From a virus: a stretch of DNA of 50,025 nt. The translations under genes and the position numbers were made by a program. Location: IMG/VR virus record IMGVR_UViG_3300006874_000018, positions 1-50,025 of that record; one strand, written 5' to 3'. How positions within the stretch are numbered: position 1 is the stretch's first letter; the number at the start of each line of letters is the position of its first letter. Below are positions 1-50,025 of the stretch, piece after piece. The notes under the pieces are model-generated. The model did not search any database, was not told the origin of the DNA, and saw only the letters and a program-made list of their open reading frames with translations.

Positions 1-1
1 T

Positions 2-556
2 TATTTACCACCAACTGCGGAGGTAACAAGAAACTTAGCGTTAACTGATAATATAGCTTTCCCATGGTTTGCATCGGCGGGTTACACAAGAGGTCTTGTT
101 AATGGTATTAAGGCACGTAAGAAGTTAACTCAAGATGATAGAGATATTCTTTATAAGGGTAGAATTAACCCAATTGCAACGTTCTCAGATGTAGGTACAG
201 TAATTTGGGGTAACAAAACCACACAAATTAAAGAATCTGCACTTGACAGAATCAACGTTAGAAGATTGTTGTTACAGGCTCGTAAGTTGATTTCAGCAGT
301 TGCGGTTAGATTGTTGTTTGAACAAAACGACGACCAAGTAAGACAAGAGTTCTTAGATGCGGTCAACCCAATCTTGGATGGAATCAGAAGAGATAGAGGT
401 TTGATTGACTTTAGAGTTGTTGTACAAAACACTCCTGAAGATTTAGATGCTAACCAATTAGTAGGTAAGATTTATCTAAAACCAACAAGAGCGTTAGAAT
501 TCATCGACATAGAATTCTTGATTACTCCAACAGGAGCATCTTTTGAGGATATCTGA
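2..556 (+). CDS. 18: Tail sheath protein, C-terminal part (gene starts before the window)
   Basis: The reading frame is open from base 2 to a TGA stop at 554-556, giving about 184 residues of the C-terminal end of a contractile tail sheath protein (T4 gp18 family). The recognisable part is near residue 20, FPWFASAGYTRG, matching the PWFAPAG.NRG motif of sheath C-terminal domains. It is followed by NPIATFSDVGTVIWGNKT and the helix with LDRINVRRL that precede the conserved end of the family. The protein polymerises around the tail tube and contracts on infection. A strong terminator follows directly, so this gene closes a transcription unit. The N-terminal part cannot be judged. Confidence 0.93.
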   Translation, partial: YLPPTAEVTRNLALTDNIAFPWFASAGYTRGLVNGIKARKKLTQDDRDILYKGRINPIATFSDVGTVIWGNKTTQIKESALDRINVRRLLLQARKLISAVAVRLLFEQNDDQVRQEFLDAVNPILDGIRRDRGLIDFRVVVQNTPEDLDANQLVGKIYLKPTRALEFIDIEFLITPTGASFEDI

Positions 557-565
557 TAATTATAT

Positions 566-593
566 AATGGGGGATACTTCGGTGTCCCCCATT
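566..593 (+). terminator. Rho-independent terminator with UUCG tetraloop after the sheath gene
   Basis: A GC-rich hairpin has a stem of about 11 pairs (GGGGG against CCCCC, one G-T wobble) closed by C-TTCG-G, an extra-stable tetraloop. It starts 9 bases after the sheath stop codon, and a T-rich stretch follows. It would insulate the sheath unit from the 45-residue gene downstream. Confidence 0.85.
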
Positions 594-626
594 TATCAAT
601 TTTAAACGTTTAAAAAAAATAAAAAT

Positions 627-764
627 ATGGAATTCAAAAAGAAAATCTTAAGAGAATCTTTAGAGATGAAAAGTAATGGAGTTAAGACTTATTCTGAAAA
701 ACCTCAGAATATAATTATGACTGAGTCTCAATTAGAAAGATTAATCGAGAAGTTAAACAAGTAA
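627..764 (+). CDS. Small 45-residue protein of unknown function
   Basis: An ATG at 627 opens a 45-codon frame ending in TAA at 762-764. The product begins MEFKKKILRESLEMKS and ends in a charged, probably helical stretch, SQLERLIEKLNK. It has no Cys, no membrane segment and no motif I recognise. It lies alone between the sheath terminator and the HAD gene, whose ATG is 5 bases after its stop, so the two are probably co-transcribed. The A-rich leader before ATG (TTTAAAAAAAATAAAAAT) resembles other starts here. It could be a small regulatory or accessory protein; I assign no role. Confidence 0.6.
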   Translation: MEFKKKILRESLEMKSNGVKTYSEKPQNIIMTESQLERLIEKLNK

Positions 765-769
765 TTTTT

Positions 770-1624
770 ATGAGTTTAAAAACAATAATAAGAAAAAATC
801 TTAATGATTTATTCTTTATTAAAGAGGGTATTGAGGAAGGTCAACCTGATTTAAAGTATTATGCTTTTGATTGGGATGACAATATCGTTATTATGCCAAC
901 TCAAATTATGTTGACTACTGAGGAAGGGTATGAAGTAGGTATGTCTACTGAAGACTTTGCTGAGTATAGACAAAAAATAGGTAAAGAACCTTTTGATTAT
1001 AAAGGAGAAATTATTGTTGGTTATGCAGAAGACCCTTATAGAAATTTTGGGGTTAGTGGTGATAAGAAATTTATTGTTGACTCATTATTAGCGGAACCCG
1101 GTCCTTCGTGGAACGATTTTGTGGAGTGTATTAACGGTGGTTCTATTTTTGCAATTATAACCGCTCGAGGACACACTCCGTCCGTTTTAAGAGAGTCGAT
1201 ATACAATATGATTGTGACCAACCATAACGGTATTAACGCTCAGACTCTAATAAATAACCTAAAAGAATATCGTGATTTGTCAGGAGAAGTTATGAAAGAC
1301 GACCAACTATTAATTAAAGAATATTTGGACATGTGTAAGTATAATCCTGTGACTTACGGTGAGGGGTCCGCTTCTAACCCTGAAGAAGGTAAAATAAAAG
1401 CATTAAGAGAATTTATTAACTATGTTAAATATCAGAGCCAAAAGCTAGGTCAAAAAGTATCATTTACTAATGATGTCACTAACAACTTTGTACCGCAAAT
1501 TGGTTTTTCTGATGATGACCCAGGTAATATTGAATCTATAAAATCATTTCTAGAAAAAGAATATGAAGATGAAAATCCAGTTAAAACTTATCTAACAAAA
1601 GGAGGAGATAAAATAGAAGTATAA
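770..1624 (+). CDS. HAD-superfamily phosphatase-like protein
   Basis: The 284-residue product carries haloacid dehalogenase (HAD) hydrolase signatures in order. Motif I is AFDWDDNIV with the nucleophile and acid pair Asp34/Asp36. Motif II is IITARGHT with Thr131. Motif IV is GFSDDDPGN with Asp248/Asp249. The acids needed for Mg2+-dependent phosphoryl transfer are therefore present. The region between motifs I and II is long, suggesting a cap insertion. The substrate cannot be read from sequence; nucleotide, polynucleotide-end and protein phosphatases all exist in the superfamily. It sits between sheath and tube genes, an unusual place for an enzyme. The start is the first ATG, with no Shine-Dalgarno sequence. 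Confidence 0.8.
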   Translation: MSLKTIIRKNLNDLFFIKEGIEEGQPDLKYYAFDWDDNIVIMPTQIMLTTEEGYEVGMSTEDFAEYRQKIGKEPFDYKGEIIVGYAEDPYRNFGVSGDKKFIVDSLLAEPGPSWNDFVECINGGSIFAIITARGHTPSVLRESIYNMIVTNHNGINAQTLINNLKEYRDLSGEVMKDDQLLIKEYLDMCKYNPVTYGEGSASNPEEGKIKALREFINYVKYQSQKLGQKVSFTNDVTNNFVPQIGFSDDDPGNIESIKSFLEKEYEDENPVKTYLTKGGDKIEV

Positions 1625-1694
1625 TTATTAACCTTCTGGAAGAACATTTTACAGTAAAAAAAGTAAAAGTAAAGAGAAAAAAGTTTTTAGCTGA

Positions 1695-1702
1695 TATTTA
1701 TA
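1695..1702 (+). promoter_or_regulatory. Candidate late-promoter octamer TATTTATA before tail tube gene
   Basis: The octamer ends 35 bases before the tube ATG in the 113-base gap after the HAD gene. The same octamer recurs before other virion genes. No hairpin or convincing gene was seen in the rest of this gap, which is A-rich. Confidence 0.45.
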
Positions 1703-1737
1703 ATTAAAATAAACAAGAAAATTAAAACCAAAATACT

Positions 1738-2226
1738 ATGGCTGACTTATTAATGAAAATGCCCGTACCGTATGAACCAAAAAGGAAAAATAGATTTATT
1801 CTTAGTTTCCCTTCTTCATTAGGTATAAACTCTTGGTATGTTGAATCAACATCAAGACCTAACGTACAGATAAACGCAACAGAGATTCCATTCTTAAACA
1901 CTTCAACATACGTTGCAGGTAGATTTACTTGGAATACCATTAACGTAACGTTTAGAGACCCAATTGGTCCATCGGCTTCACAAGCACTTATGGAGTGGGT
2001 TAGATTAACTGCAGAGTCTGTAACAGGTCGTATGGGTTATGCCGCCGGTTATAAGAAAGATTTAGACCTTGAAATGTTAGACCCTACAGGTGTTGCGGTC
2101 GAAAAGTGGATACTACAAGGTACTTTCTTAACTGATGTTAACTTCGATAGTTTGGGATATAGTGACGATGGATTGGCAACAATCACCGCAACATTACGTC
2201 CCGATAGATGTATTTTGGTTTACTAA
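1738..2226 (+). CDS. 19: Tail tube protein (T4 gp19-like)
   Basis: The 162-residue product has the size and layout of T4-type tail tube subunits (gp19, 163 residues). The start matches the family: MPVPYEPKRKNRFILSFP, then IPFLNTSTYVAGRFTW, then a central VTFRDPIGPSASQALMEWVR. The C-terminal half has the LDPTGVAVEKWILQGTFLTDVNF pattern, followed by a final beta strand region. Subunits stack as hexameric rings to form the DNA conduit inside the sheath. The gene has its own upstream octamer candidate and a downstream terminator, so it may be a single-gene unit suited to high copy number. Confidence 0.93.
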   Translation: MADLLMKMPVPYEPKRKNRFILSFPSSLGINSWYVESTSRPNVQINATEIPFLNTSTYVAGRFTWNTINVTFRDPIGPSASQALMEWVRLTAESVTGRMGYAAGYKKDLDLEMLDPTGVAVEKWILQGTFLTDVNFDSLGYSDDGLATITATLRPDRCILVY

Positions 2227-2260
2227 TACTATTGATAAAAATTCATTAAGTTATATATTT

Positions 2261-2293
2261 AACCATAGGGTTCATTCCCTATGGTTTTTTTTT
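2261..2293 (+). terminator. Rho-independent terminator after tail tube gene
   Basis: A perfect 10-base-pair stem (AACCATAGGG with CCCTATGGTT), a 6-base loop and a run of nine T. It lies 34 bases after the tube stop and ends 10 bases before the next ATG. Confidence 0.92.
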
Positions 2294-2303
2294 ATGTAAA
2301 AAT

Positions 2304-3059
2304 ATGGAAGATTCTAGACAATACGGACAACAAGAGTTTAACTTACCACATGACGTAGTAAGTTTACCATCGCAAGGTAAGTTTTATAAAAATAAGAAAA
2401 AAAGTCTTAAGGTGGGGTATTTGACCGCACAAGACGAAAATATTCTTATATCTATAGGTAATTCACAAAACAGTAATATTCTTAATGAATTAGTAAAAAA
2501 TAAAATTTATGAACCGGATATTCGTGTAGAGGATTTATTAGAGGGTGATTTAGAGGCGGTCATGATTTTTTTGAGAAACACTTCTTTTGGTCCCGATTAT
2601 AATTTTACATTAAGAGACCCAAAAACAAACAAACAATTTAATCACACTATAAAATTAGATGAATTAAATTTTAAAAAACCAAAAACTGAACCTTCAGAAG
2701 ATGGATTATTCCATATGACATTACCTAAGTCTGGTGCTAATATAAAATGTAAATTATTAACTGTAGGTGAGACGCAAGAGTTAAATGATTTGTTAAAACA
2801 ATACCCTTCTAACGTCACAACACCCGTAGTTACAAACAGACTAACAAAACAAATAGTTAGTGTTGATGATAATACAGACAAAGAATTTATTTCTAAATTT
2901 GTAATAAACCTACCAATTATGGATTCTAAATTCATAAGAAACACTCTTTCAGACTCCGAGCCCAAACTTGAGTTGGAAAGAAAATTGAACGCCCCGTCAG
3001 GAGAGGAGTTGACAGTTAGAGTCACCTTTGGGGTGGAGTTTTTTCGGCCTTTCTTCTGA
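2304..3059 (+). CDS. Tail/baseplate assembly chaperone, gp26/gp51-like (zero-frame product)
   Basis: The 251-residue product has the N-terminal signature of the T4 gp26/gp51 baseplate family, VVSLPSQGKFYKN (family pattern LPSkGkfY). A following segment, GYLTAQDENILISI, is typical of the same family. In T4 these proteins act in hub assembly. Its place directly before the tape measure gene is that of tail assembly chaperones in many phages. The zero frame ends FFRPFF then TGA at 3057-3059. A second frame overlaps this end and continues to 3231, so a longer 308-residue product by ribosomal frameshift is likely (see the recoding site at 3036-3048). Confidence 0.75.
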   Translation: MEDSRQYGQQEFNLPHDVVSLPSQGKFYKNKKKSLKVGYLTAQDENILISIGNSQNSNILNELVKNKIYEPDIRVEDLLEGDLEAVMIFLRNTSFGPDYNFTLRDPKTNKQFNHTIKLDELNFKKPKTEPSEDGLFHMTLPKSGANIKCKLLTVGETQELNDLLKQYPSNVTTPVVTNRLTKQIVSVDDNTDKEFISKFVINLPIMDSKFIRNTLSDSEPKLELERKLNAPSGEELTVRVTFGVEFFRPFF

Positions 3060-3231
3060 TATAAGGGTATCTCTGCTCGATGAGATTTATTATTTAGTAA
3101 AACACGCTAATTTTTCTTATGGGGATTTAATCAATATGCCCACATACGAAAGGAAATATTTCGTAAATAAATTAATAGAAGAATTTCAAAAAAAGGCGGA
3201 AATGATGGAAAAAGCTAAATCAAAAAGATAA
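3013..3231 (+). CDS. Overlapping second frame of the tail assembly chaperone (probable frameshift extension)
   Basis: This frame is open from just after a stop at 3010-3012 to TAA at 3229-3231 and has no ATG or GTG start before its conserved part; only a TTG at 3028 is available. The product reads LLDEIYYLVKHANFSYGDLI then NMPTYERKYFVNKL and a charged helix. The pattern of a helix, F/W-S/Y, then MP..eR..fv..L is typical of the C-terminal extension of tail assembly chaperones. It overlaps the upstream frame by about 45 bases and ends 25 bases before the tape measure ATG. I read it as the second half of a fusion made by a +1 or -2 frameshift. Independent translation from TTG is the alternative. 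Confidence 0.7.
   Translation, partial: QLESPLGWSFFGLSSDIRVSLLDEIYYLVKHANFSYGDLINMPTYERKYFVNKLIEEFQKKAEMMEKAKSKR
3036..3048 (+). promoter_or_regulatory. Candidate programmed frameshift site (+1 or -2)
   Basis: In the zero frame the mRNA reads GAG TTT TTT CGG, 12 bases before the TGA stop. Skipping the C after TTT TTT gives GGC CTT TCT and enters the downstream frame. The run of six T allows re-pairing, and CGG is a rare arginine codon here, where AGA dominates, so a pause is plausible. A -2 slip gives the same frame. The fusion would be 247 zero-frame residues plus 61 new ones. Confidence 0.55.
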
Positions 3232-3232
3232 G

Positions 3233-3240
3233 TATTTATA
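3233..3240 (+). promoter_or_regulatory. Candidate late-promoter octamer TATTTATA before tape measure gene
   Basis: The octamer, followed by T, ends 16 bases before the tape measure ATG. If it acts as a -10 element, the transcript would have a leader of roughly 10 bases. Confidence 0.45.
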
Positions 3241-3256
3241 TAATAATACTTAGTAT

Positions 3257-5848
3257 ATGTTTTTTATTGAAAATCCCTTAGATACCGCTAAAAACGCGGG
3301 TAAAGAAGCTCTTAACGATTTATCGAGTGGTGTTGATGCACTAAATAAGGCAACAGGTATTCTTGATGCAAATATTGTTAAAATTGGTGCTAGTTTAGCT
3401 AGATTAAATTTCCCACTTGCGGTTATTGAAGACACTGCAAAATTACAAGAACTCACTTACGAACTAACGACGCAGGCGATGGGTCAGACAGGTATTATTG
3501 GTGATGCTTTAATGGAAAGTATGGCGAACGCCACATATGAAACTGCAAAATTTGGTGTTGGATTAGAAGAAAATTTAAATCTAATAAAAAATATTAATGA
3601 TGTAATGAAAGTTAATACGTTACTTTCATCTGAACAAGTTATTAATATGCAGTTATTGGCAAGAAACGCAGGATTAACTTCTGCGGAAATAGTCCCGTTA
3701 ATTGAAGGTTTTGCGACAATAGGAGTGGGTACCGATAAGGCGATTGAAAATATTAGTACCATGCAAAAACAAGCTAGAGATTATGGTATTAATGTCGGAC
3801 AATTTATGAAAGATATTGGTACTAACATAAAAACACTTTCTTCATATAATTTTGCCGATGGTGTTGAAGGTTTTTCTAGAATGGTCGCAAAGGCACAAGC
3901 GTTGAGATTTGATGTGTCAAAAACTTTTGCGTTATCTGAAAAATTAATGGACCCTGAAGCGGCTATAGAAACGGCTGCTGGATTCCAAATGTTAGGAGGT
4001 GCTGTCGGTGATTTAGGAGACCCATTTAAGTTGTTACAAATGGCTCAAACCGATGCCGAAGGGTTACAAGAGTCTATTTTTAATATGGCCGAAAGTGCGG
4101 TTGTATTTAATGAAAAAACAGGAGAATTTGATATACCTGTTACTGAAATGTACCGTTTAAGAGAGGCGGCAAATCTTACAGGTATGGATTATCAGTCGTT
4201 AACTGAAACGGCAATAAAGGCGGCTGAAAGGACTAAAAAATTAGATTTATTAAGTACAATACCTGATGTACCTGAAGACTTTAAAGACCTAATTGCTAAT
4301 ATGGGTGATATTGACGCAGATGGTGAATTGGTCGTTAGTGTACCTTCTTTTGATGAGATGGGTAAAAAGGTAAGTACTGAAATTAAAAAGGCTTCAGAGT
4401 TAGATAGTAGTGACTTAGATGCGTTAACAAAACAAAACGAAATGAACGCACTTTCTGATAAAGAAATTGCGATGCAACAACTTACTGCTTTACAAAAATT
4501 AGCTTATGGACAAGACGCAGCTAAGGCAGGTACTTTAATGGCGGGAGTAAATACTCCTGGTGTTTATGACGCATTAGATGCGTTAGATTCATATTCTGAA
4601 ACTGTAATTGAAGGTCTCGATAAAACAATTAACGAAGACGCGTTAAAGGTCTATGGAGAAGGACTTACAGAATATATTGCTTCAGGACTTCAAGGTGAAG
4701 TAGCTAAAGACAAATTTCAGTCGGCTGCGATGAGTATGGTTAACACTATGACAACCGCAATCAAAGATTCACCAATAACATTTAAAGATAAATTAGATGA
4801 AACAAACATTTTAAAAAATGTTGACCTAATAGGTGCTCTTACAACAAAATTTAAAGAATTATCAGGAAATGCGTCTGGTTTAAAGGCGGAGTTTGAAAAT
4901 TTAATACCTGCTGGTTTAGCGGATAACTTAGGTCTTGTTGGTACAGGTCTTGCAACTATGAGTGATATTTTTGTTGTGGCGGTTAATAAAGCATTGGCTG
5001 CTGGAGGTGATTATATAAATGATATGGAAAGTGGTGAAGTTAGAACTGACCCAACCACAGGTCCGGAGGAAGATGATTTCATATTAAGACCTGGGATGGA
5101 CCCTATAAGTTTTAATAAAGATGACTTATTAATCGGAGGTACGGATTTATTTGGAGAAAAACGTAACGATTATATGGACCCAAGTATTTCAGGATTATTT
5201 AGTGAAGATTTAGGTAGAACATTAAATAGTGTATTATCGGACGATAATAGAAATAATATGGACCTACCTATAACAGAAATGTATGGGTTAAAAGAAGCTT
5301 TAGAAATTACAAGTGTAGGTATAGAAGATTTTTATAATAATTTAAAGGAAAATACAAATATTAATTTAGACATACCTGAGGTACCTATAACAGAAATGTA
5401 TGGGTTAAAAGAGGCTTTAGAAATTACAAGTGTAGGTATAGAAGATTTTTATAATAATTTAAAGGAAAATACAAATATTAATTTAGATATACCTGAACCT
5501 GAGGTACCTATAAGTGAAATGTATAAGTTAAGGGAAGTTTTAGAAATCGCCAGTAATGGTGTTGAAAGTTTTCAAACTACACTAAATGAAAGTACAATTA
5601 AAGAAGACGACTCATTTAAAAAATTAGCAGAGTTAGGAACTATAATAGAAAATATATCAACAGTTAATACTGTCGGTGGTGATGTAAGTTTAAATGTTGG
5701 TGGTAAGATAGATTTATCTATTGATGGAAGAAACTTACCTCAAAATATTTCATCAGAACAATTAGGAAAAGAAATAGTTAGTAATCCTGATTTTACAAGT
5801 AAATTAATGACTATATTTACTAACAGTAATAACACTTATTCTGTTTGA
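3257..5848 (+). CDS. Tail tape measure protein (gp29-like by position)
   Basis: The 863-residue product is mostly predicted helical (Ala, Leu, Glu and Lys rich) and directly follows the tail chaperone pair, the standard place for the tape measure. It would set tail length during tube assembly. If mostly extended helix at about 1.5 angstroms per residue, it implies a tail near 130 nm. The middle and C-terminal parts contain a recurring module (I/V)P(I/V)(T/S)EMYxLxEA, once near residue 295 and three times between about 670 and 790, including two nearly identical 39-residue copies. The C-terminal end has a small beta-rich segment, VGGDVSLNVGGKIDLSIDG. I did not see a peptidase or lysozyme domain. 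The start is the first ATG after the octamer. Confidence 0.78.
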   Translation: MFFIENPLDTAKNAGKEALNDLSSGVDALNKATGILDANIVKIGASLARLNFPLAVIEDTAKLQELTYELTTQAMGQTGIIGDALMESMANATYETAKFGVGLEENLNLIKNINDVMKVNTLLSSEQVINMQLLARNAGLTSAEIVPLIEGFATIGVGTDKAIENISTMQKQARDYGINVGQFMKDIGTNIKTLSSYNFADGVEGFSRMVAKAQALRFDVSKTFALSEKLMDPEAAIETAAGFQMLGGAVGDLGDPFKLLQMAQTDAEGLQESIFNMAESAVVFNEKTGEFDIPVTEMYRLREAANLTGMDYQSLTETAIKAAERTKKLDLLSTIPDVPEDFKDLIANMGDIDADGELVVSVPSFDEMGKKVSTEIKKASELDSSDLDALTKQNEMNALSDKEIAMQQLTALQKLAYGQDAAKAGTLMAGVNTPGVYDALDALDSYSETVIEGLDKTINEDALKVYGEGLTEYIASGLQGEVAKDKFQSAAMSMVNTMTTAIKDSPITFKDKLDETNILKNVDLIGALTTKFKELSGNASGLKAEFENLIPAGLADNLGLVGTGLATMSDIFVVAVNKALAAGGDYINDMESGEVRTDPTTGPEEDDFILRPGMDPISFNKDDLLIGGTDLFGEKRNDYMDPSISGLFSEDLGRTLNSVLSDDNRNNMDLPITEMYGLKEALEITSVGIEDFYNNLKENTNINLDIPEVPITEMYGLKEALEITSVGIEDFYNNLKENTNINLDIPEPEVPISEMYKLREVLEIASNGVESFQTTLNESTIKEDDSFKKLAELGTIIENISTVNTVGGDVSLNVGGKIDLSIDGRNLPQNISSEQLGKEIVSNPDFTSKLMTIFTNSNNTYSV
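5265..5504 (+). repeat. Tandem in-frame duplication inside the tape measure gene
   Basis: Two adjacent copies with a 117-base period (5265-5381 and 5382-5504, the second with two extra codons) differ at only two positions over about 110 bases. Each encodes PITEMYGLKEALEITSVGIE followed by DFYNNLKENTNINLDIPE. A diverged third copy begins at 5505 (PISEMYKLREVLEIASNGVE). The near identity points to a recent duplication. Confidence 0.95.
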
Positions 5849-5865
5849 AAAATCAGTGATTAATC

Positions 5866-5873
5866 TATTTATA
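5866..5873 (+). promoter_or_regulatory. Candidate late-promoter octamer TATTTATA before 1577-residue baseplate gene
   Basis: The octamer lies in the 40-base gap after the tape measure stop and ends 15 bases before the next ATG. The context TGATTAATC before it resembles TGATTAACA before the copy at 17563. Confidence 0.45.
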
Positions 5874-5888
5874 TAGAAATAGATTTAA

Positions 5889-8800
5889 ATGCCAAGTGAA
5901 TTAACATTTAGTGCAACAGAAAACTTTAGAAAGAATCTTATAAAGAGAAATCTTCCTGCATACAAAAAAGGATACAAAGGTGACGAAAGGGCGGGTATAA
6001 AAGAATTTTTACTTAAAGAGAGAATATTTGAATCTAATTCAGATATTGAATATTCTAATATTACTGAATTTTCACAAAAAAGAGCTTATATTCAGAACGC
6101 TTATGGACCTGACGGAGGTTATGACAGGTCAGTAGATATTGATGACGTACATAGAAAAATAAGAATACAAGAGGAGTATTATACATTTATAGCATCTACA
6201 TATACGGCATTTAATCTACTAACAAGAAGAAACCCAAACGGAAATAACGGAAGACTCAGAGAAGATTCCGATTTAACAAGAATTGCCGCAAAACAACTAA
6301 AAACGCAATTTCAATATAGAATTGGTGAAGAAGTTAGACAACAAACTTTAGGTAGAATAAATTTATTAGATGCCCTATCGGACCCATTTGACGCCGTTGC
6401 AATCGCTACAGGTAATGAACAAGTAATAGAGAGTGATTGGAAAATATCCGTACCCGATAATGTAGTTGGTAAGGGTTTAGACTTCATAAGTAGAATATCT
6501 GGTGTGTACTCACCTTATTCTTGGATACCTGGCAATTACTTTAACGAAGTAGTTCCACAATCAAGTATAAATCAATCAACCAATTATTCTACAGGAGGAG
6601 AATTTCAAGAAAGAGGAACCTTATTACCACAAGCAAACAGAAAATCATCAGAAGATTTTTTATCAAACACAGGTAGAGGTCAAACCAAAAGACTATTTAA
6701 ATCTTTAGAATTAAATGTTTATGCACCTGACTATACAGATAATAGTAGGTCATTTGGCATAAACCCACCACCGGGTAACTTTTATTTAGGTAGTAAAAAT
6801 AGTAATCCTACAGACATAATATCACCTGTAGACGAACTACCAATCAATCAATTCGGAAATAGAGTTAGAACACCAGTTAGAGGTTATTCAGAATTAGGTA
6901 AAGAATACGAAAACAAAATTTCAACCAACAATTTTAAGTTTGGTTTAAATGGAACAAAATACTTAAGAAACAATACTAAAACAAATAATAGTTATGATGC
7001 ACCTAGATTACAAGGTGGTTTTACATGGACCAGTATTGAAAGTGAAAAAGGTGCGGGAAGAAAGGCTACCGAAGGAGGCGGATTAGGTTCTACGGACAGT
7101 AACTACTCTTCAAACATACAGAGCACGTGGGAAGGAACTACGTCAACAAAGTATGGTTTCACACCTGGCTCAATATTAGATGATACCCAAAGGCTTATAG
7201 ATGCCGCAGATGGTCTATCGGGTGATAAAAAATTACAACATGTTGGTAATGCTATTAGTCAGGTAAGTAAAGTATTTAACGATGGAACAAGAGAAATGAC
7301 TAAGGGGTCTATGGTGTATCAATACACTGATAACGAAACAGGAGAACCCGTCGGAGTGGAGTACTGTAGAGTTTTTACTAAAGATATACCATACCTTACC
7401 AACAGTGATTTACAAAAAAGTGAAGGAATAACAAATCAAAACAGAAGATTTAACTATTCTATTTTAGATAACACCTTTAACCTAAACATTGCACCTTGGA
7501 GCAACCAAGATTCTACAAATATTCAAGAAAACAAAGTTAAAAAGTATATGTTTTCTATAGAAAATTTAGCTTGGAGGTCGTCAAGTAGAAAGGGTTTTAC
7601 ATACCAAGATTTACCTGTATGTGAAAGAGGACCAAATGGGGGTAGGATAATGTGGTTTCCTCCATATGACATAAAAGTATCGGAACAAAACAGTACTAAT
7701 TGGACCGCTAATGAGTTTTTAGGAAGACCTGAACCAATTTACACTTATAATAATACAACACGTCAAGGTTCATTAAGTTGGAAAATTATTGTAGACCACC
7801 CGTCTATTTTGAATGATATTGTCAAAAAAAGACTTAGTGGTAAAGACCAACAAAAAGTTAATGATATTGTAGACTCATTCTTTGCGGGATGTAAAAAATA
7901 TGATATTAATGAATTAGCAGAAATATACCCCCAATTCACAACGGAGGAAATTACTGAAATAATTACAAAAACTACAGATGTTATAGAATATGAGGCATGG
8001 TCTAAAGAAATACAATCACCAGGAGAACCAATAATTACACAACCAGTTGTTGAGACATATACTAAACAAATAACAGAAGAAGATTATAGATATGAGTTTT
8101 ACTTTGATAATGACATACCACCTAAAACAAGTAGTACAGAACCATTAACCACCGAAGAATTATATTCTACATCTATTAACACTTATATAGATAGAAAGGC
8201 AGATTATTTAATTGAAGCAAATGAACCACAAAAAGAATCTGTACAAAACTTTTTTGAAAAATATATAACAACGGGTGATAGTGGATTTAATTATATTGAG
8301 TATAAAACAAAAATTTTAACACAAAAGATAAAAGAAGCGGTCGATAATGGTGCTCGAATTAATATCACCTTAAAAGGTTCTGCGTCCGCACCAAACAGTA
8401 AACAATACAATAAAGACTTATCTGAAAGAAGAATTGATTCAGTTAGAAAATATATTTTAAGTTTTAATGGATTAGATAAGTTTTCAGATAAAATAAAAAT
8501 TGATAGTATATCAGAAGGTGAAGAAAGTGTTGCAACACCAGGAGGTGGAGACGCAACATTTAATTGTCAAGACCCCTTTGATAATACCCAAGACAAAACA
8601 TATTCGGCAAGGGCAATGGCGTGTAGAGCGGTCGTTTTTGATAATATAGAAGAAATAGACCCCCCACCACCAGAAATACCCGAACCTGAAATAACCGAAA
8701 CTATAATCACAGATAACATAACAGGAAGGACTCCTCAGGTTATTAGAAAGTATGAACAAGAAGAAAGAACAAGAAAAATAATTACACAAACAATAGTTAA

Positions 8801-10622
8801 AAAACTTTTAACGGAGTGTGACTATTTTGAAATGATGAACGAAGAAACCCCAAGGGTATATCAAGGGATAACGGAAAAAATAAAACATTTCCAACCCGCA
8901 TTCCATTCTATTACTCCTGAAGGTTTAAACAGTCGACTTACTTTTTTACAACAGTGTTTAAGACCGGGAGATACAATACCTGTAATCGGTGAAGACGGAA
9001 AACCAAGAAAAGGTGATGTTAAAAACACTGCGTTTGGTAGTCCACCAATATGTGTATTGAGAATTGGTGACTTCTACCACACTAAGATTGCTATTAACCA
9101 AATAGGTATTAACTATGAACCGTTAACTTTTGACTTAAACCCTGAAGGTATAGGAGTCCAACCTATGATTGCGGACATTAACATGTCGTTTTATTTTATA
9201 GGGGGTCACGGGTTAAAAGAACCTGTATCGAGATTACAAAACGCGTTATCATTTAATTATTACGGTAATACTGAAGTTTATGACGACAGGGCAATAGATA
9301 CTGAACCAAGAAAAGAACTTACTGAAGAGGATATAAATCAAATAAATAATTTGACTGACTCACCGTTAGGGGACGAACAGGTCCCTGTTGAAGCGGGTGA
9401 CAGTATAGGTGAGGTAACTAGTACTAACCCTAATGGTGACTTCTATACGGGAAATATAAATTACAAGTCTTCGTTTAAAGATTATATTAATAAGTCTCAA
9501 ACATATACTCAAAATATTATCAATACCTTAGAAACGATTAATATTAATCAATCTAAAATTGGTTTATATTATTTCACAAAAACAAGAAAATATACTGACG
9601 GTTTAATAACAGGTTATTTAGACGGTAACAATACACTATCAACTAATATATTTGGTAAACCTGAAAACATACCAAATCTAACTATAGACTTATCTGAAAA
9701 ACTTTTACAAGATGTTACTGATGAAACAAATCCGTTTTTAAGTAACATAGGTAACCAAAATTTTGTTAGTACTGACATTAAAAAATTTAAGAAAAACTTA
9801 AGGTCATATATTACAAATAAAATAAATGTATTTCCTGAATATTTTAATAATAGTTTTTTTGATTTAATTACTAATCAGATGGACTTAATTAGAATGATAG
9901 ATGAATTTAATTTGATAACCACAAATACTGATGGGTTTAGACTTAAATCAGGTAGAAACGTTATTTTAGATTTAACAGGGACAACAGATGTAGATGTATC
10001 GTCGACACAATCAAATACAAATGAAGAATTGATTGCTGATATACAAACGGTTGGATTTGATTTACAGACTTTCTATGATGAAATATTTGAAGATAACGGA
10101 CTTATACCGTTTAAAGACAATTTATACCAAGGATTTTTAAGTGGAGACTTTGATACAGAACCACAAACAAGATTTTGTACAATTGCTTTTGAAGACATAT
10201 TAAAAGACCCTGAAGAATTTAAATCAACAATTTTAGGGGAAGAACTACAAAGTAAAAATGAATGGGTAAGATATGTAAATGTTATTGTTTACGGAGTACC
10301 TGAAATTCCTACATCATTAAGTTCAATATTTACGTTACAATCTGCGGCGATAGGACAAACAAGCCAAACAGGGTTATTTAAAGTTTATAAAGAATTAGAG
10401 ACTAACTCTAAAGAAAGATTTGACAACTTTAAAAACAGTAATAACGTACAGAAATTTACATTATACCAACCGTTTAACTTAGATAAAGAAAGGAAGTTTA
10501 ATTATACAAGAAAATATCAAGAAGACGCGGACCAAACAAAAGTCGGGTATTTTGATACCACATTTAAATTGGTTAACTCAGGACCACTAAACTCATATAA
10601 TGAAAAATATACACTTAACTAA
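5889..10622 (+). CDS. Large baseplate protein with embedded OmpA-like domain
   Basis: The product has 1577 residues and no overall family that I can name. Residues about 780-880 match the OmpA-like peptidoglycan-binding fold: INITLKGSASAPNSKQYN then KDLSERRIDSVRKYIL, which fits the consensus N..LS.rRa..V..yL and keeps its Arg. The usual GHTD Asp is replaced (GSAS). A Pro-rich hinge, IDPPPPEIPEPEI, follows near residue 925. Residues about 1050-1135 (PPICVLRIGDFYHTKIAINQ, then YEPLTFDLNPEGIGVQPMIA) resemble tube-like inner-baseplate proteins of contractile systems (gp48/gp54 or Afp7 type); this is a pattern-level inference. The stop overlaps the next start as TAATG, so the genes are coupled. 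It probably joins tube to hub and may touch the cell wall during infection. Confidence 0.7.
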   Translation: MPSELTFSATENFRKNLIKRNLPAYKKGYKGDERAGIKEFLLKERIFESNSDIEYSNITEFSQKRAYIQNAYGPDGGYDRSVDIDDVHRKIRIQEEYYTFIASTYTAFNLLTRRNPNGNNGRLREDSDLTRIAAKQLKTQFQYRIGEEVRQQTLGRINLLDALSDPFDAVAIATGNEQVIESDWKISVPDNVVGKGLDFISRISGVYSPYSWIPGNYFNEVVPQSSINQSTNYSTGGEFQERGTLLPQANRKSSEDFLSNTGRGQTKRLFKSLELNVYAPDYTDNSRSFGINPPPGNFYLGSKNSNPTDIISPVDELPINQFGNRVRTPVRGYSELGKEYENKISTNNFKFGLNGTKYLRNNTKTNNSYDAPRLQGGFTWTSIESEKGAGRKATEGGGLGSTDSNYSSNIQSTWEGTTSTKYGFTPGSILDDTQRLIDAADGLSGDKKLQHVGNAISQVSKVFNDGTREMTKGSMVYQYTDNETGEPVGVEYCRVFTKDIPYLTNSDLQKSEGITNQNRRFNYSILDNTFNLNIAPWSNQDSTNIQENKVKKYMFSIENLAWRSSSRKGFTYQDLPVCERGPNGGRIMWFPPYDIKVSEQNSTNWTANEFLGRPEPIYTYNNTTRQGSLSWKIIVDHPSILNDIVKKRLSGKDQQKVNDIVDSFFAGCKKYDINELAEIYPQFTTEEITEIITKTTDVIEYEAWSKEIQSPGEPIITQPVVETYTKQITEEDYRYEFYFDNDIPPKTSSTEPLTTEELYSTSINTYIDRKADYLIEANEPQKESVQNFFEKYITTGDSGFNYIEYKTKILTQKIKEAVDNGARINITLKGSASAPNSKQYNKDLSERRIDSVRKYILSFNGLDKFSDKIKIDSISEGEESVATPGGGDATFNCQDPFDNTQDKTYSARAMACRAVVFDNIEEIDPPPPEIPEPEITETIITDNITGRTPQVIRKYEQEERTRKIITQTIVKKLLTECDYFEMMNEETPRVYQGITEKIKHFQPAFHSITPEGLNSRLTFLQQCLRPGDTIPVIGEDGKPRKGDVKNTAFGSPPICVLRIGDFYHTKIAINQIGINYEPLTFDLNPEGIGVQPMIADINMSFYFIGGHGLKEPVSRLQNALSFNYYGNTEVYDDRAIDTEPRKELTEEDINQINNLTDSPLGDEQVPVEAGDSIGEVTSTNPNGDFYTGNINYKSSFKDYINKSQTYTQNIINTLETININQSKIGLYYFTKTRKYTDGLITGYLDGNNTLSTNIFGKPENIPNLTIDLSEKLLQDVTDETNPFLSNIGNQNFVSTDIKKFKKNLRSYITNKINVFPEYFNNSFFDLITNQMDLIRMIDEFNLITTNTDGFRLKSGRNVILDLTGTTDVDVSSTQSNTNEELIADIQTVGFDLQTFYDEIFEDNGLIPFKDNLYQGFLSGDFDTEPQTRFCTIAFEDILKDPEEFKSTILGEELQSKNEWVRYVNVIVYGVPEIPTSLSSIFTLQSAAIGQTSQTGLFKVYKELETNSKERFDNFKNSNNVQKFTLYQPFNLDKERKFNYTRKYQEDADQTKVGYFDTTFKLVNSGPLNSYNEKYTLN

Positions 10623-10939
10623 TGAGGTACTATAATAGATATCAAGATTTTTTATTAAATGGAAGACAAACCGTTGTACCATTTGTTAGCATACCCTCTA
10701 AACCCACAGACAAAAAATATATATATAAAGTTGGTAGGAGTAGGTTAGATAAAATTAGTTATGAGTTTTATAACACACCGTATTTCGGATGGTTAATATT
10801 GGCGGCTAACCCTAAGTTCGGAGGATTAGAAAATGATATAAATGATGGTGCAGTATTAGTTATACCCTTTCCTTTGGTAAATTCTTTACAAGATTATAAG
10901 AAGGCATTAGATACACATTTCTTCTATTATGGCAGATAA
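10622..10939 (+). CDS. 53: Baseplate wedge protein gp53-like (LysM-like fold)
   Basis: The 105-residue product matches the core of T4 gp53: YKVGRSRLDKISYEFYNTP followed by YFGWLILAANPKFGG, the pattern of a LysM-like domain in which a Tyr-rich helix leads to W.iilaNp. It ends with a conserved-looking VIPFPL segment. T4 gp53 (196 residues) binds the junction of gp6, gp25 and gp7 in each wedge; this copy is shorter and holds mainly the LysM-like core. The ATG overlaps the upstream stop, and its own last 11 bases overlap the next gene, indicating translational coupling. Confidence 0.75.
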   Translation: MRYYNRYQDFLLNGRQTVVPFVSIPSKPTDKKYIYKVGRSRLDKISYEFYNTPYFGWLILAANPKFGGLENDINDGAVLVIPFPLVNSLQDYKKALDTHFFYYGR

Positions 10940-13900
10940 CAAATTTTTTAATAATCAAAACATTTATGTAGAAACAGACTATGACAATATAATAGTTGTA
11001 GACCCAAACAAAGTAGTAGATAGTGATGGCACTGTTTCAGAAAGACTTGTAAATCACGAGGAATTGGTTATGTATGCCGATTTGGAGGCTAAAATCATAC
11101 CAAGGAGTAAATTAGTTATTGGTGAAAATTTTAACGATACTGTTGAAAATATTAGAGTTGGTTCTATTGAAACCGACAAATCTACTGTCATAAATTTTAT
11201 GACACCACAAACACAAGATACAGGACAGGGAGAAGAAAAAAGTAAATTTTTAGACACTTCTTGGACCGACAACTTGACTTTGGGACAAACAAGAAATGGT
11301 GATGTCGATTCACAACTGTTAGGTATAACAAATATTAGTTTAAAAATTAATACGTCATACGCGGCTATTGTCAATATAGAAATGGAAGACGTACAAGGTA
11401 GGGTGTTGTTTGAACAAGGCGAGAATTCACCATATAGTGCGTTCTTTCAACTACCATATCCATTATTCACATTAACTCTAAAAGGTTATTATGGAAAGGC
11501 GATTAGGTATGAGTTGATGTTAAAAGACTTTAACGCTCTTTTTGACCCGACAACAGGAAACTATAAAATATCTACAACTTTTATTTCAAGAAATCACGCA
11601 CTACTATCTGATATACCTATAGATGCTTTATTTGCGTTACCACATATGTACGAAAGAACTGCGGTTATTGGAAATGAAACCACATCTACTGAGAGTACTA
11701 GTGGTACAAAAGAAATAAAAACACAAAAAACCACAAGAGGTTATGACGCGATAAAAAACGCTTATTCAAATTATAAGTCAAAAGGGCTTATCGATGAAGA
11801 TTTTCCTGAATTAACATTAAACCAAATGTTAATGAAATTAGAAAACTTTGAAAGATACGTTATGGAGGCTTATGGGAAAGAGGATATGACCGTATTAAAT
11901 GATATAGAAGAATATAACAATACTATTGAAGAATTTAGAAATTCAATTTACGGATTTATCACAGATAATTGGTCTGCAAAATACATAAATAGAAACGATA
12001 AATATATAAGTACAATCCCTATGGAAGCAATAATCTATGGGATGAAAAAAGAACTTATATCAGGAGAAGACGGGTTACAAAACATAAATAATGCGATAAG
12101 TGAACTCGACTCAATAATAAAAAAATATAACGAAAAACTTAATTCAAATACGACATTTGGTGAAGTAGGTGAATGTGAAATAGGAGGGGAAAAAATAGAC
12201 ACATCACTCTATTCTGAAATAAAAATATCAGACTTATTATACGTTTTTTATGATATGGACACTATAAACTATAGTGAGACATATCAGATAAGAAATAATA
12301 AAATACCAACAGAACAAGAACTTGCCGAATTTGAAACTAAAATTAAGGCAGAGTTCCAAATCGATGGTTATCAAGTAGACGCCAGCACATTAGAAGTAGA
12401 AGATAGTACGCTTAAAAAAACATTTTTTGTTTACGGAGATAGAATAAGTTCCGCAAAATTTAAAAATAAAAGTTTTTTGGGTAAGTTAGAAAAGTTACAA
12501 GAAAAATTTAATAAGTACAAAGAATTAGTTGAAGAAAAATTAGCTAAAGCTTTAGCCGAAAAAATAAAATCACCTGATGTTGGGTTAGGGTTTAATCCGA
12601 CAATAAAAAATGTTATGGCGGTTATATGTGCAAGTGCGGATGGATTTTTAAAACTAATGGACCAAGTTCACGATGACGCGTGGGAACAAAGAAAAAATCC
12701 TATAAGGTTAGGCGCGGTTCTTTCTCCCGAAAAATCGGATGGTGTAGAATCGACAGGTGCAGGTGCATTAATTTTAGGTGTAGATGCTCAATCACAAACA
12801 GAAGAAACTGCGATAGTTTATCCTTGGCCTCAGTATTATATTTCTAGTATGGACGAAGACGGTAATGAACAATTTGAAGATAAATACCCAGGGGACCCTT
12901 CAGAATCTGGTAGAGTAAAATCTTATTTATCGGATGTTTGGCCTGAAGTTAGATTTGTTGAAGAATATATAAAGGCCGCGGTAGAAACCGAAGGTCAGAC
13001 AGTAGATTATGATTTTGAAAATAATTTAAAAAATAATCCATTTAATTCTTGTAACGCGATAGAATTCCCGTTTCAAAACAAACCATATACAGATTTAAAT
13101 ACCGTCCCTTATTTTTATGAAATATATGAAAGAGTTGTGTTAGGCGCCAACTATACAAAACTATATAAAGATAGTGGGTACAGTAATCAAATTTTTTCAG
13201 TACTAAGTGATTTTGAGTACAGTAATATAAAAAAATCAATAAATAGTTCACCCGATTTAATAGACCTATTAAAAAACTTCGCTTTTAGTTACGAAAACTT
13301 TTTAAAATATTTAAAATCCATATCAAATAACGGTATGGGCACTAATTGGAATTTAGTGATAAGAGGAGAATATGTCACGCCATATATTAAAACATACATA
13401 GAAAAAGACTTTGGTATATACAGTTTATCTTATCTTGATGGTGACTCATCTGTAGACGGTAACGTAGAAAGTACAGAAAAATTAAAAACATACCTAAAAA
13501 GTAATATATCAAACGATTTAACTTTTACGGATGGTTATCCGTTTAATAACTTAAATTGGATAAAAAATAACGTTTCTAAGGGTTTTGAAATTAACAACAT
13601 TACCGAAAGTAACGACACAACAAAAATGTTATTTTTTAACGAAGATAAAAAAACAATTTCGTCGTTTAGTGTCGACGATGAAAAAAACGACAAAAAACCA
13701 ATAAGTTATTTTAATTGGATTTTAAACTTTAGTAACTCACCGACACAACAAGTTAGTGGTTTATACTCATCATTAGAAAGTATTGGTAACACCTCTTATA
13801 ATACAAATGAATCGGTGATAAATTACTATAATCTAAGAATGCAGAAAGATTTAATATTAACTGAATCTTTTATTGATTATGGGACTAAGTATGATACAAC

Positions 13901-16900
13901 CAAAAATTTTGTAACGAACAAACAAACAACTTCATTATTAAACACACCATATTTTGTAAACGCATTATTAAAAGGGGTTGAAAATGAAAAAAATGAAGTT
14001 AATAACCCATACGTGGCTTTAGGGTATTTGTACTTAAACTCATTACCACTATCTACATTAAGAGAAAAATTTAAATCATTTAAAGAAAACATATTAACAG
14101 AAGAAAATTACATCTTTGCCACTTTAAATAAATTTTCTGCAATACACAAATTACCATATCATTTCATATTAAAATACGGTTCAATCTGGCATCGTTACAA
14201 ACAACATAAGATTAATGGTGTTGATATACTTGACGATGTATGGAAGGACTTTGATTACAAAAACGCTTATGACCCGTTAAGTAATAACACATCAAAACAA
14301 TATACATTTAACAATTATAATAATTCACCTGTCACCATAAAACAATATGAACAGATTACAGATACGGTACAAATTTCATTAGGAAGCGACTATATCACAG
14401 GAGAAGAATTGTTTGATACAGTAACATACCAAGTAGATAGAATTAATAATGGATTTTACCCAAAAGTCATTAATGATGTATATTATTACTTTACAACAAA
14501 AGATATTTTTACTTCTTATAATTCTAACGAAATACAAGCAGCACAAACAAATAAAAAATTAAAAATCGGTAATTCTGCAAAAGGAAACATTAACCAAAAT
14601 GCGGGTAAATATTTGATGAATAGTTGGTCACAATACTTCGAAGTAAAAGGTAACCACGATTTTAGAGAATACTCACAAGACAAAATATTAATCGTACCGT
14701 CTTTTGGTGATGTAAAGTTTAATCAAACTAAATTTGAATGCTTTAATAATTTAGGTGAACACGAACAAAATATAATAACAAACCCGTCAATTTATAATGG
14801 TAGCGTAAGGTCACTATGGTCATCACCAAATTATGGATATTTTTCTAATGATATGGTAGATAAACCAACACCGTCACAATATATAAAATATGTTAACCCA
14901 CAGACAGGTAATGAACAAGCTTTCAATCTAGGTAACGACACTACCATGACATATTCATCAATTGATGATATTTTTGGAGTATTTACTAAAGAAATGTTGG
15001 ATGTTTTTGAAACACATTTCTTAAATTTTTGTGAAGTAGAAAACAAGTTTAACCCTGATATTGTTAATAGAGGTTTAACAACTTTTGAAGAATTTTTAAA
15101 CAGTTATGAAGTTAAATCACAATATGGTGGCAACTCAGTTCCTGAAGATGAAAAAGTAAAATGGAGAGCGGTCTACGAAAATCAAGAATCTACATTAAAC
15201 GGTATTAGTATTAATCAATATTACATTAACTTAAAAAATGTAATGAAGTCGTTGTTGATGGTAGACAAACCAACACTTACTAATAACATGGATGTGGATT
15301 TGAATTTGATTAGTAAATCACAATCTAATTCGTTTATAAAATACCATACTGAATTATTAACATTAAAAGATATTGTTTTAAAAATAGGTAATCCTGGTAA
15401 ATACAATAAAAAAGTGTATAACTCATTAACCACAGAAAAAATTACTGACCCATATGATTTTGGTATCTATGTAAACGGTTCATTACCTACAAACGGAGGT
15501 TCTACCACACTTACGGATAGTAAAACAAATTATCCTAAAGCTTGGGATGCGATGTATGAATACGTTGGAGAATTTAGTGAAGACGGTTTTAAATATTCAG
15601 ATGACGGTTCTTATTTAACTGACTTCTTCGTTGATATGGGTATAGAGTTTACTGAAAGTAATGTTAGTCTTTTGTCCTCTTTAATTAAAATTTACGCATC
15701 CAAAAAATCAGAAGATAGTGGGTTTAATAAAACAAAATTCGTTTCAGAGATTAATGATTTTGTCACAAAACAAGAAAAGTTCCAAGAGGATATTTTAAAT
15801 CAAATGTTTATAAAACTGAACAGAGATTTACCATCATCGTCTATAACCGAAGACAGTGTTAATGTATCAAAAATAGACGGAAATGTAACAAAACTTGAAC
15901 TATGGAAAAGTTTTCAAACTATGAATGATAAATGGATTTCAGGACAGGACTTTAAAAATAGAACAATCTTTGAAGACTTTTTATTTATGGATAGGGCTAA
16001 CAGACCTGTTGGAGATAAAGTAGTTGTAAATATATCAGAATTAGAAGGGTTTATAACCGGTAGAAGTAAAAAAATGTCAGTATATGGACTAATAGGTTTA
16101 ATATATGAAGAAAACAATTTTACATTTATACCCACACCAGCTTATACGAATTTTTATGGTAGAGACGAAAGAGTTAAAGCGGGAGAGCCCGTACCACAAG
16201 ATATACCAAACGACTTGTTCGGTACGTTTATGGAAGTAGACACAAGGGATAGTAGACCTCGAATGTTAGGGATATATGTTGGTGAACCATCGGTAAACGC
16301 CGCTATGGGGCAGAACCCTAATGTAAGAAGGGGGGACGACTCATTTGATATAACAAACCCTTCAACATGTCCCTTAAGGGAAAACCAAGAAAATAAAGAA
16401 AACTTTTCAGAAAGTAATCGATGTGTTGGATTCCAAGTTGATTTTGGAAAAAGAAACCAAGGGGTGTTTAATTCAATATCTATAGATATGAATCAACACA
16501 AAAACATAGGACCGACGTTCCAAGTTCTTGCTGGATTAGGTCAACAAGCTTCAGGTCAGCAAGTTGCACAACAATCACAATCATTATATAATTTTTATAG
16601 AACACGTTCATATACGTGTCAAGTACAATCTATGGGTAATGTTATGATACAGCCTACGATGTATTTTAATTTAACTAATATTCCATTATTTTATGGGCCG
16701 TATATGATAATGAATGTTGCACATAATATTAGTAACAGAGGTTTTGTTACAAACTTTAGTGGAATAAGAATACCTAAATATTCTCTATCACCACCGGATA
16801 AATTAGTAGTTAGTATAAACAAGGAAATATTAAAATCGTACCAAAAGAAATTAAGACAAGTAGAAGATAATATAACTACCGCAACGACAAGTAATACAAT

Positions 16901-17543
16901 CGCATTATCTGATTTAACAAAAATAAAACAAGGTTCAACTGAAAAGTGTCAGTCGTTAACCGCATATTCAGATAAAGACTTTGTTGATTTAGTTAAAACA
17001 GAAATTAGGGCACAAGATGTAATAAATTATCTTAATACAAAAAGTTTTGAAAGTGATAAAATTAAAACATTTATATATGGTGTATCTACACAAAATAAAG
17101 CGTTAAGAGAAGGGTGCTATAACTATAATGTTGTTGATTTACCAACAAATAGGTTAGTTAAACCTAATAACAGGTCTGATTTTTTCTTAAAACAAACTTG
17201 TGTAGAGAACGGCTCATTAATAATACCGATAGCGTCATTTAACAGTTTAGAAAATTCGTTGGACTTCATGTACGCATCATTTAATGGTATGAGTAATTTT
17301 ACCGAGTCACTATTTAACCATGTCCAAAGTGTGTCCGTTGGCTCTACTGAACGTATAACAGCAAAAACACTTGCGGTTCTTTATATATGGAAAATATATG
17401 ATTTAGAAAGTAATTTATCTGGTACTGCTAGTAGTGTTTATGATGAAGTAACTGCAAAAATAACAAGTAATAGTGAATACGAAAAAGAATACAAAGAATG
17501 GTTAGAAATATTTACATCAGTGATTAGTAGAGGTGGTATTTGA
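10929..17543 (+). CDS. Giant baseplate hub-like structural protein
   Basis: The product has 2204 residues and is the largest in the window. I recognise no full-length family. Residues about 115-235 form a dense beta region ending FFQLPYPLFTLTLKGYYGKA and YELMLKDFNALFDPTTGNYK. Residues about 1890-1955 (TCQVQSMGNVMIQPTMYFN then FYGPYMIMNVAHNISNRGF) resemble the end of hub proteins of the gp27/gpD type, where a strand pair with G.Y.I..v.H is common. The last 190 residues form a separate helical region. Position after gp53 and before a small-gene cluster fits a hub role. The middle (residues 300-1700) is Asn, Lys and Tyr rich with no motif I can name. The start overlaps the gp53 gene by 11 bases. 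Confidence 0.65.
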   Translation: MADNKFFNNQNIYVETDYDNIIVVDPNKVVDSDGTVSERLVNHEELVMYADLEAKIIPRSKLVIGENFNDTVENIRVGSIETDKSTVINFMTPQTQDTGQGEEKSKFLDTSWTDNLTLGQTRNGDVDSQLLGITNISLKINTSYAAIVNIEMEDVQGRVLFEQGENSPYSAFFQLPYPLFTLTLKGYYGKAIRYELMLKDFNALFDPTTGNYKISTTFISRNHALLSDIPIDALFALPHMYERTAVIGNETTSTESTSGTKEIKTQKTTRGYDAIKNAYSNYKSKGLIDEDFPELTLNQMLMKLENFERYVMEAYGKEDMTVLNDIEEYNNTIEEFRNSIYGFITDNWSAKYINRNDKYISTIPMEAIIYGMKKELISGEDGLQNINNAISELDSIIKKYNEKLNSNTTFGEVGECEIGGEKIDTSLYSEIKISDLLYVFYDMDTINYSETYQIRNNKIPTEQELAEFETKIKAEFQIDGYQVDASTLEVEDSTLKKTFFVYGDRISSAKFKNKSFLGKLEKLQEKFNKYKELVEEKLAKALAEKIKSPDVGLGFNPTIKNVMAVICASADGFLKLMDQVHDDAWEQRKNPIRLGAVLSPEKSDGVESTGAGALILGVDAQSQTEETAIVYPWPQYYISSMDEDGNEQFEDKYPGDPSESGRVKSYLSDVWPEVRFVEEYIKAAVETEGQTVDYDFENNLKNNPFNSCNAIEFPFQNKPYTDLNTVPYFYEIYERVVLGANYTKLYKDSGYSNQIFSVLSDFEYSNIKKSINSSPDLIDLLKNFAFSYENFLKYLKSISNNGMGTNWNLVIRGEYVTPYIKTYIEKDFGIYSLSYLDGDSSVDGNVESTEKLKTYLKSNISNDLTFTDGYPFNNLNWIKNNVSKGFEINNITESNDTTKMLFFNEDKKTISSFSVDDEKNDKKPISYFNWILNFSNSPTQQVSGLYSSLESIGNTSYNTNESVINYYNLRMQKDLILTESFIDYGTKYDTTKNFVTNKQTTSLLNTPYFVNALLKGVENEKNEVNNPYVALGYLYLNSLPLSTLREKFKSFKENILTEENYIFATLNKFSAIHKLPYHFILKYGSIWHRYKQHKINGVDILDDVWKDFDYKNAYDPLSNNTSKQYTFNNYNNSPVTIKQYEQITDTVQISLGSDYITGEELFDTVTYQVDRINNGFYPKVINDVYYYFTTKDIFTSYNSNEIQAAQTNKKLKIGNSAKGNINQNAGKYLMNSWSQYFEVKGNHDFREYSQDKILIVPSFGDVKFNQTKFECFNNLGEHEQNIITNPSIYNGSVRSLWSSPNYGYFSNDMVDKPTPSQYIKYVNPQTGNEQAFNLGNDTTMTYSSIDDIFGVFTKEMLDVFETHFLNFCEVENKFNPDIVNRGLTTFEEFLNSYEVKSQYGGNSVPEDEKVKWRAVYENQESTLNGISINQYYINLKNVMKSLLMVDKPTLTNNMDVDLNLISKSQSNSFIKYHTELLTLKDIVLKIGNPGKYNKKVYNSLTTEKITDPYDFGIYVNGSLPTNGGSTTLTDSKTNYPKAWDAMYEYVGEFSEDGFKYSDDGSYLTDFFVDMGIEFTESNVSLLSSLIKIYASKKSEDSGFNKTKFVSEINDFVTKQEKFQEDILNQMFIKLNRDLPSSSITEDSVNVSKIDGNVTKLELWKSFQTMNDKWISGQDFKNRTIFEDFLFMDRANRPVGDKVVVNISELEGFITGRSKKMSVYGLIGLIYEENNFTFIPTPAYTNFYGRDERVKAGEPVPQDIPNDLFGTFMEVDTRDSRPRMLGIYVGEPSVNAAMGQNPNVRRGDDSFDITNPSTCPLRENQENKENFSESNRCVGFQVDFGKRNQGVFNSISIDMNQHKNIGPTFQVLAGLGQQASGQQVAQQSQSLYNFYRTRSYTCQVQSMGNVMIQPTMYFNLTNIPLFYGPYMIMNVAHNISNRGFVTNFSGIRIPKYSLSPPDKLVVSINKEILKSYQKKLRQVEDNITTATTSNTIALSDLTKIKQGSTEKCQSLTAYSDKDFVDLVKTEIRAQDVINYLNTKSFESDKIKTFIYGVSTQNKALREGCYNYNVVDLPTNRLVKPNNRSDFFLKQTCVENGSLIIPIASFNSLENSLDFMYASFNGMSNFTESLFNHVQSVSVGSTERITAKTLAVLYIWKIYDLESNLSGTASSVYDEVTAKITSNSEYEKEYKEWLEIFTSVISRGGI

Positions 17544-17562
17544 ATATTCACTATGATTAACA

Positions 17563-17570
17563 TATTTATA
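17563..17570 (+). promoter_or_regulatory. Candidate late-promoter octamer TATTTATA before small-gene cluster
   Basis: The octamer, within ATATTTATATA, ends 13 bases before the ATG of the 74-residue gene in a 40-base gap. An A-rich run follows. Confidence 0.45.
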
Positions 17571-17583
17571 TAAAAAAAGAGTT

Positions 17584-17808
17584 ATGAATATAAAAAATTT
17601 ATTGGACACTTATTTACAAAAAGATACAAGACTAACTGAAACCGACAGAGGTAACGGTTATAAAGAAGTATGCGATTTAGACACCGGAGACTGTTATACT
17701 GTCAGAATGAGAGACGGTCTAATAGAAAGAGTTGACAACACGATGAATTTAAATAAAACTCTTAGAGTTGAAACACCTACAGGTATTAAAACACTATTAA
17801 ACGGTTAA
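17584..17808 (+). CDS. Small 74-residue protein of unknown function
   Basis: The product starts MNIKNLLDTYLQKDTRLTET and contains a compact central beta-like segment (KEVCDLDTGDCYTVRMRDGL) with two Cys five residues apart. It has no signal peptide or membrane segment. It is the first gene after an octamer promoter candidate and is followed 12 bases later by the acidic 213-residue gene, so the two and the lipoprotein gene probably form one unit. Size and position would suit a minor virion or assembly protein, but I do not recognise it. Confidence 0.65.
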   Translation: MNIKNLLDTYLQKDTRLTETDRGNGYKEVCDLDTGDCYTVRMRDGLIERVDNTMNLNKTLRVETPTGIKTLLNG

Positions 17809-17820
17809 ATTTTTATTAAA

Positions 17821-18462
17821 ATGTCATTAGAGAAAAAACTATTAGAAGAGGTAAAAAGATATAAAAATATAAATAATTATATCCAAGAACAGGACGAGTT
17901 ACCACCATTACCTGATGAGGAAGGTGGTGAGGAAACTACAGACGATTTAACAACAACACCTGAAGATAATGCAGGTGCGGAAGAAGTACCAGAGCCTGTA
18001 GATATCGAAACAGACCCCGATGTTGAAGTAGTTGGAGATGAAGGTACTACTGATGAAGTGTCAGATGACGGTACTGAAGAACTTGACGTTACTGAACTGG
18101 TTACAACACAAAAAGATATTTCAGATAAACAAGACGAGTATATGGAAGGAATGTTCAGTAAGTTAGAAGATTTAACAACCAAATTAGGTGAGATGGATAC
18201 TATTTTAAATAAGATTAATGATTTAGAACAAAAAGTAGAAAAATACAGACAAAAATCACCTGAAGAAAAATTACAATTAAGAAGTTTAGATAGTTATCCA
18301 TTTAATCAAAAATTAAGTGATTTCTTTGTGGATAAGCAAGATGAGTTTGAAAAGACAGGTAAAAATGAGTATGTCTTAACTAGTGATGAGGTTGAAAATT
18401 ATTCAGACGGTGATATAAAAAAATCTTTTGATAGGCCATTTGAAGATGAAGAGCGTTTATAA
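17821..18462 (+). CDS. Acidic coiled-coil protein of unknown function
   Basis: The 213-residue product has three parts. A short basic N-terminus (LEKKLLEEVKRYKNINNYIQ) is followed at residues 24-95 by a very acidic, Pro/Thr-rich and probably disordered stretch. Residues about 100-150 form a likely coiled coil (KLEDLTTKLGEMDTILNKIN then DLEQKVEKYR). The C-terminal 60 residues look folded (LRSLDSYPFNQKLSDFF). Such an architecture is seen in phage scaffold or virion accessory proteins, but no family is evident. The gene end overlaps the start of the lipoprotein gene by 17 bases. Confidence 0.7.
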   Translation: MSLEKKLLEEVKRYKNINNYIQEQDELPPLPDEEGGEETTDDLTTTPEDNAGAEEVPEPVDIETDPDVEVVGDEGTTDEVSDDGTEELDVTELVTTQKDISDKQDEYMEGMFSKLEDLTTKLGEMDTILNKINDLEQKVEKYRQKSPEEKLQLRSLDSYPFNQKLSDFFVDKQDEFEKTGKNEYVLTSDEVENYSDGDIKKSFDRPFEDEERL

Positions 18463-18772
18463 TATATTATTGATATTATCATTTTTACTTTTAAGTAGTT
18501 GTGGTAGTGCTAGAATGAATAAACTTTTTGAAAATCCACAAGACTATTATTTTTTATCTGAAATTGAATTAGAGTGGGATGGTGAAAGACCCGTGAAAAG
18601 ATTTAAAAAAGAAATTAAAATTGATGAACCATTTGTAGATAGAGAGGGTCACATAATTATTTTAAGAAAAACAGAAAACGACTCTATTTTTGATTTAATA
18701 ATTAGAGTAGATAGGAATATTTATGACCCCCCATACTTTATGGATGAAGAGCATTTAAGAGACCGTTACTAA
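18446..18772 (+). CDS. Small lipoprotein
   Basis: From the ATG at 18446 the product has 108 residues and begins with a classic lipoprotein signal peptide: MKSVYNILLILSFLLLSSC, with lipobox LSSC and Cys19 as the lipidated residue. After Cys come GSARMNK, without the acidic motif used for surface export in several Bacteroidota, so the lipoprotein probably faces the periplasm. The mature 90 residues are charged and beta-like, with no known domain. An earlier TTG (18428) would put six extra residues before the signal peptide and is less likely. Its stop codon lies inside the following terminator hairpin. Possible roles are superinfection exclusion or part of lysis (outer-membrane spanin); neither is shown. 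Confidence 0.75.
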   Translation: MKSVYNILLILSFLLLSSCGSARMNKLFENPQDYYFLSEIELEWDGERPVKRFKKEIKIDEPFVDREGHIIILRKTENDSIFDLIIRVDRNIYDPPYFMDEEHLRDRY

Positions 18773-18785
18773 CGGTCTTTTTTTT
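18758..18785 (+). terminator. Rho-independent terminator ending the first structural block
   Basis: An AGACCGTT/AACGGTCT stem (8 perfect pairs, extended by a G-T and A-T pairs), a 3-base loop and a run of T to 18785. The lipoprotein stop TAA (18770-18772) forms part of the loop and stem. Confidence 0.9.
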
Positions 18786-18795
18786 ATGTAGTGAT

Positions 18796-18823
18796 TTGAC
18801 TTAACGTTTTTCGTTGTTATATT
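18796..18823 (+). promoter_or_regulatory. Candidate sigma70-like promoter for the gp32 gene
   Basis: TTGACT (18796-18801) and TATATT (18818-18823) are separated by 16 bases in the 98-base gap after the terminator. This arrangement suits a host-polymerase early or middle promoter. It would give a leader of about 40 bases. An imperfect inverted repeat, AACG-TTTTT-CGTT, lies in the spacer. Confidence 0.45.
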
Positions 18824-18870
18824 TTACTTGAGTAACAGATAAAATTTTAACGAATAAAAGAAAAACAAAA

Positions 18871-19734
18871 ATGGCAAATGCACTCGACGCAGTACTGGCA
18901 CAGTACGAAAAAAACACAGAGTCTCGCGGTAGCGGAGACGGTATGACACAAGAAGAACGTTTGAAGAAGTACTTCACCACGTATCTTCCTAAAGGGACAA
19001 AATCAGGACAGGCACGGGTTCGTATCCTCCCTACACCTGACGGTTCATCACCTTTCAAAGAAGTATGGTTCCACGAAGTCCAAGTTGACGGTAAGTGGGT
19101 TAAATTGTACGACCCAGGTAAAAACGATGGTGAGCGTTCACCTTTGACTGAGGTCTATGAAGAGTTGATGTCTACAGGTAAGGAGTCCGATAAGAAACTC
19201 GCAATGCAGTATCGTCCTCGTAAGTTCTACATTGTTAAGGTTGTTGACCGTGACAATGAAGAGGATGGTGTTAAGTTTTGGAGATTTAAGGACAACTACA
19301 AACAAGAAGGTATCCTTGACAAAATCATCCCTATTTGGAGAGCAAAAGGTGATATTACTGACGCTAACGAAGGTCGTGATTTGATTGTTGAGTTGTCTAA
19401 ATCTAAGACTAACTCAGGCATTGAGTACACGGTAGTTCAAACTATTATGTACGACGACCCGGCTCCTTTGAGTGACGACGCGGACCAAATGAAAGAATGG
19501 ATTGAAGATGAGATGACTTGGTCTGACGTATACGCACAACGTCCTGTTGAATACTTGGAGGCGGTTGCTCGTGGTGAGACACCTGTATGGGACTCTGAAC
19601 TTAAGAAGTTTGTATATGGTGATGGTGAAGACACCGAAACTATTGGAGGTACTACAACTAAAAAAGAGGTGGTTAAGGAAGAAGTGGAGGACCCACAAGC
19701 GGAAATGGAGGTTGACGAAGACCTTCCTTTCTAA
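18871..19734 (+). CDS. 32: Single-stranded DNA-binding protein (T4 gp32-like), Cys-free
   Basis: The 287-residue product follows the gp32 plan: a basic N-terminal arm, an OB-fold core and an acidic C-terminal tail. Core signatures include ARVRILPTPDGSSPFKEVWF and YRPRKFYIVKVVDRDNEEDG followed by KFWRFKDNY, as in marine T4-like gp32. The protein coats ssDNA in replication and recombination and recruits partners through its tail. It contains no Cys at all, so the zinc site of T4 gp32 (one His and three Cys) is absent. The tail ends EVDEDLPF, close to the DDDIPF tip of bacterial SSB. Codon use is distinct (CGT for Arg, GAC, AAG), in line with high expression. It is first in the DNA-metabolism island and has its own promoter candidate and terminator. 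Confidence 0.9.
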   Translation: MANALDAVLAQYEKNTESRGSGDGMTQEERLKKYFTTYLPKGTKSGQARVRILPTPDGSSPFKEVWFHEVQVDGKWVKLYDPGKNDGERSPLTEVYEELMSTGKESDKKLAMQYRPRKFYIVKVVDRDNEEDGVKFWRFKDNYKQEGILDKIIPIWRAKGDITDANEGRDLIVELSKSKTNSGIEYTVVQTIMYDDPAPLSDDADQMKEWIEDEMTWSDVYAQRPVEYLEAVARGETPVWDSELKKFVYGDGEDTETIGGTTTKKEVVKEEVEDPQAEMEVDEDLPF

Positions 19735-19748
19735 AAAACCAAAACAAC

Positions 19749-19780
19749 AGATGGGAGGGAGAAATCCCTTCCATCTTTTT
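19749..19780 (+). terminator. Rho-independent terminator after gp32 gene
   Basis: A 12-pair stem (AGATGGGAGGGA with TCCCTTCCATCT, one G-T pair), a GAAA tetraloop and five T. It begins 14 bases after the gp32 stop and would let gp32 be made at higher levels than uvsX. Confidence 0.92.
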
Positions 19781-19782
19781 CA

Positions 19783-19799
19783 TTACGAAAAGTTCGTAA
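19783..19799 (+). promoter_or_regulatory. Short palindrome upstream of uvsX, possible operator
   Basis: TTACGAA and TTCGTAA are perfect 7-base inverted repeats around AAG, located between the gp32 terminator and the uvsX start. It is too weak for a terminator. A protein-binding role is only a possibility. Confidence 0.3.
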
Positions 19800-19823
19800 C
19801 GAAAAACACGTAATACAAAAACT

Positions 19824-20831
19824 ATGGCAATTAAGAAAAAAGATTTTAGTTCAATAAAGAAGAAGTTCTCTTCTTCTGCGAAATTCAAACCCCAAAGATT
19901 TTATGACTTGGGTACTGAATTTTTGGATGCGGTTGGCGTGCCAGGTCCGGCTATGGGACATTTGAATATGTTCTTGGGTCACTCGGATACGGGTAAAACA
20001 ACTGCGTTGGTAAAGGCTGCGGTTGATGCACAAAAGAAGGGTATCCTTCCTGTGTTTATTATCACGGAGCAAAAATGGTCTTTTGACCACGCAAAACTTA
20101 TGGGTTTTGAGTGTGAAGAAGTGGTTGATGAAGAAACCGGCGAATTGGATTGGGACGGATTCTTCCTCTTTAATAACAACTTTGAGTATATAGAACAGAT
20201 TACTGACTATATTAATGAGTTGTTGGACGCTCAAGACAAAGGTGATTTGGAGTATGACTTGTTGTTCTTATGGGACTCTGTTGGTTCTGTACCTTGTAAG
20301 ATGACATATGACGGTAAGGGTGGTAAGCAACACAACGCTGCGGTTCTTGCTGACAAAATTGGTATGGGTATCAACCAACGAATTTCAGGTTCACGAAGGT
20401 CTGACTCTAAGTACGAGAACACTTTGGTTATTGTCAACCAACCGTGGGTGGAACTTCCTGACAATCCATTTGGTCAACCAAAAATTAAAGCAAAAGGTGG
20501 GGAAGCGATTTGGTTAAACTCATCTTTGGTCTTTTTGTTTGGAAACCAAAAGGGTGCGGGAACCACAAAGATTACTGCGGTAAAAGACAAGAGAAAAGTA
20601 AAGTTCGCAACTCGAACAAAAGTATCGGTTATGAAAAACCACATCAACGGACTTGGATATGAGGACGGTAGAATCCTTGTTACAGCTCACGGTTTCTTGG
20701 CAGGAAAAGACGCCGCAGAAGAAAAGAAGTCTATTGAACAATACAAGTCAGAACATTCTGAGTATTGGAAAGATATTATCGGTACGGGTAGTGACTTTAA
20801 GTTGGAAGAAGAAGAAAGTGTAACCATTTAA
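19824..20831 (+). CDS. uvsX: UvsX RecA-like recombinase
   Basis: The 335-residue product is a RecA/UvsX strand-exchange ATPase. The Walker A loop is GHSDTGKTT near residue 52. The Walker B strand is LLFLWDSVGS near residue 150. The L1/L2 region includes AVLADKIGMGINQRISGSRR, and VIVNQPW precedes a Gly-rich loop, IKAKGGEAIW. It forms filaments on gp32-covered ssDNA and drives recombination-dependent replication. An acidic end (KLEEEESVTI) resembles other UvsX tails. It starts at the first ATG after the gp32 terminator and is followed 10 bases later by the RNase H gene. Codon use is similar to gp32. Confidence 0.95.
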   Translation: MAIKKKDFSSIKKKFSSSAKFKPQRFYDLGTEFLDAVGVPGPAMGHLNMFLGHSDTGKTTALVKAAVDAQKKGILPVFIITEQKWSFDHAKLMGFECEEVVDEETGELDWDGFFLFNNNFEYIEQITDYINELLDAQDKGDLEYDLLFLWDSVGSVPCKMTYDGKGGKQHNAAVLADKIGMGINQRISGSRRSDSKYENTLVIVNQPWVELPDNPFGQPKIKAKGGEAIWLNSSLVFLFGNQKGAGTTKITAVKDKRKVKFATRTKVSVMKNHINGLGYEDGRILVTAHGFLAGKDAAEEKKSIEQYKSEHSEYWKDIIGTGSDFKLEEEESVTI

Positions 20832-20841
20832 GTTTTATGGT

Positions 20842-21855
20842 GTGACTAAGACCTTATTAGTAGACGGAAATAACCTTTTCAAGATTGGGTATCACGGTGT
20901 ACGGGAGTATTACCATAAAGGTAATCATATCGGTGGTATATACCACTTTATGAACACTCTTCGTAGATTTATTGATGAGCACAATTACGATAAGGTTATT
21001 GTCTTTTGGGATGGAGAAAATAACTCAGTACAGAGAAAACGTATTTTCCCTGAATATAAGGAAAATAGAAGGTACAACCGTTTGAATGATATCCAAAAAC
21101 AATCGTTTAATTGGCAGACGGATAGAGTTAAACAATACCTTGAGGAAATGTTCATTCGCCAAGTGGAGGTGGATAATAATGAATCAGATGATATGATTGC
21201 ATATTATTGTCAAATCTCTAATAATGAAACTAAAACTATTTTCTCTGCTGACAAGGACCTGACACAGCTCATATCTGAGTCTGTGCAGGTCTACTCCCCC
21301 TCTCAAAAACAAATGATTAAGTTCGGAGATAAGGTTAAGTTAAAAGACATCTCTATACCCCACCAAAACGTTAGTACCTTTAAGATTATATCTGGTGATA
21401 AGTCAGATAATATTGACGGTATCTACTATTTCGGTGAGAAGACATTTTCAAAACTTTTTCCTGAGATAGTTGACTCTGTAGTTTCTGTTGATGATATTTT
21501 ACAAAAAGGTGAAAAACTACACGAGAATGATAAAGACAACAGAGCATTACAAAACTTGTTATCGGGAAAGACAAAGAGAGGGGTATATGGAGAAGAGTTT
21601 TATGTTATTAACAAACAACTCGTGGACCTTTCACAACCTTTGTTAACAGAAGAAGCAAGGGAACTCGTTCAACTTTATTACGAAGAAGATATAGACCCTG
21701 AGGGAAGGGGATATCAAAATCTTATGAGGATGATGATGGACGATGGAATATTTAAGTATTTACCAAAAACAGATAACGCATGGGTGTATTTCTTGACACC
21801 TTTTATGAAACTCACAAGAAAAGAAAAACGAAGATTTAAAAAAACAAAAAACTAA
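20842..21855 (+). CDS. rnh: RNase H / 5'-3' exonuclease (T4 Rnh, FEN family), GTG start
   Basis: The 337-residue product has the acidic metal-binding motifs of the flap endonuclease family in order: TLLVDGNNLF, VIVFWDGENN followed by RKRIFPEYKENR, NESDDMIAYY, TIFSADKDLTQL and IISGDKSDNIDGI. It removes RNA primers from Okazaki fragments, as T4 Rnh does (305 residues). The start must be GTG at 20842, because a stop lies in frame at 20821-20823 and no ATG follows it before the conserved N-terminus. The nearby ATG at 20837 is in another frame and stops at once. A basic C-terminal tail (RKEKRRFKKTKN) may bind DNA. It is followed 17 bases later by the unknown 151-residue gene. Confidence 0.92.
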   Translation: MTKTLLVDGNNLFKIGYHGVREYYHKGNHIGGIYHFMNTLRRFIDEHNYDKVIVFWDGENNSVQRKRIFPEYKENRRYNRLNDIQKQSFNWQTDRVKQYLEEMFIRQVEVDNNESDDMIAYYCQISNNETKTIFSADKDLTQLISESVQVYSPSQKQMIKFGDKVKLKDISIPHQNVSTFKIISGDKSDNIDGIYYFGEKTFSKLFPEIVDSVVSVDDILQKGEKLHENDKDNRALQNLLSGKTKRGVYGEEFYVINKQLVDLSQPLLTEEARELVQLYYEEDIDPEGRGYQNLMRMMMDDGIFKYLPKTDNAWVYFLTPFMKLTRKEKRRFKKTKN

Positions 21856-21872
21856 TTAAAAACAAAAAAAAC

Positions 21873-22328
21873 ATGATTAAGGAAAAAAATGAAATCACAA
21901 AGATGGAGTTTTTGTTGACGTTGAACGACAACATCATCGTACAAAGATTTTACAATGTTAAAGGTTTTAACGAAGAGGTCAAAAACAGTATTGATTTACA
22001 TGAAACTGTTAGTGATATCTACGATAAGATTCATAAAGATTTGAAGAGTAAAACAGTATGGTACATGTTGGACAATCAGTTTCAAATCATGGCGGACCCA
22101 ATGATACTTGAAACATCCATGACTGATGATGATGAGATGTTTAATATCTACATTAAACACAACGATAAAATTATTTTTCATCGCGGATGGGATGGAAAAA
22201 TGTACCCACCAAAGGTCAGATATACCGTTGACGTACGCCCACACCTAAAGTCTGTCTTGAAGTCACTTACCGAGGTCTGCTCCACTGACAAATTGACATG
22301 CGAATACCAAGAATATAGCCTAACTTAA
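21873..22328 (+). CDS. Unknown 151-residue protein between rnh and gene 41
   Basis: The product contains MEFLLTLNDNIIVQRFYNVK near the N-terminus, then an acidic helical region and IYIKHNDKIIFHRGWDGKMY near the middle, ending with two Cys. It is rich in acidic and hydrophobic residues, with no membrane segment. Position between the FEN nuclease and replicative helicase suggests a replication accessory role, but I recognise no family, and it is not clearly gp59 (217 residues) or gp33. A second possible start is the internal ATG at 21903, immediately before EFLL. Expression is probably from the uvsX-rnh unit. Confidence 0.75.
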   Translation: MIKEKNEITKMEFLLTLNDNIIVQRFYNVKGFNEEVKNSIDLHETVSDIYDKIHKDLKSKTVWYMLDNQFQIMADPMILETSMTDDDEMFNIYIKHNDKIIFHRGWDGKMYPPKVRYTVDVRPHLKSVLKSLTEVCSTDKLTCEYQEYSLT

Positions 22329-22331
22329 GCA

Positions 22332-22339
22332 TATTTATT
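22332..22339 (+). promoter_or_regulatory. Variant octamer TATTTATT before gene 41
   Basis: This differs from TATTTATA by the last base and ends 29 bases before the helicase ATG, in the 40-base gap after the 151-residue gene. It is the weakest member of the set and precedes a replication rather than a virion gene. Confidence 0.25.
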
Positions 22340-22368
22340 TAAACAACCTTTTAATAATTTCAATCAAC

Positions 22369-23748
22369 ATGTCAAAAGAAAAAAATTTTGGATACCTCGG
22401 CAATACATTTCAGATTCAACTACTTAATAACATCGTTCTTTACAAGGACTTTGCTACTTCGATTGTTGATGTAATCGAGCCAAAATATTTTGACAACCAA
22501 TACTTCAAGTTGATTATGCAAATTATGAAGGAGTACTACCAAAAGTACGAACATACACCTTCATATAATACGTTAGAACAACTTGTGAAATCTGAAGTGT
22601 CATCACCTATGGCACAGAAGATGGTATTGGATATGATTGACCAAATCAAAGAAGCCCCCGCGGAGGGAGAATCGTTTGTTCAAGAAAAAGCGTTAAAGTT
22701 TTGTAAACAACAAGAATTACAAAAAGTTATGGGTAAAGCTCAAAAAATCATCGACAAAGGTGATTTTGAAAGCTATGACCACCTTGAAGAGATGGTTAGA
22801 GAGGCGTTACAAGTTGGTGAAGTTGATGCTGGTACAGCAGACGTTTTTGCTAATTTGGACGATGTTTTAGAAGAAGACTTTAGACACCCAATCCCTATGG
22901 GTATACCTGGTATCGATAACCTTTTAAAGGGCGGTATTGCTAAAGGTGAGTTGGGAGTTATCTTGGCACCAACAGGTGTAGGTAAATCTACATTCTTAAC
23001 AAAAATTTCTAATCACGCATTCAATCTTGGATATAACGTTCTTCAAATTTTCTTCGAGGACAACCCAAAGATTATCCAAAGAAAACATTTTACTCTTTGG
23101 ACAGAAATCGCTCCTGACTTATTGTCAATGCATAAAGATAAGGTACTCAAAAAAGTTCAAGAAATTAGGGAAAACGCTCCCAATAAATTGGTACTTAAAA
23201 AATTACCTTCTGACACATTGACAATGAATCAAATTAAGAACCAAATTCGTAAGATGATGGCTGAAGGAACTAAAGTCGATATGGTAGTTTTGGATTATAT
23301 CGATTGTGTTGTTCCTGACAAAAATTTGGGTGACGAATGGAAAAGTGAAGGTTCTGTTATGAGAGGTTTTGAAGCGATGTGTCACGAACTTAATTTGGTT
23401 GGATGGACCGCAACACAGGGTAATAGAAGTTCTATTTCTTCTGACGTTGTTACCACAGACCAGATGGGAGGTTCAATCAAAAAGGCTCAAGTCGGTCACG
23501 TAATTATATCGGTCGCCAAGTCACTACAACAGAAGGAGATGAACTTGGCTACCATTGCAATCACAAAGTCCCGTATTGGAAAGGATGGGGTCGTTTTTGA
23601 GAACTGTAAGTTTGATAACGAGATGCTTGTTATCGACACAGAACAAAGTGTGACATTCTTAGGATTGGAAGAACAAAAGGAAGAGAGGAATAGAGAAAGA
23701 ATTAAGGAGCTTCTTGACAAAAGAAAGCAAAAAGAAAATAAACAATAA
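22369..23748 (+). CDS. 41: Replicative DNA helicase (T4 gp41, DnaB-like)
   Basis: The 459-residue product has an N-terminal helical domain and a RecA-like C-terminal motor of the DnaB class. Walker A is ILAPTGVGKSTFL near residue 200. The segment NVLQIFFEDNPKIIQRKHF holds the catalytic Glu of motif H1a. Walker B is DMVVLDYIDCV, and GWTATQGNR carries the motif H3 Gln. It unwinds the fork as a hexamer on the lagging strand and would recruit primase. Length is close to T4 gp41 (475 residues). The gene is followed 14 bases later by nrdB, and the basic tail RIKELLDKRKQKENKQ is typical. Confidence 0.93.
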   Translation: MSKEKNFGYLGNTFQIQLLNNIVLYKDFATSIVDVIEPKYFDNQYFKLIMQIMKEYYQKYEHTPSYNTLEQLVKSEVSSPMAQKMVLDMIDQIKEAPAEGESFVQEKALKFCKQQELQKVMGKAQKIIDKGDFESYDHLEEMVREALQVGEVDAGTADVFANLDDVLEEDFRHPIPMGIPGIDNLLKGGIAKGELGVILAPTGVGKSTFLTKISNHAFNLGYNVLQIFFEDNPKIIQRKHFTLWTEIAPDLLSMHKDKVLKKVQEIRENAPNKLVLKKLPSDTLTMNQIKNQIRKMMAEGTKVDMVVLDYIDCVVPDKNLGDEWKSEGSVMRGFEAMCHELNLVGWTATQGNRSSISSDVVTTDQMGGSIKKAQVGHVIISVAKSLQQKEMNLATIAITKSRIGKDGVVFENCKFDNEMLVIDTEQSVTFLGLEEQKEERNRERIKELLDKRKQKENKQ

Positions 23749-23762
23749 AACTTGTTAGTATT

Positions 23763-25043
23763 ATGGAAAACTTAAACAATATGTTAGAGAAAGATATGCG
23801 TTATGTAATTAAGAGAAGTGGGAACAAGGTTCCATTTGAAACTGAAAAAATTGAAAAGGCGGTACTAAAGGCTATGGATAGTATTGATATGGTTGACAAT
23901 GAGATGGCAGAAAAAATTGCTAGAATATCAACTAAGGCTTTATTCAGAGGTTACAAAGATAGAGTACCTCACGTTGATGAGGTACATGATATGGTCGAAA
24001 ATAAACTAATGGATAATGGACTAAATGAGGTTGCTAAGGAATATATAGTCTACAGAGCAAAAAATAGACCAAACATCTTTTCTAAGAGAGTTAATTTAAA
24101 ACCATATGATTACCCAAGTCTAAACGACTATGTTGATGCTATACGTCATTCTTACTGGGTTCATACAGAGTTTAACTATACTTCAGACATACAAGACTTT
24201 AAAGTACATCTTAACGAAACTGAAAAGTCTGCAGTACAAAGAGCTATGTTGGCAATTTCTCAGATTGAAATTGCTGTAAAAACGTTTTGGGGTGATATCT
24301 ACAAAAGAATGCCAAAACCTGAAATTGGTAATGTTGGTGCTACTTTTGCCGAGTCTGAAGTTAGACATGCAGACGCTTACTCGCATTTGATTCAATTATT
24401 GGGACTTAATAAAGAATTTGAAAATTTGTTACAAGTACCTGCAATTCGTAGAAGAATTAAATACTTAGAAAAAGCGATAGTGAATTCTAAGGCGGTGGAA
24501 AATAAAGAATACTTTGAGTCAGTAATTTTATTCTCTATGTTTGTTGAGAATGTTTCGTTGTTCTCACAGTTCTTAGTTATTATGTCATTTAACAAACATA
24601 AAAATAAACTAAAGGGTATTAGTAACGCAGTAGAAGCCACATCAAAAGAAGAGAATATTCACGCTGAATTTGGGTTTGATTTAGTAAACTTAATTAAATC
24701 AGAAAATCCTGATTGGTGGACAGAAGATTTAATTGAAGATTTGATAGACGCGACTCTTGAAGCTTACGATGCCGAAGAAGAAATTGTTAATTGGATATTT
24801 GAAAATGGAGACTTAGACTTCTTAACTAAAAAACAAACTATGGAGTTTATAAAACACAGATTTAACGTATCATTAAATTCAATTGGTATTGATAGTATCT
24901 TTAAAGTTAATGAAACTTTATTGTCGACTACCGAATGGTTTGACGATGAAATCTTAACCACAAAACATACTGATTTCTTTAATAAAAGAAGTATTAACTA
25001 CAGTAAAAAATCAAAATCAATTACATCTAACGACTTATTTTAA
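23763..25043 (+). CDS. nrdB: Ribonucleotide reductase small subunit with N-terminal ATP-cone
   Basis: The 426-residue product starts with an ATP-cone (residues about 13-103; VIKRSGNKVPFETEKIEKAV, ending AKEYIVYRAKNRPN), then a diiron class I NrdB. Likely metal ligands are Glu169, Glu199, His202, Glu262, Glu297 and His300, from SEVRHADAY and KEENIHAEF. Tyr206, four residues after His202, is the radical-tyrosine candidate. The subunit generates the radical for dNTP synthesis. An ATP-cone on NrdB instead of NrdA is known from flavobacterial enzymes such as that of Leeuwenhoekiella blandensis, where dATP switches off activity through NrdB. The partner NrdA follows 16 bases later and lacks the cone, which fits. 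Ligand numbering is by motif spacing. Confidence 0.95.
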   Translation: MENLNNMLEKDMRYVIKRSGNKVPFETEKIEKAVLKAMDSIDMVDNEMAEKIARISTKALFRGYKDRVPHVDEVHDMVENKLMDNGLNEVAKEYIVYRAKNRPNIFSKRVNLKPYDYPSLNDYVDAIRHSYWVHTEFNYTSDIQDFKVHLNETEKSAVQRAMLAISQIEIAVKTFWGDIYKRMPKPEIGNVGATFAESEVRHADAYSHLIQLLGLNKEFENLLQVPAIRRRIKYLEKAIVNSKAVENKEYFESVILFSMFVENVSLFSQFLVIMSFNKHKNKLKGISNAVEATSKEENIHAEFGFDLVNLIKSENPDWWTEDLIEDLIDATLEAYDAEEEIVNWIFENGDLDFLTKKQTMEFIKHRFNVSLNSIGIDSIFKVNETLLSTTEWFDDEILTTKHTDFFNKRSINYSKKSKSITSNDLF

Positions 25044-25059
25044 TAATTAACTATATACA

Positions 25060-26766
25060 ATGAAAGAAAGAAAACCATTTGATTGGATTAACGAGGAGTC
25101 TATTACATTTCTTCGTAGAGGATACTTGAGTGAAGGTGAAGAACCTTTAGAAAGAATTAGAACAATTGCTGACCATGCTGAAAAACTTTTAGGTATGGAA
25201 GGTTTTTCGGATAAATTTTACAATTATATGAGTAAAGGATGGTACTCATTATCATCACCTGTATGGGCTAACTTTGGTAAAAAACGAGGTTTACCCGTAA
25301 GTTGTTTTGGTTCTAACATCGGTGATAATATTGAATCTATTCTTTACACTCAAGCCGAAGTAGGTGAAATGAGTAAAATGGGTGGAGGTACCTCAGGATA
25401 CTTTGGTAATATCAGAGAGCGTGGCGCCGAAATTACAGATAATGGTCATGCTCCTGGTTCAGTACACTTTATGAATTTATTTGAAAGTGTCGTAGATAAT
25501 ATCTCACAAGGCTCAACTAGAAGAGGTCGGTTTTCACCATACTTACCCGTTGAACATCCTGATATTATGGAGTTTTTAGAAATTGGAACTGAAGGATTTC
25601 CAATCCAAGACTTAACACACGCGGTTACGGTTACCGACGATTTTATGTATGATATGATTGAAGGTAATGAAGAAAAGAGAGCAATATGGGCTAAAGTAAT
25701 TCAAAGAAGAGGTGAAATAGGGTATCCGTATATCATGTTTACTGATACTATGAATAAAAAGTCACCCGAAGTATATCAGGATAAAGGTGCTAAGATTTAC
25801 AACTCTAATCTTTGTTCTGAAATTGCATTACATAATTCGGAAGAAGAATCATTTGTATGTGTTCTATCATCTATGAATTTACTTCACTATGATGAATGGA
25901 AAGATACTGATGCGGTTGAAACTATGACTTATTTCTTAGATGCGGTTGTTACTGAGTTTTTGACAAAAATTGAAGACATTAGAGACAACGGAACTATTGA
26001 AGGAAAACGTGCTTTTTTTTATTTAGAAAAGGCTTACAACTTTGCGAAAAGACAAAGAGCGTTAGGGTTGGGTGTACTTGGGTGGCATTCACTTCTACAA
26101 TCAAAAGGTTTGGCTTTTGATACTGTGGATAGTGCTAAATTAAACGTAGAAGTTTTTAAACTAATTAAAGAAAAATCATATAAAGCTTCTGAAGAATTAG
26201 CAACCATTTTTGGAGAGCCTGAATACCTTGAGGGTTACGGTAGAAGAAATGTCACATTAAATGCAATTGCACCGACAACATCATCGGCATTTATTTTAGG
26301 TCAGGTATCACAGTCAATTGAACCTATTTGGTCTAATTGTTATGTTAAAGATGTTGCTAAAATGAAAGTAACAATTAAGAATCCTATACTTAAAAATCTT
26401 TTAAATGAAATGGATAGAGATACTAAAGAAGTGTGGGATAGTATTAAGAAAAAAGATGGTTCAGTACAACATTTAGATTTTTTAAGTGATGAACAGAAAA
26501 ACATATTTAGAACTTTCGCTGAAATTAATCAGGCTTCAATCATTAACCAAGCGGCGATAAGACAAGATTTTATTGACCAATCACAATCTTTAAACCTAAT
26601 GATTTCTCCTGATATGCCGACAAGAGATGTGAATAAATTACTAATAGATGCATGGAAGTTAGGAGTTAAAACATTATACTACCAACACTCTATGAATTCC
26701 GCACAAGCATTTGCGAGAAAAAAACTAAACTTAAACGACCTACAATGCGTAGCGTGTGAAGGATAA
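25060..26766 (+). CDS. nrdA: Ribonucleotide reductase large subunit, no ATP-cone
   Basis: The 568-residue product is the catalytic alpha subunit of class I ribonucleotide reductase. Active-site elements are present: Cys82 in GLPVSCFGSN, the NLCSE motif with Asn250, Cys252 and Glu254, and Cys267 as the second redox Cys. The Tyr pair Tyr540/Tyr541 (TLYYQHSMNS) is part of the radical path, and the C-terminal CVACEG supplies the shuttle cysteines. The N-terminus begins directly with a catalytic-domain helix (FDWINEESITFLRRGYLSEG), so the usual ATP-cone is missing; allosteric control presumably sits in the adjacent NrdB. It ends the DNA-metabolism island and is followed by a terminator. Confidence 0.96.
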   Translation: MKERKPFDWINEESITFLRRGYLSEGEEPLERIRTIADHAEKLLGMEGFSDKFYNYMSKGWYSLSSPVWANFGKKRGLPVSCFGSNIGDNIESILYTQAEVGEMSKMGGGTSGYFGNIRERGAEITDNGHAPGSVHFMNLFESVVDNISQGSTRRGRFSPYLPVEHPDIMEFLEIGTEGFPIQDLTHAVTVTDDFMYDMIEGNEEKRAIWAKVIQRRGEIGYPYIMFTDTMNKKSPEVYQDKGAKIYNSNLCSEIALHNSEEESFVCVLSSMNLLHYDEWKDTDAVETMTYFLDAVVTEFLTKIEDIRDNGTIEGKRAFFYLEKAYNFAKRQRALGLGVLGWHSLLQSKGLAFDTVDSAKLNVEVFKLIKEKSYKASEELATIFGEPEYLEGYGRRNVTLNAIAPTTSSAFILGQVSQSIEPIWSNCYVKDVAKMKVTIKNPILKNLLNEMDRDTKEVWDSIKKKDGSVQHLDFLSDEQKNIFRTFAEINQASIINQAAIRQDFIDQSQSLNLMISPDMPTRDVNKLLIDAWKLGVKTLYYQHSMNSAQAFARKKLNLNDLQCVACEG

Positions 26767-26771
26767 AAATT

Positions 26772-26800
26772 AAAACCCGTCAACTAAGACGGGTTTTTTT
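26772..26800 (+). terminator. Rho-independent terminator after nrdA
   Basis: AAAACCCGTC pairs with GACGGGTTTT around a 6-base loop, followed by further T. It lies 5 bases after the nrdA stop and closes the DNA-metabolism island. Confidence 0.92.
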
Positions 26801-26819
26801 ATAAAAATACTATAATGAA

Positions 26820-26827
26820 TATTTATA
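26820..26827 (+). promoter_or_regulatory. Candidate late-promoter octamer TATTTATA before gp25 gene
   Basis: The octamer, within ATATTTATAT, ends only 3 bases before the gp25 ATG. If it is a -10 element, the message would be nearly or wholly leaderless, or would start inside the gene. This is the one copy that fits a promoter poorly. Confidence 0.35.
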
Positions 26828-26830
26828 TGT

Positions 26831-27310
26831 ATGGCGATAAATAAAACATATGGTATTAATTTTCCTTTTAAAGAAAGTATTGAAGGTAAATACTTATCAC
26901 TAACAAAAGATGTTGGTGAGGAAGTAAGGGCAGATTTATTACATTTAATTTTAACTAGAAAAGGTAGTAGGTATTATTTGCCAGATTTTGGTACAAGAAT
27001 ATATGAATTTATTTTTGAACCTATGGACGGACCAACATTTGACGCAATAAAATCAGACATAAAAACTGCGGTTGAAAAATATATTCCGAATCTTTTATTA
27101 AATGAAATAAGTATAACACCATATACTGAAGATGACAGAAGCCCTATTGGGGATTTAAACATAGAAGACCAAAATTCATCATATGAAATGTTTGATATCT
27201 TTAGGACTGCGGGTGAAGGTGTTGATGAATATACCGCTAAAGTTAGAATAGACTATTCAGTAAAGAGTGATACTTTTGAAAGTAAGGACTTTATAATAAT
27301 TAATATTTAA
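26831..27310 (+). CDS. 25: Baseplate wedge protein gp25-like (GPW/gp25 family)
   Basis: The 159-residue product has the gp25/W signature: LTRKGSRYYLPDFGTRIYEF followed by IFEPMDGPTFDAIKSDI, where family members show rGer...p.fG..l...lFep.d. Residues 28-38 (GEEVRADLLHL) form the first helix before it. The family forms a small LysM-like core that nucleates sheath assembly at the baseplate. T4 gp25 has 132 residues; the extra length is an internal acidic loop near residues 97-125. It opens the second structural block, and gp6 follows 5 bases later. Confidence 0.93.
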   Translation: MAINKTYGINFPFKESIEGKYLSLTKDVGEEVRADLLHLILTRKGSRYYLPDFGTRIYEFIFEPMDGPTFDAIKSDIKTAVEKYIPNLLLNEISITPYTEDDRSPIGDLNIEDQNSSYEMFDIFRTAGEGVDEYTAKVRIDYSVKSDTFESKDFIIINI

Positions 27311-27315
27311 ATTAG

Positions 27316-29154
27316 ATGGCTAATCGTAAAATATCATATACGGAAAGAGATTTTGAAGGTTTAAGACAGGACTTAATAAATTTTACAAGACAATATTATC
27401 CTGACTTAATTGATAACTTTAATGACGCTTCGGTATTCTCAGTATTTTTGGATTTAAACGCTGCGATAGGAGATAATTTACACTATCATATAGATAGAAG
27501 TATACAAGAAACTGTTCTTTTATACGCACAACAAAAGTCTTCTATATATAATATCGCAAGAACCTACGGATTAAAAATACCTGGAAATAGACCCTCAATT
27601 GCTTTACTTGATGTTTCAGTTACAGTACCGGCATATGGGGACCAAGAAGATAGTAGATACTTAGGGGTAATAAGAGCGGGTTCACAATTTATAGGTGCTG
27701 GACAGATTTTTGAAAATGTAGATGATATAGATTTTAGTACACAATACAACAGTAAAGGTTATCCAAACAGAACTAAAATACCTAATTTTGACTCTAATAA
27801 TAGAATAGTAAATTATACTATAACTAAAAGAGAGGTTGTGATTAATGGGACGAGCAAAATATTTAAAAAAGTTATCAACGCTAATGATGTTAAACCGTTC
27901 TACGAGTTTTTCTTACCTGAAAAGAATGTAATTAGTATTACCTCGATAATACAAAAAGACGGTACAACATACTCAAGTCCACCTACGTATGATGAATTTC
28001 TAACCGCGGCCGACAAATGGTATGAGGTAGACGCTTTGGCAGAAAATACAATTTTTGTTGAAGACCCTACAAAAGCGTCTGATAAACCAGGTATTAAGGT
28101 TGGTAGATATATTGAAACTGAAAATAGATTTATATCTGAATACACACCCGAAGGATATTGTAGGATACAATTTGGGGCGGCCACAGTAACTGCGGACGAA
28201 CAACTAGCACAATTTACAAGAACAGGAATACCATTAAGATTAGAAGACTATCAAAATAATATTGCATTAGGTAAAACGGTTAAAGCCAATACTACACTTT
28301 TTGTAAAATATAGAATAGGTGGAGGTTCGGTATCTAATATAGGTGTTAATACAATTAATCAGATAGGTACCATAAATTTTTCGTTAAATGGACCGTCAGA
28401 AAACATAAACCAAAACGTAAAGAAAAGTTTAAGATGTAATAATGTTACCGCAGCTATTGGTGGAGGAGACTTACCAACCACCGAAGAAGTTAGAAACATG
28501 GTAACATATAACTTCGCAGCACAAAAAAGGGCGGTAACAATTAATGATTATAATTCTTTAATAAGAACTATGCCGAGTAGATTCGGTGCACCCGCTAAAG
28601 CGTCAATTACAGAAGAAGATAATAAAATAAAAATAGAAATACTATCCTATGATAACAACGGAAAGTTAACGGGCAATGTTTCAAACACCTTAAAAGAAAA
28701 CGTTGCTAATTACTTATCTAATTACAGAATGATAAACGACTATATCTCAGTAAGGAGTGCACAAGTAATAGATTTAGAGTTTGAATTTTCAGTGGCTATG
28801 GAATCGACAGAAAATCAGGGTCAAGTAATAACAAATATTGTTAATAGTGTTAATTCATATATGTCACCAAGAACTAATTTATTAGGTAAAAATGTTAATA
28901 TATCAGATATCCGTAGATTAATACAAGACATACCAGGAGTTAGTACATTAGCGGATATAAAAGTATTTAATAAAACAGGAGGTCAATATTCATCATCTGA
29001 AACCTCACAAAGATATTCTGACTTACAAACAAAACAGATTGAATTGATAGATGATACTATTTTTGCACAACCGAATCAAATCTACCAAGTTAGATTTCCT
29101 GAAAAAGATATAAAAGTTAGAATAAAACAACTTAAAAACGTTGAATTCTCGTAA
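27316..29154 (+). CDS. 6: Baseplate wedge protein gp6-like (J family)
   Basis: The 612-residue product has the start of the gp6/J baseplate family: SYTERDFEGLRQDLINFTRQ then YPDLIDNFNDASVFSVFLDL and DNLHYHIDRSIQETVL. The first 80 residues contain the conserved helix bundle and the AQQKSSIYNIARTYGLKIPG segment. A later conserved part includes GGGDLPTTEEVRNMV and AVTINDYNSLIRTMP, typical of gpJ/gp6 domains. Two copies per wedge form the iris ring around the hub in T4 (660 residues). It lies directly behind gp25, the conserved T4-like order. Confidence 0.92.
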   Translation: MANRKISYTERDFEGLRQDLINFTRQYYPDLIDNFNDASVFSVFLDLNAAIGDNLHYHIDRSIQETVLLYAQQKSSIYNIARTYGLKIPGNRPSIALLDVSVTVPAYGDQEDSRYLGVIRAGSQFIGAGQIFENVDDIDFSTQYNSKGYPNRTKIPNFDSNNRIVNYTITKREVVINGTSKIFKKVINANDVKPFYEFFLPEKNVISITSIIQKDGTTYSSPPTYDEFLTAADKWYEVDALAENTIFVEDPTKASDKPGIKVGRYIETENRFISEYTPEGYCRIQFGAATVTADEQLAQFTRTGIPLRLEDYQNNIALGKTVKANTTLFVKYRIGGGSVSNIGVNTINQIGTINFSLNGPSENINQNVKKSLRCNNVTAAIGGGDLPTTEEVRNMVTYNFAAQKRAVTINDYNSLIRTMPSRFGAPAKASITEEDNKIKIEILSYDNNGKLTGNVSNTLKENVANYLSNYRMINDYISVRSAQVIDLEFEFSVAMESTENQGQVITNIVNSVNSYMSPRTNLLGKNVNISDIRRLIQDIPGVSTLADIKVFNKTGGQYSSSETSQRYSDLQTKQIELIDDTIFAQPNQIYQVRFPEKDIKVRIKQLKNVEFS

Positions 29155-29193
29155 ATTCAGTTTTAGTATACTTTTTTGTTTTTAGTTCTAAAA

Positions 29194-29219
29194 TTAAGAT
29201 AAATAACTATTTATCTTAA
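29194..29219 (+). promoter_or_regulatory. Perfect 12-base inverted repeat containing an octamer variant
   Basis: Arms TTAAGATAAATA and TATTTATCTTAA are perfectly complementary around AC. The right arm holds TATTTATC (29208-29215), one base off the recurring octamer, and ends 10 bases before the next ATG. There is no T-run after it, so a terminator is unlikely; an operator or a promoter readable on either strand is possible. Confidence 0.5.
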
Positions 29220-29229
29220 AAGAAAATGT

Positions 29230-32200
29230 ATGCCAAAGTCATATAGAATAAAAACTGAAATTGGGGTCGATAAAGAAGTCAGAATAAATATAGAGCAAGA
29301 TTTTGACTTTTTAGAAATCTTATCTTTAAAATTAAGACAAGAAGACTTATATGAAAGATTCTGCGCCGATTACGGTATCATCGTTGGTAGAGTAATCGCT
29401 AACGGAGGTTTCGGTATTCCAAACGCGACTATATCTGTGTTTGTGCCATTAGATAATGTAGATGAAAATAACCCTATAATATCTACACTTTACCCATATA
29501 AAAATTTAAAGACAAAAAATGATGATGGGTATAGGTATAATTTATTACCATATAAAAAAGAATATGGAGGACACACACCCACAGGTACGTTTCCTGATAG
29601 GGAAGATGTTTTAACAAGAAAAGAAGTATTACAGGTTTATGAAAAGTATTATAAATATACCGTAAAAACTAACGAATCTGGTGATTTTATGATTGTGGGT
29701 GTCCCATTAGGGCAACACAAATTAGTGATGGATTTAGACCTATCTAATATGGGTCAATTTTCTTTAAGACCCGCAGACCTAATAAGGATGGGTATGGGAG
29801 TGCCATCACAATTTAATGGGCAAAATTTTAAAGCTTCACAAGATTTAGATAGTTTACCACAAATCGTTAATAGCGTTGTTGAAGTTGAAGTAACACCATT
29901 TTGGGGGGATAATGAATTATGTGATATAGGTATTACTCGTTCAGATTTTGACCTAAGAGATTTAGGTATTGAAATATCACCACAAGCGGTTTTTATGGGG
30001 TCGTTATTTACTAGTACAGAAGATGATTTCCTAAAGGGTAATTGTAAACCAAAAAATGATTTAGGTAAACTTTGTGACGTTGTTGCGGGTCCCGGACAAA
30101 TACTATCAATAAGACAAACAATAGATGTTGATAGTGAGGGTCAACCTATACTTGAACAATACTTCTTAGAAGATGGTGGTAATATTATAGATGATAATGG
30201 TACATGGATGGTTGACCTACCTATGAACCTAGATTATTTAACAACTAACGAATTTGGTGAGCAGGTAATTTCATTAGACCCTACGGTTGGTATACCGACA
30301 AAAGGTAAGTATAGATTTAGAATTAAATATCAAAATGAAAATGGTTTAAAAAACGATATTATAAGGGCTGACTATTTAATACCTAATATACGTGAACATG
30401 GGTGGACAGGAACAACAATAGAAGATATACCCGAAAACCAAGCAGAAAGAAGGGCATACCTTGAAACCCTAATTCCAACCGACGAAGAAAGAAACAAATC
30501 GTACGCATTTTCATTAAATTGGGATGATTATTATGATAAGATTGCCGCTATAAATTGTGAAGATAGTTTTTATCAGTTTAATTATAATAAAGTTTATACT
30601 GTTGCATCTCACATTGATAGATTTAAGTGGGGTAGAAATAGGATTAAACACTTAGGTATAAAAGAAATAAATGACAAGACATGTCAAAGTGAACATAACC
30701 CATTACCTGTAAATGACGCGCAGAGAAACGGCAGTATTTTAGTCTTTCTATTTAATTTTCTGATTTCAATACTCACACTACCACTAATATCACTATTAGT
30801 GGTGGCCCATGTTATAACATTAATATGGCCATTAGTTAGAGCGATAATAATAGTAGTACGTGCTATAATTAATTTTGTCTTATATGCGTTTTGTGTATTC
30901 CTAACACTATTACCTTTTAGTAAAAAAACAAAAGATGACTGCGTTAAAAAAGAAGTAACACCACCACCAAAAGATAGCCCATTTAGTAATATAACATTAC
31001 CGATGTTAAGTTATCCTGACTGTGAAGCATGTGCATGTGACTCAGGGGTACCTGAAACCGATGATAGTGATACTGCGTCTCAGTTAGAATCATATGCAGA
31101 TGAAGAAAATTTTGGTCCAATCATTGATGCGTCGTATAAAGAATTATACAGTAGTGTTATGCCTGCTAATAAAGTTGGTGATAGCTGTTCATCGGTAGGT
31201 TATATTGCTAGTGTTGACGCTAGAATAATACAAGCACAAATAATTAGGTCAGGTTTAGACCAATACCATAAAAATGGATATTATACTAATTTATTAAAAG
31301 ATGTTGGTGTAGAAATGGACGACTGTAATTGGAAAGGGATAGGACGACTATTTAATCGAAGAGACCAAGTACAGTGGTATAAGTCACCCGTGTGGCCGGC
31401 TTTACCAAAAGAGGATGTAGGTCAAGAGCGTAAAGTAAAATGGATGATAAATCCTGAACCAACGTGGGGACAAGCGCTAAATCTTTTAAATAGAAGAGCC
31501 ATGTTTTTTGGTGATACAAACATAATTACAAACCCACAGTCAGGTGTTGACAAAACAGTTACAGGTAATTATACGATACCATATATACCAACCTTAGATA
31601 ATTTAGATATTAATGCAAGAACAACGACAAAAATTAAAACCACATTAAAGAATAATCAATTAGGTTTTAACGCACCTGAAACATCATGGTATGATAATGC
31701 ATTTATTATGGTTTTAGATTCAGGTGAAGATATGGAACAAGGGCAACTTTTCTTTTTCAATAATCCATCTTCCATAAACGACCCAAACTATGTCGCCTTT
31801 CCAGATGGAAATCAATTTGATGGTACAGGGATTACTGGAACATGCTATGATATTAACGGTAATATTGGAGCCAGTAATACGCAATACATCCAAAGTGAGG
31901 TAAAATGGATGAATGAGAATGGAACAGAACAAACATCATCAATATGGTTATATAACACAGCGACAACGATGGAAATGAAATTTAAGACCGGAGTCGAGTA
32001 TTTCCAATGTATAACCACATTAACTCCAGATGAAATATGGACGCATACGACACAGGTTAATCCTGTTTATACTGCACAGGTAAGAAAAATAACGGATTAT
32101 GAGCATGATGGCTCTGTAAATGTTATAACAGGTGCACTATGGAGATATGTTTTAGATTACTATGGTTATTTTGGAGATTGGGAAGATAAAAAATATGGTG

Positions 32201-34674
32201 ATAGGGTAAGAGTACCGGGTAATAACGGTGGAACACCCGCAGATGGTTCGAATTATTGGAAGGGCGGTATAAATAACAGTGAATTTAGTAAAATAAAAAT
32301 AGTTGTTGCAGTTAGAGGTGTTGACCCGCATATGCCAAGGCAAAGAATTACTTACGATATATCTAAACTATTAGGTAAAAGTTTAGATAATAGAACACAA
32401 TTTAATGGATATAAAACAGTTACGGGTGATTTCTTTATGAATATACCTATACAAAATAATAATGAAAATGCATCAGCTTCTTGGAGAACTGCGAAAGAAA
32501 GTGCTACCGCACATTATAGAATATGGCAGGAAGATAACACAAAAAGAAAACTATTATATTTTCATAATTGCGATAATAACGGAAATTGGTACGGTTCAAA
32601 TAATAGTATAGTTGGTTATGGTTTTAATAGTAAACTATGGCATAAACCATATTTATTTAGACCAGATAGCTCAGTATGGCAAGAATTTAATACCTACTGT
32701 CCTAACAAATACGTATCAATAGATAGACAGTTCAGGGAAATGGATGAGGATGATACTACATTTACAACTTGGATGGGTAATATAGGAAACGCAGGAGGTG
32801 TTCACTGCCCTAATGGTAGAAGTTCTGACACATGGGTAAGCGCTGATGCTAGTAGTAATAGGTGGCCAAGGCAAGGAGTAAATTACACATTCCAAAGATA
32901 CATAGAAGGTGTTGGATATCAATATGCATATCGGAACTCAGAAAAAAGAATGTTAAGGTCTAATGGTAACACTGATGTTATAACTGTCTCACCTCTTTAT
33001 TTACCAAATAATTATGATGATAGAGATAGTAGTAATGGGGTACCTTATACAATAATGAAAAATAGTGAAAAAATAATATTCAGGTCTGATAGGATACCTT
33101 CATCAGATAAATTTGACGAACCTGATTTTGGATTTGCTGTAAGTGCAAAGGCCAAAGGTTATAGAAGATACGCATTACATTTAAATTTAAAACAACAATT
33201 ATATCTCGTTGAAGACGACGGTACAGTAACCGATATTGCGGGTTCAATAGTACCAACAGATGCGAGTGGTACTTATGAAGATATGATTGAAGACACTAAT
33301 TGTGAAACATCTTTATTGTTGTCTTCATTTAATTGTGATGGTATGGTACCTTTAGGATGTTATAGTGGTGACGGAGAAAACTTTGGTATAGAACAACCCT
33401 GTGACATACCATTAGACTTAGAATTTAATATACAGGGAGACCAAAGACTAAAAAATGGATGTTATGCCTTTGTAATAAAAAAACCTGTTAGGTCTCTAAG
33501 GGCAGATATTGAAATGTTATTTGAATATCGTACAAGAATGAGATTTATGTTTGCTGTTTGTCAGGGTGTTATAGGAGAATCGTTCCAAAACAATTGGTTA
33601 AATGGAACATTATATATGCCAACTTTCCAAAAACAAACGTTATACGGAAGTGAAAATGAAGTTAAGAGATATAGGTATTGTGGTGACCCCCAACAACCAT
33701 TTGCTGCATTAAGAAGACAGGGTCCTATATATTTTAATACTGACACAAACTCTTTCTATTATAGGTCAACACCATTTGATGATAATACCAATCAGTTTGT
33801 TGGTCAGGTACCTAGTAGAGATTACTACTACGGTCAAAACTTAAAGAATATATGGTTCCCAACAACTATTATGGAATTGGGACCGAGAGATGAGTTCACT
33901 AAAGAAATTGCTTTCTCACCTGACTTTGAAGGGTATATAATTGACACGATAACGTCTACGTCCTACCAAAACCCAACAGATGTGGTAAACTTATTTTTAT
34001 TATCTAGATTGGCAAATACAAGTTTCTTAGAACAATTTAGTAATACTGGTGATGCATCAATAGGACAACTATTCTCAAGAGAGTTGGGTACGGCTTTAAG
34101 TCGATTCTTTGATGCAAGGGTTGATGGAGATTTCGCTCAGATGATTGCAATTAATTCGGAATATGGTGTAGTACCATTTTTAGATGGAAACTATTGTGAC
34201 GATGCGATTACGGTTGCAGATGATAGATTTGGTATATGGTTCAGTTCAAATACTATAGACAGAAGAGTATTGACTAATGGTACGACTACGTTTGGTACAA
34301 ACCCTGAAGGTCCTACAAATTATTTCGGATATGAAAAAACACAAATAGTACCATATTATATGTGGTATATGAATAGTAACGGATTATTTGGTACTGAATA
34401 TAATAATTGGCAAACAGAGTATATATTCTCATCAAAGTATCAAGGAGACGATTTCTTTGAGTCTAATCAACCTTATATGAAACCTAATTATGGTTACGGT
34501 AAAGGTCATATATTTAACAGAAGTGCTACAGACCCTGAATATGATTATTTCCCTGCTAATAATGAGAATAGTAATAACTTTAGGGTTGGTTCTCCGTTCT
34601 ATTTTTATTTTGGTTTAAAAAGAGGCAAATCTGTGATAAATAGATACATAAAGAAATATATTTTTAATTTATAA
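29230..34674 (+). CDS. Giant wedge/periphery protein with membrane-like segments (gp7 position)
   Basis: The product has 1814 residues. Residues about 50-172 look like a carboxypeptidase-regulatory or CNA-B-type beta sandwich (GRVIANGGFGIPNATISVFV and SGDFMIVGVPLGQHKLVMDL) split by an insertion. Residues 502-564 are strongly hydrophobic, about three membrane-spanning lengths (NFLISILTLPLISLLVVAHV, then LVRAIIIVVRAIINFVLYAF), rare in a virion protein. A Cys cluster, CEACACDSG, follows near residue 600. The remaining 1200 residues are Asn, Tyr and Trp rich beta-type sequence, as in phage structural proteins. Synteny after gp25-gp6 suggests the gp7 slot (T4 gp7 has 1032 residues), but sequence gives no direct match that I can recognise. 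Its stop overlaps the next start (TAATGA). Confidence 0.7.
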   Translation: MPKSYRIKTEIGVDKEVRINIEQDFDFLEILSLKLRQEDLYERFCADYGIIVGRVIANGGFGIPNATISVFVPLDNVDENNPIISTLYPYKNLKTKNDDGYRYNLLPYKKEYGGHTPTGTFPDREDVLTRKEVLQVYEKYYKYTVKTNESGDFMIVGVPLGQHKLVMDLDLSNMGQFSLRPADLIRMGMGVPSQFNGQNFKASQDLDSLPQIVNSVVEVEVTPFWGDNELCDIGITRSDFDLRDLGIEISPQAVFMGSLFTSTEDDFLKGNCKPKNDLGKLCDVVAGPGQILSIRQTIDVDSEGQPILEQYFLEDGGNIIDDNGTWMVDLPMNLDYLTTNEFGEQVISLDPTVGIPTKGKYRFRIKYQNENGLKNDIIRADYLIPNIREHGWTGTTIEDIPENQAERRAYLETLIPTDEERNKSYAFSLNWDDYYDKIAAINCEDSFYQFNYNKVYTVASHIDRFKWGRNRIKHLGIKEINDKTCQSEHNPLPVNDAQRNGSILVFLFNFLISILTLPLISLLVVAHVITLIWPLVRAIIIVVRAIINFVLYAFCVFLTLLPFSKKTKDDCVKKEVTPPPKDSPFSNITLPMLSYPDCEACACDSGVPETDDSDTASQLESYADEENFGPIIDASYKELYSSVMPANKVGDSCSSVGYIASVDARIIQAQIIRSGLDQYHKNGYYTNLLKDVGVEMDDCNWKGIGRLFNRRDQVQWYKSPVWPALPKEDVGQERKVKWMINPEPTWGQALNLLNRRAMFFGDTNIITNPQSGVDKTVTGNYTIPYIPTLDNLDINARTTTKIKTTLKNNQLGFNAPETSWYDNAFIMVLDSGEDMEQGQLFFFNNPSSINDPNYVAFPDGNQFDGTGITGTCYDINGNIGASNTQYIQSEVKWMNENGTEQTSSIWLYNTATTMEMKFKTGVEYFQCITTLTPDEIWTHTTQVNPVYTAQVRKITDYEHDGSVNVITGALWRYVLDYYGYFGDWEDKKYGDRVRVPGNNGGTPADGSNYWKGGINNSEFSKIKIVVAVRGVDPHMPRQRITYDISKLLGKSLDNRTQFNGYKTVTGDFFMNIPIQNNNENASASWRTAKESATAHYRIWQEDNTKRKLLYFHNCDNNGNWYGSNNSIVGYGFNSKLWHKPYLFRPDSSVWQEFNTYCPNKYVSIDRQFREMDEDDTTFTTWMGNIGNAGGVHCPNGRSSDTWVSADASSNRWPRQGVNYTFQRYIEGVGYQYAYRNSEKRMLRSNGNTDVITVSPLYLPNNYDDRDSSNGVPYTIMKNSEKIIFRSDRIPSSDKFDEPDFGFAVSAKAKGYRRYALHLNLKQQLYLVEDDGTVTDIAGSIVPTDASGTYEDMIEDTNCETSLLLSSFNCDGMVPLGCYSGDGENFGIEQPCDIPLDLEFNIQGDQRLKNGCYAFVIKKPVRSLRADIEMLFEYRTRMRFMFAVCQGVIGESFQNNWLNGTLYMPTFQKQTLYGSENEVKRYRYCGDPQQPFAALRRQGPIYFNTDTNSFYYRSTPFDDNTNQFVGQVPSRDYYYGQNLKNIWFPTTIMELGPRDEFTKEIAFSPDFEGYIIDTITSTSYQNPTDVVNLFLLSRLANTSFLEQFSNTGDASIGQLFSRELGTALSRFFDARVDGDFAQMIAINSEYGVVPFLDGNYCDDAITVADDRFGIWFSSNTIDRRVLTNGTTTFGTNPEGPTNYFGYEKTQIVPYYMWYMNSNGLFGTEYNNWQTEYIFSSKYQGDDFFESNQPYMKPNYGYGKGHIFNRSATDPEYDYFPANNENSNNFRVGSPFYFYFGLKRGKSVINRYIKKYIFNL

Positions 34675-36389
34675 TGACTAATAAAAAATCGTCAGAAATT
34701 AGAATAATTAGAGGTGAAGACCGATTCGCGGGCGCCTCTAATAATGATGTATCTGTTAATGTAAATTTAGAGAATTCTAAAAAAAATATAATAGAAGGTG
34801 ATAGGTCTATAATTGTAAATTTAGAAGAAAGGTTTGATAAAGAGAGACAATCATCTTCCACTTTTAGAATTGCTGGTAAGATAACTAATATATTTAATAA
34901 TACTATTAGTGGTCAAACAACTTATGAACCATTTTTAAATTCGTTATTTTATATTGATACATTAAACTCTGTTGAAAATAATGCACCTTGGAAGGGGTAT
35001 CCACAATACGATGAATTTACTTTTTATCGAACAAGAGGTATTGAGGGACATATACCTTTTGTTAATAAAAGTGCCACAACATATAATTGGTCGGTATATG
35101 TTTCATATGCGTCAGGTAAAAAAACAGACCAATATCTAACACAAAGTGTAAACTATGAAAGCGGAACATCCGTGAATAGTTTTATAGTTACGGACGGAGT
35201 ACCTTATTATATTCTGAATAAACCAAATAAAGGTAAAAACTTAATAACTTTCTATTGTGGGTTCAAACATAATCTTTCTGTGGGTGATTGGATTTATACG
35301 AAAAATGTTATAGACGGTAAACAATACTTTGAGGTATATAGTTTAGGCGATAGTTCATATGGTAATGAAGATACTGTTTTTTCTATTTTTGACTATGGAT
35401 TTGATGACCCTTTGTTTGGGAATTATGCAGTTGGAAATTTTAAAAGGGTTGCCGATATAAATAATAAATTAGAAACCACTTCTGAATATTATGTTAGAAA
35501 ACATAAGATTTTAACTAAAAATAGTTTTGCGGACATAACTAAGATGGGGTTTGAAAGAAATCCGTTCCCGATTAAAAAACAATTGGAATATTCGGCACTT
35601 ACACCGAATAACATACAAAGGACATCAATAAAAGATGGTTCCCTTACTGTAGGATTTTCATTTGATAAGGATATAGATATTAGTAATTTAAGAGATAACT
35701 TAGACAGACCAGTTACCGAGTTATTTGTGACAATAGTAAATAGAGGTTATATGGGGTGGTTCAATAATCCATATTACGCCAATAACCAAACAGGTATACA
35801 AGTAGGATGGGATTTAAATTTTAAAGATAATGAAATAGATAACTGGTGGGCGATTAATAATACACTCAATAGAGATGATATACCAAACGGTAGTTATCAA
35901 AAAGACGGATTAAATTTTTATTATAATAAAACTTTACCTGTAGGTCATGAAATTATGGGGGCGGTTTGTGAATATAATAATTATGAACAACAAGAGGCAG
36001 TATTAAGTAAGATTAATCACAAAATATCTTATAACCCAAATATTTTTGATAACGAAAGTAATAATAATTTACCTGATGGATATACATACGAACCTCATTA
36101 CAGTGTACCTATTAGGGTTTATTCTGATTATATAGAAACGGGAGATAAAGACAAAGTAGATTTAGTTCCTGATTATGCGTTCTTTTCTAAATACGATAAT
36201 CAGTGGAGGTGGAGAGATTTATATAATTATGGTTATATAGATACTAATGGTAACGGGTTAAATATTCCTTTTTTAAATGGGTGTCATTATCCATTTAAAA
36301 AAGTTATGTTTTTATTAACACCGATGAAACGAAATATTAACTTATATAATGACATAATTTTTGCACCAATAACTGACGATTGTGAATAA
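34674..36389 (+). CDS. Structural protein of unknown family (gp8 position)
   Basis: The product has 571 residues, with no signal peptide or membrane segment. The start MTNKKSSEIRIIRGEDRFAG and the rest are rich in Asn, Tyr and Trp, as in the neighbouring structural proteins. A central segment (ITKMGFERNPFPIKKQLEYS) is followed by an aromatic-rich C-terminal half (GYMGWFNNPYYANNQTG and EIDNWWAINNTLNRDD). Synteny places it where gp8 lies in T4 (25-6-7-8), but no sequence match is visible, and it is longer than T4 gp8 (334 residues). It is coupled to both neighbours: ATG over the previous stop, and an 8-base overlap with the following GTG-start gene. Confidence 0.65.
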   Translation: MTNKKSSEIRIIRGEDRFAGASNNDVSVNVNLENSKKNIIEGDRSIIVNLEERFDKERQSSSTFRIAGKITNIFNNTISGQTTYEPFLNSLFYIDTLNSVENNAPWKGYPQYDEFTFYRTRGIEGHIPFVNKSATTYNWSVYVSYASGKKTDQYLTQSVNYESGTSVNSFIVTDGVPYYILNKPNKGKNLITFYCGFKHNLSVGDWIYTKNVIDGKQYFEVYSLGDSSYGNEDTVFSIFDYGFDDPLFGNYAVGNFKRVADINNKLETTSEYYVRKHKILTKNSFADITKMGFERNPFPIKKQLEYSALTPNNIQRTSIKDGSLTVGFSFDKDIDISNLRDNLDRPVTELFVTIVNRGYMGWFNNPYYANNQTGIQVGWDLNFKDNEIDNWWAINNTLNRDDIPNGSYQKDGLNFYYNKTLPVGHEIMGAVCEYNNYEQQEAVLSKINHKISYNPNIFDNESNNNLPDGYTYEPHYSVPIRVYSDYIETGDKDKVDLVPDYAFFSKYDNQWRWRDLYNYGYIDTNGNGLNIPFLNGCHYPFKKVMFLLTPMKRNINLYNDIIFAPITDDCE

Positions 36390-37680
36390 GTATAAATTTA
36401 ATCTTAATAGTAAAGATATATATCTTAACATTCCTATACAAATAAAAACAGATTTATTTGGTAGAGATGATTTATTAGATAAGTATGAAGAAGTAGTCAC
36501 AGAAGAGGTTATAAACCCTATTGAAGATTTTGAAGTTACTCGATATGCACATAAAGATTGGGTTTATCAAGGAGAAACAAAAACAAGTGTTGAATATAAG
36601 TTTATGTTTTTTGATAGAAGTGTTGGTGTAAGTTCTACCACATCTTCAGACACTGACTTATGGGTTAGTGATTATGATTTTACCGAAAACCCTAATTTCA
36701 CAGGTACTAGTTTTAATGAGGCTGAGATATACTATACTGCTAATTCATTTAAGAGGAGTTTCTTTAAATTAGACCTATACGATACTACAGACTCAGAAAC
36801 GCAACAAATTTATTTAACAATAATAATACCTACACAACAAGGTAAAGTAAAATTATCGAGTACAACACCATTCACAGGAACCTCAAGTTCGGTGAGTGGA
36901 CCCACAATACCTGTGGTTTTACCCGACACACCTGTGGGTGGAGGTGGTAGAAATTCAACTACAGTTTCAGCCGCGGCAAAAGTATATGAAGATACTTTGA
37001 ATGAGATATTGACAAAAAATCAAACTTTAACAAAAAATAAACAAAAAATGAACCCTGAAAATAGGGCTTATAAAGCACAGTTAGAGTATGAATTAAGTAT
37101 CCAAAAAAGAAAGGCGGAAGAAACAAATCAAAAAACATATAAGGGACTAATAATTGATAAGTTAGTGCCAGGTCCTGATGGTTTTGGTGACAGTGGAGGT
37201 GGTGGTGGACCATTATTCCCTACGAGCGATGATGGTACGACACCTATAGAACCTGACCCGCCGGGTGAGGGTGGAGACGTAAACCCAAACCCACAAGGTA
37301 TAGGAACAGGAGCGACACCGGTTTTAGATATTGCACCACCAAACGTAGATATAAAGTTACCAAATTTTGTATTAGATTATATCGGTGATAAAGAGGGTTA
37401 TTTTATTTATTGGTTAAAAAATCCCACTTATGTGAATATTGATACACTATATATGAGTGCAAAGTTTTTTAACGCAAAAACAGGGCAATTTATAAGAATG
37501 ATGAACTCACCACAATCAGTACTATCTGAAAAATTTACTTTTGAAAAAAGTAAAAAGTTTTATTATAAAGTTCAGTTAGATATTGATAATTATGAATATG
37601 AGATAAAAGACACTGAAACCGATGTAAGGTTAGGTGTCGGAAATCCGATAAATTGGTATGAATATGTAAACCCATCGTGA
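36382..37680 (+). CDS. Structural protein with Gly/Pro-rich linker and coiled coil, GTG start
   Basis: The product has 432 residues. Residues 1-160 look like a folded beta domain. Residues about 165-320 form a flexible region with GTSSSVSGPTIPVVLPDTPV and GGGG, a probable coiled coil (LTKNQTLTKNKQKMN, EYELSIQKRKAEE) and GDSGGGGGP. A C-terminal beta domain follows (VLDYIGDKEGYFIYWLKNPT). The two-domain shape with a helical rod suggests a trimeric connector or short fibre, but I recognise no family. The start is GTG at 36382, overlapping the previous gene by 8 bases, with the second codon AAT. The gene ends in a GTGA overlap with the next. Confidence 0.65.
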   Translation: MNKYKFNLNSKDIYLNIPIQIKTDLFGRDDLLDKYEEVVTEEVINPIEDFEVTRYAHKDWVYQGETKTSVEYKFMFFDRSVGVSSTTSSDTDLWVSDYDFTENPNFTGTSFNEAEIYYTANSFKRSFFKLDLYDTTDSETQQIYLTIIIPTQQGKVKLSSTTPFTGTSSSVSGPTIPVVLPDTPVGGGGRNSTTVSAAAKVYEDTLNEILTKNQTLTKNKQKMNPENRAYKAQLEYELSIQKRKAEETNQKTYKGLIIDKLVPGPDGFGDSGGGGGPLFPTSDDGTTPIEPDPPGEGGDVNPNPQGIGTGATPVLDIAPPNVDIKLPNFVLDYIGDKEGYFIYWLKNPTYVNIDTLYMSAKFFNAKTGQFIRMMNSPQSVLSEKFTFEKSKKFYYKVQLDIDNYEYEIKDTETDVRLGVGNPINWYEYVNPS

Positions 37681-38732
37681 ACCAACAAAATTATTATATA
37701 AAGATTTCTCCTGAAACTATTAAAGGTGATATTGCTGAAAAAACACTTAGCGGTATAACCTTTGGGTATTATTCAGGCATGTCTAGTGTTTTGTCTTCTG
37801 AAATATTAACGGATATGTCTATACCCTTATTATTTACGGAGACATTTGACGATATGGGGTTTTACTCGCCTTTTGATGGGTTTATATTACAGAAAGATGT
37901 CGTAACTAATTTTACTATAAGTGGTGACCCGACAAATCAATATAAAATTTATTTATACAATACATCGGATGAATTTAAAAAGTTTTTGAAGTTATCTAAT
38001 TACACTATTGATTGGGGTGATGGTACTGTGGAGCCATTTACAGAAAAATTTCCTAATTACAAAGAACATACTTATCCTCCTACCGCCGATAGATATGTAA
38101 TAAAATTAACTCAAAAAAATCCGTGGGGAATTACAGATATTGAAAAACCTATTGATATCCCAAATACACCTATCACAATTAATAATCCGTTAGGTAATAT
38201 AACGTTCACACCTCAAGGAGGTAGTTGGGCTAACATACCTATAAGTTATAATTTTATTTTTACTGGTGACTCAGAAAATACAGTTTCTTCACAAGTATCC
38301 AATCAAACATTTACAATAAGCGGATACACTTCTTCTAAATTAACTAATTTAAAATTATACGGACCTACCAAGTACAATACATCGGTTGTTGTAAAAAGAA
38401 AAAATGAAAACTACGGAAGAGTAACAGAAATAACAGACGCTTACACTGCGTACACAATACAAAATGTAGAATACTACGATTACCCAAATGGTAAAACTAT
38501 TTTCTTTATGGAAAGTAATGGATTAACCGAAGAAATGTTGGTTGCCGAACCTATTACAAAAGAAGAAGTATTATTTGGTGTAGTTTCCTCTCCAGAAATA
38601 CAATCACAAATATTTATTGATAGAGGTAAAAACTCTGCGTTTGAAGGAATACAGAGACTCGGTGAAGTGGATAACATAGGAGACTTAGTATCTTACGGAT
38701 ACGGTTTCTTTAAAATAAAAGAAGAACAATAA
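37677..38732 (+). CDS. Structural protein with PKD-like domain, GTG start
   Basis: The product has 351 residues. Residues about 107-155 carry a PKD-type Ig-like domain: NYTIDWGDGTVEPFTEKFPN with the diagnostic WGDG, then KEHTYPPTADRYVIKLT. PKD domains mediate protein or polysaccharide contacts on cell surfaces and in phage tails. The N-terminal 100 residues and the C-terminal half (LGEVDNIGDLVSYGYGFFKI at the end) show no family I know. It starts at a GTG within the GTGA that ends the previous gene, so translation is coupled. It is probably a baseplate-periphery protein. Confidence 0.7.
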   Translation: MNQQNYYIKISPETIKGDIAEKTLSGITFGYYSGMSSVLSSEILTDMSIPLLFTETFDDMGFYSPFDGFILQKDVVTNFTISGDPTNQYKIYLYNTSDEFKKFLKLSNYTIDWGDGTVEPFTEKFPNYKEHTYPPTADRYVIKLTQKNPWGITDIEKPIDIPNTPITINNPLGNITFTPQGGSWANIPISYNFIFTGDSENTVSSQVSNQTFTISGYTSSKLTNLKLYGPTKYNTSVVVKRKNENYGRVTEITDAYTAYTIQNVEYYDYPNGKTIFFMESNGLTEEMLVAEPITKEEVLFGVVSSPEIQSQIFIDRGKNSAFEGIQRLGEVDNIGDLVSYGYGFFKIKEEQ

Positions 38733-38733
38733 A

Positions 38734-39642
38734 ATGGCGTTAGGAACATACGGAACAACAAGACCAGCGGATATGTCCCCTGAGGACGTAGAAATCATAT
38801 TAAACTACACTCCATCAAGAGATGTTACAAATGATTTTACATTAAAAACATTGGATGCCACAGAAGTGTTAACTCCGTATTTTCACAACGCGGATACAGG
38901 AGGTAATGCGGATGTCGAGATTCTTGGTGGGTTATATAACTTAAAATTACCTGCTGACGAGTTCAATCAATTGGGTATATATACATTATACATAAGACCT
39001 GTTGAAATCAGAACTACCATTACAGATTGTGGAGTCCTTTCAGCTTTACCTAACGTAAAAGGTATTATAATTGATTTAAATAGTGTACCGGCACAGTTTA
39101 GAAATAGATTTATTAATCAAGGTTTAGTCGGTCATAGAGTAGAGTATTTAAACGATGACGGAACTAAGATTACTAACTTCTACAGGATTATTACCTCATC
39201 GTTCTATTGTGAACCCGTGGTTACAAACTTAACCAACTCTTCACAAAAATCTATTAGATACAGATACGTCGATAGTGGAAGTGACCTACTATTTTGCACT
39301 GTTTCACCATCGAGCGCACCATCAAACAAACCAAGTGCAACACCATTTATAGGTCAGCCAAATCAGAATATTATAATTACAAATACATTTTTTAATCCTA
39401 TAACGGTTGAGATTGAAATGGCTCAACATGACGTTGAAACATTGGCGATTGCGTTGTACGGTAATCAGACTAAGTCGATTGAAGATGGTATATACACATT
39501 ATATGATAATGACTTGAATATATACAAACAATACAACTTGTTTGAAATTCGTGATGAGTTTAACAACTTGTTGTATGAGGTCAAACAAGATAGAGGAACT
39601 AACATAGACTTTAGTAAAAACTTCACAAACATCACTCAGTAA
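38734..39642 (+). CDS. Structural protein of unknown family
   Basis: The product has 302 residues, starts MALGTYGTTRPADMSPEDVE and ends NIDFSKNFTNITQ. It is beta-rich, with scattered Cys, a short Pro/Ser stretch (TVSPSSAPSNKPSATPFIGQ) near residue 190, and no signal peptide. Codons are slightly richer in G and C than in adjoining genes, especially near the 3' end. The ATG is 2 bases after the previous stop, and its own stop overlaps the next ATG (TAATG), so it sits within one translationally coupled unit of baseplate genes. Position suggests an adaptor between wedge and fibres, by inference only. Confidence 0.65.
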   Translation: MALGTYGTTRPADMSPEDVEIILNYTPSRDVTNDFTLKTLDATEVLTPYFHNADTGGNADVEILGGLYNLKLPADEFNQLGIYTLYIRPVEIRTTITDCGVLSALPNVKGIIIDLNSVPAQFRNRFINQGLVGHRVEYLNDDGTKITNFYRIITSSFYCEPVVTNLTNSSQKSIRYRYVDSGSDLLFCTVSPSSAPSNKPSATPFIGQPNQNIIITNTFFNPITVEIEMAQHDVETLAIALYGNQTKSIEDGIYTLYDNDLNIYKQYNLFEIRDEFNNLLYEVKQDRGTNIDFSKNFTNITQ

Positions 39643-42593
39643 TGGCCGATAATAAGTATAGATATCCACCTTCACCTCCTAATGCGAGGGGAACGTTTTC
39701 CGACGAACTGGTTGGTTTTCAATTAGTAGACGGTGGAGGTCTTACGCAAGCTAATTTTGAATTTTCAAGAGGGGTTGTAGAAAAAGTTAATAGAAACTTC
39801 GAAACGGGGGTATTCTCTAATCCAATATCACTTAATGACTTGGATTTTAACTCTATAGAAGAATCTAAATTAGTTGTTGCTAAAAATTTGAGAGTATTCC
39901 CAAATTACGACATTAGTCAAGTAACTAATTTCGCTTTATACGGGTCACTTAGGAAAAGGTTTTCTACCTCAATTATTAAGATAATAAACTATTTCCCCGC
40001 GGCGTTACAAGTAGATAAATCAGATTATAATTTAAATACAGGATATACAGCATACAATATTATTTATGACGATGTAGAAGGTGTAACTACTTTCGATATT
40101 GATGTTACTAGGTTTAAAAATAACTTCGATATTGATTATTCTGAAAATGCGGATAGAAATATTTCAGTTAGACCTTTTGAAGTAAGTCCATTAAGAAATC
40201 TTACTAGAAATTATCTTAAATATGCTTTATTTTTTCAAGATTTAAAAACAGAGTACAAATTTGTTGATTTTGATGCATCACCTAGGTTATCTGCGGGTAC
40301 CGTAACTATATCGGTAGAAGGTAATCCATTTAATGGTGAATCTCAATCTACAAAATCTATCTTATTAAAACCTAATAAATTTGAAACCGAAAAAGAATTC
40401 AAAGACAATTTTGATGAAATAGAAGACTTTTTATTAAATAGATTAGTCTCACCAAAATATACTGCAAAATTTAAAGTCATAAGAGAAAGTGACAACGGTA
40501 AGCTATATGCTGCAAACGAAGAGGTTACGTGGCCGCTTGACAGTTATTGGAACTTAGATATTAGAACATCTAAGTTTGATGTTTATATGAAAAAATTAGA
40601 CGCTATTGCGGGAGACTTAGATGATATTAGAACAGATTTAATATCAAGATTTTTAACTACAGGGGCGTTTAAAGATTTCGATACTAAAAGTCAAAATGTA
40701 GAAAAAGTTTTACAACTTTACGGAAGAAGTTTTGATGAAACAAAAAAATTCATAGATGCGTTATCGTATATGAATTCAGTTAACTATACAGTTAAAAATG
40801 ATATACCTTCACAGTTATTAAAAAATTTAGCACAAACATTAGGTTGGGACACTAACATATCGTTAATTACTAGCGATAACTTTTTACAAAGTATATTTGG
40901 AACACAAGGTAATCCTTTATATTCTGGACAATCGAGAGAAAAAACACCTACAGAAGTTGATTATCAATACTATAGAAATCTAATATTAAATTCTGCCTAC
41001 TTATTTAAATCTAAAGGTACTAGAAGGTCTATAGAGGCGTTAATGAGGATGATAGGTGCACCTGAGGCATTAATAGAATTTAATGAAACTATTTATTTAG
41101 CTGATGGACCTATTAATATCGAAAGATTTAATGAGGAATACGCGACAATAACGGGAGGTACAAAAACAACAGAAACGCCGGTACTCGACCCAAATACTAC
41201 ATTTAGTTTTGAGGGTGTAACATATACTGGGTTCACTACCGAATTAACGATAACTGATGTGGACGCATCAAGAGAAGACTACCCAGTAGATAATCAAGGT
41301 TATCCAAAAGCTATGGCATCAACCGAAGAAATGTTTTTCGAAAAAGGTGCAGGATGGTATGAACAAACACCACAACATAGAACACCTGAAGAGTTAGACG
41401 TTACAAATTCAGTATTTACAGGTCAAAATCCAAATGTTCAAACAACACTAGAAAAATTCACATATGGTGAAAAATATTTTGATAAATTTAGGTATTTCCC
41501 ATATATGGACATGGGATTTGGGTTAAATAGAGTCCCTGATAATAAAAAATCATGGACAGACAGTCAAACAGGATTGAGGAGAAGTACGCAGGCAGAATTT
41601 AATTCTTACTATGTAGTTGATAATGAAAAATTAGTATTAAACGCTAAAAATATAGACCTAAGTCTTAATATGGGTCAGGGTATTATATACGATATATGGG
41701 ATATGTCAAAAAAATACAATTATCCTTTCCCTTCTACAGGTTTAACAACACCATACCCATACCCTAAAGGTGTTGATTGGACAGTAATTAACCCTAAACC
41801 GAGAGAAAAGACATTTTTTGAGTTTGCACAGACATTTTATCGTAATATGATAAATGTTAGAAATAGACAAACAATAACAGATGGTAAAGGAGGAGGATAC
41901 CCGACACTACAGTCTGTATATTGGAAATATTTAAACTCAGAAGAGGCGGTAGGTATACCATCTAACAAATATACCTACCAAAAAATGATTGATTTTACAA
42001 ATGGTATTGGTGACTATTGGATGAAACTAATAGAACAAATGTTACCTGCCACCACTATATGGACGGGAGGTCAAAAAATGGAAAATAATGTCTTACAAAG
42101 ACAAAAAGTTGTTTGGAGAAGACAGAGAGGTTGTGAAATTGTACCAATACCTTGCATTCCTTGTACTTTCACAGGGCAATTATTAGGTGCTGATTGTGTT
42201 ACTCAGACCATAACTTGTGATATTGGGTTAAATAACCCACAAACTACATTGATAAACAGTATAAACAGTGCGGTTGGTGGTGAAGGTTATACTGTGAGTG
42301 ATTGTGTTCTTAACACACTAACAAGTTTATGGTATGTGGATATAAGACTCAGCGGCACATTATTGAGGAAAGACTTATTTTATACAGGATACGGTGGAGG
42401 AGACTACCCAAGCAGTAACGAATGGTTAACAGCGGTAGAAAACTCACTAAGTAATTTATATCAAAATGGTTTAGGGTATGAGATAAATGATACGACAATT
42501 ACTATATCGAATATTGGATGTAATAATGATTTTACAAACGAATCAATACAAATAAATGCGGGTGTTAATATAAATATTAATTGTACGGGATGA
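39642..42593 (+). CDS. Baseplate protein with P2 gpI-like segment
   Basis: The product has 983 residues. Around residues 440-480 is YYRNLILNSAYLFKSKGTRR followed by SIEALMRMIGAPEALIEF, the K.KGT...iE.l.r..G pattern of phage tail protein I (P2 gpI) and related wedge proteins that attach fibres. The N-terminal part (residues 1-330) is probably a separate fold. The Cys-bearing C-terminal region (residues about 840-983, starting near VPIPCIPCTFTGQ) resembles a region of the SprB-like fibre gene downstream (shared FYTGY ... NEEW/NEW ... C at matched spacing). It is the last clear baseplate gene, and its stop overlaps the ATG of the first adhesin gene (ATGA). Confidence 0.72.
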   Translation: MADNKYRYPPSPPNARGTFSDELVGFQLVDGGGLTQANFEFSRGVVEKVNRNFETGVFSNPISLNDLDFNSIEESKLVVAKNLRVFPNYDISQVTNFALYGSLRKRFSTSIIKIINYFPAALQVDKSDYNLNTGYTAYNIIYDDVEGVTTFDIDVTRFKNNFDIDYSENADRNISVRPFEVSPLRNLTRNYLKYALFFQDLKTEYKFVDFDASPRLSAGTVTISVEGNPFNGESQSTKSILLKPNKFETEKEFKDNFDEIEDFLLNRLVSPKYTAKFKVIRESDNGKLYAANEEVTWPLDSYWNLDIRTSKFDVYMKKLDAIAGDLDDIRTDLISRFLTTGAFKDFDTKSQNVEKVLQLYGRSFDETKKFIDALSYMNSVNYTVKNDIPSQLLKNLAQTLGWDTNISLITSDNFLQSIFGTQGNPLYSGQSREKTPTEVDYQYYRNLILNSAYLFKSKGTRRSIEALMRMIGAPEALIEFNETIYLADGPINIERFNEEYATITGGTKTTETPVLDPNTTFSFEGVTYTGFTTELTITDVDASREDYPVDNQGYPKAMASTEEMFFEKGAGWYEQTPQHRTPEELDVTNSVFTGQNPNVQTTLEKFTYGEKYFDKFRYFPYMDMGFGLNRVPDNKKSWTDSQTGLRRSTQAEFNSYYVVDNEKLVLNAKNIDLSLNMGQGIIYDIWDMSKKYNYPFPSTGLTTPYPYPKGVDWTVINPKPREKTFFEFAQTFYRNMINVRNRQTITDGKGGGYPTLQSVYWKYLNSEEAVGIPSNKYTYQKMIDFTNGIGDYWMKLIEQMLPATTIWTGGQKMENNVLQRQKVVWRRQRGCEIVPIPCIPCTFTGQLLGADCVTQTITCDIGLNNPQTTLINSINSAVGGEGYTVSDCVLNTLTSLWYVDIRLSGTLLRKDLFYTGYGGGDYPSSNEWLTAVENSLSNLYQNGLGYEINDTTITISNIGCNNDFTNESIQINAGVNININCTG

Positions 42594-45500
42594 GTTTAAT
42601 AAAATATATATTACAAAGTTGTGACGACACCATAAAATATAGGGTTATATTTAATGGTGAAACACCTTTAGACGTTGGTGAGGTATGGAATGTGAGTTGT
42701 GATGGTATAATTAGTGGGTGTTATAATGTAATAGATAATAATGATGAAATTTTAGAAGAATTTAATGGTGAAGAATGTACATTTATTGAATATCTTAATT
42801 GTGAAGAATGTATTGAAAAATCAGTTGAGGTAGATGAATTAACCGCAGAAACACCACAAAGTTGTTATAGATGGTCGGATTGTGACACAAATACAGAATT
42901 TATTTACACACCTACATCATACAGTCCTCCTAATTCGGTAGTTTTATATTATGGAGTTTGTTACCAATTAAACAGTCCACCAATAACTGCTTACGAAATA
43001 CCTACAGATTTATCATCAATACCTAATAATTTATTTTATAATAAATGTAGTTTATGTGTACCGTGTGATTTAGACTGTACTTTAACATTTGGTGAGGTTA
43101 GCAACACACCTACACCGACAACTACTGCAACACCTACACTAACTACAACGCCAAGTCAAACTATTGCGTTGTCAGATACACCAACACCGACATTAACCAC
43201 AACACCAAGCAATACAAATACCCCATCAGTTACTAATACTCCGACTTATGGACTATCTCAGTCAGTAACACCTACCGTAACACCAACAATAAGTGTGACA
43301 CCATCATTAACGACAACTCCATCTAATACTAATACACCAAGCAATACAAATACCCCATCAGTTACTAATACTCCGACTTATGGACTATCTCAGTCAGTAA
43401 CACCTACCGTAACACCAACAATAAGTGTGACACCATCAGTAACTAATACACCAAGTAACACGAATACGCCATCTGTTACTTCAACACAACCTGATAATGT
43501 AGTATGGTGGAGACCTGGTAATTGTTGTGATAGTGATACCATACCATTTACTGGTAATCTTGGTGTTTCGGGAGGTACAGTTAGTAATTATTATGGTATG
43601 AATTATAATGGTATTGATATATTTATTAATAATAATGGTGCACCTGGTACTGTGATTGTTGATGCTTCCGAATTAACACCTGATTACTGTAATACGATAA
43701 CTTGTCCATCAGAAACACCAACAGCCACACCAACATTAACACAAACACCAACACTATCGCCAACACCAACATTAACAACAACACCTTCAAACACACCACC
43801 ACAATCTTATTCTAGATTTTCTTTAACGCCTTGTTGTGATAATTATCATTCTAGTGTAACTATTCTCGATAACGCAAATATATTAGATAGTTTAGGTGTT
43901 ACTACGGGTGACTTTATTTCTTTAGATAACGTATGTTACACGATAGGAGGAGGAATTCCTGGAACATCTCTAAATACACCATCTTCACAGGTGTCATATG
44001 GTGATTGCGAAACTTGTCTCTCAAGTCAACCTCAACAATACTGGTGTGTCTACACTTATGTTGCGTGTTTTGAAGACCAATATGGTGCCGGAGACTTAAT
44101 GGCGGCACCTGTAAGGTATAATACGTTGTTAAACACGACTAATCCTGTTGGTGGTTTATATGAGCATTTACAATTCACACATACGGTAACTAATATTACA
44201 AGTCAAAATGTCCAGTTTGATGATTGTTATACGTATGATTCTACATACGACGAAACACTACCGATTAAATCATATTCTAGTACTCATAATGGATGTTGTG
44301 ACATGGGTATTGGTGCTAAATGTGGAGGTGCTTATGTTGTACTTAGAAGTTGTGACAATTATTATGGTGACGTCACACCACTTAATGGAGGTAAATTAGA
44401 TGCGTTAGTATTGATGGCGTGTGATTATGTTTCAGGTAGTTCTATAGGTGGAGGTGTTGTACAAATTACGGATACAATAAACGCACCACAATTACTTGGT
44501 GGTACGGGTTATTTAGGTACAGTACAAGATGACATAATTTTAGAAGATGGGTTTAGTGGTATATGTTTCACAATAGTTGGAGAAACTACATCAATAAAAA
44601 CTGCACAGAACCAATTACAGGGTACTGATTGGGCCACAGGTTCAGAAGTCGTTACTAACTGTAGCAGTACAAACTGTCACTGCTTGTCAAATATCGGTGT
44701 AGAAAACTTTAGTTCATCACCAGTAACTTTAGAATATTTATTGTGTGGAGATTCAGGTTCTGGTAACCAAGATAGTATTTCAATACCGGGTGGTGGTAAT
44801 GTGACTATTACTGATTGTATAAATGTAAACTCTGTAGTGTTAAGTAGAACTAATATACCATCATTTGATGTCGGAGATATACAATTTGATTTTGGCTCAT
44901 CAACACCTTGTGACGAATACACATACTTTAGTGAAGTGACATTATGTTGTGACTCAACAGACACACCTATTACAGGACCTGTAGGGTTATTAAACACATT
45001 AGGTGCTAACGTTAACGATTATGTGGTTATTGATGGCAACGCTTATCAGATTACGGGTTCGATTACGACAACAGGGACACAATATCCTAATGCTACGGGA
45101 ACATATACTAGCTGTTCTAATGCGGTGTCTAACGCGAGTTTAGGTTGTAGGTATGACCTTGTTTCTTGTTGTGATAACGAAGCTAGTATTGCAAGTTATT
45201 ACCCGTCTTTCTCTGTACAAATACCACAAATATATGATATAGGTTTTACGTTTTATAATACGATAGTACAACCATACCCAAATCAGACTGATAAATGTAT
45301 GTCGATTCAAGAATATTCAGGAGGTATTATTGATAACAATAATGATTTCTTAACAGGAATGAATCCTAACGCTGTTGGGTGTATAAATAGATGTTCTAGA
45401 TGTTCATTTATTGTTAGACCATGCGGATGGGGTACTAATGTACATATTATTGTCACAGTCTTACCCACACCACAAATGATACCGGGTACCGTGTGGCATG

Positions 45501-45667
45501 ATACAGGACTACAATCATGGATTATAAATAATGGATTCGGAAGTTTCGGTGCCACTAATTGTTATACAATATTGAGTAGTGCAGGAAGTGCTACAAACTT
45601 AGGTGGATATAATGGATATACTTATACACAAACATTACAATCATCATGTTCGTCTTCTGTGTGTTAA
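42590..45667 (+). CDS. Cys-rich adhesin/fibre protein with Thr-Pro-Ser repeats
   Basis: From ATG 42590 (ATGA overlap; a TTG at 42581 is less likely) the product has 1025 residues. An N-terminal Cys-rich domain (residues 1-165; GEECTFIEYLNCEEC, KCSLCVPCDLDC) is followed by a TPS/TNTPS low-complexity array (nt about 43096-43490), a Cys-rich module, a second short array (nt about 43716-43805), and at least four further modules. These modules start with CCD or SCD and share the pattern LG..(V/G)DY/F(I/V)..D...Y.I.G, then Cys pairs. The array probably acts as an extended stalk and the modules as receptor-binding or disulphide-stabilised domains. I know no family for the modules. Cys content contrasts with the Cys-poor neighbours and suggests folding that needs disulphides or metal. 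Confidence 0.75.
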   Translation: MSLIKYILQSCDDTIKYRVIFNGETPLDVGEVWNVSCDGIISGCYNVIDNNDEILEEFNGEECTFIEYLNCEECIEKSVEVDELTAETPQSCYRWSDCDTNTEFIYTPTSYSPPNSVVLYYGVCYQLNSPPITAYEIPTDLSSIPNNLFYNKCSLCVPCDLDCTLTFGEVSNTPTPTTTATPTLTTTPSQTIALSDTPTPTLTTTPSNTNTPSVTNTPTYGLSQSVTPTVTPTISVTPSLTTTPSNTNTPSNTNTPSVTNTPTYGLSQSVTPTVTPTISVTPSVTNTPSNTNTPSVTSTQPDNVVWWRPGNCCDSDTIPFTGNLGVSGGTVSNYYGMNYNGIDIFINNNGAPGTVIVDASELTPDYCNTITCPSETPTATPTLTQTPTLSPTPTLTTTPSNTPPQSYSRFSLTPCCDNYHSSVTILDNANILDSLGVTTGDFISLDNVCYTIGGGIPGTSLNTPSSQVSYGDCETCLSSQPQQYWCVYTYVACFEDQYGAGDLMAAPVRYNTLLNTTNPVGGLYEHLQFTHTVTNITSQNVQFDDCYTYDSTYDETLPIKSYSSTHNGCCDMGIGAKCGGAYVVLRSCDNYYGDVTPLNGGKLDALVLMACDYVSGSSIGGGVVQITDTINAPQLLGGTGYLGTVQDDIILEDGFSGICFTIVGETTSIKTAQNQLQGTDWATGSEVVTNCSSTNCHCLSNIGVENFSSSPVTLEYLLCGDSGSGNQDSISIPGGGNVTITDCINVNSVVLSRTNIPSFDVGDIQFDFGSSTPCDEYTYFSEVTLCCDSTDTPITGPVGLLNTLGANVNDYVVIDGNAYQITGSITTTGTQYPNATGTYTSCSNAVSNASLGCRYDLVSCCDNEASIASYYPSFSVQIPQIYDIGFTFYNTIVQPYPNQTDKCMSIQEYSGGIIDNNNDFLTGMNPNAVGCINRCSRCSFIVRPCGWGTNVHIIVTVLPTPQMIPGTVWHDTGLQSWIINNGFGSFGATNCYTILSSAGSATNLGGYNGYTYTQTLQSSCSSSVC
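43202..43438 (+). repeat. Identical 105-base direct repeats within the first adhesin gene
   Basis: 43202-43306 and 43334-43438 are identical over 105 bases with a 132-base (44-codon) period. They encode TPSNTNTPSVTNTPTYGLSQ and SVTPTVTPTISVTPS. Exact identity indicates recent duplication or gene conversion. Confidence 0.95.
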
Positions 45668-45681
45668 ATAAAAAATAAAAA

Positions 45682-48600
45682 ATGAGTCAAGTAGTAAACA
45701 TAACATTAGGAACCTTAGACCCAAATCCAGGTAATTATACGATTAGGGTAAAAGAGTGTGCTAATGAAAATTATATAACAGTTAATACAGGCCTATCGTA
45801 TAACGATTTCCCTTATCAATTCGATATAGAATCATATATTGTCGGGACCTGTTTTGACTATCAAGTTATTGATATGGACTCAGGTTGCATATGTACGCAA
45901 CAAGAAAATATACCGACAACTCCAACACCTACGCCAACAAATACACCAACTAATACTCCAACTCCAACACCTACGCCAACAAATAGTCCTATACTACCTA
46001 CTTGTGCATCAGGAACAACTGTTGGTTCATATAGATTTACTGATTGTTGTGGTATAGAACAAATTGGTAGTTCGTTAGGTAAGAGTTTTTGCGTTGATAC
46101 AACACTAACTTATTTTGGTGTCGATTTAACATATTTTGAATGTGAACCTAATTGTTATGAAGGTCCTTTATTTGTGAATTATGAAACCACTAGTGATTGT
46201 AGTCCTGAAACTGGTTCTGTTACCTTTAGTGTTGAATATGGTACTAAACCATATTTAATACAAAACACTTCACCAGGAGGTATTATATCACAATCAGGTA
46301 ACGGTCCTGACTTTACTTTTGACAATTTAACTGAGGGGGAATATAATTTTACAGTTTCAGATAGTACTAACCCGATTGAGAGTGAAAATTTCACAGTAAC
46401 AATTGAAGGTTGTTTTTTAGGTGAAATAGTAAACGTTAGTAATATACCATGTAACGGGACTACTGGTTCATTTACGGTTAGTGGTAATAGTCAAAACTTA
46501 CCATATAGTATTACATTATATAAAGATGGAAATATTCATGAAACTTACACTTCTGAAGACACTACTTTAGATATTCTTTCAGAAATATCAGAAGGAGAAT
46601 ATTACGCGATAATAACAAGTAGTAATGGACAAACGGCACAAACAAATACAGTAACAATAGCACAAAGTTCTACATTTACTTTTGGTATTGCATACACAGG
46701 CACATCTAATTGTAGTAATTGTAGTGGGGTTGCGACCATAACAGGTTTAACAGGCACACCACCGTATACATATACTTGGGGTAACGGCTTAACAGGGGAC
46801 ACCGTAACTGGTTTATGTGAAGGAAACGTAAGTGTTTCAATTAGTGACAGTACAGGATGCGAAGTTTCACAATCGGTTACAATACCACAGATACCCCCTA
46901 TGGGTGTAGGTACTTATAGTGGTACTCAGCCAAATTGTTTCGGTTGTGATGGTGAAATAACCATTCAATTAACAGGTGGAAGTGCACCATATACATTTGT
47001 CGGTTCTAACAGTCAGACAGAAACTAATGAAACGGGTCAATTTACTCTAAGTGGATTATGTGGAGGACAATATGGAATATCTGTAACGGATAGTACCAAT
47101 TGTACATTCCAACAAAGTTATACACTCAATAGTAGTAGCGGTATAAACAGTGTAGAGATAGCGCCTGTTAACTCTAACTGCGCGGGTAATGGTTCTATTC
47201 AAATTAATGTAAACGCTATTTCAGGTTCGTTAATATATGGTATCACAGGAACAACTAACGGACATATCGACACGATAACTACGAATAGTCAAACACATAC
47301 TTTTAATAATCTTGATTCTGATACGTATAACGTTCTTATACAATCTTCTAACGGTTGTACTTATACCGACACTGTTATTATAGAAAATGAAGATAAATAT
47401 ACAGTTTCATATACCACAACCAATACTACGTGTAATCAAAACAACGGCTCAGTAGTTATTGAGGTATTATCGGGTACTACTCAGGTACAATACCCATTAA
47501 CATATGTGGTAAAAAGAGTTACCGATAACGTTGTAATTTATAACACACCCGCCTCTACAAGTCCTTCTGTAACTGTAAACAATTTATCTCCAGGTTCTTA
47601 TGAAATAAATGTGACAGATAATGGGGGTTGTACTGTAGTAAACTATTTTAATATTTCTGAAGATAGTGGTGGGGTACAAGCAATAACTTTTGGAACACCA
47701 TGTGTTCTTGGAGACGACGGAACTGCAACATTACAAATATTATCGGGAACAGGTCCATTTACGATAACTTGGTCAAATAACGTTCCTGAGGAACAAAGGT
47801 CTAATTATGAGATATCTGGATTATCGGGAGGAACTTATAACGTATCTGTTGAAGATGGTGATGGATGTATTTTAAATCAATCAGTTACCATACAATGTGA
47901 TAACGAAAATGTTGACGATTATGTTTTGAATACTCTATGTGAACAAAACTTTACGACGGAGTCACAGGGTATACGAGATTTCTACGAAATGTTAAATGAG
48001 GCATTTTTAGATTTAAATCGAATTGATGAAAATTGTGAATTAGTTGATGCTACATTTAAGGGTGTATTAACAATTTCAGGTGGTAGTTATGGTGCAGGTC
48101 AGACAATTGAAAACGAGTTCTACACAGGATACACATTAAATGACGTACCGACTAACGAAGAATGGGAAACTGTTGTTGACGGTATGTTGTCTCAATTCAC
48201 AGGTATCACATATAGTACAAATATTACAAATAATATATTTACAATACAAGGTCTTTGTGACGGTGATGAAGACCCAACTAACGGTGCCTACGTTGACCTT
48301 AGAGTTGAGATAAGTTTAAATGTGGAATGTAACGGAAGAGGAATAACACCAACTCCTACACCGACTAAATCAGTAACTCCATCAATTACTCCAACAATCT
48401 CGAATACACCATCGGTCACTAGTACTCCTTCACTAACTAATACACCTTCGGTTACGAATACTCCAACTAATACAGTCACACCAAGTAATACTAATACACC
48501 ATCAATTACTAGTACTCCTTCACTAACTAATACACCTTCGGTTACGAATACTCCAACTAATACAGTCACACCAAGTAATACTAATACACCATCTGTAACT

Positions 48601-48954
48601 CCAACAGACTCTTTACCAACACCCACATCAACACCTACTAACTCAATAACACAGACACCTTCGACTACTAATACACCATCAGTCACTAGTACTCCTTCAC
48701 TAACTAATACACCTTCGGTTACGAATACTCCAACTAATACAGTCACACCAAGTAATACTAATACACCTTCAGTTACCAATACTCCATCAATTACAATTAC
48801 GCCGAGTATCACACCTACACCAACCGAACAAATAATAAACTGCGAATTGGTCATAATAAGCTCTACAAGACAATTGACTTGTGATTTAGACATAGCTTAT
48901 TCAGTTACAACAACAAATTGTAATTTAATAGTAACAGCAAACTATACAATTTAA
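45682..48954 (+). CDS. SprB-repeat-like fibre/adhesin with Thr-Pro-Ser stalk
   Basis: The product has 1090 residues. An N-terminal domain (1-75) leads to a TPTPTPTNTP spacer (76-112) and a small Cys module. Residues about 170-740 hold seven Ig-like repeats of 70-85 residues resembling the SprB repeat: a Cys near the start, GS(I/V).(I/V), a PYTYTW-like strand, then GL..G.Y.V.V.D..GC. Repeat 3 is the clearest: GTPPYTYTWGNGLTGDTVTG followed by VSVSISDSTGC. Residues about 756-885 match the C-terminal region of the gpI-like protein. A TPS array (886-1048) and a 40-residue Cys-bearing tail close the protein. SprB is the flavobacterial gliding adhesin. Here the repeats probably form the receptor-binding shaft of a tail fibre. 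Confidence 0.8.
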   Translation: MSQVVNITLGTLDPNPGNYTIRVKECANENYITVNTGLSYNDFPYQFDIESYIVGTCFDYQVIDMDSGCICTQQENIPTTPTPTPTNTPTNTPTPTPTPTNSPILPTCASGTTVGSYRFTDCCGIEQIGSSLGKSFCVDTTLTYFGVDLTYFECEPNCYEGPLFVNYETTSDCSPETGSVTFSVEYGTKPYLIQNTSPGGIISQSGNGPDFTFDNLTEGEYNFTVSDSTNPIESENFTVTIEGCFLGEIVNVSNIPCNGTTGSFTVSGNSQNLPYSITLYKDGNIHETYTSEDTTLDILSEISEGEYYAIITSSNGQTAQTNTVTIAQSSTFTFGIAYTGTSNCSNCSGVATITGLTGTPPYTYTWGNGLTGDTVTGLCEGNVSVSISDSTGCEVSQSVTIPQIPPMGVGTYSGTQPNCFGCDGEITIQLTGGSAPYTFVGSNSQTETNETGQFTLSGLCGGQYGISVTDSTNCTFQQSYTLNSSSGINSVEIAPVNSNCAGNGSIQINVNAISGSLIYGITGTTNGHIDTITTNSQTHTFNNLDSDTYNVLIQSSNGCTYTDTVIIENEDKYTVSYTTTNTTCNQNNGSVVIEVLSGTTQVQYPLTYVVKRVTDNVVIYNTPASTSPSVTVNNLSPGSYEINVTDNGGCTVVNYFNISEDSGGVQAITFGTPCVLGDDGTATLQILSGTGPFTITWSNNVPEEQRSNYEISGLSGGTYNVSVEDGDGCILNQSVTIQCDNENVDDYVLNTLCEQNFTTESQGIRDFYEMLNEAFLDLNRIDENCELVDATFKGVLTISGGSYGAGQTIENEFYTGYTLNDVPTNEEWETVVDGMLSQFTGITYSTNITNNIFTIQGLCDGDEDPTNGAYVDLRVEISLNVECNGRGITPTPTPTKSVTPSITPTISNTPSVTSTPSLTNTPSVTNTPTNTVTPSNTNTPSITSTPSLTNTPSVTNTPTNTVTPSNTNTPSVTPTDSLPTPTSTPTNSITQTPSTTNTPSVTSTPSLTNTPSVTNTPTNTVTPSNTNTPSVTNTPSITITPSITPTPTEQIINCELVIISSTRQLTCDLDIAYSVTTTNCNLIVTANYTI
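48340..48830 (+). repeat. Thr-Pro-Ser coding array with near-identical 83-base units
   Basis: The array encodes (S/T)NTPS(V/N/L)T units. An 83-base block starting ACTAGTACTCCTTCACTAAC occurs three times, at 48418, 48508 and 48685 (spacings 90 and 177 bases, all whole codons). A related SVTPTDSLPTPTSTPTNS cassette lies between copies two and three and recurs in the next gene. Confidence 0.93.
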
Positions 48955-48964
48955 AATTAATGAC

Positions 48965-48972
48965 TATTTATA
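48965..48972 (+). promoter_or_regulatory. Candidate late-promoter octamer TATTTATA before third adhesin gene
   Basis: The octamer lies in the 36-base gap after the SprB-like gene and ends 18 bases before the next ATG, with an A-rich run between. Confidence 0.45.
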
Positions 48973-48990
48973 ATAAAAATATAAAAAATA

Positions 48991-50025
48991 ATGGCGACAA
49001 GGGAAATCACGTTAACAGGTGTAACGATTGGTAGTGATATAGATACCGTAGATATATACTTTTCATCAGTTACACCTTCTAATTTAATAGCCTCTGGAGT
49101 CACCTCACAAGAACTTTCAACGGGATATACATTTACGGACGACGATACTCACAACATATATATTGTAAAAAGTGATGAGCCTTGTAATACAGAAGTAGAA
49201 GTGATAATTGAGGTGTCACCGACACCTACTGCAACACCTACGGTAACTAATACACCGACATTAACGATAACACCATCGGTAACCAATACGCCGTCTAATA
49301 CTAACACTCCTTCAGTAACTAACACACCATCGACAACTAATACACCTAGTAATAGTGTAACTCCTTCGGTAACACCAACAGACTCTTTACCAACACCAAC
49401 ATCGACACCAACTAGTTCAGTAACGCAAACACCATCAGTTACCAATACACCAAGTAATACGAACACACCATCAGTTACTAATACACCAAGCAACACAAAT
49501 ACACCTTCAGTTACGAATACACCAAGTAATACGAACACACCATCAGTTACTAATACGCCAAGTAATACGAATACACCTTCAGTTACGAATACACCAAGTA
49601 ATACAAACACACCAAGTAATACGAATACACCTTCAGTAACTATTACACCATCTAATACACCTAGTAATAGTGTAACTCCTTCGGTAACGCCCACAGATTC
49701 TTTACCGACACCAACATCTACGCCAACTAATTCAGTAACGCAAACACCTTCAGTAACTAACACTCCATCAGTAACTAACACACCAAGTAATACAAATACA
49801 CCTTCAGTTACCAATACGCCTTCAGTAACTAATACTCCATCGGTTACTAACACTCCATCAGTTACTAACACACCAAGTAATACAAATACACCTTCAGTAA
49901 CTAATACTCCATCGGTTACTAACACTCCATCAGTAACTAACACACCAAGTAATACAAACACTCCTTCAGTTACCAATACGCCTTCAGTAACTAACACACC
50001 ATCTAATACCAATACTCCATCTAAT
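48991..50025 (+). CDS. Third Thr-Pro-Ser repeat adhesin (runs off the window)
   Basis: An ATG at 48991 opens a frame that stays open for all 345 codons to the window end. The first 75 residues form a beta-like N-terminal domain (REITLTGVTIGSDIDTVDIY, then STGYTFTDDDTHNIYIVKSD and a single Cys), similar in layout to the N-terminus of the SprB-like gene. From residue 74 on, the sequence is a continuous array of TNTPSVTNTPSNTNTPS type, with the SVTPTDSLPTPTSTPT cassette twice, 315 bases apart. The array may be a stalk for a C-terminal binding domain outside the window. Repeats on the opposite strand are open by chance and are not genes. Confidence 0.8.
   Translation, partial: MATREITLTGVTIGSDIDTVDIYFSSVTPSNLIASGVTSQELSTGYTFTDDDTHNIYIVKSDEPCNTEVEVIIEVSPTPTATPTVTNTPTLTITPSVTNTPSNTNTPSVTNTPSTTNTPSNSVTPSVTPTDSLPTPTSTPTSSVTQTPSVTNTPSNTNTPSVTNTPSNTNTPSVTNTPSNTNTPSVTNTPSNTNTPSVTNTPSNTNTPSNTNTPSVTITPSNTPSNSVTPSVTPTDSLPTPTSTPTNSVTQTPSVTNTPSVTNTPSNTNTPSVTNTPSVTNTPSVTNTPSVTNTPSNTNTPSVTNTPSVTNTPSVTNTPSNTNTPSVTNTPSVTNTPSNTNTPSN
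49209..50025 (+). repeat. Long Thr-Pro-Ser coding array at the window end
   Basis: More than 800 bases code for short TNTPS-type units of mainly 6 or 12 residues. Codons for the same residues vary freely (ACA, ACT, ACG, ACC; TCA, TCG, TCT, AGT, AGC), so the protein repeat is kept while the DNA diverges. Larger blocks are repeated (start ACACCTAGTAATAGTGTAAC at 49342 and 49657). Confidence 0.95.

Follow-up and report, generated by a model that had tools for sequence, protein, structure and literature searches.

The 50,025-base window analysed here, which is an entire IMG/VR virus record, contains a tail gene in which programmed +1 ribosomal frameshifting very probably gives rise to two isoforms of a tail assembly chaperone; we infer the slippage, its direction and its rate from sequence comparison. 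A large group of contractile-tailed, T4-related phages appears to obtain two versions of this chaperone from a single gene in the same way. An earlier sequence-only reading of the window had called a probable programmed +1 (or -2) frameshift at this place. Our analysis supports that interpretation and favours +1, and it extends beyond it by describing an RNA hairpin upstream of the slip site and a correspondence of the two predicted products to gp26 (short) and gp51 (long) of T4.

Gene layout at the junction

The frame-0 gene ends in GVEFFRPFF, with its stop codon at 3057, and is overlapped by a +1 frame that stays open between 3013 and its stop codon at 3229-3231 (Table 1). The two frames are joined at GAG TTT TTT C-GGC (3039-3046), where dropping C3045 after the TTT at 3042-3044 gives an unbroken fusion of 308 residues. 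Our translation reproduced exactly what the sequence-only reading had seen here, namely a frame ending in FFRPFF-stop, an overlapping +1 frame contributing 61 residues, and a 308-residue fusion made by skipping a C. The second frame had also been described as free of ATG and GTG, which is correct up to 3135; nevertheless, an ATG is present at 3136, and a TTG at 3028.

The chaperone gene is preceded by the C-terminal part of a tail sheath gene and by the tail tube gene. Between these two lies an ORF (770-1624) whose start, ...KYYAFDWDDNIVIMPTQIML, resembles by eye a HAD-type phosphatase motif, and which gave weak matches only in family searches. The tape measure gene that had been said to follow the junction is represented by an 863-aa ORF in the appropriate position and in synteny with phage immuto, but the family-model searches returned no match for it. 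We also observed near-exact copies of a stretch of ~ 40 residues (ITEMYGLKEALEITSVGIEDFYNNLKENTNINLDIPE) in this ORF. The next gene, a 1577-aa ORF at 5889-10622, has no PHROG match, and its stretch YNKDLSERRIDSVRKYIL looks like an OmpA-type peptidoglycan-binding domain.

Table 1. Features at and around the chaperone junction, in window coordinates.
Feature	Position	Strand	Basis or remark
Tail tube protein	1738-2226	+	phrog_4542, E 1.4e-28; directly upstream of the chaperone gene
Frame-0 ORF, short chaperone form, 251 aa	2304-3059	+	PF12322 and phrog_150 matches; T4 gp26/gp51 family
Long form, 308 aa, predicted as a +1 frameshift fusion with C3045 skipped	2304-3231	+	Translation; AlphaFold2
Outer stem, 5' arm (GCCCC)	2991-2995	+	Pairs with 3030-3034
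Purine-rich conserved bulge, 10 nt	2996-3005	+	Window GUCAGGAGAG; family consensus NUCAGGAGAA; contains UCAGGAGA
Inner hairpin, 7-bp stem (3006-3012 / 3022-3028), 9-nt loop	3006-3028	+	One mismatch in the window
Outer stem, 3' arm (GGGGU)	3030-3034	+	GGGG 9-12 nt before the P-site codon
Slip site TTT TTT CGG	3039-3047	+	P-site TTT 3042-3044 would re-pair with TTC 3043-3045; A-site CGG; skipped base C3045
+1-frame domain, 61 aa + stop; gp51-like C-terminal extension	3046-3231	+	dN/dS, phrog_634, hhalign
Putative tape measure protein ORF, 863 aa	3257-5848	+	Position; syntenic to the gene annotated as tape measure in Flavobacterium phage immuto

Conservation and constraint of the slip site

Scans of IMG/VR recovered 236 loci with a complete junction, 160 of them in family A, to which the window belongs, and 76 in family B. 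Dereplication at 95% left 102 and 60 loci, respectively (162 altogether); two further loci are contig ends and lie outside the 236. In all 236 viral relatives, the +1 frame overlaps frame 0 and runs past the frame-0 stop. The expectation that site and overlap would be conserved in homologues was thus borne out at the nucleotide level, with double coding accounting for some of the base conservation past the shift, and the junction is real and far beyond chance. Past the frame-0 overlap, purifying selection acts on the +1 domain, dN/dS being 0.076 (family A) and 0.092 (family B). A sequencing error or a decayed gene would account for nothing beyond the frame break itself, and conservation refutes this explanation: sequenced isolates and over 160 dereplicated assemblies share the identical break, and dN/dS downstream of it is below 0.1.

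The same +1 frame relation is kept by six divergent phages. Sites in distant phages are TTT CTT TGG in immuto, TTT TTT TGG in Mel-JY01, TTC TTT CGT in SagM-GXN1, TTT TTT CAC in Bacillus phage SP-15, TTT TTT AGT in Listeria phage LIS04, and TTT CTA in the huge phage LR756508, all of them +1. One scan of genome contigs gave two loci only. The first, on a MAG contig (L252), shows the +1 overlap at a site of the family B type, TTT TTT TGG CCT; in the second, on a deltaproteobacterial MAG contig (L253), the second frame is -1. At 4400-4760 of L253, the frame-0 stop is preceded by a run of CCCCCC, and an internal ATG is present; this relative may represent the arrangement in a -1 version. The annotated records that we checked give the short form alone, or list a hypothetical gene of its own for the second frame.

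Family A sites follow the pattern TTT GGG Gnn GAn TTY TTT CGN, usually continued by CCT TTC TTC. Family B sites read TTT TTT TGG CCT, rarely CTT TTT TGG or TTT TTT TAC, and have TTT_TGG or TTT_TAC in place of TTT_CGN. The second TTT is invariant in the 102 dereplicated family A loci, and the codon that follows it is CGN in every one (CGG in 45), against 101 of 740 Arg codons (14%) elsewhere in the gene; the UUU P site, the C, and the restricted A-site codon are those of the UUU_C class (PA-X type). Moreover, the Gly codon at -9 is GGG in 99 of the 102, compared to 133 of 1191 Gly codons elsewhere in the gene. The slip site is the only place in the window (~ 15,900 codons) where TTT_CGN appears as an in-frame dicodon, and CGG has a frequency of 0.31 per 1000 codons. 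In the rest of the family A genes, TTT_CGN was found 8 times with 37.8 expected; we give little weight to this apparent avoidance because homologous genes recur from locus to locus and TTT is generally depleted before C-starting codons.

The frame relation alone does not distinguish +1 from -2 slippage, in which, as in Mu gpGT, the tRNA-Phe on the second TTT would slip back two bases on the T run and produce EFFFGLSS instead of EFFGLSS. The predicted junction peptides of the window, VTFGVEFFGLSSDIR if +1 and VTFGVEFFFGLSSDIR if -2, differ by one Phe (147.07 Da); the tryptic junction peptide predicted for immuto under +1 ends in ...GVSFLGLTPEYR. Re-pairing two bases back is permitted by the six- or seven-T run of the window and most relatives, and in LIS04 (TTT TTT AGT A) pairing would be better after -2 than after +1. 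Nevertheless, with TTC TTT CGN (L138, L159, and SagM) and TTT CTT TGG (immuto), the first position would be mismatched after -2, whereas both re-pair after +1; re-pairing of a P-site UUU with UUC or UUU accounts for nearly every variant as +1, LIS04 being the exception. In family A, which has AGA as its common Arg codon, C directly follows the P-site codon in 102/102 loci, and this C is needed for +1 re-pairing, less obviously for -2. We must also note that Mu is the sole known natural -2 case (PMC3498833). Because of the broken-run variants and the CGN constraint, we favour +1 and consider -2 unlikely.

Transcriptional slippage, a stutter of RNA polymerase on T6 or T7 that would give mRNAs one base shorter or two bases longer, has its runs available (T6 in family A, T7 in family B), which are short for this process. 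Interruptions reduce the run to T3 in immuto, SagM, L138, and L159, all of which retain the overlap, and neither the CGN constraint nor the RNA hairpin would be explained, so that this origin of the fusion seems very improbable.

We give an equally low probability to the second frame being a separate gene with its own start, reached by reinitiation or from the TTG at 3028. Its overlap with the CTTTTGGGG sequence makes this TTG common in family A, and some relatives have an ATG 16 nt past the stop. The sequence-only reading had regarded a separate ATG-started gene in the same place as evidence against frameshifting, and close relatives have none. The only ATG-started second ORFs found, near the end of the hub gene, are those of the remote jumbo phages LR756511 and XacN1 (L087, L088), and they lie in a different frame; the two-product solution differs between lineages in this respect. 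No start codon is conserved up to 45 nt past the stop: ATG is absent from that range in 47/102 family A and 27/60 family B loci, and 15 dereplicated relatives have no ATG, GTG, or TTG there, which leaves no start shared by all. The usable ATGs come after the conserved GLSS residues, and a separate start would not explain the TTT_CGN constraint.

A covarying hairpin upstream of the family A slip site

In family A, the slip site is preceded by a covarying RNA hairpin, new here, that ends 5 nt before it. The outer stem is paired in 99.4% of cells over 99 distinct family A sequences, with compensatory changes to CACC:GGUG (L103, L156) and GUCC:GGAC (L146). Three pairs of the inner stem show 21-28 double changes apiece, a count favoured by the discovery of this helix on the same alignment, with lower counts in slid controls. 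The bulge shows synonymous-site conservation, its Gly codon being GGA in 100/102 family A loci. The consensus energy of the hairpin region is -11.2 kcal/mol, compared to -0.2 (sd 0.6) in column shuffles (z -19); folded as a single sequence, the window at 2980-3075 is not unusually stable (z -0.88), and positions 2800-3400 have no Rfam match. Family B has no consensus fold, and therefore the hairpin is no universal requirement for the shift. Two other candidate structures were rejected. A long-range duplex, UCAGGAGAA:UUCUUCUGA, which would form a pseudoknot with the outer stem, did not covary above shuffles, and folds of 3036-3110 and 3045-3144, where a 3' stimulatory structure was sought, were no better than shuffles.

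Shine-Dalgarno sites were detected in 5% of family A ORFs versus 8% in the background, and in 46% of family B ORFs versus 9%. None of the 26 window genes tested has a Shine-Dalgarno core upstream, which suggests that the host initiates translation independently of Shine-Dalgarno pairing, as in Bacteroidota. A Bacteroidota host is plausible for family A because immuto, an isolate that infects Flavobacterium (sp. LMO8), likewise has no such core (0/5 ORFs). RF2-type frameshifting has a Shine-Dalgarno helix ~ 3 nt upstream of the P-site codon. In the window, a GGAG ends at a distance of 3 nt from the P site, and family A also shows GAA, GAC, and GAT at that place. The conserved GGGG, positioned where a Shine-Dalgarno helix would sit, is explained as part of the hairpin stem. 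Since Shine-Dalgarno sites are almost unused in family A, the hairpin may stand in for the usual stimulator of RF2 type. A more specific idea, which we put forward tentatively and hold to be somewhat doubtful, is that in hosts without Shine-Dalgarno pairing (probably Bacteroidota) the GGGG:CCCC stem of the 5' hairpin would be a self-contained anti-Shine-Dalgarno substitute that pushes the ribosome +1 at UUU_CGN. To our knowledge, no such 5' hairpin stimulator has been described for +1 frameshifting. In phages that do without Shine-Dalgarno sites, the hairpin offers a test of +1 stimulation when the anti-Shine-Dalgarno of the ribosome is unavailable.

In the +1 mechanism that we propose, most ribosomes would follow frame 0 to the stop at 3057 and release a short, gp26-like protein. 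Some would pause with peptidyl-tRNA-Phe on UUU 3042-3044 and the rare CGG in the A site; the tRNA would re-pair with UUC one base on, C3045 would be skipped, and 61 more residues would complete the gp51-like long form. In family A, the forward slip is probably promoted by the hairpin as it folds again behind the ribosome. If lambda gpG/gpGT is a guide, the tape measure protein would be coated by the short form, and the extension would recruit tube subunits.

Relation to T4 gp26/gp51 and to known frameshifts

Frame 0 matches PF12322 (T4_baseplate, the gp26/gp51 family) with 44.6 bits (E 1.8e-11), above the gathering cut-off of 24.5, and phrog_150 (E 7.9e-15). These matches agree with the initial assignment to a gp26/gp51-type gene and support a hub/tail assembly chaperone, a function that we infer. 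In T4, gp26 and gp51 are hub assembly chaperones (PMC3004832). The two (208 and 249 aa) are paralogues, gp51 being longer by ~ 46 residues past the gp26 end. The +1 domain matched phrog_634 (E 0.0015) and, when aligned alone with hhalign, the C-terminus of T4 gp51 (E 1.5e-4, probability about 51%); the 308-aa fusion aligned to gp51 with E 1.4e-4. This is modest evidence that the +1 domain is homologous to the C-terminal extension of gp51, as in a gp51-type long form. As the +1 domain matches the part of gp51 past the gp26 end, frame 0 resembles gp26 and the fusion resembles gp51. Pfam DUF6760, also considered for the +1 domain, scored 13.8, far below its cut-off of 27. The AlphaFold2 model of the fusion has a mean pLDDT of 83.3 and a confidently predicted helical C-terminal domain. 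A structure search of a viral library with this model returned T4-like hub assembly proteins of similar length, and a search of the PDB returned nothing at E 0.001 or better.

The tail-assembly frameshift of phage lambda gpG/gpGT is reportedly conserved, according to Xu, Hendrix and Duda (2004). As in lambda, a short ORF and an overlapping frame lie between the tube and tape measure genes, the second ORF has no conserved start of its own, the slip site is conserved at the overlap, and one gene would give two isoforms. Unlike the -1 shift of lambda, that of the window is predicted to be +1, all family A and B members having a +1/-2 frame rather than the -1 frame of a lambda-type XXXYYYZ site, and the window protein belongs to a different family, PF12322. 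Tail-gene frameshifts other than -1 are known from Mu gpGT (-2), Tsh of SPP1 and Listeria phages (+1), and HSTV-2 (+1, predicted) (PMC3498833, PMC5009743). These share with the window the departure from -1, whereas their sites are unrelated, and Tsh is a structural tail protein, not a chaperone.

The slip site itself would extend the UUU_CGN class, known from eukaryotic viruses, to a phage. In influenza A PA-X (UCC_UUU_CGU), +1 slippage at UUU_C was shown by mass spectrometry (PMC3498833). The predicted shift of the window has in common with PA-X the +1 direction, slippage on UUU_C in the P site, and an A-site Arg codon of the CGN type, but PA-X is translated by a eukaryotic ribosome and has no evident stimulator at the shift site, whereas the window is from a bacterial phage whose family A carries the covarying 5' hairpin. 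Bacterial RF2 (prfB) likewise relies on +1 P-site slippage with a stimulating element just upstream, a role that the hairpin may take here, and immuto uses CTT_T, as RF2 does. RF2 differs in combining a Shine-Dalgarno helix with an A-site UGA, where the present phages, without Shine-Dalgarno use, have a hairpin and a sense codon.

The closest comparison is with T4, which shares the protein family, gp26 corresponding to the short form and gp51 to the long form with its C-terminal extension. Frameshifting of the gpG/gpGT kind was described in a 2016 review as conserved "except T4" (PMC5009743). In PMC10885494 and PMC12846349, Vladimirov, Gautam and Davidson (2022) are credited with describing T4-like tail assembly chaperones as a short gene and a separate fused long gene, and PMC12846349 cites the same work for polyT slip signals in T4-like short-form genes. 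T4-like phages have two paralogous genes and reportedly no frameshift, whereas the window phage has one gene and a predicted +1 frameshift. The protein family of the long-standing exception would itself use +1 frameshifting across a large environmental phage group, and the gp26/gp51 arrangement of T4 is now testable as a duplication that replaced (or preceded) it.
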